Below are positions 1-64,000 of a DNA stretch of 64,000 nt, piece by piece (the stretch's first letter is position 1; every line of letters starts with the position of its first letter). The position numbers and the translations under genes were made by a program. Under the pieces are notes generated by a model. That model was given only the letters and a program-made list of their open reading frames with translations. It did not search any database and was not told the origin of the DNA. The DNA is taken from positions 1-64,000 of the forward strand of contig JAAVZC010000007.1 of assembly GCA_022791455.1 (NCBI GenBank), written 5' to 3'. This DNA is from Eggerthellaceae bacterium. GTDB taxonomy: Bacteria > Actinomycetota > Coriobacteriia > Coriobacteriales > Eggerthellaceae.

Positions 1-1024
1 AGTACACGCGCAGGTAGGTGAGCTTGCCCACGTAGGGGTCGGTCATGATCTTGAAGGCCAGCGAGGAGAACGGAGCCTTCGGATCGGCCGGACGGTCCTC
101 TTCCTCGCCGGTCTCGGGGTTCTCGCCCTTGATGGCGGGGATGTCAACCGGGGAAGGCATGTAGTCCACCACGGCGTCCAGCAGTTCCTGCACGCCCTTG
201 TTCTTGTAGGCGGAGCCCACGAACACCGGGTTGATCTTGCAGTCGATGACACCCTTGCGGATGGCGGCCTTGAATTCCTCGACCGTCACCTCTTCCTCCA
301 TGAGCACCTTCTCCATCAGGTCGTCGTCGCAGTCGGCGGCGGCCTCCAGGAGCTCCTGGCGGTACATTTCGGCGTCGTCCTTGTACTCGGCCGGAATCTC
401 GGCCATCGGCTCGGGGTAGGTCATGCCCTTGTCGTCGGCCTTGAAGTCCCACGCGGTCATGGTCACCAGGTCGATGACGCCCCAGAACTGGTCCTCAGCG
501 CCCATGGGGATCTGGGCGGCAACGGCGTTGGCGTCCAGGCGATCGCGCATGGTCTGGATGGCGTGGAAGAAGTCGGCGCCCACGCGGTCATACTTGTTGA
601 TGAAGGCGATGCGGGGCACGCCGTAGCGCTCGGCCTGACGCCACACAGTCTCGGACTGGGGCTGCACGCCAGCGACAGCGTCGAAAACGGCAACGGTGCC
701 GTCCAGAACGCGCAGGGAGCGCTCTACCTCGGCGGTAAAGTCAACGTGACCGGGCGTGTCGATGATCTGGAAGCGGTACTCCTTGCCGTCGGCCTTGCCG
801 CCGGGGTACTTCCAGAAGCAGGTGGTGGCAGCGGCGGTAATGGTTACGCCGCGCTCCTGCTCCTGAACCATCCAGTCCATCGTGGCTGCACCGTCATGGA
901 CTTCGCCGATCTTGTGGGTCTTGCCCGTGTAGTAAAGAATACGCTCGGTGGTGGTAGTCTTGCCCGCGTCGATGTGGGCCATGATACCGATGTTGCGCGT
1001 ATCTTTCAGATCGATTTTAGCCAT
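1..1024 (-). CDS. fusA: Elongation factor G (3' end truncated by window edge)
   Basis: Minus-strand translation from 1024 starts [59 protein letters not shown], a classic EF-G G-domain; next to rpsG/rpsL. Confidence 0.97.
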
Positions 1025-1045
1025 AAAGTCAATTCCTGCCTGTTC

Positions 1046-1516
1046 TTAGAAGCGATAGTGTGAGAAGGCGCGGTTTGCCTCGGCCATCTTGTACATATCC
1101 TCGCGCTTCTTCACGGAAGCTCCGGTGTTGTTGGAGGCGTCCATGATTTCAGCGGCAAGACGCTGCTGCATGGTGTGCTCCTTGCGCTTGCGCGAGAAGT
1201 CCACGATCCAGCGGATGGCCAGGGTGGTGGCGCGACGGGAATTGACCTCCATCGGCACCTGGTAAGTGGCGCCGCCGACACGCTTGGGCTTGCACTCAAG
1301 GGTGGGGCGGACGTTGTCCATAGCCTTCTTGAAGACGGTCAGGGGGTCTTCCCCGGTCTTCTCGGCCACGATGTCGAAGGCACCGTAGACGATGTTCTCG
1401 GCGATGGACTTCTTGCCATCCAGCAGCACCTTGTTGATGAGCTGGGTGACGAGACGGTTGCTGTAACGGGCGTCCGGCGTTACTTCACGGCGGACAGCTG
1501 CTGCACGACGCGGCAT
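1046..1516 (-). CDS. rpsG: 30S ribosomal protein S7
   Basis: 156 aa [47 protein letters not shown]; str operon order. Confidence 0.98.
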
Positions 1517-1612
1517 ACTTTTTACTCCTTTTGTCCTGCGTGCTTCGAGGGATCTTTCACTTCCCCATTAGGCGGCTTCTCTTTTTTGCCACCCGCACGA
1601 CTTAACGGTTAC

Positions 1613-1984
1613 TTATTTGGGGCGCTTGGCACCATAGCGGCTGCGGGCCTGCTTGCGCTTGTCGACAGCGGCGCAGTCCAGAGCAGCACGGATGACCTTG
1701 TAACGCACACCAGGCAGGTCCTTAACACGACCGCCGCGGATGAGCACCATGGAGTGCTCCTGAAGGTTGTGGCCCTCACCGGGGATGTAGGCGGTAACCT
1801 CCATGCCGTTGACCAGGCGCACACGGCAAACCTTACGGAGCGCCGAGTTCGGCTTCTTCGGGGTGGTGGTGTACACACGGGTGCACACGCCGCGCTTCTG
1901 CGGGTTGCCCTTCAGAGCCGGGGTCTTCGACTTGTCGACCGTCTTCTGACGGCCTTTGCGTACGAGCTGATTGATAGTAGGCAA
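1613..1984 (-). CDS. rpsL: 30S ribosomal protein S12
   Basis: 123 aa [14 protein letters not shown]...[34 protein letters not shown]. Confidence 0.98.
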
Positions 1985-2064
1985 AGTCTCAACTCCTTCT
2001 TTTCTATCGCTTCCTACAATTTCTCACACTCTTTGCGCGCTTGGGTTAGAGCGCACAAAAACAA

Positions 2065-2117
2065 GCGCCTCTGAGAGACGCGAGGATGCATATTATCAGC
2101 GAAAACCAGTATGTCAA
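2065..2117 (-). promoter_or_regulatory. Candidate str operon promoter with immediate hairpin/U-run
   Basis: Minus strand TTGACA (2117-2112), 16-nt spacer, TAATAT (2095-2090), then GCGTCTCTCAGAGGCGC hairpin (2081-2065) followed by TTGTTTTTGT. Confidence 0.55.
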
Positions 2118-2230
2118 ACGCCACGCACCCGGGCGTATCCATACCATCCGGCGAGCGGCACAAAGGCTACATAATTGCAGGATACCGACCTTGTCCCTGC
2201 CACCCGAGCGGGGCAAAGCTCGCAAACCCA

Positions 2231-2329
2231 TTGTCATCCTGAGCGGAGCGCGTAGCGCGTAGTCGAAGGATCTCACCCGGCTGCAGAGATCCTTCGACTA
2301 CGGCCTTCGGCCTTCGCTCAGGATGACAA
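2231..2329. repeat. Dispersed palindromic repeat, family A (GTCATCCTGAGC...GTCGAAGGATCT)
   Basis: ttgtcatcctgagcggagcgcgtagcgcgtagtcgaaggatctc...gagatccttcgactacggccttcggccttcgctcaggatgacaa; arms are reverse complements. Confidence 0.9.
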
Positions 2330-2340
2330 CGGGGTTCTGG

Positions 2341-3540
2341 TTAGAGGCGTTGGCCGTCGCGGGCGTAGAGGGCTATGAGCATTTCTACCAGCTTGGCGCA
2401 GCCTTCCACGTCGCGCACGGCAATGTATTCATCTTCGGAATGGATGTCAGTCATGCCAATGCCCAGTGTGATGGCGCGGGCGCCCTTCTCCCCCATCACG
2501 TTGGCGTCGGCGCCGCCGCCGGTGGTAACGCGCCGGGGCACCAGCCCGGCCAGGCGCGCGGCGTCCTTGATGCGGATGACCAGCGGGTCTTCGGCGTTGT
2601 AGGCCACTTCCGGATACGAGAACTCCCAGGTGATCTCCACGCGCCCGCCGCCGGCTTCCGCGGCCGCTTCCATGGCGGCGGTCATGGCGTCGCGCTGAGC
2701 CAGCGCCTCTTCGCGCACGAGCGAGCGGCACTCGCCGCGCAGGTGGCAATGCTCGGGGATGACGTTCACCGTGTGGCCGCCCTCGATGAAGCCGACGTTG
2801 GCGGTGGTGCGCTCGTTGATGCGCCCCAGCTGCATGGCGTCGATGGCGTCGGCCGCCATGTGAATGGCGCTGATTCCCTGCTCGGGGCAGATGCCAGCAT
2901 GGGCGGCGGTGCCGTAGAAATCGGCGAAGAAGGTGAAGTGGCACGGGGCCGCGGTGACGATAGAGCCGGGGCGGCCGTTGGCGTCCAACACGAAGCAGGG
3001 CGTGCCGGGCGCGAAGGTGTCATCAGCCAGCGCCGAGGCCCCTACCAGGCTTATCTCCTCGCAGGTGGTGAAAACCAGCTGGATGTCCGGGCGCGCCGTG
3101 CCTTTCTCCAGCGTGGTGCGCACGCCTTCCAGAATCGCGGCGATGCCGGCTTTGTCGTCACCGGAAAGGATGGTGTCGCCCGCGGAGCAGAGCACCTCCA
3201 CCAGGGCGTCTTCGGCAAACGGGTTGCCGGCGGCGTCCACGGGGCGCTGGGCCAGCTGGCCGGCGGGGCGCATTTCGCGCTTCACGCGGATGTTTTCGCA
3301 AGGCTCCACGGTGTCCATATGGGCGGAAAACGCGATGCGGCCGGGCACGGTACCGGGCAGAAGGGCGATGATGTTGCCGGTGTCGGAACCGGTCTGCGCG
3401 GCGGAGTCGTCGATGGTCACTGCGAAGCCCAGCTCCTCGAGCATCGGCACCAGAGCATCCCGCATCACCGCCTCATGGCGCGAAGGCGATGCGATCTTCG
3501 CCAATTCGACAAACGTATCAATAAGCCGCTCAGAGTCCAT
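2341..3540 (-). CDS. M20 family metallopeptidase (PepT-like)
   Basis: MDSERLIDTFVELAKIASPSRHEA... AFSAHMDTVEP, GDDKAGIAAIL, TCEE motifs. Confidence 0.85.
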   Translation of the reverse strand: MDSERLIDTFVELAKIASPSRHEAVMRDALVPMLEELGFAVTIDDSAAQTGSDTGNIIALLPGTVPGRIAFSAHMDTVEPCENIRVKREMRPAGQLAQRPVDAAGNPFAEDALVEVLCSAGDTILSGDDKAGIAAILEGVRTTLEKGTARPDIQLVFTTCEEISLVGASALADDTFAPGTPCFVLDANGRPGSIVTAAPCHFTFFADFYGTAAHAGICPEQGISAIHMAADAIDAMQLGRINERTTANVGFIEGGHTVNVIPEHCHLRGECRSLVREEALAQRDAMTAAMEAAAEAGGGRVEITWEFSYPEVAYNAEDPLVIRIKDAARLAGLVPRRVTTGGGADANVMGEKGARAITLGIGMTDIHSEDEYIAVRDVEGCAKLVEMLIALYARDGQRL

Positions 3541-3606
3541 CGTTCCTTCTTTCCTAAGCTGTCCCATCCCCGCGTCATGCGGGCAGGGGCATACGTCCGT
3601 CCCCCA

Positions 3607-3722
3607 TTGTCATCCTGAGCGCAGCGCGCAGCGCGGAGTCGAAGGATCTTCACGGCCCAAATTCGCTAACCGGCTGCAGAGATCCTTCGACTCCGGCCTT
3701 CGGCCTCCGCTCAGGATGACAA
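3607..3722. repeat. Dispersed palindromic repeat, family A
   Basis: ttgtcatcctgagcgcagcgcgcagcgcggagtcgaaggatctt...agatccttcgactccggccttcggcctccgctcaggatgacaaa. Confidence 0.9.
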
Positions 3723-3730
3723 AGGGAACC

Positions 3731-5092
3731 TTAGTTCCCCAGGATCCTGGGGGCTACTTGCTTTTTTCGGGAGAGGATGCCGGGCATCCAGGTGCCGCCT
3801 TGGCCGGTGCAGTTGATGCCGAAGACGCGGTTCACCACACGGCGGTTGCCTTCGCAGAGGAACTGGCTGCCCTCCGCCAGGATGTCAGTCACCATGAGCA
3901 GCACGAACTCGTAGCCGTGGTCGGCCGCCAGCTTGCGCATGTGCTCGCGAATCTCCTCTTCGCGCTCCAGCACGCCGGCCAAATCCACCGTTTCCCGCTG
4001 GCAGATAAGCACGGTGCCATCGTCGAAGGGGAACTCCTTGGAGTCGGCCTCTACCAGCTTGTCGATGGGCACGTCGTTCACGCTGCCGCGGGCCTTGAAC
4101 ACGCGCAGGCCGAACTCGGTGGGGTCTTCGCCAATGATTTCTCCCAGGTATTTCGCCTGTTCACGGTCGGTATCGGTCGTGGTGGGAGACTTCAGGATGA
4201 CGGTGTCGGTCATGATGGCGGAAAGCAGCACGGCGGCGATTTCCTTCGGCACCTCCACCCCGTACTTGCGGAATTCCATGCACACGATGGTGGCGGTGGA
4301 GCCCACCGGCAGGTTGATGAACTGGATGGGGTTGGCGGTGGAGACGTCGGCGATGCGATGGTGGTCGATGATCTCGACGACGTCCGCTTCCTCGATGCCG
4401 TTCACCGCTTGGCGCGTTTCGTTGTGGTCCACCAGGATCACCTTGCGCTTGGGCGGGTTGGCGATGTCGGAGCGGGTGACAATGCCGATGGCCTGGCCCT
4501 CGTCGTTGAGCACCACGCCTTCGCGCAGCTCCGAGGCCAGCAGATCCTCGGCGGCGTCCTTCAGCAGGATTTCCTTGTCCAGCGTCAGCACGTCGGTGGC
4601 CATGAGCTCGCCCACGCGCTGCCCCAGCGACTCGATGAGCGAGGCGGCCACGGCCATCTGGTTGGGGTTCTCGTCCTCCATGAGGTCGGTGGCGGAAATG
4701 TAGCGCTCGGCGATGGCGCGGGTGGAAATAAGGCCCTCGAACTGGTGGTTCTCCCCTTCCACCACCAGCGCGCGCACGTTGTGCAGCCGCAGCTGGCGGC
4801 CCGCTTCCATCATGGTGGCGTCGTGGGAGATGGACACCGGGTTGGGGGTCATCACGTCGCCGACGCGGGAGTGCACGTGGGCGATCTTGCGCGGTTCAGG
4901 CAGGTTGTTCTCTTTGAGCACCCAGGCGCTTTCCGGCGGCAGCGGCCCCAGGCGGCCGGGGAAGTATACGAATTTAGCGTCAGTGCCATCGCGCTTCGCC
5001 AGCTGATTCTTCAGGTAGGCATAACCGACGGCAGCGGAAATGGAGTCGTTGTCGGGGTTGCGATGGCCGATGACTACAACAGGTGTGGGCAT
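3731..5092 (-). CDS. Manganese-dependent inorganic pyrophosphatase with regulatory CBS domains (family II CBS-PPase)
   Basis: MPTPVVVIGHRNPDNDSISAAVGYAYLK (DHH-type), CBS pair (HVHSRVGDVMTPNPVSISHDATMMEAGRQL), EIIDHHRIADV, C-terminal DHHA2 region. Confidence 0.9.
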   Translation of the reverse strand: MPTPVVVIGHRNPDNDSISAAVGYAYLKNQLAKRDGTDAKFVYFPGRLGPLPPESAWVLKENNLPEPRKIAHVHSRVGDVMTPNPVSISHDATMMEAGRQLRLHNVRALVVEGENHQFEGLISTRAIAERYISATDLMEDENPNQMAVAASLIESLGQRVGELMATDVLTLDKEILLKDAAEDLLASELREGVVLNDEGQAIGIVTRSDIANPPKRKVILVDHNETRQAVNGIEEADVVEIIDHHRIADVSTANPIQFINLPVGSTATIVCMEFRKYGVEVPKEIAAVLLSAIMTDTVILKSPTTTDTDREQAKYLGEIIGEDPTEFGLRVFKARGSVNDVPIDKLVEADSKEFPFDDGTVLICQRETVDLAGVLEREEEIREHMRKLAADHGYEFVLLMVTDILAEGSQFLCEGNRRVVNRVFGINCTGQGGTWMPGILSRKKQVAPRILGN

Positions 5093-5284
5093 GGGGAAAT
5101 CCCTCTCATACGCTTCTGATCCAAATAGGTTCACAAAGCTGGGGAGTATAGCCCGCAGTTGTGAAAACCACGCGAACACGCCGCAAATTCATCGACAAGC
5201 CAAAAGTATTCCCAGCTGGACGGCGATTCCGTAGTGTAAATGCTCCGTTTAGAGCAACCCCTCCCGATCGACGGAAGACGGAAC

Positions 5285-6226
5285 TCAATGGCGAAGACGC
5301 CGAAGCAGGCTACGGATTATCTCATGGTCTTCAATCGGGGTCACTCCAAAGCACTTTTTGCCAGCATCCTTGATGGATGCACCAATATGGTATCCGCAGA
5401 CGCTATCTAACAAGAGAAACCTATCATGGAACGCGCTCGTCAGATCCAACTCAAGCGCAGGATATTGCTGGTTAAACTTGTTTACATCAGCTTTGGAAAG
5501 CCTGCATCCACGCTTTGTTGTATAGATACGCGCTCTGACGCCCTCGCCCTTCTTCGACAGCACGTTCAGAGTGTCTAGATCGACATAGCTGTCTACCAAA
5601 ACGATTTCCTCCCTGGCCGTCCTGACCAGTCGTGCCAGAAACTCGAAAGCATCGTAAATCTGACCATCGAAGAAAATTGCTTGACTGGATTCCTGAGTGC
5701 CCTTGGCCTCAAGGCGCTCGAGAACCAGGGCGAATTTCTCATCGGCAAGACGCTGGTATTCGGCCTGCCTCACCTCGATCGCATCCATTCGCTGCAAGAG
5801 CCCCGCATTCCCAACAATAAAATGTCGCATGCGGACGAAGGCGTTCATTATTTGGATGCTTATACTTATGGCGGCGTCGCTTCTCAGCACTCCCGAGAGC
5901 ATCGCAACGCCCTGTTCAGTAAAGGCGTAGGGCAGGCTACGCCTTCCGCCCCATTCACTTGAGATCACAGATTGTGATCTCAAGTTGTCAAATTCCTCTC
6001 GCGTGAGCTGGAACCGAAACTCTTCCGGAAAACGCTTTACATTTCGGCTGACCGCCTGATTGAACACACGAGTTTCCACCTCATACAACGCGGCCAAATC
6101 GCTGTCGAGCATGACCTGCCGACCACGCACCGTGTAAATTAGATCCTCCATTTGGGCTGGAACACGGCGGGGCTGCTCCGAATTGCGAACCGCACGCCCC
6201 TCGATATCTCCAAGCCCAATCTCCAA
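5285..6226 (-). CDS. ORF6N domain protein with C-terminal PLD-like region
   Basis: IYTVRGRQVMLDSDLAALYEVETRVFNQAVSRNVKRFPEEFRFQLTREEF (ORF6N); C-term FHDRFLLLD...YHIGASIKDAGKKCFG (HxRx4D, PLD-like). Confidence 0.8.
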   Translation of the reverse strand: MEIGLGDIEGRAVRNSEQPRRVPAQMEDLIYTVRGRQVMLDSDLAALYEVETRVFNQAVSRNVKRFPEEFRFQLTREEFDNLRSQSVISSEWGGRRSLPYAFTEQGVAMLSGVLRSDAAISISIQIMNAFVRMRHFIVGNAGLLQRMDAIEVRQAEYQRLADEKFALVLERLEAKGTQESSQAIFFDGQIYDAFEFLARLVRTAREEIVLVDSYVDLDTLNVLSKKGEGVRARIYTTKRGCRLSKADVNKFNQQYPALELDLTSAFHDRFLLLDSVCGYHIGASIKDAGKKCFGVTPIEDHEIIRSLLRRLRH

Positions 6227-6691
6227 CTAAAGTTCAACCTCCCCGTAAGCAAAGCCGTATTCTTCCTCTTGCCATGCGAAAAATTCTTCGCAATCACATA
6301 CACGAATGAGATCCTCCGGGAAGTCGCTTCGGTTACGAGTAATCACGGCGTCGGCACCAATCGCCAAGGCTGTCTCAACAAGGAGCCAGTTTTCCGGGTC
6401 CTTCCAGGAAGCAGCCAACATGAGGTCCACCTCGCGGTCCGACACCGGGAATACGTCCACGAAGGTGCGCAGCAGGCGCAGGCGCTGCAACACATCGTCC
6501 ATCTCGCTGCGTTTGCCGCCATCCGAAAGAACGCAGATCAGATCGATCATCTGGGAAGACGATACCCAGAGGTCGAACTCCCCCACCTTGCCGCAGAGCA
6601 TGAGGAGCCGCGCCTTCTCGTAGAAAGGCGCTCGTTCATTCAGGAAATCAATAACGATATTCGTATCCAGGAGCAGTTTCAGCCGTCCCAT
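6227..6691 (-). CDS. PIN domain ribonuclease toxin (VapC-like)
   Basis: MGRLKLLLDTNIVIDFLNERAPFYEKA; ADAVITRNRSDFP; abuts antitoxin-like gene. Confidence 0.8.
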   Translation of the reverse strand: MGRLKLLLDTNIVIDFLNERAPFYEKARLLMLCGKVGEFDLWVSSSQMIDLICVLSDGGKRSEMDDVLQRLRLLRTFVDVFPVSDREVDLMLAASWKDPENWLLVETALAIGADAVITRNRSDFPEDLIRVCDCEEFFAWQEEEYGFAYGEVEL

Positions 6692-6988
6692 TTAGAGCAA
6701 CTCCCGCGCCGCCAACCGATCCCTTTTGATTTCCGCCTTCGACATTGAATCAAAGCGAGAGGAGCGGGGCGAAGAGAGCTCATCGATGAATGCCGCCGCC
6801 TCTTTCCACCGGTCAGCGGGAACCCGTTCCGAGCCTTCGACGAGAAACGCAGCGTTTCCGGCTTCGATCATGCGGTCGAACAGGGCGTTAATGGCCTGAG
6901 AGACATTGAGCCCCTCCCGCTCAAGCACCCGCAATCCGCGAGCCTTCTTCTCTTCCGACATCCGCCCTGTAACCATGACGCTGTTCAT
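6692..6988 (-). CDS. RelB/DinJ-like antitoxin
   Basis: MNSVMVTGRMSEEKKARGLRVLEREGLNVSQAINALFDRMIE (RHH-like); ends one base before PIN gene. Confidence 0.7.
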   Translation of the reverse strand: MNSVMVTGRMSEEKKARGLRVLEREGLNVSQAINALFDRMIEAGNAAFLVEGSERVPADRWKEAAAFIDELSSPRSSRFDSMSKAEIKRDRLAARELL

Positions 6989-7095
6989 AATCAGCCTTTC
7001 TAAAGTTGTACAACGCATATTGTACAACATATGAACGAAGACTACCAGCTCGTCGCAGCAGGCCGGAATGCAGCTTATTCAGCAAAGGCTGTAAA

Positions 7096-8064
7096 TTATC
7101 GCACCGCGGTCAAAACATCCACTATTTCCTGCGTCAGCGCTTTTTGTTGGGTTGCGGTCAGCTCATCAGAAGTTCGTATGACAAGAGTGCCAACCACTTC
7201 GTGCGATCCAGATGAAAACATGCCCGCCCCGTCAAAAGAAGCGAGATAGGCATCCCGCCTTTCTGCATCTTCCACATTTGGAAACACCTCAATTGCGCCC
7301 CCGCCGCTCGTGCCGACCTCAATCACATCTTCCTTGCCTTCTTCGATATACAGGGAAGACCAATCAACTTGCTCATCGCGGAAATAGATACAACCGACAT
7401 ACCCTCCGGATTTGTTAAGTTTCCCATTAGGGTCATGGTCCTCCGTGACAGCCGCTATTTCTGAAATACTCCCTATCCCAAGAATCCTCTCCATAATGAA
7501 GTCGTCAGTTGGAGCCGTCACTTGCTTCAAGCTCTGGATACTGTCCTCGTAGCTGCCCAGCGCAACCTTCAATGCGTCAATCTCTTGCGAGTAATCCGGC
7601 ACGACTGGGATATCTGGAATTTGGGCAGCGGATAAACGGGCCTCGAGCTCTGCCGCCTCTTCAATTATCGCCTCTAAATCAGATCGCCCCATGTCGTCGC
7701 TCATAGACATAGGCTGCTCTTGCGGCAAGCTATCCGGAACTCGGCTCAGCCCATCCTGAACAGATTTCATTGCGTTCTTCAGCTCGGTGAGCGTATTGGA
7801 ATCAAAGGGTTCTTCGCCCTTATTAATAACCGCTTGAGCTGCCTTCACTTCGGCCAACGCAAGACTATTCGCAGCTTCTATATCCTCAACAGCGCTATTG
7901 TAGGGATTGATTTCTGCATTGTAGTTCGCAATCGCTTCATTGCAATGCTCAACCGCCTCCGCCGCTTCTTCTCGTAACTGGTCGGAACAACCGATCAACG
8001 ACATCGATGCGATCAGCATCATCGGAATTAGAAGCTTCTTCACTTTAGATATCGTCCCTACCAT
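7096..8064 (-). CDS. Putative lipoprotein, coiled-coil rich
   Basis: MVGTISKVKKLLIPMMLIASMSLIGC lipobox; tightly spaced downstream of SPFH gene. Confidence 0.7.
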   Translation of the reverse strand: MVGTISKVKKLLIPMMLIASMSLIGCSDQLREEAAEAVEHCNEAIANYNAEINPYNSAVEDIEAANSLALAEVKAAQAVINKGEEPFDSNTLTELKNAMKSVQDGLSRVPDSLPQEQPMSMSDDMGRSDLEAIIEEAAELEARLSAAQIPDIPVVPDYSQEIDALKVALGSYEDSIQSLKQVTAPTDDFIMERILGIGSISEIAAVTEDHDPNGKLNKSGGYVGCIYFRDEQVDWSSLYIEEGKEDVIEVGTSGGGAIEVFPNVEDAERRDAYLASFDGAGMFSSGSHEVVGTLVIRTSDELTATQQKALTQEIVDVLTAVR

Positions 8065-8085
8065 TAACATCCTTCTTCCCAACGT

Positions 8086-9243
8086 CTAGAGTCCCAGCAG
8101 TTCTCTCTTTTTTGCATCGAATTCCTCTTGGGTCAACACACCTGTGTCAAGCAGCTCTTTGAGCTTGCGCACCGTTTCGATACTCTCGCTATAGTCCACT
8201 GCCTTCGCTGGGTTTGCAGATGCAGCGACCTGCTGATCGGCCGGAGCGGGCGAAGCAATCTGACCGCCCGGAGAGATGGCGGACGCAACGTTCATACCGA
8301 AAAGCATCCCTCCCGCATCGCCGAAACCATGGGTCTGCACTCCCTGGGCGATCTTTTGCTGAGCGGCAGTATTCGCTGCCTGCTGGGAGGTGTCCTCGAA
8401 AGCACTAACGCTCATGCGGTTCTGGTTGAAGCCATGCACCAACTCGCGTGATTCAGGTGAGAACTCAATGTTTTCGATTGCAACACGAACAACACGAAAG
8501 CCAAAGCGCTCCGGCCAGCTGCCTACATACAGGTCGTCTTCGGCAATACGATCAGAGATCGCCTGAGCCTGTCCGGGCAATTGCGAAATCCGAAATTCGC
8601 TCGAGAGCGAGTTGAGCGCGGTGATAAACGACTGCAAGAATTCGGATATGACCTGCTTCCGAGCGGACGGATTATCGATCGAATAGGAATAGGTATTCGG
8701 GGGAACAAAATTGCGTACGAATGCATCAGGGTCCGTAACCTGGATCGAGAAAGTCCCAAACGCGAACACCTCGAGGTCACATCGATAATAGCGGTCGTTG
8801 TACATCTGCGGCCCGCGAGTTCCAAAAGGGATACCGCGAATCTCTCGCAAGTTCACGAACGCGACTCGCTTCTCCTGCCCCGGAATTCCACCAAACCCAA
8901 TACGAGTGGTCACCTGGTCAAAAACCGCGTCGACCGACCCATTCGAGAAGACGCTATCCTCCCCGCCCTCGTACTCATATGTGCCAGGTGCCAGGATGAC
9001 CTCGTCTATGCCACCTTCTCCGAAAATATACGCAGCAGTATTCTCGGGAACAAAAATCAACGATCCACGAGTGATCACTCCCTCTGAACCGTGGACGTTC
9101 GCCCCTCTTCCATTGTTCTTGTTTTTAAGGACGCCCGGAGACACAACAACATGCTCGTCAAACGGTCCAGCCGTATAAATGTCCTTCCACTGGTCGGACA
9201 GAGTTCCTGCTACAGAATCGGTTATAGCACGAAAAATACCCAT
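8086..9243 (-). CDS. SPFH/Band-7 'virion core protein'-like (YdjI-like) with C-terminal SHOCT
   Basis: MGIFRAITDSVAGTLSDQWKDIYTAGPFDEHVVVSPGV...; C-term IETVRKLKELLDTGVLTQEEFDAKKRELLGL (SHOCT). Confidence 0.8.
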   Translation of the reverse strand: MGIFRAITDSVAGTLSDQWKDIYTAGPFDEHVVVSPGVLKNKNNGRGANVHGSEGVITRGSLIFVPENTAAYIFGEGGIDEVILAPGTYEYEGGEDSVFSNGSVDAVFDQVTTRIGFGGIPGQEKRVAFVNLREIRGIPFGTRGPQMYNDRYYRCDLEVFAFGTFSIQVTDPDAFVRNFVPPNTYSYSIDNPSARKQVISEFLQSFITALNSLSSEFRISQLPGQAQAISDRIAEDDLYVGSWPERFGFRVVRVAIENIEFSPESRELVHGFNQNRMSVSAFEDTSQQAANTAAQQKIAQGVQTHGFGDAGGMLFGMNVASAISPGGQIASPAPADQQVAASANPAKAVDYSESIETVRKLKELLDTGVLTQEEFDAKKRELLGL

Positions 9244-9251
9244 CTTCTCTC

Positions 9252-9902
9252 CTAGCTTATAGTCTGGACAGTATCGCAATATTTGCAGGTAACCTGTTGA
9301 CCCTTGGCACCAGACAGAGGGGCGCAGCAGCCGATACACCGTTGAGTCGCTCGAGGAGGAGACTTAGGAGCCCCTTTGGCTGCTTGAGCGAAGGTGGAAA
9401 CACCGGCCCCAACAGTCGCAGCCACCGTCTCAACAATGGATCTTCGATCTTCCGGCTCAAAGGCGGAACCTCCCTCTCCAGTTTCAGCCCCAAGAGCGCT
9501 ACAGATGGCATCGCGCCACTCCCTGATATTTCGCTTCTCTTTTTCGGCCACAGACGTGAATGCGTCTTTCAGCGACGACCCTAAGCCCGTGTCGTATGAG
9601 AGCGGCAAGCCGAGCGTGAAGGACTCCACGCCGTGAGCGAAAAAGATGTGCATTTGTCGCGCACCTGACGCCGATCGCCCCTCCTGAATCTTTGGCTTTC
9701 CGTCATCTGTGCAGATGGAGGAGAGGGGGAACCTGAAGCTCTCCTTCACCCCTCCCAGCATGCCCCTCACAACAACTATCAACGCCTGATTTGTGAGGAA
9801 GAGCTCCGCATTGGAATAGGACTGCTTTCTGGGTGAGTCATAAATAATCCGCGGGCTAGTCTTCAAAATGGCCTCATTTGGCAATAGATCGATTTTGCTC
9901 AT
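9252..9902 (-). CDS. Hypothetical protein with C-terminal zinc ribbon
   Basis: C-term RCIGCCAPLSGAKGQQVTCKYCDTVQTIS; N-term NAELFLTNQALIVVVRGMLGGVKESFRFPL resembles PH/GRAM-like fold; 8 bp from SPFH gene. Confidence 0.6.
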   Translation of the reverse strand: MSKIDLLPNEAILKTSPRIIYDSPRKQSYSNAELFLTNQALIVVVRGMLGGVKESFRFPLSSICTDDGKPKIQEGRSASGARQMHIFFAHGVESFTLGLPLSYDTGLGSSLKDAFTSVAEKEKRNIREWRDAICSALGAETGEGGSAFEPEDRRSIVETVAATVGAGVSTFAQAAKGAPKSPPRATQRCIGCCAPLSGAKGQQVTCKYCDTVQTIS

Positions 9903-10124
9903 CCTGGCACCTTCCAACGCAATTTGTCTGACTGCGGGAACGCGCCAACCAGTGAATCGTGAAAGTCTGGAGAGCATCCGCCACAGTCACCACAACTGCC
10001 CAGGCACCGCAATGATGCAATGAAACCCAGAGATCGACAGATGCTCTCCGGGCCAGCAATTGCTATTCGATTGTGGTGCCATCCTAAGATGAGCAGTTGT
10101 GGTAACTGTATTATACACAGAAGA

Positions 10125-10149
10125 GAAAAACCTTAGCTGGCAGCTAAGG
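10125..10149 (-). terminator. Candidate intrinsic terminator, minus strand
   Basis: CCTTAGCTGCCAGCTAAGG perfect 8-bp stem followed on minus strand by TTTTTCTCT. Confidence 0.65.
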
Positions 10150-10186
10150 TGGTTTCTATCGCATATTGGCTGCCTCGGCCGGCTTT

Positions 10187-10420
10187 GTCCCAGGAACCAA
10201 AACCCCGTTGTCCCCCACGGACTTCGGTGCCCGGGGATCCAAACCCCCCTCGTCCCCCACGGGCTCCGGTGCCCGGGGACCCAAAACCCCCTCGTCCCCC
10301 ACGGTGTTGTGGGGGATGGCCGTATTCTTGATCCTCGGTGCCCGAGAAGCGACATTTTTGGGATCAACAACCCCGTCGTCCCCCAAAGCTAGACGCGGCT
10401 TCGTGGGGGATGACGGGGTT
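10187..10420. repeat. 42-bp tandem repeats plus GC-rich inverted repeats
   Basis: TCCCCCACGG at 10211, 10253 and 10295 (exact 42-bp period); terminal hairpin CCCCGTCGTCCCCCA (10371-10385) / TGGGGGATGACGGGG (10404-10418). Confidence 0.85.
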
Positions 10421-10631
10421 TCTGGTCCTCAGCTTTCTTCGCAGGCGTAGAGTTCGGCGCTTTTCTGTAGAGAGATGCCCCAACTTCTCAAATTTTTTAG
10501 AAGTTTGCTGCATTGCTTCTCAAAATTTTTGAGAAGTTGCGGAAGGGGTGGTGGCTTAACGCTCCGTTGCCAAGGGGGCGCAGGGCGCGGGGAGTTCGGG
10601 TATGATGGCTGCATCGTTGAAAGGAGCGGCT

Positions 10632-12317
10632 ATGCGCGCGTATGGTATTCGGGACGTTATCGGGCCGGTTATGGTGGGGCCCTCCAGCTCGCACACGGCG
10701 GGGGCGCTGCGCATTGCGCTCATGACGCGGCGACTGCTGGGCGCCGAACCGGTGGAAGCCACGTTCACCCTCTACGGCAGTTTTGCCCACACCTACCAGG
10801 GGCACGGCACCGACCGCGCGCTGGTGGCGGGGCTTTTGGGCCTGGCGCCGGACGACCTGAAGGTGCGCGACTCCTTCGCGCTGGCCGAAGAAGCGGGAAT
10901 GGCGTTCAGCTTCGTGCCGGACGAGACCACGAAAACCGAGCACCCCAACACCGTGAACATCCGCGTTCGCGACGCCGCCGGCACCGTAACCGAGGTGCGG
11001 GGCGAGTCCATCGGCGGCGGGGCGGCGCAGATCACCGCCATCAACGGCGTGCAGGTGATGCTGACCGGCGAGTACCACTCGCTGGTGGTGAAGCAGAAGG
11101 ACGTGCGCGGCGTGCTGGCGTTCATTGCCGCCTGCGTGGCGGAGATGGAAGTGAACATCGCCACCACGAAGCTGTTCCGCGAGCGGAAGGGCGATGTGGC
11201 CTTCACCGTCATGGAGACCGACGACCCCATTCCCGACGCCATCGCGCAGATGCTGACGGCGAATCCGAAGATTCTGCAAGTGCGCATTGTGCCGAGCGAC
11301 CGCTCGAGCGAGGCGCTGGCGCCGGTGAGCGAGCTGGAGGCGGAAGAGGAGGGCTTCTGCCCCACCGGCTTCGGCGCGCATCTGACCGCCGAGCAGGCAG
11401 AACTGCTGTTCAGCTCGCTGGACTTCCATACCGGCGCGGAGCTTTTGGCCTTCGCGGAGAAAGAGGGGCTGCCCATTTCCGACGCCATCTGCCGCCGCGA
11501 GCGGGCCATGCTGGCGTCGCTGGGCATCACGGTGGACGACACCCACCGCTACCTGGGCGAGGCGCTGAAGGTGATGCGCGATTCGGCCACGGGACCGCTG
11601 ACGCACCCGGAGAAATCTATGGGCGGCCTCATTGGCGGTGAGGCGCAGAAGCTGTGGGCGGAGATTCAGGCGGGGCGCGGCTTCGGCGACACGCTGAGCG
11701 TCCGCGCAGTGATGTACGCCCAGGCAGTGCTGGAGACGAACGCCACCATGGGCCGCATTGTGGCGGCGCCCACGGCCGGGTCCGCCGGCGTGGTGCCGGC
11801 CGTGCTGCTGGCGCTGCAAGACGTGTACGGTTTCACCGACGAGAAACTGGGGCGGGGCCTGGCGAACGCCGGCGCCATCGGTATGCTGATCATGAAGAAC
11901 GCCACGGTTTCCGGCGCCGAAGGCGGCTGCCAAGCGGAGGTGGGAGCGGCGTCGGCCATGGCCGCGAGCGCCGCGGTTGAGCTGATGGGCGGCACGCCGC
12001 GTCAGTGCCTGGAGGCGGCGGCCATCGCCATTGCCGGGCTGTTGGGGCTGGTGTGCGACCCCATCCGCGGCCTGGTGGAGGCGCCGTGCCAGAAGCGCAA
12101 CGCCACCGGCGCCGCCAACGCGCTGGCGGCAGCCCAGCTGGCGCTGGCGGATATCGACAGCTACGTGGGGTTCGACGAGACGGTGGCCGCCCTGTACGCC
12201 GTGGGCCGCAGCCTCCCCTTCGAGCTGCGGGAAAGCGCGCTGGGAGGCCTTGCCGCCACCCCCACTGCCTGCGCCCTCTGCCACGCCTGCGCCCCCGGCC
12301 AACAGCCCTGCGATTAG
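10632..12317 (+). CDS. sdaA: L-serine ammonia-lyase, iron-sulfur dependent, fused alpha/beta
   Basis: MRAYGIRDVIGPVMVGPSSSHTAGALRIALM (beta domain) and C-terminal alpha domain (PTAGSAGVVPAVLLA, GLLGLVCDPIRGLVEAPCQKRNATGAANA). Confidence 0.93.
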   Translation: MRAYGIRDVIGPVMVGPSSSHTAGALRIALMTRRLLGAEPVEATFTLYGSFAHTYQGHGTDRALVAGLLGLAPDDLKVRDSFALAEEAGMAFSFVPDETTKTEHPNTVNIRVRDAAGTVTEVRGESIGGGAAQITAINGVQVMLTGEYHSLVVKQKDVRGVLAFIAACVAEMEVNIATTKLFRERKGDVAFTVMETDDPIPDAIAQMLTANPKILQVRIVPSDRSSEALAPVSELEAEEEGFCPTGFGAHLTAEQAELLFSSLDFHTGAELLAFAEKEGLPISDAICRRERAMLASLGITVDDTHRYLGEALKVMRDSATGPLTHPEKSMGGLIGGEAQKLWAEIQAGRGFGDTLSVRAVMYAQAVLETNATMGRIVAAPTAGSAGVVPAVLLALQDVYGFTDEKLGRGLANAGAIGMLIMKNATVSGAEGGCQAEVGAASAMAASAAVELMGGTPRQCLEAAAIAIAGLLGLVCDPIRGLVEAPCQKRNATGAANALAAAQLALADIDSYVGFDETVAALYAVGRSLPFELRESALGGLAATPTACALCHACAPGQQPCD

Positions 12318-12333
12318 GAAGGGGCCCGCTTCT

Positions 12334-12517
12334 CGTCATCCTGAGCAACGCGAAGGATCTTGACAGTTGCGGCGGGGAAGATCCTTCGCTGCGCTCAGGA
12401 TGACGTAGTAGTAGCTCCTCAGACGTCCGACACGGGATCTCTCCACTCCGCGCTGCGCGCTCCGGTCGAGATGACGTAGGGGGGGGAGAAGCTGCGCGCT
12501 CCGGTCGAGATGACGTG
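12334..12517. repeat. Composite: short family A palindrome plus family B half element with duplicated tail
   Basis: gtcatcctgagcaacgcgaaggatct...agatccttcgctgcgctcaggatgac; then gggatctctccactccgcgctgcgcgctccggtcgagatgacgt and repeated tail ctgcgcgctccggtcgagatgacgt. Confidence 0.85.
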
Positions 12518-12520
12518 GTT

Positions 12521-15127
12521 TTAGCCCACCTTTACTATGGGAGCATAGTCTTTCAAGAGCTTTTTCGTTTGGCCCGTCTTTGCGAATTTGATGTGGAGGG
12601 TGTCGCCGTCTACTTTCATGACTTTGCCGCGGCCGAAGGTCTTGTGGTCCACGGTGTCCCCCACTGCGAAGGTGGCGCTGGCGCCGGACTTCTTCGCGGC
12701 CGCGCGGGAAGAGGGCACACCGGAACCGAATGAATGGCCGCCCTCTGCGCGCCCAGCGCTGCCGCCGCCAAGCGATCCGCGCGAGAAGTCCCCGAAAGAG
12801 CCGCTCCTGGAAGAGCCGCCGCCGAAGGAGCCGCGGCCGGAATAACCGCTGCGCCCGGCACGGTCGCGATCGCCGCGCCCCGCAGACCCGGAAGCGCTGG
12901 AGCGGCCGAACACGCGCCCCTCCCCCGCCTCGGTGCCGCTGCCGGCAATGCCGCGGCGACTGCCGCGCTTCTCCCAACCGGTGCCGGAAAATCCGGAAGA
13001 TCCCAGGCCAGAGGTCTGCTTCAGCTCCATGGGAATCTCCTGCAAAAAGCGGGAGACCGGGTTCGCCGAGGTCTGGCCGAAAATCTGGCGCTGCTGCGCG
13101 CAGGTAAGGTAAAGGCACTTGCGCGCGCGGGTGATGGCCACGTAGGCCAGGCGCCGCTCCTCCTCCACCGCCACCGGGTCGCGCATGGAATTCATATGCG
13201 GGAACAGGCTTTCCTCCATGCCCGCCACCCATACGCAGTCGAATTCCAGACCCTTTGCGGCGTGCACGGTCATGAGCGTCACCGCGTGGCCGTCCTCGGT
13301 CATGGTGTCCAGGTCGGTGCGCAGCCGCACCCATTCGATGAAGTCCGCGAGCGAATTGCCTCGCAGCACGCGCACCGGCTCCGGTTCAGCCGCAACCACG
13401 CCGGCCGCCTCGAACAGGTCGCCCGCGCCGTCCGCGCCGTCGCTGCCAGCCACTTCGGCCACCGCGCCGGCAAACACCGGGCCGCCGCCCACAACCGCTT
13501 CGCCCGCCACCGCTGCCGCGTCTTCATCGCCGGCCGTGGGCGCTGCGAACATAGCGTCGTCGTCCTCATGAGTCTCCTGGAATTCCTGCACAACGCCCAT
13601 GAACTCCTGGATGTTCTCGATGCGGCTCTTCGCCTCGTCGGTGCCTTCCGCCTGCAGGGCTTCCACCAGGCCCGCTTTCTCCACGATCATGGAGATCACC
13701 TGGCGCAGGTCGCCCTGCCAGGTGGCCGCCTCCTTCAACAGCGTCACAAACGACGCGAGCGCCGTGCGGGTGGCCGCCCGCAGTCCTTCGTCGGTGATAG
13801 CTTGCTCGCAGGCGTCCAGGAAGGTCAGCCCGTATTCCCGCTGCATCTGCTCGATGCGTTCCACGGTGGTTTTGCCGATGCCGCGCTTGGGCACGTTGAT
13901 GACGCGCTTCGCCGCCAAGTCGTCGGCCGGGTTCACCACCAGGGTAAGGTAGGCCATCACGTCGCGAATTTCGGCGCGATCGAAGAACCGGGTGCCGCCC
14001 ACAATGCGGTAGGGCACGCCGGCCCGCAGCAGCATATCTTCCAGCATGCGGGACTGAGCGTTCGTGCGGTAGAACAGCGCCATGTCGTCGTAGGAAAGCC
14101 CCTTCGCCCGGCGCTTCTCAATTTCGCCGGCAATCCAGCGGCCCTCGTCCCGTTCGTCGGTGGCCAGGTACACCTGAATCTTCTCGCCGTCGCCCGAGGC
14201 CGTGAACAGCCGCTTCTCCTTGCGCTTGGTGTTGTTGGCGATCACCGCGTTAGCGGCGGCCAGAATGTTGCCCACGCTGCGGTAGTTCTGCTCCAGCTTC
14301 ACCACTTTGGCGTTGGGGAAGTCCTGTTCGAAGTTCAAAATGTTGGTGATGTCGGCGCCGCGCCACGAGTAGATGGACTGGTCGTCGTCGCCCACCACCA
14401 TGATGTTCTGCCCCTCGCCCACCAGCAGCATGGTGATTGCGTACTGGGCGTGGTTGGTGTCCTGATACTCGTCCACCATGATGTAGCCGAACCGCTGTTG
14501 GTAGGCCTCGCGCACGTCGGCGTGGTGCTTCAGCAGCAGGTAGGCGTACAGCAGCAAGTCGTCGAAGTCGAAGGCGTTCGCCGCCTTCAGCCGCTCCTGA
14601 ACGCGCTCGTAGACGCGGGCGGCCACCTTCCCCACCGGGTCATTGGCGGTTTTCGCGAACTCCCCCGGCACTAGCAGCTTGTTCTTGGCGTCCGAGATGC
14701 GGTTCATAAGCGTGTTCACCGGGAACACTTTGGGGTTCACGTCCAGCTCGGCCATGACCTCTTTGTACAGGCGCTTCAGGTCGTCGGTGTCGTAGATGGT
14801 GAAGCTGTTAGTAAAGCCCAGCCGATCGGCATCTTGCCGCAGCATCCGCACGCACATGGAGTGGAAGGTGGACACCCACATGCCACGCGCCTGCTGCCCC
14901 ACCAGGCGGCCCAAACGCTCGCGCATTTCCGCCGCCGCCTTGTTGGTGAAGGTGATGGCCAAGATGCGCCAGGGCCACACGCCCTTGTCCTCCAGCAGGT
15001 GGGCGATGCGGTAGGTGAGCACGCGGGTCTTGCCCGAGCCGGCGCCCGCCAGCACTAGAAGCGGTCCTTCCGTGGAAAGGACCGCTTCGCGTTGAGGCTC
15101 GTTCAGGGAATCGATGTCGATGGGCAT
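12521..15127 (-). CDS. pcrA: ATP-dependent DNA helicase UvrD/PcrA
   Basis: MPIDIDSLNEPQREAVLSTEGPLLVLAGAGSGKTRVLTYRIAHLL; VDEYQDTNHAQY; C-term FAVGDTVDHKTFGRGKVMKVDGD. Confidence 0.95.
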   Translation of the reverse strand: MPIDIDSLNEPQREAVLSTEGPLLVLAGAGSGKTRVLTYRIAHLLEDKGVWPWRILAITFTNKAAAEMRERLGRLVGQQARGMWVSTFHSMCVRMLRQDADRLGFTNSFTIYDTDDLKRLYKEVMAELDVNPKVFPVNTLMNRISDAKNKLLVPGEFAKTANDPVGKVAARVYERVQERLKAANAFDFDDLLLYAYLLLKHHADVREAYQQRFGYIMVDEYQDTNHAQYAITMLLVGEGQNIMVVGDDDQSIYSWRGADITNILNFEQDFPNAKVVKLEQNYRSVGNILAAANAVIANNTKRKEKRLFTASGDGEKIQVYLATDERDEGRWIAGEIEKRRAKGLSYDDMALFYRTNAQSRMLEDMLLRAGVPYRIVGGTRFFDRAEIRDVMAYLTLVVNPADDLAAKRVINVPKRGIGKTTVERIEQMQREYGLTFLDACEQAITDEGLRAATRTALASFVTLLKEAATWQGDLRQVISMIVEKAGLVEALQAEGTDEAKSRIENIQEFMGVVQEFQETHEDDDAMFAAPTAGDEDAAAVAGEAVVGGGPVFAGAVAEVAGSDGADGAGDLFEAAGVVAAEPEPVRVLRGNSLADFIEWVRLRTDLDTMTEDGHAVTLMTVHAAKGLEFDCVWVAGMEESLFPHMNSMRDPVAVEEERRLAYVAITRARKCLYLTCAQQRQIFGQTSANPVSRFLQEIPMELKQTSGLGSSGFSGTGWEKRGSRRGIAGSGTEAGEGRVFGRSSASGSAGRGDRDRAGRSGYSGRGSFGGGSSRSGSFGDFSRGSLGGGSAGRAEGGHSFGSGVPSSRAAAKKSGASATFAVGDTVDHKTFGRGKVMKVDGDTLHIKFAKTGQTKKLLKDYAPIVKVG

Positions 15128-15134
15128 GAAACTC

Positions 15135-15941
15135 CTATACGATAGTCTTGCCGAAAACGGCGGCGATGTCGCGCAGTTGGGCCACCAGCACCTCGAACTG
15201 GGCGGGGGTCAGCTGCTGCGGGCCGTCGGAGAGGGCCTTGGCCGGCTGCGGGTGCACCTCGATCATGATGGAGTCGGCACCCGCGGCAATGGCGGCGTAG
15301 GCCAGCGCCGGCACCAGGTCGCGCTGACCGGCGGGGTGCGACACGTCGATGCACACCGGGAACAGCGACTGCTTGTGGATGACCGGCACGGCGGCAATGT
15401 CAAGCGTGAAGCGCGTGGCGGTCTCGAAAGTGCGGATGCCGCGCTCGCACAGCACCACGTTATTGTTGCCCTCGGCGGTGATGTAGTCGGTAGCGGCCAG
15501 CCACTCGGCGATGGTGCCGGCGAAACCGCGCTTGTAGAGCACCATCTGGTGGGTGTTGGCGGTCACTTGGCCAATCTTCTTCAGCAGGCTGAAGTTCTGG
15601 AAGTTGCGGGCGCCCACCTGCAGGCCGTCCACGTAGTCCGACACCATCTGGCAATGGGCGGAGTCCATGACCTCGGTGAGGGTTTTCAGGCCGTACTTCT
15701 GGCCGGCGTCGTGCATGATCTTCAGCGCCTCTTCCCCCAGGCCCTGGAAGGAGTGGGGGTTGGTGCGGGGCTTGAAGGCGCCGCCGCGGATCCAGGTGAG
15801 GCCCAGGTCGTGGATGCAGGAGGCCACTTCGTCGAACTGCTCGGTGGACTCCACCGAGCACGGCCCAGCGTAAATGGTGATGGTGTCGCCGCGGGTGCCC
15901 AAATCGGGGATGCCCGGGATTACAGTATTGTTCACGCTCAT
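15135..15941 (-). CDS. aroF: 3-deoxy-7-phosphoheptulonate synthase
   Basis: ITIYAGPCSVESTEQFDEVA...RGGAFKPRTNPHSFQGLGEEAL. Confidence 0.95.
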   Translation of the reverse strand: MSVNNTVIPGIPDLGTRGDTITIYAGPCSVESTEQFDEVASCIHDLGLTWIRGGAFKPRTNPHSFQGLGEEALKIMHDAGQKYGLKTLTEVMDSAHCQMVSDYVDGLQVGARNFQNFSLLKKIGQVTANTHQMVLYKRGFAGTIAEWLAATDYITAEGNNNVVLCERGIRTFETATRFTLDIAAVPVIHKQSLFPVCIDVSHPAGQRDLVPALAYAAIAAGADSIMIEVHPQPAKALSDGPQQLTPAQFEVLVAQLRDIAAVFGKTIV

Positions 15942-16219
15942 AGGGCCGGAGTCTCCTTCATCACCTTCAGGATGGCGGTGTAGATCTCGCGCAGGTACTC
16001 GTTGTACAGCGGGCCCTCGTTGTAGGAGTCGATCTTCTCCATGATCTCCTCTTCGCGGCGGGCGTCGTACAGGCCCATGTTGGCCCCCGGCTTTAGGCCG
16101 CGGATGACCAGCGAATGGCCGGCGCGCTTGTTCAGCAGCTCCACCAGCTGGCGATCGATGGCGTCGATCTGCTCGCGATGCTTCTGGATCTCGGCGAGAT
16201 TCGCGTTCTCTTCAGACAT
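15938..16219 (-). CDS. Chorismate mutase (AroQ class)
   Basis: EIQKHREQIDAIDRQLVELLNKRAGHSLVIRGLK; 4-bp overlap with DAHP synthase gene. Confidence 0.9.
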   Translation of the reverse strand: MSEENANLAEIQKHREQIDAIDRQLVELLNKRAGHSLVIRGLKPGANMGLYDARREEEIMEKIDSYNEGPLYNEYLREIYTAILKVMKETPAL

Positions 16220-16256
16220 CGAATGTCCTTTCCTAAAAAAGCTTTAACGAGAGAAA

Positions 16257-16276
16257 CGCCCGCTTACGCGCGGGCG
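16257..16276 (-). promoter_or_regulatory. Leader hairpin upstream of chorismate mutase/DAHP synthase operon
   Basis: CGCCCGC-GCGTAA-GCGGGCG 7-bp stem followed (minus) by TTTCTCTC; 37 bp upstream of the start codon. Confidence 0.5.
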
Positions 16277-16472
16277 GCTAACTCGTGTGGGCACATGATA
16301 GCAAAACCCGCCGCGCCGCCGTGTTACAGCCCCGTGAATTGTCGGGCGAAGTCAGAACCGTGACTGGACGGTTTCGGATGGGGATTGCGACGGGGGTTTG
16401 GGCGGCACTCCCCCTATCATCCAGGGAAAGACGCGGCGGGAAGACGGCCGCGCGGAACCCGAGGAGGAAATC

Positions 16473-17015
16473 ATGGGAAACATGCTGAATATGATCCGGT
16501 CCAACACGTTGGCGCAGGCGGTGGTGTCGCTAGCGTTCGGATTGCTGCTTTTGGTGTGGCCGGGAGCCACCATCGTTACCGTCATCTACCTGCTGGCGGC
16601 GTGGCTGGGCATTTCCGGCATCGCCAGCCTGGTCAGCTACTTCCGCGACAAGAGCGACCGCTACCGCAACGCCAGCGTGCTGTCGCTGGGCATCTTCTAC
16701 CTGGTGCTGGCGCTGGTGGTGTTCATCTTCCCCGAGCCCATCGCGTCGGTGGGGGCGCTAGTTATTGGCGTGGTGCTGGCGCTTTGCGGCATTGTGAGCG
16801 TGGTGCGCTCGCTGGAGCTGCGCGACCTGGGCGGCTATCAGTGGATTGTGGGCGCGGCGCTGAGCGCGCTGGTGGCCGTGGGCGGCATCCTCATCATTGC
16901 CAACCCCTTCGGCGCCACCTCTGCCTTCGTGATGGTGCTGGGTATCGTGCTCATCATAAACGGCGCCGTGAACCTCTACGTAAGCGGAGAACTAAAGCGC
17001 CTGGTGAAAGAGTAG
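16473..17015 (+). CDS. HdeD/DUF308 family membrane protein
   Basis: MGNMLNMIRSNTLAQAVVSLAFGLLLLVWPGATIVTVIYLLAAWLGISGIASLVSYF; multi-TM. Confidence 0.8.
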   Translation: MGNMLNMIRSNTLAQAVVSLAFGLLLLVWPGATIVTVIYLLAAWLGISGIASLVSYFRDKSDRYRNASVLSLGIFYLVLALVVFIFPEPIASVGALVIGVVLALCGIVSVVRSLELRDLGGYQWIVGAALSALVAVGGILIIANPFGATSAFVMVLGIVLIINGAVNLYVSGELKRLVKE

Positions 17016-17050
17016 CTGCCCTCCCGCGTGTAGACCAAAACCAGCCTCCG

Positions 17051-17149
17051 TTGTCATCCTGAGCGGAGGCCGAAGGCCGCAGTCGAAGGATCTCACCCAG
17101 CCGCAGAGATCCTTCGACTCCGCGCTGCGCGCTTCGCTCAGGATGACAA
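17051..17149. repeat. Dispersed palindromic repeat, family A
   Basis: ttgtcatcctgagcggaggccgaaggccgcagtcgaaggatctcacccagccgcagagatccttcgactccgcgctgcgcgcttcgctcaggatgaca, between convergent genes. Confidence 0.9.
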
Positions 17150-17175
17150 AGGGGCAGGCTGATTACCTCGAATAG

Positions 17176-18264
17176 CTACATAAAGAGTTTTACGCCGAAG
17201 TAGGCTAGGACGATGATGCCTACGATGATGCGGTAGACGCCGAAGGCGGTGAAGTCGTTCTTTTTGATGTAGCCCATCAGGAACTTGATGGAGATCACCG
17301 ACACCACGAACGCCGTGAGGATGCCGGTCACCAGCACCGCCAGCTCCAGGCCGGTCATGGCCAGGCCCAGCTCGGCGATGTACTTCACCGTCTTCAGCAG
17401 GCCCCAGCCGAACATAACCGGGATGGCCAGGAAGAACGTGAACTCGGCCGCAGCGGTGCGGGAGCAGCCGCAGAGCATGCCGCCGATGATGGTGGAGCCG
17501 GAGCGGCTGGTGCCGGGGATAATGGCCAGCATCTGGAAGCAGCCGATCTTGAGCGCCGTCTTCCAGTCGATGTCATCCACCGTTTGCACCTTGAACAGGG
17601 CCATTTCGGCGTCGTCGCCGTCGTAGCCGGGGCCCACCTCTTCGTTGCCGAAGGCGGTCTCGTGCACTACGGTCTTGGGCAGACGGCCGGAAATGGCCGG
17701 GTCGTTGTAGTAGGAGCCAGTGTTGCGCACCAGATGGGCGTCGCCGGCGGCAGCGGCAGCGGCGACGGGCCGCGCGTGGCGGCCGCGGGGGCGCTGGGCG
17801 GCGGCGCGCCGTTGCGCCTGACGCTCCAAATACGCTGCCTCGCGCTTGCGGTTATGGCGCTCCAACACAATGAAGACGACGCCGTACACGATGAGCGCAA
17901 TGGCCACCGTCCAAGCGTTGTAGAAATGCTCGTTGAAGAAGTCGTCCAGCGTGAACCCGATGATGGCGGCGGGGATGCAACCCACCACTACCATGCCCCA
18001 CAGCCGCCACGTGCTGCGCTTCTGGGCCGGGGTCTTTTGGGAAGAGAACGGGTTCAGCTTGTGGAAGTACAAAATGAGCACCGCGCAGATAGCGCCGATT
18101 TGGATAACCACCAGGAACAGCTCGAGAAACTCCGGGCTCACCGCCAGCTTGATGAACTCGTCCACCAAGATCATGTGGCCGGTCGAAGACACCGGCAGCC
18201 ACTCGGTGATTCCCTCGACCACGCCGATGAACAGCGCTTTCAGAATTTCGATAACGGTATCCAT
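17176..18264 (-). CDS. uppP: Undecaprenyl-diphosphatase
   Basis: FIGVVEGITEWLPVSSTGHMILV; IPGTSRSGSTIIGGML. Confidence 0.95.
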   Translation of the reverse strand: MDTVIEILKALFIGVVEGITEWLPVSSTGHMILVDEFIKLAVSPEFLELFLVVIQIGAICAVLILYFHKLNPFSSQKTPAQKRSTWRLWGMVVVGCIPAAIIGFTLDDFFNEHFYNAWTVAIALIVYGVVFIVLERHNRKREAAYLERQAQRRAAAQRPRGRHARPVAAAAAAGDAHLVRNTGSYYNDPAISGRLPKTVVHETAFGNEEVGPGYDGDDAEMALFKVQTVDDIDWKTALKIGCFQMLAIIPGTSRSGSTIIGGMLCGCSRTAAAEFTFFLAIPVMFGWGLLKTVKYIAELGLAMTGLELAVLVTGILTAFVVSVISIKFLMGYIKKNDFTAFGVYRIIVGIIVLAYFGVKLFM

Positions 18265-18426
18265 AAATGCTTCCTCGCAGCGTTTCTCGTTGATTCGTCG
18301 GGTTCGTGATGACCGATTCGCGACCACAGGTGCGAATCGGCAACAAATGGTACCAGATGGCCTCCCGCCCGCCCTATACTTTCAGAAATGCACCATTAAT
18401 GTGAAGTTGGGAGGCGAGCGGCCGGC

Positions 18427-19251
18427 GTGGGAACGCTCTACGACATGCACTGCCATCTGGGGTTTGCGGCAAACGCGGCGGAAGCGGCCGCCATTGCTTA
18501 CCGCGCCCGGGTGGCGGCACTCTCCTGCACCGTGACGCCGGAAGAGTTCGCGCGGTGGGGCACGGCGAACGTGGGCACGGGGCGTCAAAGCACCCCACCT
18601 CTGGCGCGCGAGGCGTCAGAGCGCTCGATTTCCGATCCGGCCGTTGTGTGGGGCCTGGGGCTGCATCCGTGGTATGTGGTGGAAGACTGGGGCGCGCAGG
18701 TGGCGGCGTTCGAGGCGCTCGCTCCCCGCGCGGCCGCCTTCGGCGAACTGGGGTTGGACTTCTCCGCGCGCCACCAGGGCACGGCGGAAGCGCAGGTGGC
18801 GGCGTTCGAGCGGCTGCTTCACGCTATTGCTGACGAAGCGAAGAGGCGGGCCACCCCTCCCCTCCTGTCCCTCCATGCGGTGCGCTCCGCAGACACAGTG
18901 CTGGAGCTGCTGCGGAAAACGGGGGCGCTTGACACCTGCCGGGTTGTCTTCCACTGGTTCTCCGGTTCGGGCGAAGAACTGCTGGCCACCCGCGATGCCG
19001 GCTGCTATTTCTCAGTGGGCCCCCATATGCTAACCTCCCGCCGCGGCCGCGCTTACGGGGCGCAGATCCCCGCCGAACGCCTGCTGCTGGAAACCGACGA
19101 GCCGCCGGAAGGGGCCGTGATGAACGGCGAAGCCTGGCGCGCCCAGCTGGAAGACGCCCTTCAACAGCTGGCCGCCCTGCGCCACACCGACGCAGCCGAA
19201 CTTCAACAAGCCATCGCCAAAACCAGCCGAGAGCTGCTGGGAGTTCTATAG
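18427..19251 (+). CDS. TatD family hydrolase (GTG start)
   Basis: YDMHCHLGF; WGLGLHPWYV; AFGELGLDFSARHQG; LLLETDEP. Confidence 0.85.
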   Translation: MGTLYDMHCHLGFAANAAEAAAIAYRARVAALSCTVTPEEFARWGTANVGTGRQSTPPLAREASERSISDPAVVWGLGLHPWYVVEDWGAQVAAFEALAPRAAAFGELGLDFSARHQGTAEAQVAAFERLLHAIADEAKRRATPPLLSLHAVRSADTVLELLRKTGALDTCRVVFHWFSGSGEELLATRDAGCYFSVGPHMLTSRRGRAYGAQIPAERLLLETDEPPEGAVMNGEAWRAQLEDALQQLAALRHTDAAELQQAIAKTSRELLGVL

Positions 19252-19255
19252 TCCT

Positions 19256-19387
19256 ACGTCATCTCGACCGGAGGCCGAAGGCCGGAGTGGAGAGATCCCG
19301 TGGCGGTTGGCCGAGGAGCTGCGGCCCGTCCTCGCCATTCGGCGCGCACGGGATCTCTCCACTCGCTTCGCTCGGTCGAGATGACGT
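19256..19387. repeat. Dispersed palindromic repeat, family B (GTCATCTCGACC...GTGGAGAGATC)
   Basis: acgtcatctcgaccggaggccgaaggccggagtggagagatcccgtg...cacgggatctctccactcgcttcgctcggtcgagatgacgt. Confidence 0.9.
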
Positions 19388-19450
19388 AGAGAACAAAAAC
19401 AGTAGCTGGTATCATTTGCGCGCTTGGAAATTTGAAGCTAAGGAGCATTC

Positions 19451-20440
19451 ATGGAACGCATTCGCATTGGCATTTTGGGATACGGAAACTTGGGACGCGG
19501 GGCGGAACTGGCCTGCGCCGCCAACGACGATATGGAACTGGTGGCGGTGTTCACCCGCCGCGACCCGGCAACCCTCAGCATCCTTACCGAAGGGGTGCCG
19601 ACCGTTTCCGTGGCCGAGTTGGAGAATTGGACGGACAAGATTGACGTGCTCATCTTGGCCGGCGGAAGCGCCACCGACCTGCCGAAGCAGACGCCCGAAG
19701 CGGTGCGCCTGTTCAACGTGGTGGACTCCTTCGACACCCATGCCAACATTCCGCAGCACTTCGCCGCGGTGAACGCCGCCGCCCACGAGGCCGGCCACAT
19801 CGGCGTCATCTCGGTGGGCTGGGACCCGGGCATGTTCTCGGTGGCGCGCCTGTACGCCAACGCCATCCTGCCCGGCGGCGCCGACTACACCTTCTGGGGC
19901 CGCGGCGTTTCCCAGGGGCACTCTGACGCCATCCGCCGCATTCCCGGCGTGGCCGACGCCCGCCAGTACACCGTGCCGGTGCCGGCAGCCATGGAAGCGG
20001 TGCGCGCCGGCGAGAACCCGCAGCTGACCACCCGCGAAAAGCACACCCGCGAGTGCTTCGTGGTGGCGGAAGAGGGCACCGACAAGGCCGCCATCGAAGA
20101 GGCCATCGTCACGATGCCCAACTACTTTGCCGACTATGACACCACCGTCACCTTCATCAGCCAGGAAGAGCTGGACCGCGACCATGCGGGCATCCCCCAC
20201 GGCGGCTCGGTCATCCGCACCGGCACCACCGGAGAGGCCGGCGAGAACACCCACGTGATTGAGTTTTCGCTGAAGCTGGACTCCAACCCCGAGTTCACCG
20301 GCAGCGTGCTGGTGGCCTGCGCCCGCGCCGCCCATCGCCTGGCCGAGCGCGGCGAAACCGGCTGCCGCACCATCTTCGACATCGCCCCGGCCATGCTCTC
20401 CCCCCAAACCCCCGAAGAACTACGCGCCCACATGCTGTAG
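19451..20440 (+). CDS. ddh: Diaminopimelate dehydrogenase
   Basis: MERIRIGILGYGNLGRGAELACAANDDMELVAVFTRRDP; VGWDPGMFSVARLYANAILP; FWGRGVSQGHSDAIRRIPGV. Confidence 0.92.
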   Translation: MERIRIGILGYGNLGRGAELACAANDDMELVAVFTRRDPATLSILTEGVPTVSVAELENWTDKIDVLILAGGSATDLPKQTPEAVRLFNVVDSFDTHANIPQHFAAVNAAAHEAGHIGVISVGWDPGMFSVARLYANAILPGGADYTFWGRGVSQGHSDAIRRIPGVADARQYTVPVPAAMEAVRAGENPQLTTREKHTRECFVVAEEGTDKAAIEEAIVTMPNYFADYDTTVTFISQEELDRDHAGIPHGGSVIRTGTTGEAGENTHVIEFSLKLDSNPEFTGSVLVACARAAHRLAERGETGCRTIFDIAPAMLSPQTPEELRAHML

Positions 20441-20462
20441 AACTGGACGCCTTCGGCCTTCG

Positions 20463-20561
20463 TTGTCATCCTGAGCGAAGGCCGAAGGCCGTAGTCGAAG
20501 GATCTCCTCGGCTGGGTGAGATCCTTCGACTACGCGCTGCGCGCTCCGCTCAGGATGACAA
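20463..20561. repeat. Dispersed palindromic repeat, family A
   Basis: ttgtcatcctgagcgaaggccgaaggccgtagtcgaaggatctcctcggctgggtgagatccttcgactacgcgctgcgcgctccgctcaggatgacaa between convergent genes. Confidence 0.9.
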
Positions 20562-20599
20562 TGGGGAGGGGCGCCCGACGGCCGTCAGGCCGGCGGAAC

Positions 20600-22354
20600 T
20601 TACCAACCTCGGTCGACGTGGGGGAGCACTATGGTGAAGACGGTCTTGCCGGATTCGCTGGCGGCGGTGATAGTGCCGCCGTGGGCCACCACAATTTCGC
20701 GCGTGATAGCAAGCCCCAGGCCCGTGCCGCCGGAGTTGGTGGAGCGGGCGTTGTCTTCGCGGTAGAACTTCTCGAACACGGTCTTCAAATGCTCGGGGGA
20801 AATCTCCCGCCCGAAATTGGTCACGGAAATCACCGTGGCCATTTTTTCGTCCTGCACCGCCTCGAGCGTGATGGGCGTGCCCTCCTCGGCATGGGCCACG
20901 GCGTTGCGCATGATGTTGCCGATGGCGCGCGCCAGCTTGTCCGGGTCGACGAAGAACTGCATCTCGCTGCTGGCGATCACGCGAATCTCCAGGTCGCGCG
21001 ACTGGGCTTCGGGGAAGAAGCTCTCCGCCACCTGCTGGCAGAAGAACCGCACGTTGAGCATCTCGCGCTCGATGGGGATGGCGGACAGGTTGTAGCGCGT
21101 GATCTCGAAGAACTCGTTGATGAGGTCCTCCAGGCGCACCGCCTTCGCATAGGCGATGTCGGCGTACTTCTGCTGAACGGAGCGGGGCAGCTCGCGCCCT
21201 TCCCGCAGCAGGTCCAAATAGCCCAGCACCGAGGTAAGCGGCGTGCGGATGTCGTGGGCCAGGTAGGCCACCAGCTCATTCTTGCGAGTTTCCGCCGCTT
21301 GGGCTGCGCGCTCGTCCGCCAGCGACTGGGCGCGAATAACCGCCAGCTCGTTCTGCACGATGGACAGGTCCTCCGGCAGCTCCACCTTCGCCTGGCGGTT
21401 CGAGAGCAGCCCCGCCACCGCTTCGGACAGATCGTCGAAGTAGTGCATGGACTTGTTCAGCGAGATGCCGATGATGATGAACCAGCCCACCGCCAAAATC
21501 ACGGCGAGGAACGGCCATTTCAGGCTCTTGATGAAGCTGTAGATGGAAATGTCGCGAATCTGCACCTGGCCGGTGGCATCGTTGACCAGCACCTGGTAGA
21601 CCGGGTCGGGCGTCACGAGCGAGATGGCCAGCTGCTGCGCCTGTTGCTGGGGGTCTTGGTTGCGCCAGGCCTCCAGCGCCTGCTGCTGCGAGTCGCGGAA
21701 GAAGGCGTCCAGAATGTCGTAGGCGTCGCTTTCGGTGAAGTTCATGGAGCGCATGCAGCCGTACACGGTGCGGGCCAGCACGTCGTCTTCGGTGTGCAGC
21801 CGCGTCTTCACCACGCGGAAATAGTCCTCGCGCGCTTGCAGCTCCTGGGTCTGTTCCCAGGTGAGCAGCGCGCTGTTATCAGGGGTCGCCGCCGCGCCGC
21901 CTTCCGCCGCCGCTTCCGCTTCCCCAATGGCAATGTCGGAATTGGCCGGGTTGCTGCCGTCGGAACCGTCGTAGACGGGCGCCTCCTGCGGTGCTTCCGT
22001 CTGGTCTTCCGGGAAAATGCCCCAGTCCCGCTGGATGCGCTCCCACGTTTGCTGGTACTCTTCGCCGGACGAGGGAATGGCCAGGGGGTCCGCCGCCTTC
22101 TCGGCATAGCTGAGCGCCACCGACGTGTCCATGAAGCCGCCGTCGCGCAGCACCTGCTGCAGCTGGGCATCGGAGTTCAGCGGCACCCAACGGGAGGTGC
22201 GGTCGGCCACGAAATCGGCCACGCTGTCGCGCAGAAAGAAGGTGAAGGCCGCCGTGGCCAGCCCCAACACCAGGGTGAAGACCCCGATGCGCAGGAACGT
22301 GGCGCGCAGCACCTTGCTGCGCAGGACCTTCGCCTGATCGCTCTTAAGCGCCAC
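20600..22354 (-). CDS. Sensor histidine kinase
   Basis: ELVAYLAHDIRTPLTSVLGYLDLL (H box); NIMRNAVAHAEEGTPI; GGTGLGLAITREIVVAHGG. Confidence 0.93.
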   Translation of the reverse strand: MALKSDQAKVLRSKVLRATFLRIGVFTLVLGLATAAFTFFLRDSVADFVADRTSRWVPLNSDAQLQQVLRDGGFMDTSVALSYAEKAADPLAIPSSGEEYQQTWERIQRDWGIFPEDQTEAPQEAPVYDGSDGSNPANSDIAIGEAEAAAEGGAAATPDNSALLTWEQTQELQAREDYFRVVKTRLHTEDDVLARTVYGCMRSMNFTESDAYDILDAFFRDSQQQALEAWRNQDPQQQAQQLAISLVTPDPVYQVLVNDATGQVQIRDISIYSFIKSLKWPFLAVILAVGWFIIIGISLNKSMHYFDDLSEAVAGLLSNRQAKVELPEDLSIVQNELAVIRAQSLADERAAQAAETRKNELVAYLAHDIRTPLTSVLGYLDLLREGRELPRSVQQKYADIAYAKAVRLEDLINEFFEITRYNLSAIPIEREMLNVRFFCQQVAESFFPEAQSRDLEIRVIASSEMQFFVDPDKLARAIGNIMRNAVAHAEEGTPITLEAVQDEKMATVISVTNFGREISPEHLKTVFEKFYREDNARSTNSGGTGLGLAITREIVVAHGGTITAASESGKTVFTIVLPHVDRGW

Positions 22355-23270
22355 GGGACCCCCCGCGGCGGCCTATGAGGGGCAAGCGCCCGGTGCCCTT
22401 GGCGGCGCTCTTGCCGGAAGCCTTGGCAGCGCCCTTGCCGCCGCGCTTGGACGGCGCCGGCTCCGGTTCCGCGGCCGCAATCACCTCGGCCGAGGCCACG
22501 GCGTAGGGCTCCAGCGGCTCCCCTTCCCCACCTTCCACCGGCGGGTTCTCCCCGGTACGGCCGTCGGAGCCGTGGCTGGCCTTCAGCCGGTAGCCCACGC
22601 CCCAGGCGGTCTCGATGAACTGAGTGGAGGAATCGATGGCGGCCAGCTTCTTCCGCAGATGGCGGATGTGCACCATGATGGTATTGCTGGCGGCGTCGTC
22701 GAAGGGCTCTTCCCACGCGCCCTCGAACAGGTCCTTCGCCGAAACCGGGCGGCCAGCCGACTGGGCCAGCAGCGTGAGGATGGCGAATTCCTTGGGGGTG
22801 AGCTTCATCTTCTGGCGATGGAGCGAGGCGCTGTGGGCGGCCACGTCCACTTCCAGCGGGCCCACCGTGATGAGCGAGTCGTTGGCCACCGGCGCCGGGG
22901 CCGCGGCGCGGCGCAGGCGGGCGCGCACCCGGGCCACCAGCTCGCGCGGGCGGAAGGGCTTGGTCACGTAGTCGTCCGCCCCCAGCGTGAAGCCCACCAC
23001 TTGGTCGGCCTCTTCGTCTTTCGCGGACAGGAAAATGATGGGGATGTCGCGCATCTTTCTCATGCGGACGCAAAGCTCGAAACCGTCCATGCCCGGCATC
23101 ATGATGTCGAGAATGGCCAGGTCGAACGCCTCCTTCTCCAGCGCCTCCAGTGCCTGGGTGCCGCTGTAGCAGGCCCGCGCCTGCATCCCCTCGCGCAGAA
23201 GAAGGCTCACCACCAAATCGGCGATGGCGTGCTCGTCGTCTACGACCAGTATGCGTTCTGAATCTGTCAT
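22344..23270 (-). CDS. OmpR-family response regulator with extended C-terminal tail
   Basis: MTDSERILVVDDEHAIADLVVSLLLREG; LAILDIMMPGMDGFELC; HIRHLRKKLAAIDSSTQFIETAWGVGYRLK; overlaps HK start. Confidence 0.93.
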   Translation of the reverse strand: MTDSERILVVDDEHAIADLVVSLLLREGMQARACYSGTQALEALEKEAFDLAILDIMMPGMDGFELCVRMRKMRDIPIIFLSAKDEEADQVVGFTLGADDYVTKPFRPRELVARVRARLRRAAAPAPVANDSLITVGPLEVDVAAHSASLHRQKMKLTPKEFAILTLLAQSAGRPVSAKDLFEGAWEEPFDDAASNTIMVHIRHLRKKLAAIDSSTQFIETAWGVGYRLKASHGSDGRTGENPPVEGGEGEPLEPYAVASAEVIAAAEPEPAPSKRGGKGAAKASGKSAAKGTGRLPLIGRRGGSRGA

Positions 23271-23360
23271 GGGAGACATTGTACACCGAAACCCGCCCCG
23301 CCCGGCGACGGGCGGAATCGCAGAGCACGGTTTAAGGAAGATTTAAGTGAGAGCAACCCC

Positions 23361-23497
23361 ACGTCATCTCGACCGAGCGGAGCGAGTGGAGAGATCCCGT
23401 GTGCGCCGAACGGCGGAATACGGCCGCTAGTCCTCGGCCGTCCGACACGGGATCTCTCCACTCCGGCCCCTTCCGGGGCCTCCGGTCGAGATGACGT
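23361..23497. repeat. Dispersed palindromic repeat, family B
   Basis: acgtcatctcgaccgagcggagcgagtggagagatcccgtg...cacgggatctctccactccggccccttccggggcctccggtcgagatgacgt. Confidence 0.9.
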
Positions 23498-23540
23498 AAG
23501 AGAGAGCCCGGGGCCGTACAAAGGAGCTGCTAGCGCAGGG

Positions 23541-23990
23541 CTAATGCAGAAGCAGGAAGGCGATGACGCCTATAAGGACGAGGACCACCAGCACCAGGAT
23601 CACGATGGGCAGCGCCGAGCGGGCGGGGCGGCCGTAATTGGGGCCGCTGCTCATAACGCCGCCGGAAAAGCCCACGTTGGAGGTGGGGCGCGGCGCAACG
23701 GGACGAGCGGCCATGCGGCGCACGCTGCCGGCGTCGGGGCCGTCGAAGCCCTGGCCGGCGCGGGAATGCCAGCTGTTGTGGCTCATGGAGTCCAGCTCGG
23801 CGGCGTGGCGGTCGCGCTCGTCTTTGGTGGTGGAACTGATTTCGTGAGTTTCGTTGAAAGTGCGGGAATCGATACTGCCGCGCGCGTCGATCACTTCGCG
23901 CCGGCTGGAGGTGCGGCGGACATGGGCGCCCCGAGAGCCGCCATCGCGGACCTCCCTCGCAAAGCGCTCGTCGTTTTCGCCGTAGCCCAT
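23541..23990 (-). CDS. Hypothetical tail-anchored protein
   Basis: Hydrophilic Arg-rich N-term; C-terminal single TM SALPIVILVLVVLVLIGVIAFLLLH. Confidence 0.6.
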   Translation of the reverse strand: MGYGENDERFAREVRDGGSRGAHVRRTSSRREVIDARGSIDSRTFNETHEISSTTKDERDRHAAELDSMSHNSWHSRAGQGFDGPDAGSVRRMAARPVAPRPTSNVGFSGGVMSSGPNYGRPARSALPIVILVLVVLVLIGVIAFLLLH

Positions 23991-24126
23991 TATCATCGCC
24001 TCGAATAACTTCCCGTCAACTGCGTGCATTATACCACAACTCACGCTTATTTCATTAGAAAGCCTTGCAACTAAAGTCCACAGCCCCCTCACCACCCTGA
24101 GCGGAGGGACGAAGGCTCACCCCCCG

Positions 24127-24225
24127 TTGTCATCCTGAGCGGAGGCCGAAGGCCGTAGTCGAAGGATCTCACCCAGCCGCGGAGATCCTTCGACTCCGCG
24201 CTTCGCGCTGCGCTCAGGATGACAA
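24127..24225. repeat. Dispersed palindromic repeat, family A
   Basis: ttgtcatcctgagcggaggccgaaggccgtagtcgaaggatctcacccagccgcggagatccttcgactccgcgcttcgcgctgcgctcaggatgacaa. Confidence 0.9.
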
Positions 24226-24296
24226 TGGGGTGGGGCTGCCTCGCTCAGGACGACAGAACTGGCAAGGCCTCTCAACGCAAGGGCGGCCAAATGCCG

Positions 24297-25709
24297 CTAC
24301 AGCGTGTCGGCGAGGTTGGCTATGGCGTCGGTGGATTTCTGCACTTTCGTCAGGATGCGCTCTGCTTCGTCGCCTTCCTGAATGGTGGGCTGGAAGTTGT
24401 TGCGTTCCATGGTGGAGGACACCTTGCACGGGATAAACTTCACGTCGTCTCCCACCTGGGCCCGGCCGCCTTGCACCGTAAACGTCTGCTGGAACATGAG
24501 GCAGTCGTAGTCCGGCGGGTTGTGGTTTCCGCCGAAGCAGAAGTTCCCCAGGCTGTATACGATGTAGCGGCCCTTGTAAGTTTCCCAACCCTGGATCACA
24601 TGGGGATGGCTGCCCATGACCAGGTCCGCCCCGGCATCGATGGCGCTGCGAGCCAGCTTCATCTGGCCGGTGTTGGGCACCGTGTCTTTCTCGATGCCCC
24701 AATGGAAATACACCATCACCAGTTCCGCGCCGTCCTGTCGCGCCTGCTTCACGGCCGATTCCATCTCATCCTGGATAGCCATGCCGTCGTAAACGGAGGA
24801 GAAGCCCAGCAGCGCCACCTTCACCCCGTTCACCGTGAGCTTGGCGACGCGGTCATAGCCGAAGGTGGGCACGCCGGCCGCCTCGAGCGCGGCGATGGTG
24901 TCGGTGTAGCTCTTTTCGCCGAAGTCCTGGGAATGGTTGTTGGCCATCGACGCCGCCTCCACGCTGGCGCTGGTGAGGATTTGCGTGTACTCCGCCGGAC
25001 CCTTGAAGGTGAAGGTCTTGATGGCGGGATTAGTCTCCTCAGTGAGCGTGCCCTCCATGTTGACCACGGTCAGGTCGTCGGCGGAGAAAACGGGGGCCAC
25101 GTTGCGCAGGAAATAGGAGGGGTCTTGCTGGCGATCGTACTCTTCGGGGAAGCTGCCCGCCGTGCCGAATTTGGGGTCGGTGCCCAGCGTGCAGTCTCCG
25201 GCGAAGGTGACGGTGATGGTGCGGGTGAGATTCGCGAAGGGGTCAGCGGCGCCCACCAGGTTGGCCGCGGCGGGCGCATCGTCCCAGCCCACGGTAACGC
25301 CCTTTGGGTACTCGGCGCCGGTTCTCAGGGAGCCGTCCGCGATAAGGGCGCTGGCTACCTGGGAAGACGTGTTGGGAAGAGCGGTAGACGCTGCGCCATC
25401 GCCCTTGGGCAGGAGCGCAGAAACACCGAAGCCCACGAGCACGAGGGCCAGCGCGCCAGCGGCAATTTTCGCAATGGGAGGAATTCCCTGGCGGCGGCGA
25501 GCCTGGTCCGGCCGGCCGTAGACGCCGAAGGACTGCGGGGCACGGGCGACATTCCGAGGTTGCGCCGAGGCGGGACGCCGGGCACTTCCCCGGGCCTCAG
25601 ACGCGCGCGGCCTTCCGCCCCGCTCCCCTGCCGCCGGGCGCGGCGTCGGCCGTGCCGGACGGTTGTCTTCCCGTGACACCGTGATTCGATTTCGATTTCT
25701 CGGCTCCAT
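24297..25709 (-). CDS. CapA family protein (poly-gamma-glutamate biosynthesis-like metallophosphatase)
   Basis: ITVTFAGDCTLGTD; VVNMEGTLTEETNP; ASMANNHSQDFGEKSYTDTIAAL; VMGSHPHVIQGWETYKGRYIVYSLGNFCFGGN. Confidence 0.88.
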   Translation of the reverse strand: MEPRNRNRITVSREDNRPARPTPRPAAGERGGRPRASEARGSARRPASAQPRNVARAPQSFGVYGRPDQARRRQGIPPIAKIAAGALALVLVGFGVSALLPKGDGAASTALPNTSSQVASALIADGSLRTGAEYPKGVTVGWDDAPAAANLVGAADPFANLTRTITVTFAGDCTLGTDPKFGTAGSFPEEYDRQQDPSYFLRNVAPVFSADDLTVVNMEGTLTEETNPAIKTFTFKGPAEYTQILTSASVEAASMANNHSQDFGEKSYTDTIAALEAAGVPTFGYDRVAKLTVNGVKVALLGFSSVYDGMAIQDEMESAVKQARQDGAELVMVYFHWGIEKDTVPNTGQMKLARSAIDAGADLVMGSHPHVIQGWETYKGRYIVYSLGNFCFGGNHNPPDYDCLMFQQTFTVQGGRAQVGDDVKFIPCKVSSTMERNNFQPTIQEGDEAERILTKVQKSTDAIANLADTL

Positions 25710-25832
25710 CGCTACCGCTTCCCTCTCACCCGCCGAAGCCGCCCCAAGCGCTTCGGCCCTTTCTGCCATAATACCAAATCAGCAGGCCGCACAACGGCGG
25801 CCGGAAACCGCAATCGCTGGAAAGGAATCGCC

Positions 25833-26441
25833 ATGTTCGTCACGTGCCTCGACCTTGAAGGGGTTCTGGTTCCCGAAATTTGGATTGAGTTTTCGCAGGC
25901 CACCGGCATCCCGGAGCTGGCTCGCACCACCCGCGACGAGCCGGACTACGACAAGCTGATGCAGTTCCGCCTGGACATCTTGAAGGAGCACGGGCTGGGC
26001 ATCGCGCAAATTCAGGAGGTCATCGCCACGCTGGATCCGCTGCCGGGAGCGCGGGAATTTCTGGACAAGGTGCGCGATCTGGGCCAACTGATCATCATCT
26101 CCGACACGTTTTCCCAGTTCGCGAAGCCGCTGATGGAGAAGCTGGGCATGCCCACCATCTTCTGCAACGAGCTGGAGGTAGACGAGGACGGAACCATCGT
26201 GGGCTGGCACATGCGCTGCACGCCCTCGAAGCTGACCACGGTGCGTGCGCTGCAGAGCTGCGGCTTCGAGACCATCGCCGCCGGCGACTCCTTCAACGAC
26301 CTGCAGATGATCCAGAACAGCAAGGCGGGCTTCCTGTTCCGCAGCACCGACCAGCTGAAGGCGGACTACCCAGAAATCCCCGCGCTGGAAACCTACGACG
26401 AGCTCTACGCCGCCATAGCCGAAGCCGCCCAAAACTGCTAA
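25833..26441 (+). CDS. thrH: Bifunctional phosphoserine phosphatase/homoserine phosphotransferase ThrH
   Basis: MFVTCLDLEGVLVPEIWIEFSQATGIPELARTTRDEPDYDKLMQFRLDIL; AAGDSFNDLQMI. Confidence 0.9.
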   Translation: MFVTCLDLEGVLVPEIWIEFSQATGIPELARTTRDEPDYDKLMQFRLDILKEHGLGIAQIQEVIATLDPLPGAREFLDKVRDLGQLIIISDTFSQFAKPLMEKLGMPTIFCNELEVDEDGTIVGWHMRCTPSKLTTVRALQSCGFETIAAGDSFNDLQMIQNSKAGFLFRSTDQLKADYPEIPALETYDELYAAIAEAAQNC

Positions 26442-26450
26442 CACCCTCCG

Positions 26451-26584
26451 TTGTCATCCTGAGCGGAGGCCGAAGGCCGGAGTCGAAGGATCTCCGCGGC
26501 TGGGTGAGATCCTTCGACTCCGCGCTGCGCGCTCCGCTCAGGATGACAAAGGGGTTGCGCGGTTCGCTCCGCTCAGGATGACAA
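26451..26584. repeat. Dispersed palindromic repeat, family A, with duplicated right tail
   Basis: Full element to ~26549, then gcgcggttcgctccgctcaggatgacaa repeated 35 bp later. Confidence 0.9.
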
Positions 26585-27418
26585 GGGGAGACGAGAGAAA
26601 ACCAGGTACTCGTTCATTTTGTTGGTGCGGCCGTCGGCTTGGAAGCGGTCGAGCAGCTGAGCATTTCCATCGACCGTCTGGATCAGGCGGTCGATTTCTT
26701 TTTCCGAGAAGCTATGGCAGTAGCGGAAAGAGCCGCACGCTTCGCCCCAGCCCAGCAGGTAGTCGCCCGGCTCCAAGGTACCCGTCAGCTCTTCGCGCGC
26801 CAGCAGCGCCTGGGTCGTCGAGCGCTCCGCCTTCTGGCGCAGCGGCTCGTGGTCGGCGAAGCGCCAAAGCGAAACGGCCACCAAGCCACCCGGGCGCACC
26901 AGCTGAAGCAGCGCCTCCAGTAAGCGCGCACGGCGCTCCTCTCCCGGCACATGGTGAAAGAAGCCGAAGCAAACCACCAGGTCGAAGTGGTTCTCGCCCT
27001 CGTTTCCCGGCAACGGGGCCGATCGTTCATCCGGCAAGGGCAGCGTCCCGCAACCCGGCACCGCCTTTTCCTCACCAGGCTGCGCCGCCGATTCCGCGGC
27101 AAACAGCGCATCAAGCACGTCGCGGCGCTGGACCTTCGCACCCAACGCCGCCGCCTCGGCCAGAAGCTGCTCGTTGCCGTCCCAGCCGCAGTAGGCAATG
27201 GCGGCTTCGGGGAACTTCTCCCCCAGAAACGAGAGGAACCGTCCGTTGCCGCAGGCCACATCCGCCACCCGCAACGGCGAGGACGGCTCGCCCAAAGCGG
27301 CAGCCACCCGTTCCCACCCCGGCCACGCGCTTTGGCGCGTCGCGGAGAACGATTCGGCGTTGGCGGCGTAGAAATCTGCCGTCATCTCGGTCAATATGCG
27401 GGCAATCTGCTGATTCAT
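26573..27418 (-). CDS. Class I SAM methyltransferase, Trm9/ALKBH8-like
   Basis: MNQQIARILTEMTADFYAANAESFSATRQSAWPGWERV; VADVACGNGRFLSFL; CFGFFHHV; FRYCHSFSEKEIDRLI. 3' end lies in repeat tail. Confidence 0.75.
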   Translation of the reverse strand: MNQQIARILTEMTADFYAANAESFSATRQSAWPGWERVAAALGEPSSPLRVADVACGNGRFLSFLGEKFPEAAIAYCGWDGNEQLLAEAAALGAKVQRRDVLDALFAAESAAQPGEEKAVPGCGTLPLPDERSAPLPGNEGENHFDLVVCFGFFHHVPGEERRARLLEALLQLVRPGGLVAVSLWRFADHEPLRQKAERSTTQALLAREELTGTLEPGDYLLGWGEACGSFRYCHSFSEKEIDRLIQTVDGNAQLLDRFQADGRTNKMNEYLVFSRLPLSS

Positions 27419-27474
27419 GATGCGCCATTTTACTAAAATCAAAGGCAGCAACCGACAACACAGAAAGCGGGAAC

Positions 27475-29340
27475 ATGGGCGAACAGGAGCAGTGGCACTC
27501 ATTGCCGGAGGGCATCGAGGCGGTGCTGGCGGACGTGGCGGCGCTCGTGCGCGACTGCCCGGACGCCACCATGGGCCAGGTGAACCAGGTGCTGGGGCGC
27601 CACAACAGAGCCGCCGGCGAGCCCCAACGGCGCTTCGCGAAGAAGCACCTGCTGCCCGGATTTCTGCGGCTGCGGAAAGAGCAGCCGGAACAGCTGGCCC
27701 TGTGGGGGCTGGACGAGGCGGCCCAAAAGCGCCTGTTCGCCCTGCTGCGCATGAAGCCGCGGCGCACCGCTTCCGGCGTGGCCACCATCACGGTGCTCAC
27801 CAAACCCTGGCCCTGCTCTTCCAACTGCGATTACTGCCCCAACGACGTGCGCATGCCCAAGAGCTACTTGGCAGACGAACCCGCCTGCCAGCGGGCGGAG
27901 CGCAACTGCTTCGACCCCTATCTGCAGGTGCACGCACGGCTGCACACCTTGAACCAGATGGGCCACCCCACCGACAAAGTGGAGCTCATCGTGCTGGGGG
28001 GCACCTGGAGCGACTACCCCCTCCCCTACCAAATGTGGTTCATGACCGAGCTGTTCGCCGCGCTGAACGACGGCGACAGCGCCGCGGCCCAAAAGCGGGC
28101 AGAAGAGCGGCGCGAACAGTACCGCCGGGCGGGGGTGCCTTGGGAAAAGGACGCGGCAGAGGCCGCCTGCGCCGCCGCCCAAGCAGCCGTGAACGGGGGC
28201 GAGACCACCTACAACCAGGCAGTTTCCCACCTGTACGGCACCGATGGCGGCTCCCCCGAAATTGCCGGCTGGCGCGAAGCGGCCCTGTGGCAGCAGGGCA
28301 CCTGGGAGGCACTCGAAGCGGCCCAGACCGCCAACGAGACCGCCGGCAGCCGCTGCGTGGGGCTGGTAGTGGAAACGCGCCCCACCCTGGTGAACCCGGA
28401 AACCCTGACGCAGCTACGCCGTTTCGGCTGCACGAAGGTGCAGATGGGCATCCAGACGCTGAACCCCGCCGTGGCCGCCGCCAACAATCGCGCACAAGAT
28501 TTGGACGCCATCGCGCAAGCCTTCGCGCTGCTGCGGCAGTTCGGCTTCAAGATTCACGCCCACTTCATGGCGAATCTGCAGGGGGCCACGCCGGCGGCGG
28601 ACCTCGCCGACTTCCGCCAACTGGTGGAGGACGCCCGATTCAAGCCGGACGAGGTGAAACTCTACCCCTGCGTGCTGGTAGGCGGAACGAAGCTGGAAGA
28701 GCGCTACCACCAGGGGCTTTGGCAGCCTTACCCGGAAGAAGAGCTGGTGGACCTGCTGGCGGACAACGTGCTGGCAGCACCGCCCTACCTGCGCATCTCC
28801 CGCATGATCCGAGACATTTCCGCGCCAGACATCCTTGCGGGCAGCAAGAAGACGAACCTGCGCCAGATGGTGGAAAACCGCGTGCGCGAGCGGGGCGCCG
28901 CCGCCGAAGTGCAGGAGATTCGCTTCCGCGAAATTGCTGGCAGCCGCCCCGACCCTGCCGAGCTGCAGCTGAACACCGTGACCTACGAGGCGGTCGGCTC
29001 CACCGAGCACTTCCTGCAATGGATCACCCCCGAAAACAAAATAGCCGCCTTCCTGCGGCTTTCCCTTCCCGAAGGGGGCAGCGAAGCCATGATTCGGGAG
29101 GTACATGTGTATGGGACGGCGGCGGAAATCCACGAGCCGGGGCAGAGCGCGCAGCACACGGGGCTCGGCCGGGCGCTCGTGACCCGCGCCTGCCAGATAG
29201 CGCAAGAGGCCGGCTTCACGCGCATCAAGGTCATCAGCGCCGTGGGCACACGCGAATACTACCGCAGCCTCGGCTTCACCGACGACGGCCTGTACCAGGC
29301 AAAAGACCTTCCAGCTACCTCGTCATCTCGAGCGAAGTGA
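27475..29340 (+). CDS. elp3: Elp3-family tRNA uridine(34) modification enzyme (radical SAM + GNAT)
   Basis: TVLTKPWPCSSNCDYCPNDVRMPKSYLADEPACQRAERNCFDPYLQ; ELIVLGGTWSDYP; C-term GNAT HTGLGRALVTRACQIAQEAGFTRIKVISAVGTREYYRSLGF. Confidence 0.9.
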   Translation: MGEQEQWHSLPEGIEAVLADVAALVRDCPDATMGQVNQVLGRHNRAAGEPQRRFAKKHLLPGFLRLRKEQPEQLALWGLDEAAQKRLFALLRMKPRRTASGVATITVLTKPWPCSSNCDYCPNDVRMPKSYLADEPACQRAERNCFDPYLQVHARLHTLNQMGHPTDKVELIVLGGTWSDYPLPYQMWFMTELFAALNDGDSAAAQKRAEERREQYRRAGVPWEKDAAEAACAAAQAAVNGGETTYNQAVSHLYGTDGGSPEIAGWREAALWQQGTWEALEAAQTANETAGSRCVGLVVETRPTLVNPETLTQLRRFGCTKVQMGIQTLNPAVAAANNRAQDLDAIAQAFALLRQFGFKIHAHFMANLQGATPAADLADFRQLVEDARFKPDEVKLYPCVLVGGTKLEERYHQGLWQPYPEEELVDLLADNVLAAPPYLRISRMIRDISAPDILAGSKKTNLRQMVENRVRERGAAAEVQEIRFREIAGSRPDPAELQLNTVTYEAVGSTEHFLQWITPENKIAAFLRLSLPEGGSEAMIREVHVYGTAAEIHEPGQSAQHTGLGRALVTRACQIAQEAGFTRIKVISAVGTREYYRSLGFTDDGLYQAKDLPATSSSRAK

Positions 29341-29518
29341 GCGTAGCGAACGTAGTCGAGAGATCTTCGCGACCCCTGCAGTGTTTCAGGGTCGGAAAGA
29401 TCTCTCCACTCCGGCGCTTCGCGCCTCCGGTCGAGATGACGAGGGGGTTATGAGACTTCGCGCCTCCGGTCGAGATGACGAGGGGGTTATGAGGCTTCGC
29501 GCCTCCGGTCGAGACGAC
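29321..29518. repeat. Dispersed palindromic repeat, family B, with tail repeated three times at 39-bp period
   Basis: cgtcatctcgagcgaagtgagcg...; tcgagatgac at 29430/29469 and tcgagacgac at 29508; unit cttcgcgcctccggtcgagatgacgagggggttatgag. Confidence 0.88.
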
Positions 29519-29527
29519 ATGAAGACC

Positions 29528-31867
29528 CTAACCGAGTAGCAGGGCGGCTAGTACTTCCACCATTTTCTTGGTGTTGAGCGGCTTGGTGATGTGGGCGTCC
29601 ATGCCGGCCTCGCGGGCGCGCTCGTAGGCTTCGGCGAACGCGTCGGCCGTAGCGGCCACAATGGGAATGGTCGCGGCGTCTTCCCGGTCGAGCGCGCGAA
29701 TGGCCCGCGCCGCCTCGTCGCCGTTCATCTTCGGCATGCGCATGTCCATGATGATGGCGTCGTAGTAGCCGGGCTGGCTGCGGCGCACCATCTCCACGCC
29801 GTCGCTGCCGTCCTCGGCGTCCTCCACCAGGCAATTACGCCGCTCCAGCGCATCGCGCACAATCTCGCGCGAGAACATGTCGTCGTCCACCACCAGCACG
29901 CGGAAGCCGGAGAAGTCGCGCTCCCCCGCCGCGGCACCCGCCGTTTTCGCCGGTTCCGGTTCCGCAGTTTCCGGCGCTCCCTTCGCCCAGCGCAGCGGCA
30001 GCACCACCGTGAATACCGAGCCCTCGCCCACCTGGCTCTCCACGCGAATGGTGCCGCCCAGCAGGTCCACCAGGTTCTTCGTGATGGTCATGCCCAGCCC
30101 CGTGCCGTCGCACACGCTGCCGGAATGGGAGCCGGCGCGCTCGAAGGGGTCGAACAGCACCTCCAGGAACTCCGGCGCCATGCCGATGCCGCTGTCGCGC
30201 ACCGTGAACAGGTAGGATCCGTAGTCGATGGAGGACTGGGGGCCGTCGGATTGCTCGCGCATTTCCACGCGCACCAGCCCCTCTTGCGGAGTGAACTTGA
30301 AGGCGTTGCCCACAATGTTCACCAGAATCTGCATGATGCGCAGCTGGTCCGAGCACACCATGGGGCGCCGCAGCCCCTGGGTGTCCACCTCGAACTGCAT
30401 GCGCTTTTTCGCCGCTTCGTCCTCGAACATCTCCTGCAGCTCGTCGGCCACGTCTTGCAGGCTGAACTCCTCTTCGCTCAGCTCCACTCGGCCGCTCTCG
30501 ATGCGGCTCACGTCCAGAATGTCGTTCACCAGGTTCAGCAGGTGCTCGCTGGACAGCAAAATCTTCTCCAGGCAGTCGCGCACTTTCGCGTCGTCGCCCA
30601 CGCTTTCCAGCGCGATGTTCGCAAACCCGCTGATGGAGTTCATGGGCGTGCGGAAATCGTGGGACATGTTGGTGAGGAAGGTGGATTTCGCCTGGTTGGC
30701 GTGCTCGGCTGTGGCCAGCGCCACCTGCAGCGCCTGCTTCTGGCGCATCTGCTCCGCCACCTCGTCGTTGGTGCCGCGAGCCGCCAGCACCACCTGATGG
30801 CTCTCGTCGTCCAGCCGGATGATGCGCACTTCCTGGTAGTGGGGGCCACTGTCCATGCGACGCTTGTAGCTCACCGCCACTTCGCCGGATTCACCGCGCT
30901 CAATGTTCGCCCGTATGGCGTCCGGCAGAATCTTGCCCGCCAGCACCTCGCGGTCCTCTTCGTCGATGAACTCGTCCAGGTAGCGGGTGATGGCCTCGGT
31001 GTAGCTGTCGCACTGCTCCACCATGCGGCGCACCGGTTCGGCCACGTCGCCCTTGGTTCGATAGGGCACGATGGTGTCCTTGTCCAGGTCAACTAGGTAC
31101 AGGGCGAAGTTTTCCTTCCCCAGGCTCTCCACGATGCGCATGTGGCGGGCGCTGCGCAGCTCGGCCGTCTTGCGTCGGGTCACGTCTTCCAGCATGCCGT
31201 AAGAGAACCGGCCCGACTGGCCCACGCTTCCCATGCTCAGCTGCAGCCAACGGCCGCCCGCCAGCTGACCCTCGATGAGCACGTATCCGGCGTCCGGCAG
31301 CTGATCGCAGGACTGCAGCTTGCGCTGCACCGCGTGCACGGCGTCGGGGCCGAAGAGGCGCTCGACGAAATCCTCCAGCGTCAGGTAGTCGGTGTCCAGA
31401 CCGCACAAGTCCAGCACCGACTGGCTGAGCATAAGCAAATTCGACGCGCTGTCGAAGAAGAACAGGCCGGCGTTGGCGGCCTTGAGGGAGGTGTGCGCCT
31501 GGCTTACCCAGAAGGTGGCATCCTGCACCGAGAACACACAATAGCCCGGAGCGAGCGGGTAGGTCATGCCGTGCATGAACTTCTGGTGCGGGGTGGAAAC
31601 GAAGTCGAATGCCACCGATTCGCCGTGAAGAGCCGCCTGGCAGAAGGCGTTGTCCCAGGTGCCGTCGCCCTCGGGCCAGGAATCCAGGATGGGCTTGCCC
31701 ACGAAATACGAAGCCTCACGCCCAGAGAACTCCGACATGGCAGGGTTCAGGTACTCGTAGATGATGGCGGGGGGCGCCCCGTTCTCGCAAGGCTTGACGC
31801 TCGCGACCGCATAAGGCTGCGGATTAGTCTCCAGCACGGTCGCGCACTGCGCAATCAAGTTATCCAT
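29528..31867 (-). CDS. PAS-containing hybrid sensor histidine kinase/response regulator
   Basis: STFLTNMSHDFRTPMNSISGFANIAL; CDGTGLGMTITKNLVDLLGG; FRVLVVDDDMFSREIVRDALERR; DAIIMDMRMPKMNGDEAARAIR. Confidence 0.92.
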   Translation of the reverse strand: MDNLIAQCATVLETNPQPYAVASVKPCENGAPPAIIYEYLNPAMSEFSGREASYFVGKPILDSWPEGDGTWDNAFCQAALHGESVAFDFVSTPHQKFMHGMTYPLAPGYCVFSVQDATFWVSQAHTSLKAANAGLFFFDSASNLLMLSQSVLDLCGLDTDYLTLEDFVERLFGPDAVHAVQRKLQSCDQLPDAGYVLIEGQLAGGRWLQLSMGSVGQSGRFSYGMLEDVTRRKTAELRSARHMRIVESLGKENFALYLVDLDKDTIVPYRTKGDVAEPVRRMVEQCDSYTEAITRYLDEFIDEEDREVLAGKILPDAIRANIERGESGEVAVSYKRRMDSGPHYQEVRIIRLDDESHQVVLAARGTNDEVAEQMRQKQALQVALATAEHANQAKSTFLTNMSHDFRTPMNSISGFANIALESVGDDAKVRDCLEKILLSSEHLLNLVNDILDVSRIESGRVELSEEEFSLQDVADELQEMFEDEAAKKRMQFEVDTQGLRRPMVCSDQLRIMQILVNIVGNAFKFTPQEGLVRVEMREQSDGPQSSIDYGSYLFTVRDSGIGMAPEFLEVLFDPFERAGSHSGSVCDGTGLGMTITKNLVDLLGGTIRVESQVGEGSVFTVVLPLRWAKGAPETAEPEPAKTAGAAAGERDFSGFRVLVVDDDMFSREIVRDALERRNCLVEDAEDGSDGVEMVRRSQPGYYDAIIMDMRMPKMNGDEAARAIRALDREDAATIPIVAATADAFAEAYERAREAGMDAHITKPLNTKKMVEVLAALLLG

Positions 31868-31910
31868 GAGCACATTCCAACTCTCTCAAAGGGGCTGGAA
31901 AATTCTACCA

Positions 31911-33218
31911 TTATTCGAAGGCAATCGGGGGCGCCTGCGAAGCGAGTTCGACTTTCAGTTCCCGCAGGCCGCGGGCTTCCTCTTCGCCGGTCACGATATT
32001 GTAGGAAACGCACGGGAAAAGCGGGGCGCCGTCGCTGCTCAGAACCCCTTCTAATGCCGACAGCCAACGCGGATGGAAAGCGGTGCAATTCGCCGCGGCG
32101 TCCTCCAGAAAGTCGCTGCACCCGGCCGCCTTGAGCGCTTCGCGCGCGGGTACCCTGTCGGCGCCGAACACGAGCGCTGTCTTCAGGAAGAAGTCGTTGT
32201 AGTCGAAAGCGTAGCGGGAATCGATAGTTGCGAAGGGCTCGTTAAGGTTGCGCACCTGAGCCCGATGCTTGTTCTCCAGCGAGCAATAGTGCAGGCCTAG
32301 GCGAAGCCCCTGCTCGCACGCCCACAGCATCAGCTCCAGACAGGCCTCTTCGCTCCCCTCCACCGCCAGCGCACCGGCGTAGCTGTAGTCGAAGGCCACG
32401 CGGTAAGGCGGGTTGCGCAGGGTGAGCCCCATAGATTCGTACACCGGCCAGTTCCACATGGCGTAGGTGAACTCCAGCAGGTTGATGCCGTCCACCCCCA
32501 AATTGTCCAGCCGCCGCAACAGAGTGCGCATGAACTCCTCGGTTCCAGGAATAACCGGCATCTCCACCATAACCGCGGGGATGAGCTCGCGGGCCAGGGC
32601 AATGTTGGCCAGCACCTTCTCCAGCAGCGGCTCGGGGTCGTCTTGCTTCACCGAGAAGCGCACTTCGTCCAGCCCCGCGTCTCGCAGCTGCTCCAGCAAC
32701 GGGCGGGTGAGCAGGTCGCCAGAGGTGTAGATGCGCAGGTGCGCCTTCGGGAACAGCTCTCGCGCTCGCTGAAAGAAGGCCACCGTCTCGTCTGCCATGA
32801 GCAGCGGCTCGCCGCCGGTGAGGGCCACGGCGGTGGGGTTCGGCTCTTCAGAGAACAGGTCGTCCAGCTGGCGGCGCCACGGGAACGGGTGCTGGCAGTA
32901 GTAGACGAATTCCTCCTGATTGGGGTTGAAGCAGAAGAAGCAGTCCCGGTGGCAGTTGTTGGTGAGCGCGAAGCTGCGGCTGACACAATCGCCGGTGCAG
33001 GCCACGCAAGCAGGACTCAGAAAGCCCCAGGCCACGCTGGCACCACCATTGCGAATTTGGCCGCCGGCCGCTTCGATGCGCTCCATCAGCTGGCGGGCAC
33101 GGGACCGCTCCTCATCGCGCGGGGCGAAGGTCACCCCCGTGGCCTCGATGGCGGCCCGGTGCTCTTCTTCAATCTCGCTATAGAGCGCAATGGCTTTCTG
33201 CGCGGCCGTGTTCGTCAT
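31911..33218 (-). CDS. Radical SAM protein with extra cysteine clusters
   Basis: CVACTGDCVSRSFALTNNCHRDCFFCFNPNQEEF (CxxxCxxC preceded by CxxCxxxC); TGGEPLLMADE. Confidence 0.85.
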   Translation of the reverse strand: MTNTAAQKAIALYSEIEEEHRAAIEATGVTFAPRDEERSRARQLMERIEAAGGQIRNGGASVAWGFLSPACVACTGDCVSRSFALTNNCHRDCFFCFNPNQEEFVYYCQHPFPWRRQLDDLFSEEPNPTAVALTGGEPLLMADETVAFFQRARELFPKAHLRIYTSGDLLTRPLLEQLRDAGLDEVRFSVKQDDPEPLLEKVLANIALARELIPAVMVEMPVIPGTEEFMRTLLRRLDNLGVDGINLLEFTYAMWNWPVYESMGLTLRNPPYRVAFDYSYAGALAVEGSEEACLELMLWACEQGLRLGLHYCSLENKHRAQVRNLNEPFATIDSRYAFDYNDFFLKTALVFGADRVPAREALKAAGCSDFLEDAAANCTAFHPRWLSALEGVLSSDGAPLFPCVSYNIVTGEEEARGLRELKVELASQAPPIAFE

Positions 33219-33341
33219 GGCAACCTCCCCCGCTTCGCTGGAACGGTTCCGATTCTAACAGGCATGTGCGCCCACCGCAGCGGACGCACATGCATGAAGG
33301 AAAACATGTCGCTTGCTTCGTCAGCCCCGGCTCCTCCCCCA

Positions 33342-33384
33342 TTGTCATCCTGAGCGGAGGCGGAGCCGGAGTCGAAGGATCTTC
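33342..33384. repeat. Family A half-element
   Basis: ttgtcatcctgagcggaggcggagccggagtcgaaggatcttc immediately 3' of dmsC1. Confidence 0.75.
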
Positions 33385-33397
33385 GCGACTTCGAAGG

Positions 33398-34621
33398 CTA
33401 GTTCTCGTCGGCAGGCTTCAGGGGCAGGAACTTCAAACCCAGGAAGAAGATCAGGAAGCCGAGGGCCACAACGCCCAGGGTCACGCCGAACTCGAGCGGG
33501 GTGGGCCAGTAGACGATCCCGGAATAGGCCTGGGCCATGTTGCCCTCCCAGTTGGTGACGGAGTACTGGGTCAGGGCGCCGGGGTCCATGATGTTGGCGA
33601 TCTGGAAGCCGCCCACCAGCAGCTGCACGCGCTTGCAGAAGATGCCGGCGATGGCGAGCAGGGAGGCCACCACCAGAAGCGGGTTCGTGCGCAGCTGCGG
33701 CACCAGGCAGATGACCGCGGCAGCGGCGCACCCGATGATCTCGACCCAGAAGAACGGGGCCAGAGGGCCGGACACGAGCATGTCCACCACGGCCAGGCCG
33801 GAGCCGGCGGGGAACGCCTCGGTGAGCAGGTCGCAGCCGAAGAAGTAGAGGTCGACGAGCAGGAACACGGCCAGCAGCTTCGCGAGCTTCACGAGGTACG
33901 CCTGGTCGAGCTTCAGGTAGCCCGCGGCGCGCAGGCCGATCACGGTCGCGATGACGAGAGCGGTGCCGCACACGAGCGCCGAGCTCACGAACCAGGGGGC
34001 CAGAAGCGCCGTGTGCCACATCTCGTGGGACTGCTGCAGGCCGAAGATCCACGCGGTCACGGAGTGGACCAGGATGGCGCACACCAGCGCGATCACGCTG
34101 ATCACGCGCAGGGCGGTATGGGAAACCTTGCCCTTCTCCCCCTGGATCTGCGCCCAGAGGTAGACGCAGGAGAGGATGAGGTAGGTGGCCAGCACGATGA
34201 TGTCCCACATCAGCGGCGACCCCAGGTTGGAGTACACGAACAGCTCCCACACGCGCATCGGCTGGCCGAGGTCCACGACCACCAGGCCGATGGCGGCGCA
34301 GGTGCAGGCGATGGAGGTCATGACGGCCACCTTGCTGATGCCGCCGAAGCCCTTGATGCCGAAGGCCTTGGGCACCGAGCTGATGATCAAGCCGCCGGCG
34401 GAGAGGCCGACGAAGAACATGAAGGACGTGATGTAGAGGCCCCAGGAGTCGAAGTTGCGCATTGCGGTCTGGATCATGCCCCCGGAGATCTGCATGAACC
34501 ACAGCACCAGGCCGATGATGGTGATCACCGCCGACACGCCAATGGCGATGTTGAGCCCCGCGCCGCCCTTCTTAGCGGCAGGAGCTTTGACGGCACCTGC
34601 CGTCGAAACGTTTTCAGTCAT
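33398..34621 (-). CDS. NrfD/DmsC-type membrane anchor, copy 1
   Basis: GGMIQTAMRNFDSWGLYITSFMFFVGLSAGGLIISSVPKAFG; multi-TM; same operon as FeS and Mo subunits. Confidence 0.88.
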   Translation of the reverse strand: MTENVSTAGAVKAPAAKKGGAGLNIAIGVSAVITIIGLVLWFMQISGGMIQTAMRNFDSWGLYITSFMFFVGLSAGGLIISSVPKAFGIKGFGGISKVAVMTSIACTCAAIGLVVVDLGQPMRVWELFVYSNLGSPLMWDIIVLATYLILSCVYLWAQIQGEKGKVSHTALRVISVIALVCAILVHSVTAWIFGLQQSHEMWHTALLAPWFVSSALVCGTALVIATVIGLRAAGYLKLDQAYLVKLAKLLAVFLLVDLYFFGCDLLTEAFPAGSGLAVVDMLVSGPLAPFFWVEIIGCAAAAVICLVPQLRTNPLLVVASLLAIAGIFCKRVQLLVGGFQIANIMDPGALTQYSVTNWEGNMAQAYSGIVYWPTPLEFGVTLGVVALGFLIFFLGLKFLPLKPADEN

Positions 34622-34690
34622 GAGTATTTCTCCTATCAAGAGGGAGGGCCGGCGAGACGAGGAGGGGGTTGCCCCGCCGGCCGAGGGGAA

Positions 34691-35323
34691 TTACACCAGG
34701 TAGTACACGGAGGGCTTGGTTCCCTCTTCCGGAAGCAGCTGCTTATAGGAGCGCGACGCAACCATCTTGGACACTTCCGAATTCGGATCATCCAAGTCAC
34801 CCCAGAAGCGGGCGCGACCAATGCAGAGGTGCATGCAGGCAGGCTCCACGCCCTGGGAAGTGCGGTGATAGCAGAAGGTGCACTTCTCGACGGTGTGCTT
34901 CTGATGCTCGGGCACGTCCTTGCTGCCCGTAGCATAGTCCATGTGGTACTTGGGCTCTTCCCAGTTGAAGCTGCGCACGCCGGTGTAGGGACAGGCGCTC
35001 ATGCACATACGACAGCCGATGCACTTCTCATAATCCTGGCGCACGACGCCTGTCTCCGGATCTTTATAGGTGGCACCCACCGGGCACACCTTCACGCAAG
35101 CGGGGTTCTCGCAATGCTGGCAAGACATGGGGATGTAGCCGAACTGCAGGTTGTCAGGGTAGGTACCGCCAACCATGTCGAAATCCATCTCGCCGCCGTT
35201 GTCGGTGAGGATGCGGTTCCACCACACATCATCCGGCAGGTTGTTCTCCAGCTTGCATGCCAGTGCGCACACGTGGCAGCCGACACACTTCTCGGTATCG
35301 ATAACCATTCCGTAGTGAGTCAT
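34691..35323 (-). CDS. 4Fe-4S ferredoxin subunit (DmsB-like), copy 1
   Basis: CVGCHVCALACK; CQHCENPACVKVCPVGATYKDPETGVVRQDYEKCIGCRMCMSACPYTGVRSFNW. Confidence 0.93.
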   Translation of the reverse strand: MTHYGMVIDTEKCVGCHVCALACKLENNLPDDVWWNRILTDNGGEMDFDMVGGTYPDNLQFGYIPMSCQHCENPACVKVCPVGATYKDPETGVVRQDYEKCIGCRMCMSACPYTGVRSFNWEEPKYHMDYATGSKDVPEHQKHTVEKCTFCYHRTSQGVEPACMHLCIGRARFWGDLDDPNSEVSKMVASRSYKQLLPEEGTKPSVYYLV

Positions 35324-35324
35324 G

Positions 35325-37874
35325 TTACTTCACCTCTCCCTCGTATTTGCGCACTTCAACCAGCGTGTCATCGAAGGAGCTGTTCTGGTGAAGAAGATTC
35401 AAGTGGTCGTTAGTCAGCTCCTGATAGCTGCCAGCCACATAGGCTCCGCGGTGCCAGCCCTTGGGGGATGCCACCATGCCCGGGCGCACGGCGTTGTCGA
35501 ACTTAACCTTGCAGACGCAATGACCGCGGTCGTTGTACGCCTCCACGTAGTCGCCGGGTACGATACCACGGGCCTCGGCGTCTACCGGGTTCATGCGCAG
35601 ATAGGGCTCAGGATCCAACTCGCGCAAGATGGGGGCGTGGTTGTACTGGGTATGCAGGTGCCAACGGGTGCGTTCGCAATAATGGTAGAGCGGATACTTC
35701 TTTGATTGCTCACTGCCATCATAGGCTTCGGAGGGCGTATGGTAGGTGGGCATATGGTAGAAGTCCTTATCAATGGGCTTGCCAATGTTGATGCGCGCAC
35801 CAGGGTTCTCCACATAGAATTCCAGACGACCGGACATCGTGGGCCAGCGCTGGTCTTCCCAGTGGATCCAGTTCTCCTCGCGGTCGGCAATTACGCCCTT
35901 CTCCTTCAGGTTATCGTAGCTGATACCCCACGGCTCGCCCTTCTCGGTGTCCAGCACCACGCGCATCATCTGCTCGTTGGTGAGACTGTAGAACTTCTTC
36001 GCCGCCTCGTTGCTGGTATACTGGGCGATCATGCGGAAGATATCGACGTCTTCCTTCGCCTCTCCAATGGGGTCCACCACCTTGTTCGCCATATAGAGGA
36101 ACGGCGTATGGGAGGAAGCCTGGATCCAGTCGTACTCGAAGTAGTGAGTGCAGGGCAGCACAATGTCGCTGTATTCGCAGGTCTCGCTGAACTCCATATC
36201 GTTGGTGATAATGCAGGGAATCTTCGGCAGCACTTCTTCGATGGTCTTGCGCTGAGCGGCGTAGCTTCCCACCGGGTTCGCGCCAATGTTGTACAGCAGG
36301 CGCACCGGGAAATCCTCGCCCTTGTACTTACCAGTTTCCAGCACTTCGGGGAACTGGAGCCAGGGCAGCTCGTCGGTAATAGCGCCCAGCCCTGCGGGGA
36401 ACAGAATGCCCGCCTGATTGATGGAGGGCTTGTTCTTACCCAGGTGACCGATAGAGGCGCCGCGCTTGCCAATGTTGCCGGTGAGGGAGGCAAGGGTGGC
36501 CCAAGTCATGCCCATTTCCTCGCAGTTGTCATACAGATGATAACCGGCATAAATGGTGGAAGGGGTGTCCTGAGAGTACATGCGCGCCAGTTCGATGATG
36601 GTCTCGACAGGCACTTCGGTGATTTCCTCGGCCCACTCGGGAGTGCAGGAGGCCATGTGCTCCTTCAACAGCGACCAAGCAGTGGTCACCTTAACACCGT
36701 TCACCTCGAAGGTGCCCTCCATAGCAGGATTGGTGGTCTCGTTAATGGTGGTCCAGCTGTTGGTGTCGGCGTCCCACACCACATAGTCGGCGGCTTCCTC
36801 GGGAGTGGGCACCTTGCCCGCCTTCACGCCCTGCAAAAGCAGCATGCCGTAGAAGGGGTACTCGGGCAGCTCGATGGGGCCCGCCTCGCCGAAGTCGGTG
36901 CTGCGGAGGAAATGACCGTTATCCTCGCGCACCAGCAGCGGAGCGCAGGTCTTCTCCCGCATGAAGTCCTCATCGTACCAGCCGTTCTCGATGATGACGT
37001 TCAGCATGGCCATGCCGAGAGCCGGGTCGGTGCCAGGCTTGATGGGCACCCACTTCGTTGCCTGGCGAGCAGCGATGGTGTAGGTGGGGTCAATAACTAC
37101 CAGGTTGGCACCGGCCTCCTTCGCCTCGATGCAGAAATGCCAGTTGTGAGGCTCGGAGTTGGGCGGATTGGAGTCCCAGATGAGCAGGGTCTTGGCGAAG
37201 CGATAGTCACCAGACATGTTGCGCTGGTTGAAGTCCCAGCCGCCGCCGGTCACCTGACCAATTCCCACCAGGTCGCCGTAGTCGAGGCACACGTCCATTC
37301 CCTGGAACCCAAAGGCGTTGATGAAGCCAATACCTGCCGTCAGACCGCCGTAAGCGGCAAATGAGTTACCAGCAGAAACCAAGATGCAGTTTGAATGGGG
37401 GCCGAAGTTCTGGGTGTTGTACTCCAGAGTCTCGCCCACCAGCTTTGCCGCCTCATCCCAGGACATGCGCTCCCAGTCGTCGCTGCCGCGGTTTTCCACG
37501 TGGGGCTCCTCAAGCGACCAGCTGGCACGCTTCATCGGGTACAAGACGCGATTGAAGTCGTAGAGACGGTTTGCATGGCTGAAACCGCGGTTACAAATGC
37601 GCTCGTAAGCGGGATAAGGAATGTTTTCGTTGGAACGAATGTTGACCATACGGCCCTCGCGCACCGTGGCCACCAGCGAGCACGTGCCCTGGCAGTTGCA
37701 GCCGCAGACGCACACTACCTCATGCTCGTCTGCATCAGCGTTCGCGGTGTCGCTCACAGCGAGGGCGTTTACCGCTCCCCCACCGACAACCGCAGCGCCC
37801 GCAACAGCAGCAGACGTCCTGAGAAAGCTTCGACGGGAAATTGCCCCTGGTTTCAGGGTTCCAGATTCCGACAT
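35325..37874 (-). CDS. Tat-exported molybdopterin oxidoreductase (DMSO reductase family), copy 1
   Basis: ISRRSFLRTSAAVAGAAVVGG Tat signal; CGCNCQGTCSL FeS motif; IKPGTDPALGMAMLNVI; C-term molydop binding. Confidence 0.92.
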   Translation of the reverse strand: MSESGTLKPGAISRRSFLRTSAAVAGAAVVGGGAVNALAVSDTANADADEHEVVCVCGCNCQGTCSLVATVREGRMVNIRSNENIPYPAYERICNRGFSHANRLYDFNRVLYPMKRASWSLEEPHVENRGSDDWERMSWDEAAKLVGETLEYNTQNFGPHSNCILVSAGNSFAAYGGLTAGIGFINAFGFQGMDVCLDYGDLVGIGQVTGGGWDFNQRNMSGDYRFAKTLLIWDSNPPNSEPHNWHFCIEAKEAGANLVVIDPTYTIAARQATKWVPIKPGTDPALGMAMLNVIIENGWYDEDFMREKTCAPLLVREDNGHFLRSTDFGEAGPIELPEYPFYGMLLLQGVKAGKVPTPEEAADYVVWDADTNSWTTINETTNPAMEGTFEVNGVKVTTAWSLLKEHMASCTPEWAEEITEVPVETIIELARMYSQDTPSTIYAGYHLYDNCEEMGMTWATLASLTGNIGKRGASIGHLGKNKPSINQAGILFPAGLGAITDELPWLQFPEVLETGKYKGEDFPVRLLYNIGANPVGSYAAQRKTIEEVLPKIPCIITNDMEFSETCEYSDIVLPCTHYFEYDWIQASSHTPFLYMANKVVDPIGEAKEDVDIFRMIAQYTSNEAAKKFYSLTNEQMMRVVLDTEKGEPWGISYDNLKEKGVIADREENWIHWEDQRWPTMSGRLEFYVENPGARINIGKPIDKDFYHMPTYHTPSEAYDGSEQSKKYPLYHYCERTRWHLHTQYNHAPILRELDPEPYLRMNPVDAEARGIVPGDYVEAYNDRGHCVCKVKFDNAVRPGMVASPKGWHRGAYVAGSYQELTNDHLNLLHQNSSFDDTLVEVRKYEGEVK

Positions 37875-37997
37875 GTTCTCCTCCATTTTGCGTGACGGAC
37901 TGCGCCCCCAGACGCGCCCCGGGAAGCTACCCCGCGGGTTCGTCTACGCAGTCCCGTTCCCATCCCCCTGGGCGAATCCGGTGCTCGCTGCAAAAGC

Positions 37998-38125
37998 GAT
38001 GGGACCTTCCAATACTTAGAAATCGGCCGGATTCCTTATGTCGCACAGTCTGTCATACGCTGTCATATACTGTCAAGAGCAAATGTATGACAAACTATGA
38101 CAAAGGTTATTCTATTTTTAGGATA
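37998..38125 (-). promoter_or_regulatory. dmsA1 control region: phased TGTCATA/TATGACA half-sites and AATCGGCCGGATT box
   Basis: TGTCATA 38051, TGTCATA 38061, TGTCA 38071, TATGACA 38086, TATGACA 38096 (10-bp phasing); AATCGGCCGGATTC 38021; TTCTATTTTTAGGATA 38110. Confidence 0.65.
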
Positions 38126-38136
38126 TAGCCATTGCG

Positions 38137-38538
38137 CTACTTCACGTAATAGCTGCCGGAGGTGAAGATTCTCTTGTCCTCGGGGAAGTGCTTGGTGTTG
38201 CCGGTTACCAGCAGGGCGTCGGTAGATAGGGCCAAGTCGTAAAACGGCTGATCGTCGGCATCTCCGCATTCGGGCACGAAAGTGAGCCCAGGGAGCCGCT
38301 CCGCACAGATCCCCAGAGAGCGAATCTTCCCCAGCACCATGGCAATATCGCGCGGATCGAAGCGAAACTTCGGGCGGCGCAGCACCTCTTCGTACTCCGC
38401 CATGAGTTCCGCCGAATAGACCGGAATAACCTTTTGCTGCACGATATCGCTCAGCAGCCGCGCGGGATTCCCCCGATCCATATGCGAGATCATCGCCGAC
38501 ACCACCACGTTGGTGTCCATAATCACGTAGCGCCTCAT
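38137..38538 (-). CDS. PIN domain toxin
   Basis: MRRYVIMDTNVVVSAMISHMDRGNPARLLSDI; DDQPFYDLALSTDALLVTGNTKHFP. Confidence 0.85.
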   Translation of the reverse strand: MRRYVIMDTNVVVSAMISHMDRGNPARLLSDIVQQKVIPVYSAELMAEYEEVLRRPKFRFDPRDIAMVLGKIRSLGICAERLPGLTFVPECGDADDQPFYDLALSTDALLVTGNTKHFPEDKRIFTSGSYYVK

Positions 38539-38825
38539 TTCGCCCGCTTCTTCCGCGCCTTCCGCACCTCAGCGATCTCGTCATCTATCTCCCCCATAGA
38601 GATGCGCAGATCGGAGTTGCGCAGCCACATGCGCTCCAGCTCGTATTGGGCAACCCAGCGGTCATAAGAGCGAACGGCATCGTTGAGCGTCTCGAACATT
38701 GACAGGTCGATCATCATGCAATCAACCTTGCCGTTGTTGGTCACGAATGCGCAACCCTGCTCCCGCACCGTGTCGCAAACCGCCTTCGTCCGCGACGCCA
38801 ATTCAGAGGAAGTGAAAACATTCAT
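38535..38825 (-). CDS. Phd/YefM-like antitoxin
   Basis: MNVFTSSELASRTKAVCDTVREQGCAFVTNNGKVDCMMIDLSMFE; 4-bp overlap with PIN gene. Confidence 0.75.
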   Translation of the reverse strand: MNVFTSSELASRTKAVCDTVREQGCAFVTNNGKVDCMMIDLSMFETLNDAVRSYDRWVAQYELERMWLRNSDLRISMGEIDDEIAEVRKARKKRAK

Positions 38826-39051
38826 ATAGAATCCTATCTATAATTTTATACATTTTTATATACCATAAAAGAACTCGGAATCATAGCGCGAAGATCAGTC
38901 ATGCCCTGAGAGCAAAGCAAGCCCGGGGCGATCGAAGCTTCGAGAGGCGGAGGAGATGCCCACGTTGTTGCGGCCTGCGCTTGCAACCGGCACTATTGCG
39001 TTAGAATAAGAAAGTTCGCGTTTTCGGACCGCTTCGAGATTGGCTGCAAGC

Positions 39052-40098
39052 ATGGGACTTACCCTATCAGTGTTTCTTTCGCAGGCCGGGGATCATCCCA
39101 TCTTGCTGGGCATTCTTGCCCTGGTCATTGGCGTTACCATCATTTCCGGCGCCACCGACGCCCCCAACGCCATCGCGTCCGCCGTCTCCACCCGCTGCCT
39201 GAAGCCGGGCATGGCGCTGGCACTGGCGGCCATCTTCAACTTCGTCGGCCTGGTAGGCATGACCTACATCTCCACCGCCGTTGCCCACACTATGTTCAAC
39301 ATGGTGAATTTCTCCGGCAACCCGCACCAGGCGCTGCTGGCGCTCATCGCCGCCATGATTGGCTCAATCGGCTGGGGCGTGTTCTGCTGGTTCCGTGGTA
39401 TTCCTGCGTCGAAGTCCCACTCGCTCATCGCCGGCATCACCGGCGGCGCCATCGCGCTGAACGGTCTGGCCGGCGTGGTGCTCAGCGAATGGATGCTGGT
39501 CATCTACGGCATGGTGTTTTCCCTGGTCGCAGGCTTTGTGCTGGGCATGGTGGTCACCAAGTTGGTGGAATTCCTGTTCGCCACCGCCCATCGGGGCCGC
39601 GCCAACCAGGTGTGCGTCATCATCCAGGACGTCTGCGCCTGCGCGCTGTCGTTTCTCCACGGCGCTCAGGACGGCCAGAAGTTCATGTCCATCGGGCTTT
39701 TGGGCATCGCGCTCGCCTTCGGCATGGAGACCAGCGGCGAAACCAACTTCCCCTTGTGGCTCATGATCCTGTGCTCGCTGGCCATCTCGCTCGGCACGTT
39801 GCTGGGCGGCAAGCGCATCATCAAATCGGTGGCCATGGACATGGTGACGCTCGAGAAGTACCAGGGCGTGGCCGCCTCCATCTCCACCGTTATCACGCTG
39901 TTCGTGGCCTCTATCACCGGCATGCCGGTCTCCACCAGCCACTGCTCCACCGCCGCCATCATGGGCGTCGGCGCGTCGAAGAGCTTCAAGCGCGTGAACT
40001 GGGGCATCGCCAAGAACATGGTGGCAGCGTGGCTGCTCACCTTCCCCTGCTGCGGCTTTATCGGCTGGGCTCTGGCGAAGCTGTTTATTTTGATTTAG
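39052..40098 (+). CDS. Inorganic phosphate transporter (PiT family)
   Basis: ISGATDAPNAIASAVSTRCLKPGMALALAAIFNFVG; GMPVSTSHCSTAAIMGVGASK. Confidence 0.93.
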   Translation: MGLTLSVFLSQAGDHPILLGILALVIGVTIISGATDAPNAIASAVSTRCLKPGMALALAAIFNFVGLVGMTYISTAVAHTMFNMVNFSGNPHQALLALIAAMIGSIGWGVFCWFRGIPASKSHSLIAGITGGAIALNGLAGVVLSEWMLVIYGMVFSLVAGFVLGMVVTKLVEFLFATAHRGRANQVCVIIQDVCACALSFLHGAQDGQKFMSIGLLGIALAFGMETSGETNFPLWLMILCSLAISLGTLLGGKRIIKSVAMDMVTLEKYQGVAASISTVITLFVASITGMPVSTSHCSTAAIMGVGASKSFKRVNWGIAKNMVAAWLLTFPCCGFIGWALAKLFILI

Positions 40099-41047
40099 CG
40101 GCGGCCTTCGCTATAGCGTCGGGGTCTCCGGTGAAGCCTTCGCTGAAGGCGCTCGGGATGACCAGGGTGCCGCCGGACTGCTTCACGCTCTCGTAGGCCA
40201 GGTGCATGGTGCGCAGGCGCATCGCCTCGGGATCGTCGGCGTAGTTCTCCGACGCGTCCTTCAGCATGTCGGAAATATCTGCCTCGGCCTCGGCCATGAT
40301 CATGCGGGCGTTCTTCTCGCGCGTGGCAATAGCCTCGGCCGCCATGGCCTGCTGCAGCTCCTTGGGCACTACGATGTCGCGCACTTCTACGTCCATCACG
40401 TTGATGCCCCAGCCGTCCAGCTTCTCTTCCAGCACTTCTTTCAGCTCGGCGTCCAGCTGGTCGCGGCGAGCCGCCACCTCGCCAATGGTGGCACGTCCGA
40501 TGGCCTTGCGCAGCGTGGCCTGGGCAATCCAGTACACGGCACTTGCGTAGTCCTCTACCTCGGTGGCCGCCTTCTGCGGCGAGAACACCATCCAGAAAAT
40601 GACCGCGTCCACATTCAGCGGCACCAGGTCGGCCGTCAGGGTTTCCTCGGCGCCGAAGTAGGTGGCAATCACGCGCTGGTCGATACGCACGGAATAGAAC
40701 TCCACAATGGGAATGGTGAACACGAGCCCCGGCCCCGCCGTGCGGTTGAATTTGCCGAAGCGCATGACCACTGCCTTTTCCCAGTCCATGGTCATATGGA
40801 CCGAGCTGGCCGCCAAAAGGCCGCAAAGTACCGCCACTACCATGACTGGCAGGTTCACCGTACCCACAAGGGCCGCCCCCACGGCGCACGCGATGCCTGC
40901 CGCCACCAGGAACAGCACCGCCGTAAACACCACGGCGCCGTTGCGGTTGGTGCGGTTAAGCGCCTGTGCCGGTCTGCTGTTGGCCGCTTTCCTCGCCCGC
41001 TGGATTGAACTCGATAATTCGTCCGTTGCCGGTCGCCTGGTTCGCAT
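40085..41047 (-). CDS. Slipin/stomatin-like SPFH protein, copy A (start uncertain)
   Basis: WEKAVVMRFGKFNRTAGPGLVFTIPIVEFYSVRIDQRV; ATREKNARMIMAEAEADISDML. Annotated start overlaps GntR gene. Confidence 0.85.
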   Translation of the reverse strand: MRTRRPATDELSSSIQRARKAANSRPAQALNRTNRNGAVVFTAVLFLVAAGIACAVGAALVGTVNLPVMVVAVLCGLLAASSVHMTMDWEKAVVMRFGKFNRTAGPGLVFTIPIVEFYSVRIDQRVIATYFGAEETLTADLVPLNVDAVIFWMVFSPQKAATEVEDYASAVYWIAQATLRKAIGRATIGEVAARRDQLDAELKEVLEEKLDGWGINVMDVEVRDIVVPKELQQAMAAEAIATREKNARMIMAEAEADISDMLKDASENYADDPEAMRLRTMHLAYESVKQSGGTLVIPSAFSEGFTGDPDAIAKAAAKSK

Positions 41048-41486
41048 TTGCCTGCGCCCTCGCTTCCCTATCGCGCTTCAGCTTCGCCTGCTTCATGCTG
41101 GTGGCAAAGCGCACTTCCACGTCCTCCAGCGACATGCCCAGCTCTTGGCAGCGCTGCAGGTACTCCGATGTCACAATTTCCGCCGTCACCGAAACGTCCA
41201 CGCCCGGCTTGTCCGACACATCGCACACGAACGCACCCTGGCGCCGCTTCGACACGATGAAGCCGTCCTCCTCCAGGCTCTGGTACACCTTGCTCACGGT
41301 GTTGTAGTTGATCTCGATGTCGGCGGCCAGTCCGCGCACGGTGGGAAGCTGGTCGCCCGGCAGGTAGTAGCCCGAGGTGATGAGGTACGTGAAGCGGTTC
41401 TTCAGCTGCAGCCAAATGGGAATGCTGCTGGTTTCGTCCAGTTGGAACAGCTCAGTCAGCTTCTGCTTGGATGTCTGCTTGGGCAT
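40956..41486 (-). CDS. GntR family regulator (YtrA-like), copy A
   Basis: IPIWLQLKNRFTYLITSGYYLPGDQLPTVRGLAADIEINYNTVSKVYQSLEEDGFIVSKRRQGAFV. Confidence 0.9.
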   Translation of the reverse strand: MPKQTSKQKLTELFQLDETSSIPIWLQLKNRFTYLITSGYYLPGDQLPTVRGLAADIEINYNTVSKVYQSLEEDGFIVSKRRQGAFVCDVSDKPGVDVSVTAEIVTSEYLQRCQELGMSLEDVEVRFATSMKQAKLKRDREARAQANANQATGNGRIIEFNPAGEESGQQQTGTGA

Positions 41487-41526
41487 AGCCGCCTCTTCTC
41501 TTCGTCGTAACACGCCTGCCTCCTTT

Positions 41527-42603
41527 CTATTGTAGGGTAAAAACCCATTGGTCGGTTATGTCGCGATTGGGGTCTTCTTCGGGAACGGCGGGGTCGGGCG
41601 CCGCAGATGGCTGTTCTGCGGCCGGCGGCTGCAGTTCCATTTCGCGAAAGGAACCGGCGTCGACGATGGCAATGCGCAGGGCCACGCCGCCCATGAGCAC
41701 CAGCACGCCCGCGGCCACGGATAGCTGCAGGGCATTCGTGCGGAAGGGGCTGATGAGCAGGACCGCTTCGCAAACGAGGGGTGCCAGAAGACCGCAGGCG
41801 CCGAAGCCGACCCACCACCAGGGCGCCGCGGAGCCCTCCATGAGCGAGGCGTAGGAAGCCTGGATGCCGGGGTGGCTGCTGCCGCCCGCCAGCACCACCA
41901 GGAACACGGCGGCGGCTATTTCGAGCGCCACCACCACGAGGTCGATGGACAGGAGCGTGCGGGCCAGCTGGGCGGTGAACTCGTCGCGCCAGGCGAGCGC
42001 CTGGATGACCACCGGCACCGCGATTCCGCAGGAAAGCGAGGAAAGCACGAACAGGACGACCACCGGCACAAGCCCCCAGAACCGCACGCCGGCCAGCGCC
42101 TGCAGGAGAAAGCCAGTGTAGGCCATGACGAAAAGGGCCACCGGAACCAGGGCGATTTCCGTCGCGGCCACTACGCCGCGACCGATGGCCGGCAACGAGA
42201 GGAAGCGCACCAGCACCAAAAACAGGCCCAGGGCCATGAGCGCCATGAGCCCCCACGCGCCCCAGTTCATGAGCGAGCGCGGCGGCAGGATGAGCAGCGC
42301 CAGCATGCGGTCGGCGCGGCCTAGGTCGAAGGTGAGGCAACCGGCGCCGATGGACACCATGAGCAGGCCCACCAGCAACGCCAGTCCCAGCAGCCGCTCT
42401 ACCGGCCAGCGGGACAGGCCGCGCGAGGGGCGCTCGTAGCCGAAGGGCTCGCGGAGCCAGACGAGGTCCACCAGTGCGCACACCAGCAGGGCACCCGCGC
42501 CGGCGCCGCCCAAGAACAGGTACGCTATGGCAAGATCCCCCAGCACTTCCCCGCCTTCGCACTCAATTGCGGCACCGCGCGCGGCACCGGCCCTTCCCCT
42601 CAA
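41527..42603 (-). CDS. Orphan NrfD/DmsC-like membrane protein, copy A (possible GTG start near 42549)
   Basis: LAIAYLFLGGAGAGALLVCALVDLVW; RMLALLILPPRSLMNWGAWGLM; multi-TM. Confidence 0.8.
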   Translation of the reverse strand: MRGRAGAARGAAIECEGGEVLGDLAIAYLFLGGAGAGALLVCALVDLVWLREPFGYERPSRGLSRWPVERLLGLALLVGLLMVSIGAGCLTFDLGRADRMLALLILPPRSLMNWGAWGLMALMALGLFLVLVRFLSLPAIGRGVVAATEIALVPVALFVMAYTGFLLQALAGVRFWGLVPVVVLFVLSSLSCGIAVPVVIQALAWRDEFTAQLARTLLSIDLVVVALEIAAAVFLVVLAGGSSHPGIQASYASLMEGSAAPWWWVGFGACGLLAPLVCEAVLLISPFRTNALQLSVAAGVLVLMGGVALRIAIVDAGSFREMELQPPAAEQPSAAPDPAVPEEDPNRDITDQWVFTLQ

Positions 42604-42618
42604 ACCAATAGGGCAAAG

Positions 42619-42671
42619 TATGACACAGCCCGCGTCAAATGTATATGACAGCGTGTCTTATTTTGGGGATA
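42619..42671 (-). promoter_or_regulatory. nrfD-A control region with TATGACA half-sites and TCTTATTTTGGGGATA box
   Basis: TATGACA at 42619 and 42644; TCTTATTTTGGGGATA at 42656, resembling the dmsA1 region. Confidence 0.55.
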
Positions 42672-42695
42672 CCACAGGCGGCGGGCGGAAGCGCC

Positions 42696-42956
42696 TCAAA
42701 TTGCCGGAACAACCTCGCGCCCAAATTCGTAAATTGTGTCACTTGGCAGATCGATCCATTCATCCCAAGACACGCAAGTGCGGCTCTGGTCAAGCTGAGC
42801 CTGCGCAAAAAGACCCGCCTGGGTGCGAAGAGGCGCAAAGGCGGGAATAGAATCAACATCTTCGCCCACGTCATAATCGACAACACGCCCATCATCGAAC
42901 GAAACCCGAAGAAGGAGGTTGGGCAGTGGACGGAATTCGCGAATTCGAGGAATCAC
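42696..42956 (-). CDS. DUF2442-like protein
   Basis: LPNLLLRVSFDDGRVVDYDVGEDVD...CVSWDEWIDLPSDTIYEFGREV. Confidence 0.7.
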   Translation of the reverse strand: MIPRIREFRPLPNLLLRVSFDDGRVVDYDVGEDVDSIPAFAPLRTQAGLFAQAQLDQSRTCVSWDEWIDLPSDTIYEFGREVVPAI

Positions 42957-42964
42957 ACAATCAC

Positions 42965-43219
42965 CTACTCAAGCGGCGGCAGCTTCTCGAGAACCTGAGA
43001 ATCCCACATTGCCTGCAGTTGATCCGAGTAAAGAGCAAGCCATTCGCGAACAAGGTTCTGCGCCTTAACCGGCAGGTCGCCCTCAATCATCTCAAGGGTT
43101 CGAATATTAAACTCTCCCATATATTCGCCGTATAGCGCGTGAATATGACTCGGTTCGTGCTCTTTGGGCTTGAAGAACATCTTGATCACGATGCCGTAAA
43201 AACGAGATATCTCGGGCAT
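42965..43219 (-). CDS. DUF4160-like protein
   Basis: MPEISRFYGIVIKMFFKPKEHEPSHIHALYGEYMGEFNIRTLEMIEGDLP; 8 bp upstream of DUF2442-like gene. Confidence 0.8.
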   Translation of the reverse strand: MPEISRFYGIVIKMFFKPKEHEPSHIHALYGEYMGEFNIRTLEMIEGDLPVKAQNLVREWLALYSDQLQAMWDSQVLEKLPPLE

Positions 43220-43338
43220 TTCTGGCTCCTTTCGGGACTGGATCAGTATAGCAAGAAAGCCGAGAGAAGAGGACGCCTCGACATCGGAGATGCCGGGGCG
43301 TCCTTTAAGGGAGACGGGTAAACGTCGGGCTGTTGCGG

Positions 43339-44562
43339 CTACTCCTGGTCCTGGGGCTTCAGGGGCAGGAACTTCAGTCCCAGGAAGAAGATCAGGAAGC
43401 CGAGGGCGACCACGCCGAGCGTGACGCCGAACTCCAGGGGCGTCGGCCAGTAGACCATGCCGCTGTAGGCCTGGGCCATGTTGCCCTCCCAGTTGGTCAC
43501 GGTGAAGGGGGTGAGCACGGCGGGCATGTCGATGTTGGGAACCTGGAAGCCGCCCACCAGCAGCTGCACGCGCTTGCAGAAGATGGCGGCGATGGCCAGG
43601 ATCCCGGCCACGGCCAGGAGCGGGGTGGTGCGCAGCTGCGGCACGACGCAGAGGACGACGGCCACGACGCTCAAGATGATCTCGCCCCAGAAGAAGGGCG
43701 CGAGCGGGCCGGAGACCAGCATGTCGACGACCGCGAGGCCGGAGCCCGCCGGGAAGGCCTCGGTGAGCAGGTCGCAGCCGAAGAAGTAGAGGTCCACCAG
43801 CAGGAACACGGCGAGCAGCTTCGCGAGCTTCACCAGGTAGGACTGGTCGAGCTTGAGATAGCCCGCGGCGCGCAGGGCGATGACGGTCGCCATCACGAGG
43901 CCGGTGCCGCAGACGAGAGCGGAGCTAACGAACCAGGGGGCCAGCAATGCGGTGTGCCACATCTCGTGGGACTGCTGCAGGCCGAAGATCCAGGCGGTGA
44001 CGGAGTGCACCATGACGGCGGTGACGAGCGCGATCACGGAGATCACGCGCAGGGCGACATGGCCCACCTTGCCCTTCTCGGCCTGCACCTGGGCCCAGAG
44101 GTAGACGCAGGACAGGATCAGGTACACCATCAGCACGATGATGTCCCACATGAGCGGGCTGCCCAGGTTGGAGTACACGAACAGCTCCCAGACGCGCAGC
44201 GGCTGGCCCATGTCCACCACGACCAGGCCGATGGCGGCGCAGGTGGCGGCGATGGAGGTCATGACGGCCACCTTCGAGATGCCGCCGAAGCCCTTGATGC
44301 CGAAGGCCTTGGGCACCGAGGAGATGATCAGGCCGCCCGCGGAGAGGCCCACGAAGAACATGAAGCTCGTGATGTAGAGGCCCCAGGAGTCGATGTTGCG
44401 CATGGCGGTCTGGATCATACCGCCGGACATCTGCATCACCCACAGCACGATGCCGATGATGGCGACAACCGCGCTCACGATGATCGCGATGTTCAGCCCC
44501 GCGCCGCCCTTCTTAGCGGCAGGAGCCTTGACGGCGCTGGCCGTCGCAGTTGTATCAGTCAT
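43339..44562 (-). CDS. NrfD/DmsC-type membrane anchor, copy 2
   Basis: Near-identical to copy 1 over most of its length (DSWGLYITSFMFFVGLSAGGLIISSVPKAFGIKGFGGISKVAVMTSIA). Confidence 0.88.
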   Translation of the reverse strand: MTDTTATASAVKAPAAKKGGAGLNIAIIVSAVVAIIGIVLWVMQMSGGMIQTAMRNIDSWGLYITSFMFFVGLSAGGLIISSVPKAFGIKGFGGISKVAVMTSIAATCAAIGLVVVDMGQPLRVWELFVYSNLGSPLMWDIIVLMVYLILSCVYLWAQVQAEKGKVGHVALRVISVIALVTAVMVHSVTAWIFGLQQSHEMWHTALLAPWFVSSALVCGTGLVMATVIALRAAGYLKLDQSYLVKLAKLLAVFLLVDLYFFGCDLLTEAFPAGSGLAVVDMLVSGPLAPFFWGEIILSVVAVVLCVVPQLRTTPLLAVAGILAIAAIFCKRVQLLVGGFQVPNIDMPAVLTPFTVTNWEGNMAQAYSGMVYWPTPLEFGVTLGVVALGFLIFFLGLKFLPLKPQDQE

Positions 44563-44579
44563 AAGGATCTCCTTTAGCG

Positions 44580-45200
44580 CTATACCAGATAATAAACTGA
44601 AGGCTTGGTGCCCTTCTCGGGCAGCAGCTGCTTATAGGGTCGCGAAGCAATCAGCTTCGACACCTCGGACTCCGGGTCATCGAGGTCGCCATAATGTCGA
44701 GCGCGCCCCGGGCAAAGCACCATACAAGCAGGCTTTTCATCGCGCGCAAGACGCTGATAGCAGAACGTGCACTTCTCAACCACATGCTTCTGATGCACCG
44801 GGACATCGGCGTCGCCAGTCGCAAAATCCAGCGCATAAGCGGGCTCTTCCCAGTTGAACGAACGTACGCCAGTGTAGGGGCAGGCGGCCACGCACATACG
44901 ACAGCCGATGCACTTGTCGTAGTCCTGGCGCACAACGCCGGTATCGGGATCCTGATAGGTCGCGCCAACCGGGCACACCTTCACGCACGCCGGGTTCTCG
45001 CAGTGCTGGCAAGAGACCGGAAAAGGCTGCACTTTGCAATTCGGATACGTCCCTGAAGGACCATCGGGAACACCCGACCCTTCCGTCAAAACGCGATTCC
45101 AAGATACGCCCTTCGGAACGTTATTCGCAGACTTGCACGCAATCTCACATGTCCGGCATCCGAAGCAACGCTTAAGGTCAATAACCATTCCGTATTTCAT
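44580..45200 (-). CDS. 4Fe-4S ferredoxin subunit (DmsB-like), copy 2
   Basis: CFGCRTCEIACK; CQHCENPACVKVCPVGATYQDPDTGVVRQDYDKCIGCRMCVAACPYTGVRSFNW. Confidence 0.93.
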   Translation of the reverse strand: MKYGMVIDLKRCFGCRTCEIACKSANNVPKGVSWNRVLTEGSGVPDGPSGTYPNCKVQPFPVSCQHCENPACVKVCPVGATYQDPDTGVVRQDYDKCIGCRMCVAACPYTGVRSFNWEEPAYALDFATGDADVPVHQKHVVEKCTFCYQRLARDEKPACMVLCPGRARHYGDLDDPESEVSKLIASRPYKQLLPEKGTKPSVYYLV

Positions 45201-45202
45201 AA

Positions 45203-47668
45203 CTAGCCCTCCCACTTCTCAACTTCGCACAGCACGTCGCAGTTGTAATTGTTGTAAGCTGCCGGGCTCGTGTAGCTTGATGCAAGGTTTGCAGGGCATC
45301 CCTTGATGTGCTCGAACTCCTGCCACCCCTTCGGGTAGATTGCCATGCCGGGGCGAATTCCATTGTTGACCTCGGCACGCAGCACCACTTCTGCACGGTC
45401 GTTGAAGGCGCGTACGTAATCGCCAGACTCGATTCCGCGGGCCTCGGCATCAATCGGGTTCATGCGAAGCGTGGGCTCGGGGGCAAGCTCGAGCAGCCAA
45501 TCGCAACCGAAAAAGGCCGTGTGGGTGCGATGTCGATTTCGAATCGACCCCAGAATCAAGGGATACTTCTCGAACAGAGGATTCTCCTCCCACGCCTCAT
45601 GGGGCGGCTCCCAGTGCGGAAGATGTTCGTAGGACTTGTCGAATTCTTCGCCGTCGTCCATGCCCTCCCACATGATGGATCGGTCGACATTTTCGAGATA
45701 AAACTCGAGCTTCCCCGTAGGAGTGGGAAATACGCCACCACCACCATGGAGGTACTCGCCGTCGTCGAAACACACGATAGCCTCTTTTTCGCGAAGCGTG
45801 TCCAAGGTGATTCCATACTTCTCGCTGTCAGGTCCAATCGCGCGAGCGCGCCAGTATTCCTCTTCACTCGCCCACGGGAAATCTGCACCCATTGCCTCGA
45901 CCAAAAGACGGCCGATTTCGAAGTCGGTCTTCGAATCGAACAGTGGGTCGATCACCTTGTCTTGATGAAGCACGGTGGGAGTCATGATTCCGAGCATTAC
46001 CGCCTCGTACTCAAACTGGCCCGCAGCCGGAAGAACATAGTCGGACCACTGACACGTCTCGGTGAAATCGATGTCCACGGTCACAATGAGGTCAAGCTGC
46101 TTGAACATTTCCAGCGTGTCCAGACGACCAGCCATATTCGCCAGCGCATTATGCCCATAGAAGAAAAGGCTGCGAATGTTAACGGGTACGTCTCCGATTC
46201 TCTTGTTCTTAAAGGCGGTAGTCAGCTTAATCGTGCCCACAACCGGACCCGAGGGAAATGCCGCAGCAGCAACCATGCCGGGCGACCCGAGAGCCGTCGT
46301 AGACTGGTTGCAGCAGCCAGAAAGCCCTGCGCCAGGCTTACCCATGTTGCCGGTCACTGCAAGGAGCGTGTTAAGCGCATGGGTAACTCGATGGCCGCCA
46401 TTGTAGTGATCGCAACCCAGTCCAGGCATGACGGTCACTGGCTTCTCGCAAGCGATACGGCGAACCAAATCCTGAGCCTGCCCAAGGTCGACATCGCTCA
46501 CCTCAACGGCCTTCTCCAGGGGCCACTCTTCAACGTCCTGGACAAGGAGCGAATATGCGGTATCCGTCTCGACGCCCTCTACGACATAGGATCCTTCCAA
46601 CGCTGGCGAAACGGACTCTTCCAAGGAAACCGCCTTACCCAACTGCTCATCCCAAACTAAAATAGGATCGATAACAGTTGGCATGCCCGTCATCATGTCA
46701 ATGGGGCCTTCTGCCGGAGCCACACCCAGGTCGCTCATCCTCATGAACTTTCCGTTCTCCTTCTTTACGAGATAAGGAGCCACGGTCGCGCTTAGGAGGT
46801 ATTCGCGATCGATCCAATCGTTCTTGATCACTTCGTTTATCAGACCCAACAGAAGCGCGGCATCCGTACCCGGCTTGATGGGGATATACACATCAGCCTT
46901 GGACTGAGAAATACCGTAGTTGGGATCAACGGCGATCAGGGTTGCACCGTTGTCCTGAGCGTCAAACGCCCAGTGGAACTCGTGGGGGAAGGAGCGCGCC
47001 GAATTCGCAGCCCACATGACGTAGGTGCGTGCACGCTGCCCATTTTTGGGGTCGTTGCCGTAAATGTATTGGCCAAATCCGATGTTTCGGAAGTTCATGG
47101 CCAAAAGGGCGCCGTCGTAACACACAGCGGTTCCGGAGGCGCCAACTGCAGCCTGAACATATGCGTAGAGGTCACTACAGGTCGAGGTAGATGTCCCGGC
47201 GCAGAAGAAATTGTCAAAGGAAGATCCTTCGGCAGCAATCTGCTTCCATTTGTCGGTGATCTCGCGAATGGCGTCATCCCAGCTGATTCGCTCCCATTCA
47301 CCCGCTCCGCGCTCGGTGCCCTCAACTCGCTTCATGGGATACTGCACACGAGCTGCACTATACGTGCGCTGAGGCCAACTCAGACCTTTGGTGCAAATGC
47401 GGTTGTACTCAGGAATCGGCTGCTCACCCATCTCAACCTGCACGACATGACCATCGCGCTTTTTGATTTTAAGCTTGCATCCGCCTGAACAGTTCCCGCG
47501 GCACTGGCCAGTAAAATACTCGTCGCCAGTCGACTTTGCCGTATCGTCTGCGATGGCATAAGCCGCAAGACCGCCTCCCGCCAACGCAGCAGCGCCGGCA
47601 ACGGCACCGCTTGCCTTCAGAAAACCTCGGCGTGTCAGGGTGGACTTCGAGTCTTTCAATCCCGTCAT
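45203..47668 (-). CDS. Tat-exported molybdopterin oxidoreductase, copy 2 (divergent)
   Basis: LTRRGFLKASGAVAGAAALAGG Tat signal; CRGNCSGGCKLKIKKRDG FeS motif; IKPGTDAALLLGLINEVI. Confidence 0.92.
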   Translation of the reverse strand: MTGLKDSKSTLTRRGFLKASGAVAGAAALAGGGLAAYAIADDTAKSTGDEYFTGQCRGNCSGGCKLKIKKRDGHVVQVEMGEQPIPEYNRICTKGLSWPQRTYSAARVQYPMKRVEGTERGAGEWERISWDDAIREITDKWKQIAAEGSSFDNFFCAGTSTSTCSDLYAYVQAAVGASGTAVCYDGALLAMNFRNIGFGQYIYGNDPKNGQRARTYVMWAANSARSFPHEFHWAFDAQDNGATLIAVDPNYGISQSKADVYIPIKPGTDAALLLGLINEVIKNDWIDREYLLSATVAPYLVKKENGKFMRMSDLGVAPAEGPIDMMTGMPTVIDPILVWDEQLGKAVSLEESVSPALEGSYVVEGVETDTAYSLLVQDVEEWPLEKAVEVSDVDLGQAQDLVRRIACEKPVTVMPGLGCDHYNGGHRVTHALNTLLAVTGNMGKPGAGLSGCCNQSTTALGSPGMVAAAAFPSGPVVGTIKLTTAFKNKRIGDVPVNIRSLFFYGHNALANMAGRLDTLEMFKQLDLIVTVDIDFTETCQWSDYVLPAAGQFEYEAVMLGIMTPTVLHQDKVIDPLFDSKTDFEIGRLLVEAMGADFPWASEEEYWRARAIGPDSEKYGITLDTLREKEAIVCFDDGEYLHGGGGVFPTPTGKLEFYLENVDRSIMWEGMDDGEEFDKSYEHLPHWEPPHEAWEENPLFEKYPLILGSIRNRHRTHTAFFGCDWLLELAPEPTLRMNPIDAEARGIESGDYVRAFNDRAEVVLRAEVNNGIRPGMAIYPKGWQEFEHIKGCPANLASSYTSPAAYNNYNCDVLCEVEKWEG

Positions 47669-47756
47669 CTCTCCTCCTTTGTGGGACTGCCCGAGCACCC
47701 TCGGCGAGTAGCTATCCCCCGATAAGCTCCCGTGCGCCCCTTCCCCATCCCCCATG

Positions 47757-47892
47757 GGCGAATCCAGCTTGACTTCGCGTCACATCAGATGGGATTCCCA
47801 ATAACAATAGAATCGGCCGGATTCTGATGATTGATACATTATCATATTTAACTAGTTCAATGGTAGATATGCGATTGTCCTATTTTTGGATA
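47757..47892 (-). promoter_or_regulatory. dmsA2 control region sharing boxes with dmsA1
   Basis: GGCGAATCC 47757; GATGGGATTCCCAATA 47788; AATCGGCCGGATTC 47811 (same 23-bp offset as dmsA1); TCCTATTTTTGGATA 47878. Confidence 0.6.
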
Positions 47893-47951
47893 ATAGGATC
47901 GGAGCCGCAATAGGCGCACGAGTTTGACAGCTTTCAACAATCCAGAAAGTA

Positions 47952-47982
47952 AAAGATCCTTCGCTTACGCTCAGGATGACGA
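47952..47982. repeat. Family A half-element
   Basis: aaagatccttcgcttacgctcaggatgacga. Confidence 0.7.
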
Positions 47983-48014
47983 GAGGGGGCGCAAGGCGGA
48001 AACCGCTTTCGATA

Positions 48015-48290
48015 TCAGACGTACGCGATTTCGACTCTCTTGATGTCTTTCAGAAACGGCGCTGGATCAATGTAGAGGTTCCTGAGGATAGGGATCAGGT
48101 CTATGTACTCTTCGGTGTCGGGTAGCCCTTTGTAACGGGCAAGAACCACCAAGTATCCGTTGTCCCACTCAATCACATCTAGATAGCGCTCAAGGCTGGC
48201 GGGGGTTTTGAAGCGGAGATTGGTGGAGCCAAAAGAAAAGGACGTGAGGCCTTTCGCGCTACTAAGCACCGCAGTGTCAGCTTGAACCAT
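48015..48290 (-). CDS. Conserved hypothetical protein
   Basis: FKTPASLERYLDVIEWDNGYLVVLARYKGLPDTEEYIDLIPILRNLYIDPAPFLKDIKRVEIAYV. Confidence 0.65.
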   Translation of the reverse strand: MVQADTAVLSSAKGLTSFSFGSTNLRFKTPASLERYLDVIEWDNGYLVVLARYKGLPDTEEYIDLIPILRNLYIDPAPFLKDIKRVEIAYV

Positions 48291-48373
48291 CGCGCCCTCC
48301 TTCTTCGTTATCATAAGTCTGTCAGGATAAAGGATACCAAATCACGATTGCACATTGCAGACGGCGCCCTTCC

Positions 48374-49306
48374 CTACTCTTCGCGGAAGAGCTTGCCTAC
48401 GTCGAAGCTGTCGGCGAGCGAGCTGGGGGCCAGTAGGACGCCCTTCCCTTCGCGGGTGCCCTCGTAGGCCAGGTTCATGGCGCGCAGCTGCATGGCTTTG
48501 GGGTTCTGGTCGTAGATTTCCGCGGCTTCCACGAACATCTCGGAAATATCCTTCTCCACTTCCGCCAGAATCACGCGGGCGTTGCGCTCCCGCTCTGCCT
48601 GCGCCTCTTTCGACAGCGCATCCTGCAGCTCTAGCGGCACGGCAATGTCGCGAATTTCCACCGACATCACGGTGATGCCCCATTGCTCGCACTTGTCTCC
48701 CAGCACCTGCTGCAACTCGCGATCGATCTGCTTGCGGCGCAGCGACAGATCAGCCAAGTTCACCTGGCCGATAGCGTCGCGCAGCGCGGTTTGGGCGCTC
48801 CACAGCACCGCTTTGGGATAGTTGGACACCTCCAGGCACGCCGCCTTCGCGTCCCACACCAACCAGAAAATGATGGCGTCCACGTCCACCGGCACCAGGT
48901 CGGCCGTCAGCGCAGCCTCGGCCGAGAACGCCGAGGTCATGGTGCGGTGATCGATGTGGATGGCGGCGTATTCCACAAACGGCACCACAACGTAGAAGCC
49001 GGGTCCCGCCACGCGGCAGAACTTACCGAAGCGCAGGATGGCCACCTTTTCCCACTGCGGCGCCACGCGAAGGGCGCTGGCCAAAAGCAGCCCCGCCACC
49101 ACCGACGCCACCACGGTCACAAGCGACACCCACGGCAGCGTTGCGCAGAACACCACCAAAAAGCCCAGCGCGAACATGCACAGGGCAAACAGGTACACGC
49201 CCACGCGGGTGGTCTCGTTCGGCTCCAGCTCGGTGCTGGCCACTGTGCGGCGCGCGTCGGCCCGCGACGAGACGGTCTCGCTGTTCTTCCGCATGCTGAA
49301 TTTCAT
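48374..49306 (-). CDS. Slipin/stomatin-like SPFH protein, copy B
   Basis: WEKVAILRFGKFCRVAGPGFYVVVPFVEYAAIHIDHRT; AERERNARVILAEVEKDISEM. Confidence 0.88.
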   Translation of the reverse strand: MKFSMRKNSETVSSRADARRTVASTELEPNETTRVGVYLFALCMFALGFLVVFCATLPWVSLVTVVASVVAGLLLASALRVAPQWEKVAILRFGKFCRVAGPGFYVVVPFVEYAAIHIDHRTMTSAFSAEAALTADLVPVDVDAIIFWLVWDAKAACLEVSNYPKAVLWSAQTALRDAIGQVNLADLSLRRKQIDRELQQVLGDKCEQWGITVMSVEIRDIAVPLELQDALSKEAQAERERNARVILAEVEKDISEMFVEAAEIYDQNPKAMQLRAMNLAYEGTREGKGVLLAPSSLADSFDVGKLFREE

Positions 49307-49349
49307 ACAACCTCCCCCTTGAAGGCTTTGGCCCCGGCCGTGCCGGCGC

Positions 49350-49742
49350 CTACTGGATGAGACGCAGTCGCCGTTGCACCAGGGCCGCGATGTCTTCTCG
49401 CGGAACCCCCAGTTCTCGGCACTGCTGGATGTAGGCGTCGGTGAGAGATTCCGCCTCGCCGGCCGCCGCATCTTGGTTCTGAAGATAGGCGTCGCTCACG
49501 AAGGTGCCGCGGCCGCGCTTCGACACAATGTAGCCGTCGCGCTCGATGTCTTGGTACACCTTGCTCACCGTGTTGTAGTTGATGCCCAGGTCCACCGCCA
49601 TTTCCCGCATGGTAGGCAGCTTCTCGCCCACTTGGAAATGCCCCGACGTGATGAGGTAGATCAAGCGATTGCGCAGCTGCAGCCAAATGGGAATGCCATT
49701 GCTGTCGTCGATAGTTATGCGCATTTGATCGTCGGGTTTCAT
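49350..49742 (-). CDS. GntR family regulator (YtrA-like), copy B
   Basis: IPIWLQLRNRLIYLITSGHFQVGEKLPTMREMAVDLGINYNTVSKVYQDIERDGYIVSKRGRGTFV. Confidence 0.9.
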   Translation of the reverse strand: MKPDDQMRITIDDSNGIPIWLQLRNRLIYLITSGHFQVGEKLPTMREMAVDLGINYNTVSKVYQDIERDGYIVSKRGRGTFVSDAYLQNQDAAAGEAESLTDAYIQQCRELGVPREDIAALVQRRLRLIQ

Positions 49743-49767
49743 TCGGGCTTCGCCATTTCTGCATCGC

Positions 49768-50775
49768 CTACAGCCCCAGAGCCACTGAGCTCAGAACCAG
49801 AGGGGAGTATAATCCGGCTCCCACTATACAGTATCTGAGCATGAGACCGCCCGTCAGGACGCCCATCGACGATATCAAGAGGGCCGGTGCGCGGCCGGTA
49901 AGACGGCGCAGCCCGTGCATGGCCCAGGGAATGAGGAAGCCGGCCGCCACCACGCCGCCCCAGAAGGGAAGCGCCAGGGTGCCCAGGGTGAGCTGCCGCA
50001 CCGACTCGATTGCCTGTGGGGCGCCGTGGGCTTGCAGCAGCAAAAAGACCAGAAGCGCGATGGCTTCGAGGGCGGTAAGCACGCCGGAGACGCGCCAAAG
50101 CCCCAGGAGATTCTGATGGGCAGCGGGCGTGCCGGTGATGGTTTCGGTGGCCACGATAGCCGCCGCGCCCGTGGTGAGCGACGACAACACGAACACGACC
50201 ACCAGCCACGGCGAGTACCAGAAGTCGATGGACACCATGGTGGAAAGCAGCACGCCGGTATAGGACATAACGCCCACCGCGCACAGACAGGCCGGGGTGC
50301 CCAGCAGCACCAGCAGCCAGCGGGGCACTTCGCGCACCACCAGGGAAAACGCCGCCAGCAGCCCGGAGCACAGCACGAACAGCCCCAGCAACCAAGCGCC
50401 CACGCCGACGATAGACGCGAGCGGGTTCATAACCAAGGGCAGGATGCGGTCGGGATTCCCCAAGTCGAGCACCAGGAGCAAAATGGAGAACGCCCCCAGC
50501 ACCGGAGCCAGGTAGAAGCCCGGCTGCACTGCGGCGGCGGCGCGCTCGCTTGCCGGACTTTTGCGAATAAGATCCCACAGGCAGGTGGCGAAGGCGACGA
50601 AGAAGGCGCCGCTGCCGGCACCGGCAACGAACAGGTACGCAATTATGTACCAGCCGAAAACCACGCTTCTCCCATCGCGTTCGCTTGCGCGGCAGAGCGT
50701 CGCGCTTCGGTCCATGCCGGCGCCCACGCCCCTCCCCCTCTCGATAACGTGCCGCCAGTATATCACTATTGTCAT
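49768..50775 (-). CDS. Orphan NrfD/DmsC-like membrane protein, copy B (start uncertain)
   Basis: WYIIAYLFVAGAGSGAFFVAFATCLWDL; LLVLDLGNPDRILPLVMNPLASIVGVGAW. Confidence 0.8.
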   Translation of the reverse strand: MTIVIYWRHVIERGRGVGAGMDRSATLCRASERDGRSVVFGWYIIAYLFVAGAGSGAFFVAFATCLWDLIRKSPASERAAAAVQPGFYLAPVLGAFSILLLVLDLGNPDRILPLVMNPLASIVGVGAWLLGLFVLCSGLLAAFSLVVREVPRWLLVLLGTPACLCAVGVMSYTGVLLSTMVSIDFWYSPWLVVVFVLSSLTTGAAAIVATETITGTPAAHQNLLGLWRVSGVLTALEAIALLVFLLLQAHGAPQAIESVRQLTLGTLALPFWGGVVAAGFLIPWAMHGLRRLTGRAPALLISSMGVLTGGLMLRYCIVGAGLYSPLVLSSVALGL

Positions 50776-50912
50776 AGTTGAATAGTTAAACCGGGGAGTT
50801 TGCGTGCCCCTCAGGCGCGCCCGGGAAGCAAAATGGAAGACCGCCTTTTCCGGCCGCTTCGCCCTATTCGTCCGCCCAACTCAGTCAGCCCGCCCCGTCA
50901 AGCGCCGCGCCA

Positions 50913-51210
50913 GGACCAAAAACGCCGCCTCGTCCACCGCAAAAGGGCCGGACAGGTGGACGAGGCGGGGTTTTCGATCCCGAGAGGAAGCGCGAGGACC
51001 AAAAAGAGCGCCTCGTCCACGGAAACGCGCGGAATTTGGTGGACGAGACGGGGTTTTGGATCCTCGCATGGCCAAAGAGCTGCCCGCGGGATCGTAAGTG
51101 CCGCCTCGTCCACCGAAGAAGGGCCCATCAGGTGGACGAGGCAGGTTTTTCGATCCCGGAAGATAGCTGCGCGACCCAAATGACCGCCTCGTCCACAGAG
51201 AGCAGGTGAT
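50913..51210. repeat. Array of ~68-bp hairpin repeats (3 full + 1 partial)
   Basis: Units 50913-50980 and 50996-51063 (68 bp each), 51088-51157, partial 51173-51210; arms GCCTCGTCCACC / GGTGGACGAGGC with GGACCaAAAA...GGTTTTcGATCC flanks. Confidence 0.88.
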
Positions 51211-51224
51211 GTTAAAGGTGAAGA

Positions 51225-51254
51225 AAAAGGGAGGCGGTAGCTGCAACTACCGCC
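51225..51254 (-). terminator. Candidate intrinsic terminator, minus strand
   Basis: GGCGGTAG-TTGCAG-CTACCGCC stem (51254-51233) followed on minus strand by TCCCTTTTTCTT. Confidence 0.65.
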
Positions 51255-51423
51255 CCTAAACCGATAGCACCGCCCGTGTAGAGTTGAAAGACCAACGAGC
51301 TTGCTAGTACCGTTATTATAGCACCAGCAATTACGGCTGCGAACCCGTAGCCCCATCCCCGCCGCTAGCCCGTTTCCAAGTGAACGAAGCATGGCGCACC
51401 AACAAGAAACGGAGACCAAGACA

Positions 51424-53103
51424 ATGGCCGAATTCGTATATCAGATGTACAAAGCCCGCAAAGCGGTGGGCGACAAGGTGATCCTGGACGACGTATCCCT
51501 GTCGTTTTACCCCGGCGCCAAAATTGGCGTGGTGGGCCCCAACGGCATGGGCAAGTCCACGCTGCTGAAAGTAATGGCCGGCCTGGAGGATGTTTCCAAC
51601 GGCGAAGCGCGCCTCACCCCCGGCTACACGGTGGGCATCCTGCAGCAGGAGCCGCCGCTGAACGAGGATAAGACGGTGCTGGAGAACATCCAGATGGCCT
51701 TCGCCGATGTGCTGGCGAAAGTGGAGCGCTTCAACCAAATTGGCGAAGAGATGGGCGAACCGGATGCCGACTTCGACGCCCTCATGGAAGAGATGGGCCA
51801 GCTGCAAGACGCCATCGACGCCGCCAACGGCTGGGACTTGGACAGCCAGCTCTCCCAGGCCATGGACGCGCTGCAGTGCCCCGACCCGGACGCCCCGGTG
51901 AACATCCTCTCCGGCGGCGAGCGCCGTCGCGTGGCCCTGTGCCGCCTGCTGCTGGAGGCCCCCGACCTGCTGCTTCTGGACGAACCCACCAACCATCTGG
52001 ACGCCGAGTCGGTGCTATGGCTGGAGCAGTTCCTGAAGAACTACCCCGGCGCCGTGCTTGCGGTCACCCACGACCGCTACTTCCTGGACAACGTGGCTGA
52101 GTGGATCTGCGAAGTGGACCGCGGCCAGCTGTTCCCCTACAAGGGCAACTACTCCACCTACCTGGAGACGAAGGCGGCCCGCATCGCCGCCCAGGGCCAG
52201 CAGCAAGCGAAGCTGGCCAAGCGCATGGAGAAAGAGCTGGAATGGGTGCGATCCTCCCCGAAGGCCCGTCAGGCGAAGTCGAAGGCGCGTCTTGAGCGCT
52301 ACGAGCAGATGGTGACCGAGGCCAACGCCGCCAAGAAGCTGGACTGGACGGACATCCGCATTCCCGCCGGCCCGCGCCTGGGCTCGGAAGTGCTGAAGGC
52401 GGAGCACCTGCACAAGGAGTTCGACGGCCGCGTGCTCATCGACGATCTGTCCTTCCAACTGCCTCGCGGCGGCATCGTGGGCGTGATCGGCCCCAACGGC
52501 GTGGGCAAGACCACCCTGTTCAAGACCATTGTGGGGCTGGAGCCGCTGGATTCCGGCACGCTTGAAATTGGCGAGACGGTGAAGATCTCCTACGTGGATC
52601 AGAACCGCGCCGGCATCGACCCGGAGACGAAGCTGTGGGAAGTGGTCTCCGGCGGCACCGACTTCATGCAGGTGGGCGACACCGAGGTGCCCAGCCGCGC
52701 CTATGTAGCGTCGTTCGGCTTCAAGGGCGCCGACCAGCAGAAAAAGGCGGGCGTGCTCTCCGGTGGCGAGCGCAACCGGCTGAACCTGGCGCTGACGCTG
52801 AAAGAGGGCGGCAACCTGCTGCTTCTGGACGAGCCCACGAACGACCTTGACGTGGAGACGCTCTCCAGCCTGGAGGCGGCACTGCTGGACTTCCCCGGCT
52901 GCTCGGTGGTGGTGAGCCACGACCGCATGTTCCTGGACCGCATCGCCACTCACATTCTGGCTTGGGAAGGCACCGACGAAAACCCCGGCACCTGGCACTT
53001 CTTCGAGGGCAACTTCGAATCCTACCAAGCGGACCGCGAGGCGCGCCTGGGCAAGGAAGCCGCTAAGCCCCACCGCCTGCACCGCAAGCTGACCCGCGAT
53101 TAG
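51424..53103 (+). CDS. ettA: ABC-F ATPase, EttA-like
   Basis: MAEFVYQMYKARKAVGDKVILDDVSLSFYPGAKIGVVGPNGMGKSTLLKVMAG; two Walker A/ABC signature sets; EWVRSSPKARQAKSKARL linker. Confidence 0.93.
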   Translation: MAEFVYQMYKARKAVGDKVILDDVSLSFYPGAKIGVVGPNGMGKSTLLKVMAGLEDVSNGEARLTPGYTVGILQQEPPLNEDKTVLENIQMAFADVLAKVERFNQIGEEMGEPDADFDALMEEMGQLQDAIDAANGWDLDSQLSQAMDALQCPDPDAPVNILSGGERRRVALCRLLLEAPDLLLLDEPTNHLDAESVLWLEQFLKNYPGAVLAVTHDRYFLDNVAEWICEVDRGQLFPYKGNYSTYLETKAARIAAQGQQQAKLAKRMEKELEWVRSSPKARQAKSKARLERYEQMVTEANAAKKLDWTDIRIPAGPRLGSEVLKAEHLHKEFDGRVLIDDLSFQLPRGGIVGVIGPNGVGKTTLFKTIVGLEPLDSGTLEIGETVKISYVDQNRAGIDPETKLWEVVSGGTDFMQVGDTEVPSRAYVASFGFKGADQQKKAGVLSGGERNRLNLALTLKEGGNLLLLDEPTNDLDVETLSSLEAALLDFPGCSVVVSHDRMFLDRIATHILAWEGTDENPGTWHFFEGNFESYQADREARLGKEAAKPHRLHRKLTRD

Positions 53104-54341
53104 ACCAGGGTTTCCTCTACCATTTCGGCGGTGATTTCGTCTTGGCGCACGTCGTCGAGGATCTTTTCCACGTCGCGGGCAATCATGAGTTCCTCGTTGG
53201 TGGGGATGACCATGATCTTCACGCGGCTGCGGTCCTCGGAGATGATGCGCTCGCCGGAGCGGATGCGATTCTTCCGCGCGTCCAGCACAATGCCCATGGG
53301 CTCCAACCCCGCCAGGCACTGAGCGCGCATGTACTCGGAGTTCTCCCCCACCCCGGCGGTGAACACGATGGCGTCCGCGCCGCCCATGACGGCGAAGTAC
53401 TGCCCGATGTAGCGCTTGATGAAGTAGGCGTACAGCTCGAGCGCCAGCACCGCCCGCTCGTTGCCCGCGAGCGCCGCCTCTTCGACGGTGCGCAGGTCAG
53501 ACGAAATGCCGGAGACGCCCAGCAGGCCGCTCTTCTTGTTCATGATTTCGTTCATCTGCTCGGGCGTGTAGCCCAGAAGCGTCTGGATGCGCGTGACCAC
53601 AGCCGGGTCGATGGTGCCGCAGCGGGTGCCCATCATCAGGCCGTCGAGCGGCGTAAGCCCCATGGTGGTGTCGATAGCCACCCCGTGGTCCACCGCCGCG
53701 ATGGAAGCGCCGTTGCCCAAGTGGCAGGTGATCAGCCGCAGGTCGCGCACGTCGGCTCCCAGCATCTTCGCCGCATGGCGGGCAATGAACCGGTGCGAGG
53801 TGCCATGCGCCCCGTACTTGCGAATCTTGTAGTCGGTGTAGTACTCGTAGGGCAGCGGGTACACATAGGCGCGCGGCGGCAGCGTCTGGAAGAAGGCGGT
53901 GTCGAACACGGCCACTTCCGGCTTGCCCGGCATCATCTCGATGCAGGCGTGCATGGCCTTGAGTGCCGGCGGGTTGTGCAGCGGCGCCAGCTCGGAGCAG
54001 ATGCCAATCTTCTCCAGCACGTCGTCGTCGATGAGGGTTGATTCAGTGAAGAACTCGCCGCCGGACACCACGCGATGGCCCACGGCGTCAATCTCCTCCA
54101 GGCTCTTGATGGGCCCGCGGTCGGGCTCAAGCAACGTGGCGATGACCACTTCCAGCGCATCGTGGTGGTCGTTCATGGGCTCCATGCGCTTCAGCTCGCC
54201 GAAACCGCGGTCGAAGCGATGGGCGGAATCGTGCATGCCGATGTTCTCGCACAGACCGCGAATGAGCACCGTGTTGGTAGCAAGATCGAGCAGCTGGTAC
54301 TTCATGGACGAGCTGCCGGCATTCAGAACGAGGACCTTCAT
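53100..54341 (-). CDS. ackA: Acetate kinase
   Basis: MKVLVLNAGSSSMKYQLLDLATNTVLIRGLCENIG; HRVVSGGEFF; GAHGTSHRFIA; TCHLGNGASIAAV. Confidence 0.97.
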   Translation of the reverse strand: MKVLVLNAGSSSMKYQLLDLATNTVLIRGLCENIGMHDSAHRFDRGFGELKRMEPMNDHHDALEVVIATLLEPDRGPIKSLEEIDAVGHRVVSGGEFFTESTLIDDDVLEKIGICSELAPLHNPPALKAMHACIEMMPGKPEVAVFDTAFFQTLPPRAYVYPLPYEYYTDYKIRKYGAHGTSHRFIARHAAKMLGADVRDLRLITCHLGNGASIAAVDHGVAIDTTMGLTPLDGLMMGTRCGTIDPAVVTRIQTLLGYTPEQMNEIMNKKSGLLGVSGISSDLRTVEEAALAGNERAVLALELYAYFIKRYIGQYFAVMGGADAIVFTAGVGENSEYMRAQCLAGLEPMGIVLDARKNRIRSGERIISEDRSRVKIMVIPTNEELMIARDVEKILDDVRQDEITAEMVEETLV

Positions 54342-54434
54342 GGCCGCACCTTTCCCCGGGATTTTCCGTATGGGGAAATTAAAGCGCTGCCTCCAGGAAG
54401 AACGCAGCCGCATCCCCCAACGGTTTCCGGGGCG

Positions 54435-54920
54435 TTATCGGGAGAGATCCTTCGCGGCGCGGCGCTTCGCTTCCTTTTCGGCCAGGTATTCTAGGGTGAC
54501 GCGCTTGGTTTCGAAGATGCCTTCCGACATGACGTCGCCGGCGTCGTCGTAGGCGATCACGGACCAGTAGCCGTGGCTGCCCTCCATGCGGTCCAGCTTC
54601 GCTACGCCGCGAATACTCCCGGTCTGGCCGCTCTTCTTGTGGCGCACGTCCATGCGGATGCCGAACACGCGCTCCTTCGACAGGTCGATGTCGCACGCGG
54701 CCGCTTGGCTGCCCACCGTTTCCAGCAGCGCCAGCGTGGCGCCGCCGTGCACATAACCGAACGGCTGGAAGATGCGCGGCGTGATGGGCATGACCGCCTC
54801 GGCGAAGTTGTGGCCGACCGCCGTGAAGTGAATGCCCAGCTCATCGCCGAATCCGCCCGTCATGGACAGACACGTGCCGTCGACGGTGGTAAAAGTTTGG
54901 CTCTCAAGATCTTGGCTCAT
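54435..54920 (-). CDS. PaaI-type hotdog thioesterase
   Basis: GIHFTAVGHNFAEAVMPITPRIFQPFGYVHGGATLALLETVGSQAA. Confidence 0.85.
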   Translation of the reverse strand: MSQDLESQTFTTVDGTCLSMTGGFGDELGIHFTAVGHNFAEAVMPITPRIFQPFGYVHGGATLALLETVGSQAAACDIDLSKERVFGIRMDVRHKKSGQTGSIRGVAKLDRMEGSHGYWSVIAYDDAGDVMSEGIFETKRVTLEYLAEKEAKRRAAKDLSR

Positions 54921-54975
54921 GGGGTACTCTTTCCGTTGAACTAGAATTTGAACAGAAGCATTGTAGCAAGCATGC

Positions 54976-55094
54976 TCGTCGTCTCGACCGGAGGCCGAAG
55001 GCCGAAGTGGAGAGATCTTTCCAGGCCCCGAAAACGTTGAAGGGGCCGCGAAGATCTCTCGACTGCGCGCTACGCGCTTCGCTCGAGATGACGA
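54976..55094. repeat. Dispersed palindromic repeat, family B
   Basis: cgtcgtctcgaccggaggccgaaggccgaagtggagagatcttt...gaagatctctcgactgcgcgctacgcgcttcgctcgagatgacg; between divergent genes. Confidence 0.88.
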
Positions 55095-55119
55095 CAGGAA
55101 ACCATAAAAAGGAGGGCCG

Positions 55120-55566
55120 ATGCGGGCGGTTATCCAATGTGTAAACGAAGCGCGGGTGGACATCGATAGCGAAACGGTGGGGGCCATCGGTCCCGGCTAC
55201 CTCATTTTGCTGGGCGTGGGCCACGACGATACCGAGGAAACAGCGCGCAAGCTGTGGAGCAAAATCGAGCGGTTGCGCCTCTTCGACGACGAAGAGGGCA
55301 AAACGAACCTGACCCTTGCGGCCATAAACGGCAGCGTGCTGGTGGTGAGCCAGTTCACCCTGTACGCCAACTGCAAGAAGGGCAACCGCCCCTCCTTCAC
55401 CGACGCCGCCGCGCCCGATGAAGCCAACCGCCTCTACGAGTACTTCGTCAGCTTGGTGCGCGAAAGCGTGCCCACCGTGGCCACCGGCCGCTTCGGCGCC
55501 ATGATGGACGTGAGCCTCACCAACCACGGCCCGTTCACCATCTGCCTCGACACCGATTCGCTGTAG
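55120..55566 (+). CDS. dtd: D-aminoacyl-tRNA deacylase
   Basis: [66 protein letters not shown]. Confidence 0.95.
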
Positions 55567-55581
55567 TTTCGTCGCCTCCCG

Positions 55582-55716
55582 TTGTCATCCTGAGCGAAGG
55601 CCTTTAGGCCGTAGTCGAAGGATCTCCGCGGCTGGGTGAGATCCTTCGACTCCGCGCTACGCGCTCCGCTCAGGATGACAAAGGGGTTGCGCAGTGCGCT
55701 CCGCTCAGGATGACAA
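55582..55716. repeat. Dispersed palindromic repeat, family A, with duplicated right tail
   Basis: Full element to ~55681, then gcgcagtgcgctccgctcaggatgacaa repeated 35 bp later. Confidence 0.9.
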
Positions 55717-55852
55717 AGAGGGGTGATTCACCGCTGAAATTACAGGTAAGGAACAGTTCGGGGGCGGTTGGGAAAGGGTTGGCGGCAAGGCGGCGGAAGC
55801 CGCGCTTGGCAGTGGCACCATGAGGGCAACGCGACTATCGAGAGGAGCCCTC

Positions 55853-56392
55853 ATGGACCTGCAAAATTCCCAATCCTGGAAAAACATCGAGACCGCCCTG
55901 AACGCCGAGGCGCTGGCTTACGTGGAGTACGTCTTCTACGGCCAGCAGGCGGCCAAGGACGGCTACACCCAAATGTCCAACATCTTCCAAGAGACCGCCG
56001 ACAACGAGCTGCATCACGCGAAGCTGCTGTTCAAGAAGCTGCACGGCGACGCGGTGCCCCCTACCCCGGAGTGCCTGAAGCTGGCCAGCGAGGCGGAGCA
56101 TTACGAGTGGGACGTGCAGTACAAGGAGTTCGCCAAGCAGGCCGAAGACGAGGGCTTCCATGACCTGGCCCGCTTCTTCGAGGGCCTGGCCGCCATCGAG
56201 CACAGCCATCAGGATCGCTTCGATCTGCTGGCGAAGCGCATCGAAAACGACGAGGTGTTCAAGCGCGAAGAAGTGAAGGTGTGGGTCTGCACCGTGTGCG
56301 GCCACATCCACATTGGCAAGGAAGCGCCGGAGAAGTGCCCCGTGTGCGCCCATCCGCAGGGCCATTTCGAAATCCGCGCCGAGAACTACTAG
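55853..56392 (+). CDS. Rubrerythrin
   Basis: Ferritin-like EALAYVEYVFYGQQAAKDGY plus rubredoxin-like CTVCGHIHIGKEAPEKCPVC. Confidence 0.93.
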   Translation: MDLQNSQSWKNIETALNAEALAYVEYVFYGQQAAKDGYTQMSNIFQETADNELHHAKLLFKKLHGDAVPPTPECLKLASEAEHYEWDVQYKEFAKQAEDEGFHDLARFFEGLAAIEHSHQDRFDLLAKRIENDEVFKREEVKVWVCTVCGHIHIGKEAPEKCPVCAHPQGHFEIRAENY

Positions 56393-56712
56393 GCCGCGAG
56401 CAGGTTCGGAGCCGCAGCCAATTCCATAAGCCGTCGGCGATCCCCCGCACCGTCACCAAACTTGAGGGATTCGTCGAGCACCGAAGGGCCTCCGCCAGCG
56501 CGGGGGCCCTTCCCTATGCTGACGGCGAACCGGGCTCGCGTCGAGGCCACTCCCCCGCCGCGGCCCCACATGAATTCTAAGTAACAATGTCAACATCGAT
56601 TCAACACAACGCTCCCAGCTCTATAGCAACCTCCGTCAGCAAACACGGGGAAGAAATCGCGCAGGTATTCTCAACAAGACGGTTTTTCATTCCCTATCGA
56701 AAGGCGGAAATC

Positions 56713-58044
56713 ATGACCGACACAAAGTCAACGGCCCCCTTGGCAGGCATCAAGGTAATCGACTGGACCCAGGTGCAGTCCGGCCCCTCCTGCACGCAGA
56801 TGCTGGCTTGGATGGGCGCTGAGGTAATTAAGCTGGAGAAAGTACACGGCGGCGACCCCACCCGTTCCGAGATGAACGACGTGGACGGCTCCTATTCCCT
56901 GTACTTCCTGCAGCTGAATGCTAACAAGAAGTCCATCACCTTGGACATGAAGGATCCGGCCGCGGCCAAGATCCTCACCGAGCTTTTGAAGGACGCCGAC
57001 GTGTTCGTCGAGAACATCGGCCCCGGCGACGTGGAGAAGCTGGGCTTTGGCTGGGAGCAGGTGCACGCCATCAACCCGAAGTGCATCATGGCTTCGCTGA
57101 AGGGCTTCAACCAGGGCAGCCGCTTCGCCCATGTGAAGGCCTTCGAGCCGGTGGCCCAGTGCGCCGGCGGCGCCGCCTCCACCACCGGCTGGAACGACGG
57201 CACCCATCCGCAACCCACCCAGTCTGGCGCGGCTCTTGGCGACTCCAACACCGGCATGCACATGCTTATTGGCATCCTGTCCGCGCTGCTGCAGCGCGAG
57301 CACACCGGTGAGGGCTGCTACGTGTACCAGTCCATGCAGAACGCCGTGCTGAACCTGTGCCGCATCAAGCTGCGCGACCAGCTGATTCTGGACAACCTGG
57401 GCGAGCTTTCCTACTACGCCTGCTACCCGGGCTACAACTGGGGCAAGGCCATCCCGCGCGCCGAGAACGCCGAAGGCGGCCTGGTACTGGGTTGGTGCTA
57501 CCGCGCGAAGGGCTGGGAGACCGACCCGAACGCTTATGTGTACATCGTCATCCAGCAGTCCGCGAAGGGCTTCGAGACCTTCTGCAAGGCGCTCGGCTTC
57601 GAGGATTGGCTGACCGACCCGAAGTTCTCTACCGCGAACGCCCGCGACGAGCACAAGGCGGAAGTGTACCAGCGCGTCGAGGCCTACACCATGCAGTACG
57701 ACAAGATGGAACTGACCGAGAAGCTGGGCGCTGCCGGCGTGCCGGTGGGACCTGTGCTCGATTGGCACGAGCTTGAGAACGACCCGGATCTGAACACCGA
57801 CGGCACCATCGTCACCATCGACCAGGAAGACACCCGCGGCAACTTCAAGACCATCGGCCTTCCCTACACGCTTTCGAACTACACGCCGGATTACAAGCGC
57901 GCACCGAAGCTGGGCGAGAACAACGTGGAGATTCTGACCGGCCTGGGCTACACCGCCGAGCAGATTGCCGACCTGAAGGCCAAGGGCGTCATCGGCAGCA
58001 ACGACGGCGTCCCCGCCGACCTGAAGAAGCCCGCTGCGAAGTAA
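56713..58044 (+). CDS. frc: Formyl-CoA:oxalate CoA-transferase
   Basis: PLAGIKVIDWTQVQSGPSCTQMLAWMGAEVIKLEKVHGGDPTRSE; followed by oxc. Confidence 0.92.
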   Translation: MTDTKSTAPLAGIKVIDWTQVQSGPSCTQMLAWMGAEVIKLEKVHGGDPTRSEMNDVDGSYSLYFLQLNANKKSITLDMKDPAAAKILTELLKDADVFVENIGPGDVEKLGFGWEQVHAINPKCIMASLKGFNQGSRFAHVKAFEPVAQCAGGAASTTGWNDGTHPQPTQSGAALGDSNTGMHMLIGILSALLQREHTGEGCYVYQSMQNAVLNLCRIKLRDQLILDNLGELSYYACYPGYNWGKAIPRAENAEGGLVLGWCYRAKGWETDPNAYVYIVIQQSAKGFETFCKALGFEDWLTDPKFSTANARDEHKAEVYQRVEAYTMQYDKMELTEKLGAAGVPVGPVLDWHELENDPDLNTDGTIVTIDQEDTRGNFKTIGLPYTLSNYTPDYKRAPKLGENNVEILTGLGYTAEQIADLKAKGVIGSNDGVPADLKKPAAK

Positions 58045-58065
58045 TCAAATTTTGGAGGCAAACTA

Positions 58066-59817
58066 ATGGATAACACAACCACAACTGCCACCGCCAACCT
58101 TACTGACGGCATGCATATGCTCACCGAGGCCCTGATGGCCAATGGCGTGACCAAGATGTACGGCGTGGTGGGCATCCCCGTGACCGACTTCGCCCGCATC
58201 GCGCAGGCGAAGGGCATCCGCTACATTGGCATGCGCCACGAGGCGGACGCCGGCAACGCGGCAGCGGCCGAGGGCTTCATCACCGGCAAGCCCGGCATCT
58301 TCCTCACCGTTTCCGCCCCTGGTTTCCTGAACGGCATCACACCGCTGAAGGAGGCCACCGAAAACGGCTGGCCCTGCATCATGATCGGCGGCTCTTCCAC
58401 CCGTCACCTGGTGGACATGGGCGAGGGCGACTACGAGGGCCTGGACCAGCTGAACTTCGCCAAGCCCTTCTGCAAGGCGTCGTTCCGTGTCGATGACCTG
58501 GAAGATATTCCGCTGGCCGTGGCCCGCGCCATGCGCATCGCGCTTTCTGGACGCCCCGGCGGCGTGTACATCGACTTCCCCGGCGAGACCATGGGCCTTA
58601 CCATGGACGCCGACGAGGCGAAGTCGCTCATCTACACGGTGAATGATCCCTGCCCGGCCATGATTCCGTCGCAGTCTTCGGTGGACGCGGCCATGAAGCT
58701 CTTGTCCGAGGCAAAGAACCCCTGGATCATCTTGGGCAAGGGCGCCGCATATGCCCAGGCAGACGAAGAGATTCAGAACTTCATCCACGAGACCGGCATC
58801 CCCTACCAGCCGATGTCGATGGCCAAGGGCCTGCTGCCCGACGACGACCCGCTGGGCACGATGTCCTGCCGCGGTCTGGCCATGCGCACGGCCGACGTGG
58901 TGCTGCTGATTGGCGCGCGCCTGAACTGGATGCTGCAGTTCGGCAAGGGCAAGAAGTGGAACCCGAACGTGAAGTTCATCCAGATCGAGATCGACCCGGG
59001 CGAGATCGACAATTCCCGCTACATCGCCGCGCCTATCGTAGGCGACATCAAGTCCACCATGAAGCTGATGAACGAGGCCCTGAAGACCACGCCGGTGAAG
59101 GCGTCCGCCGAATGGCAGCAGATGCTGGCGGCCGACACCGCCAAGAACGACGCCCGCTTCGCCGGCAAGACCGCTTCCACCGAAGTGCCGATGAACCACT
59201 ACAACGCGCTGGGCGCCGTCAAGAAGGTCATGGACCAGAACCACGACGTGTACCTGGTGAACGAGGGCGCGAACACCCTGGACGATTGCCGCGACATTGT
59301 GAACCAGTACCTGCCGCGCCATCGCCTGGACTGCGGCACCTGGGGCGTCATGGGCGTGGGTCTGGGTTACGCCATCGGCGCAGCTGTGACCACCGGCAAA
59401 CCGGTTGTGTCCATCCACGGCGACTCGGCATTCGGCTTCGACGGCATGGAAGTTGAGACCATCTGCCGCTTCCACCTGCCCGTGACTGTGGTGGTGCTGA
59501 ACAACGGCGGCATCTACCGTGGCGACTTCGAGAACCTGGGCGACAACGGCGACCCCTCTCCGCTGACGCTGGACGCCACCGCCCACTACGAGAAGATGAT
59601 GGAGGCCTTCGGCGGCACCGGCTATTTCGCCACCACGCCCGCCGAGGTGGAGCAGTACCTCTCCGAGGCCATCGCCTCCAAGAAGCCCTGCATGATCAAC
59701 GTGCAGCTGTCCATCCACGCCGGTGTCGAGAGCGGCCATATTGGGAACCTGAACCCGAAGCCTGTCGTGGGCCCGCTTTCCGATTCCGAAATGGTCGATG
59801 ATCCCGCCGCGAAATAA
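58066..59817 (+). CDS. oxc: Oxalyl-CoA decarboxylase
   Basis: TDGMHMLTEALMANGVTKMYGVVGIPVTDFARIAQAKGIRYIGMRHEADAGNAAAAEGFITGKPG; TPP motif HGDSAFGFDGMEVETICRFHLPVTVVVLNNGG. Confidence 0.95.
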   Translation: MDNTTTTATANLTDGMHMLTEALMANGVTKMYGVVGIPVTDFARIAQAKGIRYIGMRHEADAGNAAAAEGFITGKPGIFLTVSAPGFLNGITPLKEATENGWPCIMIGGSSTRHLVDMGEGDYEGLDQLNFAKPFCKASFRVDDLEDIPLAVARAMRIALSGRPGGVYIDFPGETMGLTMDADEAKSLIYTVNDPCPAMIPSQSSVDAAMKLLSEAKNPWIILGKGAAYAQADEEIQNFIHETGIPYQPMSMAKGLLPDDDPLGTMSCRGLAMRTADVVLLIGARLNWMLQFGKGKKWNPNVKFIQIEIDPGEIDNSRYIAAPIVGDIKSTMKLMNEALKTTPVKASAEWQQMLAADTAKNDARFAGKTASTEVPMNHYNALGAVKKVMDQNHDVYLVNEGANTLDDCRDIVNQYLPRHRLDCGTWGVMGVGLGYAIGAAVTTGKPVVSIHGDSAFGFDGMEVETICRFHLPVTVVVLNNGGIYRGDFENLGDNGDPSPLTLDATAHYEKMMEAFGGTGYFATTPAEVEQYLSEAIASKKPCMINVQLSIHAGVESGHIGNLNPKPVVGPLSDSEMVDDPAAK

Positions 59818-59872
59818 CCTCTGATTTGCGGGCCTGGCTGGAGGGCCGGGCCCGTTCCCAAAGGAGGGAATC

Positions 59873-61081
59873 ATGGTCCAAATACTCATCAATGACATTT
59901 TGCCCATCTTGGTCATCATGATCTTGGGCTACGTTTGCGGCAAGGTGCAGTTCTTCGACGACGACCAGCGCCAGGGCCTGAACAAGGTCGTACTGAACAT
60001 CGCGCTGCCGGCGGCTCTGTTCGTGTCCATCGTGAAGGCCACCCGCGAGATGCTGGTGTCCGACATCACGCTGACGCTGATTGCCCTGTTCGGCGTGGTG
60101 GGCATGTTCATGCTCAGCTTCTTCCTGTGCAAGCTGATGTTCCACCACAGCACCCAGGAAGCAGCCGTTTGCGCGTTGATCGCCGGCTCGCCGACCATCG
60201 GCTTTCTGGGATTCGCCGTGCTCGACCCCATCTACGGCAACAATGTGGACACCAACCTGGTCATCGCCATTGTGGCCATTGTAGTGAACGCCATCACCAT
60301 CCCCATCGGGTATTACCTGATCAACCTGGGGCAGGCGAAGGATAAGGCGAAGGCGCTAGCCGCTTCTGGCAAGGCCGCTGTGGCCGGTGCCGTGAACGCC
60401 GCCGCTGCCACCGGCGCCAAGGCCGTTGCCGGGGCTGCTGCCGACGCGAAGGCCGCGACCGCCACGACCGACGGGAAGGCCGCCGTGGCCGCCGACGGCA
60501 CCTACGTGGACAAGCACGGCGACACCATCACCTCCAAGGGCGAGGTGGACCTGTCGCAGTCGTCCAACAAGGGGCACAAGAAGCACGAGGGCATCAAGAA
60601 CCCCAATCTGGCCGCTATTGTGAACGCCCTGAAGCAGCCGGTTTGCTGGGCGCCTATCCTGGCCGTGGTGCTGGTCATCATCGGCGTGCAGTTCCCGTCC
60701 GAACTTGACCCCTGCTTCGAGCTGATCGCGAAGGCCAACTCCGGCCTGGCGGTGCTCTCCGCCGGCTTGGCGCTGTCCACCGTGAAGTTCTCGCTGGGCG
60801 TCGAGACCATCTGGAACACCTTCTTCCGCCTGATCTTGACCCCTGCGGTGTTCGTGGTGCTGGGCATCATCTTCGGCATGGCTGGCGATGGCGACAAGCT
60901 GTCGCTGCTGGTCATGGCCGTGGCACTGCCCCCGGCATTCAGCGGCATCATCATTTCCAGCCGCTACAACATCTACGTGCGCGAGGGCGCGAGCTCGGTG
61001 GCGGTGTCCACCGTGGGCTTCGCCGCTACCTGCGTGCTCATTGTGTGGCTGATGCCCATCATCACCCACATGTTCGGCTAG
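59873..61081 (+). CDS. AEC family transporter (putative oxalate/dicarboxylate permease) with Ala/Lys-rich insert
   Basis: VQILINDILPILVIMILGYVCGKVQFFDDDQRQGLNKVVLNIALPAALF; central insert AGAVNAAAATGAKAVAGAAADAKAATATTDGKAAVAADG. Confidence 0.88.
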   Translation: MVQILINDILPILVIMILGYVCGKVQFFDDDQRQGLNKVVLNIALPAALFVSIVKATREMLVSDITLTLIALFGVVGMFMLSFFLCKLMFHHSTQEAAVCALIAGSPTIGFLGFAVLDPIYGNNVDTNLVIAIVAIVVNAITIPIGYYLINLGQAKDKAKALAASGKAAVAGAVNAAAATGAKAVAGAAADAKAATATTDGKAAVAADGTYVDKHGDTITSKGEVDLSQSSNKGHKKHEGIKNPNLAAIVNALKQPVCWAPILAVVLVIIGVQFPSELDPCFELIAKANSGLAVLSAGLALSTVKFSLGVETIWNTFFRLILTPAVFVVLGIIFGMAGDGDKLSLLVMAVALPPAFSGIIISSRYNIYVREGASSVAVSTVGFAATCVLIVWLMPIITHMFG

Positions 61082-61137
61082 GCCTTAAGCCCCAGCCGCA
61101 ACTCGGCCGACAACCGCTTCGGGCGCCTGCGAGCCCC

Positions 61138-61237
61138 GGAGCGGTTGCTCCTTAAAAGAGGGCGATCGGATGACCAGTCTTTGGTTCGCTCAAATCCTGC
61201 TGGTTTCCGCCTTTTCCGATCGCCTTCCCTTAAGGAG
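61138..61237 (+). promoter_or_regulatory. Candidate leader with mutually exclusive hairpins upstream of PFOR
   Basis: GGAGC-GGTT-GCTCC (61138-61151) versus CTCCTTAA..GGCGATCGGA (61148-61170) / TCCGATCGCC..TTAAGGAG (61215-61237). Confidence 0.5.
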
Positions 61238-61261
61238 AAACCGAAGAGAAGGGCACAACTC

Positions 61262-64000
61262 ATGGCAGAGCTGAAACCTATGGACGGCATGACCGCCGCC
61301 GCGTATGCCGCCTACGCGCTTTCCGAAGCGGCCGTCATCTTCCCCATCACCCCCGCCAGCCGCATGGCCGAGACCGTAGAGGCGTGGTCGGCCGCCGGCA
61401 AGAAGAACCTGATGGGGCAACCTGTGATGGTGAAGGAGATGCAGTCGGAGAAGGGCGTGGCCGGCATGGTGCACGGCTCGCTCGCGGGCGGCGCGCTCAC
61501 CAGCACCTTCACCGCCTCCCAGGGCCTCATGCTGATGATTCCCAACCTGTACAAGATTTCCGGCGAGCTGCTGCCGGGCGTGTTCCACATCACGTCGCGC
61601 TCGCTTTCCGCCCACGCGCTTTCCATCTTCGGCGATCACCAGGACATCATGGCCATCCGGCCCAGCGGCATTTGCATGTTGGCGTCGAACTCGGTGCAGG
61701 AGTGCATGGACCTGTCGCTGGTGGCGCACCTGTCCGCCATTCAGGGGTCGCTTCCCTTCGCTCATTTCTTCGACGGCTTCCGCACCTCCGACGAGATTGC
61801 CACCATCGAGACCATCGACCAGGAAGATATGCGGGCCCTTGTAGACTGGGACGCCGTAGCGCGCTTCAAGGCGGCGGCCATGGATTGCGCGGCGCCGATG
61901 ATGCGCGGCACCGACCAAAACCCCGACATTTACTTCCAGAATCGCGAGGCGGCGAACCGGTTCTACAACGCCATGCCGGGCATCGTGCAGGACAACATGG
62001 ACGCCGTGGCGAAGCTGACCGGGCGCAGCTACCACCTGTTCGATTACGTAGGCGCGCCGGACGCGACTTGCGTGGCGGTGGCCATGGGCAGCGCCTGCGA
62101 CACGCTGGCCGAGGCAGCCGGCTACCTGAACGCCCGCGGCGGCAAGGTGGGCGTGCTGAAGGTGCGGCTGTATAGGCCCTTCGACGCGGTCGCTTGCATG
62201 GCGGCGGTGCCGGAAACGGCGCAGGTGCTGTGCGCGCTCGATCGCACGAAGGAGCCCGGCAGCGCGGGCGAGCCGCTGCTGCAAGACCTGGTGCAGGCGG
62301 TGTTCGACAGCGGTCGGTCGCTGCAGGTGATCGGCGGCCGCTACGGGCTGAGCTCCAAAGAGTTCTCCCCCGCTGACGCCATTGCCGTGTTCGACCACAT
62401 GGCGCGGTTCTGCAAGGGGGCCGCTGGGGCCGCTTCCGCCTCCGTTTCCAACGCCCAGCCGCCGCTGCGCCGCTTCACCGTGGGTATCAACGACGACGTC
62501 ACCCACACCTCCATCCCCGTGGGCCCCGCCGTGAACACGCTGCCCAACAGCCAGTACAAGCAGTGCATCTTCTACGGCTTCGGATCCGACGGCACCGTGG
62601 GGGCCAACAAGCAGGCGGCCAAACTGGTGGGCGATGCCACCGGCGGCTACGTGCAAGAGTATTCCTGGTTCGACGGCAAGAAGTCCGGCGGCCTCACTAT
62701 TTCCTACCAGCGCTTCTCGAACGCCCCCATCCACTCCCCCTACCTGGTGGAAGAGGCAGACTACATCGGCTGCCACAAGGACATCTACCCCCTGCGCGGA
62801 TACCCCATGGTGGAGCACCTGAAAGAGGGCGGCATCTTCGCGCTGAACTGCCCGTGGAGCTCGGTTGAGGCGCTGGACGAGCACCTACCGGCCGCCTTCA
62901 AGCAGGCGCTTGCCGCTAAGCACGCGCGGCTGTTCCAGATTGACGCCAACGGGCTCGCGCAGAAAGTGGGCTTGGGACCGCGCATCAACATGATCATGGA
63001 AACGGTGTTCTTCAAGCTGGCGAACGTGATGGATTTCGACCAAGCGGTTGAGCTGCTGAAAAAGGACGTGGCCACCCTGTATGCCTCGAAGGGCCGGAGG
63101 GTGATCGACGCGAACGTGGCCGCCATCGAGCAGACGGTGCAGCACCTGAAGGAAGTGCACTACCCCGCTAGCTGGGCACACGCTGAAAAGGGCGCCGTTG
63201 CCTCAAACGCTGCGCTCATCGCCAACGCCGACGAGTACGTGCGCAACTACTTCGAGCCCATCAGCACCCTACGCGGCGACGACCTGCCCGTGTCGGCCAT
63301 GAACCCGGCCGGCTTCCAGCCGCTGGGCACCACCGCTTACGAGAAGCGCCGCGTTGCCGTGAACGTTCCCGAATGGGACGTGGACCGCTGCATCCAGTGC
63401 TACCAGTGCGCCACCGTATGCCCCCACGCGGCCATCCGCCCCTTCGTGGCAGACGAGGATGAGCTGACAGGCGCCCCCGCGGGCTTCGCCACCAAACCGG
63501 CCACGCTGCCGGCGCTCAAGGGAAAGCAGCTGCGCATCCAGGTGTTCCCGGAGGATTGCGTGGGCTGCGGCTCGTGTGCCAACAACTGTCCGGCGCCGGG
63601 AAAGGCCCTGGTCATGAAGCCGCTGGGCACCCAGCTGGAAGAGCAGAAAACCAACCTGGACTTCGCCCAGAAGAACATCTCCCCCAAGGATCACCTAGCC
63701 GCCCCCACCACCGTGTCCACCTTGCAGCTGCAGCAGCCGCTGCTTGAGTTCTCCGGCTGCTGCGGCGGCTGCGGCGAGACCCCGCACGTGAAGATGCTCA
63801 CCCAGCTGTTCGGCGAGCGCCTCATCATCGCCAACGCCACCGGCTGCAGTTCCATCTGGGGCGCCTACAGCCCGTCCATGCCCTACTGCCGCCACCACAA
63901 GAGCGGCCATGGGCCGGCCTGGGGAAACTCGCTGTTCGAGGACAACGCGGAGTACGGCTTCGGCATCACCCGCGCCATGGACGTGCGGCGCGAGGCGCTG
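61262..64000 (+). CDS. Pyruvate:ferredoxin (flavodoxin) oxidoreductase, partial at window end
   Basis: MAELKPMDGMTAAAYAAYALSEAAVIFPITPASRMAETVEAWSAAGKKNLMGQPV; ferredoxin domain CIQCYQCATVCPHAAIRP and CVGCGSCANNCP. Confidence 0.93.
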   Translation, partial: MAELKPMDGMTAAAYAAYALSEAAVIFPITPASRMAETVEAWSAAGKKNLMGQPVMVKEMQSEKGVAGMVHGSLAGGALTSTFTASQGLMLMIPNLYKISGELLPGVFHITSRSLSAHALSIFGDHQDIMAIRPSGICMLASNSVQECMDLSLVAHLSAIQGSLPFAHFFDGFRTSDEIATIETIDQEDMRALVDWDAVARFKAAAMDCAAPMMRGTDQNPDIYFQNREAANRFYNAMPGIVQDNMDAVAKLTGRSYHLFDYVGAPDATCVAVAMGSACDTLAEAAGYLNARGGKVGVLKVRLYRPFDAVACMAAVPETAQVLCALDRTKEPGSAGEPLLQDLVQAVFDSGRSLQVIGGRYGLSSKEFSPADAIAVFDHMARFCKGAAGAASASVSNAQPPLRRFTVGINDDVTHTSIPVGPAVNTLPNSQYKQCIFYGFGSDGTVGANKQAAKLVGDATGGYVQEYSWFDGKKSGGLTISYQRFSNAPIHSPYLVEEADYIGCHKDIYPLRGYPMVEHLKEGGIFALNCPWSSVEALDEHLPAAFKQALAAKHARLFQIDANGLAQKVGLGPRINMIMETVFFKLANVMDFDQAVELLKKDVATLYASKGRRVIDANVAAIEQTVQHLKEVHYPASWAHAEKGAVASNAALIANADEYVRNYFEPISTLRGDDLPVSAMNPAGFQPLGTTAYEKRRVAVNVPEWDVDRCIQCYQCATVCPHAAIRPFVADEDELTGAPAGFATKPATLPALKGKQLRIQVFPEDCVGCGSCANNCPAPGKALVMKPLGTQLEEQKTNLDFAQKNISPKDHLAAPTTVSTLQLQQPLLEFSGCCGGCGETPHVKMLTQLFGERLIIANATGCSSIWGAYSPSMPYCRHHKSGHGPAWGNSLFEDNAEYGFGITRAMDVRREAL

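Follow-up and report, generated by a model that had tools for sequence, protein, structure and literature searches.

The window, which is the whole stretch of 64,000 nt analyzed here, comes from an Eggerthellaceae bacterium of the Actinomycetota (class Coriobacteriia, order Coriobacteriales; GCA_022791455.1, contig JAAVZC010000007.1, positions 1 to 64,000, forward strand). Two divergently oriented genes lie at the locus of interest. The minus-strand gene (26573..27418) starts with an ATG at 27418 and encodes a Trm9-like class I S-adenosylmethionine (SAM)-dependent methyltransferase of 281 aa, proposed here to be a cm5U34 carboxyl O-methyltransferase. An alternative, longer start exists at 27502, and homologues favor the start at 27418. 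The plus-strand gene (27475..29340) encodes a 621-aa protein with radical SAM and GNAT domains, a predicted Elp3-type tRNA U34 carboxymethyltransferase. The two start codons are separated by a divergent intergenic region of 56 bp (27419..27474), in which a scan for consensus sigma-70 promoters found none. The coordinates and the 56-bp distance given in the earlier note are exact, and the three methyltransferase motifs that it quoted, ESFSATRQSAWPGWERV, VADVACGNGRFL, and FRYCHSFSEKEIDRL, all occur in the methyltransferase translation.

The plus-strand protein matches TIGR01211 over its full length with 424.5 bits, above the curated cutoff of 350, and contains Radical_SAM, Radical_SAM_C, and Acetyltransf_1 (GNAT) domains. 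Its nearest structures in the PDB are Elp3 proteins of Dehalococcoides, archaea, and eukaryotes, with the Elp3 of Dehalococcoides mccartyi (5l7j, 6ia6), itself bacterial, as the top match (9.6e-92). An alignment of 13 Elp3 sequences from the window's order, Patescibacteria, Aquicultoria-type Actinomycetota, and Dehalococcoides revealed three invariant motifs, namely, the iron-sulfur motif C114-x3-C118-x2-C121 (CxxxCxxC; 27814..27837, plus strand), the K-x-Y motif K395-L-Y397 of the radical SAM site (28657..28665, plus strand), and the GNAT acetyl-CoA motif Q560-H-x-G-L-G (29152..29169, plus strand). K395 and Y397 correspond to K302 and Y304 of the archaeal Elp3 of M. infernus, which have been shown to be essential (PMC13315578). 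Judged by these sequence features, the protein is an Elp3. Unlike that of D. mccartyi, its radical SAM domain contains about 80 inserted residues (aa 200-278; 28072..28308, plus strand), which are present in the Elp3s of the window's order and missing from the other aligned Elp3s. Among bacteria, a 2020 review mentioned Elp3 in Dehalococcoides alone and gave no evidence there of cm5U derivatives (PMC7663514), whereas a 2026 paper refers to Elp3 in numerous bacteria (PMC13315578). The literature examined describes no partner methyltransferase for the D. mccartyi Elp3 and calls that Elp3 rare among bacteria.

In Pfam, the methyltransferase matched generic families alone (Methyltransf_12, Methyltransf_23, Methyltransf_25, and Methyltransf_11), and a family call from Pfam and NCBIfam was left undecided by matches that were either generic or far below cutoff. 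A single-sequence phmmer search with the window methyltransferase placed Trm9 second, behind a type-12 methyltransferase. Profile searches gave a uniform result. Yeast Trm9 (5cm2_Z) was the first match in the whole PDB for a profile of 30 order-level orthologues (2.9e-7), for a four-sequence profile from other Actinomycetota of the Aquicultoria type (1.7e-18), for a mixed 12-sequence profile (3.7e-14), and for a 32-sequence profile covering Patescibacteria (2.2e-27), in which the runner-up, 3sm3, was 20 bits behind. The Trm9 match of the last profile extends to position 223 of 234, passing beyond the SAM-binding core into the C-terminal region with the DxxxPW and RYxH motifs, whereas most other class I matches end earlier. 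Even a lone Patescibacteria protein retrieved Trm9 first (1.4e-10), and the control, a generic methyltransferase from Chloroflexota, had no Trm9 match in the PDB at an E value of ≤0.01, which rules out Trm9 as a promiscuous top match. Assignments to CmoA, CmoM, and UbiE-type enzymes were likewise rejected, on profile ranking. The CmoA/CmoB/CmoM system, which forms cmo5U/mcmo5U34, resembles the present one in being a bacterial U34 modification that uses the class I methyltransferase fold, and CmoM forms a methyl ester. However, CmoA (4.1e-4 in the search with the 30-orthologue profile) ranks far below Trm9, and no CmoM model is among the curated-library matches of the window methyltransferase.

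The AlphaFold model of the methyltransferase has a pLDDT of 90. Foldseek ranks Trm9 second, slightly below the uncharacterized methyltransferase 3sm3, with a target-normalized TM-score of 0.74, the highest among those listed, and a structural alignment identity of about 18%. This fold is common to many class I enzymes and by itself is not decisive. The earlier note had pointed to a likeness to Trm9, against which an unrelated family as the best profile match would have counted. Trm9 stands at the top in the PDB, the generic control is negative, and the likeness is supported by the profiles together with the conservation of mutationally tested residues, without implying the AlkB-type hydroxylation of ALKBH8. 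We refer to the protein as Trm9-like rather than Trm9, and a cm5U34 to mcm5U34 activity is predicted for it from sequence.

In yeast Trm9, the substitutions R29A, H115A, R241A, Y243A, and N271A cripple tRNA binding and catalysis, and R29, H115, R241, and N271 are thought to orient cm5U34 (PMC5372719). Conservation was measured over 54 bacterial methyltransferase sequences, with mapping to Trm9 by alignments and spacing, and four of the five tested residues are kept. R28 in the FS-x-TR motif (27335..27337, minus strand), equivalent to R29, is invariant. H155, the first histidine of an HH motif (26954..26956, minus strand) equivalent to H115, is at least 90% conserved, as are R232 of RYxH (26723..26725, minus strand), equivalent to R241, and N269 (26612..26614, minus strand), the probable equivalent of N271. 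The spacing between R29 and H115 is 86 residues, the same as that between R5 and H91 in 5cm2. The equivalence of N269 and N271 is based on spacing and motif, as the 5cm2 alignment ends just before this residue. The fifth residue, Y243, is not kept; its position is occupied by C234 in the window methyltransferase and mostly by Cys across the order, and in the Aquicultoria-type and Patescibacteria sequences it varies between Tyr, Phe, Cys, and other residues.

Eukaryotic Trm9 requires Trm112. Among the 61 genomes of the window's order, no convincing Trm112 gene (PF03966) was found, and the window's own genome had no match whatever; the seven weak PF03966 matches in this set are fragments inside frames of 320 to 795 aa. 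Because no Trm112 gene was found, the protein is named Trm9-like and Trm112-free. The bacterial methyltransferase appears to work without Trm112, which suggests that the chemistry does not depend on this partner. With Y243 replaced and Trm112 missing, the catalysis of the bacterial enzyme may differ in detail from that of Trm9. These two differences, together with the low sequence identity to Trm9, would also suit an enzyme that acts in the Elp3 pathway on another group, by N- or O-methylation of a different U34 derivative, by ribose methylation, or on a later product, so that the end nucleoside would not be mcm5U. We consider this unlikely, since the residues thought to orient cm5U34 are those that are kept and the nearest solved structure by profile is Trm9. 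Methyl esterification of cm5U34 is the reading followed below.

The association of the methyltransferase with Elp3 was surveyed in the window's order, in other Actinomycetota, and in Patescibacteria. Among the 61 order genomes, 45 have both genes, 15 have neither, and 1 has Elp3 alone (Fisher p 2e-13, a value that, like the other p-values, ignores shared ancestry). The exception (G043) has an Elp3 fragment running off the contig end. Two of the 45 were counted with incomplete genes, one with remnants of both (G003) and one with only a C-terminal piece of Elp3 (G047). G003 lacks methyltransferase residues 1-222 and Elp3 residues 1-211 around the shared intergenic region, and these 5' losses fit one deletion disabling both genes. 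The two genes are at most 6 kb apart in 38 genomes (33 divergent, 4 tandem, and 1 convergent). The unlinked pairs, five on different contigs and two far apart on one contig, still retain both genes.

Outside the order, the pattern recurs. In a set of 247 Actinomycetota, the 19 genomes with Elp3 are the identical 19 with a strong methyltransferase match. Four of them lie outside the window's order, with sequences matching Candidatus Subteraquimicrobium (class Aquicultoria) and another MAG labeled Actinomycetes. When GTDB contigs were scanned with the sequences from these four genomes, 41 loci were obtained, mainly from Patescibacteria, and Elp3 is immediately upstream and divergent in 36 of them, including one from Subteraquimicrobium and one from a further actinomycete. 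The methyltransferase is clear at 39 of the loci, and among these, upstream Elp3 is missing only at L114 and L133, which lie at contig edges, and at L121. Of 211 Patescibacteria, 77 carry Elp3, 59 carry the methyltransferase, and 56 carry both; the two genes are neighbors in 50 of these 56 genomes and divergent in 49, and the gap between matched segments has a median of 123 bp. The methyltransferase sequences were found here in Actinomycetota and Patescibacteria only. The divergent Elp3/methyltransferase arrangement described in the earlier note is confirmed, the linkage to Elp3 recurs across two phyla, and the multigenome counts place the pairing far beyond chance. In addition, the pairwise distances of Elp3 and those of the methyltransferase, compared for 65 pairs, are correlated (Mantel r of 0.93 in the full set, 0.88 for Patescibacteria together with the Aquicultoria type, and 0.52 for the window's order), which shows a shared history of the two proteins and not, by itself, a shared function.

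The methyltransferase almost never occurs without Elp3 (0 of 45 in the order and 3 of 59 in Patescibacteria). Elp3 occurs without the methyltransferase in 21 of the 77 Elp3-bearing Patescibacteria, which indicates that Elp3 can act without it. The scarcity of solitary methyltransferases, along with Trm9-specific motifs outside the SAM-binding core, makes it very improbable that the enzyme targets something else in translation, such as rRNA, a protein, or Elp3 itself, with linkage reflecting co-regulation, even though the generic Pfam and NCBIfam matches would allow for such a target. Divergent neighbor genes can stay together by chance in close relatives, but an accident of local synteny involving a generic metabolic enzyme is hardly credible, being already contradicted by the co-occurrence data, by the retention of both genes where they are unlinked, and by the same divergent pair in Patescibacteria, Aquicultoria-type Actinomycetota, and the window's order, between which methyltransferase identity falls to 21-28%.

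In the textbook view, bacteria make cmnm5U/mnm5U with MnmE-MnmG, and eukaryotes and some archaea make mcm5U with Elp3 and Trm9. The presence of mnmE and mnmG in this genome had been named in the earlier note as a check on its proposal, and both are missing from the window's genome and from all sampled relatives in the order. Neither MnmG nor MnmE exceeded its cutoff in any of the 61 order genomes, the leftover matches being partial and well below cutoff. The MnmE search covered these 61 genomes, and that for MnmG also covered Patescibacteria and the scanned loci. No MnmG above cutoff was found in the 36 genomes behind the scanned methyltransferase loci, and the five MnmG-bearing genomes among the 211 Patescibacteria are all without Elp3. 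MnmG is therefore missing from every searched pair-bearing genome. Since 15 of the 61 order genomes have neither the Elp3 pair nor MnmE/MnmG, some members of the group may have an unmodified C5 at U34 or use another route.

The pair probably constitutes a two-enzyme bacterial wobble-uridine pathway, U34 to cm5U34 to mcm5U34, which is independent of MnmEG and free of Trm112. Elp3 would use acetyl-CoA and radical SAM chemistry to produce 5-carboxymethyluridine (cm5U34) on certain tRNAs, presumably with no need for the remaining Elongator subunits, like archaeal Elp3. The Trm9-like enzyme would then esterify the carboxylate of cm5U34 with a methyl group from SAM to give 5-methoxycarbonylmethyluridine (mcm5U34) or, where U34 carries a thiolation as well, mcm5s2U34. 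We infer the cm5U/mcm5U product from homology, conserved residues, and linkage, and likewise the substrate, the tRNA targets, and the order of steps. Because the pair-bearing bacteria are without MnmG, and those of the window's order also without MnmE, the pair would fill the role held elsewhere by cmnm5U/mnm5U. The MnmE-MnmG-MnmC/MnmM system acts at the same position, C5 of U34, with the same decoding role, but its enzymes are unrelated to those of the pair.

The proposed pathway resembles that of eukaryotes (Elongator, Elp1-6, with Trm9-Trm112 or ALKBH8-TRMT112) in the Elp3 catalytic motifs, in the R29/H115/R241/N271 equivalents, and in the inferred two-step chemistry. In contrast to eukaryotic Elongator, the bacterial Elp3 is stand-alone, with no other Elongator subunit seen at the locus, and in contrast to the eukaryotic methyltransferases, its partner is without Trm112, Y243, and an AlkB domain; the bacterial genes are also joined in a single divergent unit. 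The archaeal system, set beside the bacterial pair by its published description, also has a stand-alone Elp3 and a predicted Trm9 orthologue. In Sulfolobus solfataricus, the genes for the two lie in a cluster, and both are predicted in Haloferax (PMC5372719), for which (m)cm5U has been reported (PMC6367351, PMC7663514). The difference is that archaea have Trm112.

A 2017 review stated that no genes significantly similar to Trm112-dependent methyltransferases are detectable in bacteria (PMC5372719), and no description of a bacterial Elp3/Trm9-like pair was found in the open-access literature searched. The pair is real and conserved across two phyla, and we read it as a variant, new for bacteria, of a known pathway. 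That a Trm9-like gene accompanies Elp3 in two phyla of bacteria, Patescibacteria with their reduced genomes among them, leads to the prediction of eukaryote-like anticodon chemistry in bacteria. The yeast mcm5U pathway needs at least 15 proteins (PMC5372719), compared with which the pair may offer a minimal two-protein system for enzymology.

A second neighbor of Elp3 was found in Patescibacteria. In 2 of the 21 methyltransferase-less Elp3 genomes, a divergent gene lying 33 to 45 bp from Elp3 encodes a protein of about 265 aa. This protein has a PP-loop domain of the asparagine-synthetase type but lacks a glutaminase domain, and among solved structures it is related to asparagine synthetases and CarA. 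A search of the 211 Patescibacteria retrieved six strong copies, all six in Elp3-bearing genomes and each beside Elp3 or less than 1 kb away. The methyltransferase is missing from five of these six genomes; in the remaining one, G388, it is represented only by a weak match of 94 bits. An amidating-type enzyme in the methyltransferase's place beside Elp3 is what would be expected if cm5U is a shared intermediate, and this asparagine-synthetase-like protein is a candidate for the enzyme that amidates cm5U to ncm5U. The ncm5U-forming enzyme in yeast has been called unknown (PMC3110198), and the neighbor, if the assignment is true, would be a first candidate for this missing synthase. A broader scheme, for and against which we see the balance as even, places Elp3 at the center of a U34 system that is independent of MnmEG and whose finishing enzyme, encoded next to Elp3, is interchangeable, being either the Trm112-free Trm9-like methyltransferase (mcm5U, in most carriers) or the stand-alone asparagine-synthetase-like PP-loop protein (ncm5U, in others). 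Where Patescibacteria have Elp3 but no methyltransferase, other genes found upstream of Elp3, encoding nucleoside diphosphate kinase (three loci), SLOG, TP_methylase, and LPG_synthase_C proteins, are probably incidental.

Remnants of both genes of the pair were found in the order-level genome G003 at locus L091 (G003:C9:164000-176000), at about positions 5536-7300 of the locus. The methyltransferase and Elp3 remnants both lack their 5' parts around their common intergenic region, a joint loss of Elp3 and the methyltransferase. Elp3, MnmG, and MnmE were all below the cut-off in 15 order-level genomes (G005, G009, G013, G026, G028, G033, G038, G044, G046, G048, G050, G052, G054, G055, and G056).

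The Elp3 of the window (27475-29340) carries an order-specific insertion of about 80 residues (residues 200-278) in its radical SAM domain, which is missing from the aligned Elp3 sequences of Patescibacteria, the Aquicultoria type, and Dehalococcoides. An asparagine-synthetase-like PP-loop protein that lacks a glutaminase domain adjoins Elp3 in the Patescibacteria genomes G430 and G473 (L142:5219-6034, forward strand, and L148:2536-3324, reverse strand) and is also found beside Elp3 in G403, G534, G351, and G388. The Trm9-like methyltransferase is missing in five of the six Patescibacteria genomes with this protein, which is a candidate for the amidating enzyme that may convert cm5U to ncm5U.

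The downstream neighbor of the methyltransferase gene in the window encodes a ThrH-type phosphoserine phosphatase/homoserine phosphotransferase (25833-26441, forward strand; NF010109, 293 bits). A radical SAM protein of 435 amino acids is also encoded near the pair (31911-33218, reverse strand), and no curated NCBIfam model came close to its cut-off with this protein, the best being HxsC (39.9 bits versus 267.9 bits). In addition, the gene pair is flanked by dispersed palindromic repeats of two kinds (26448-26587 and 29318-29483); the window contains 7 copies of one kind and 8 of the other, versus 0 expected. One repeat copy contains or borders the final residues and the stop codon of Elp3, and another contains the stop codon of the methyltransferase.
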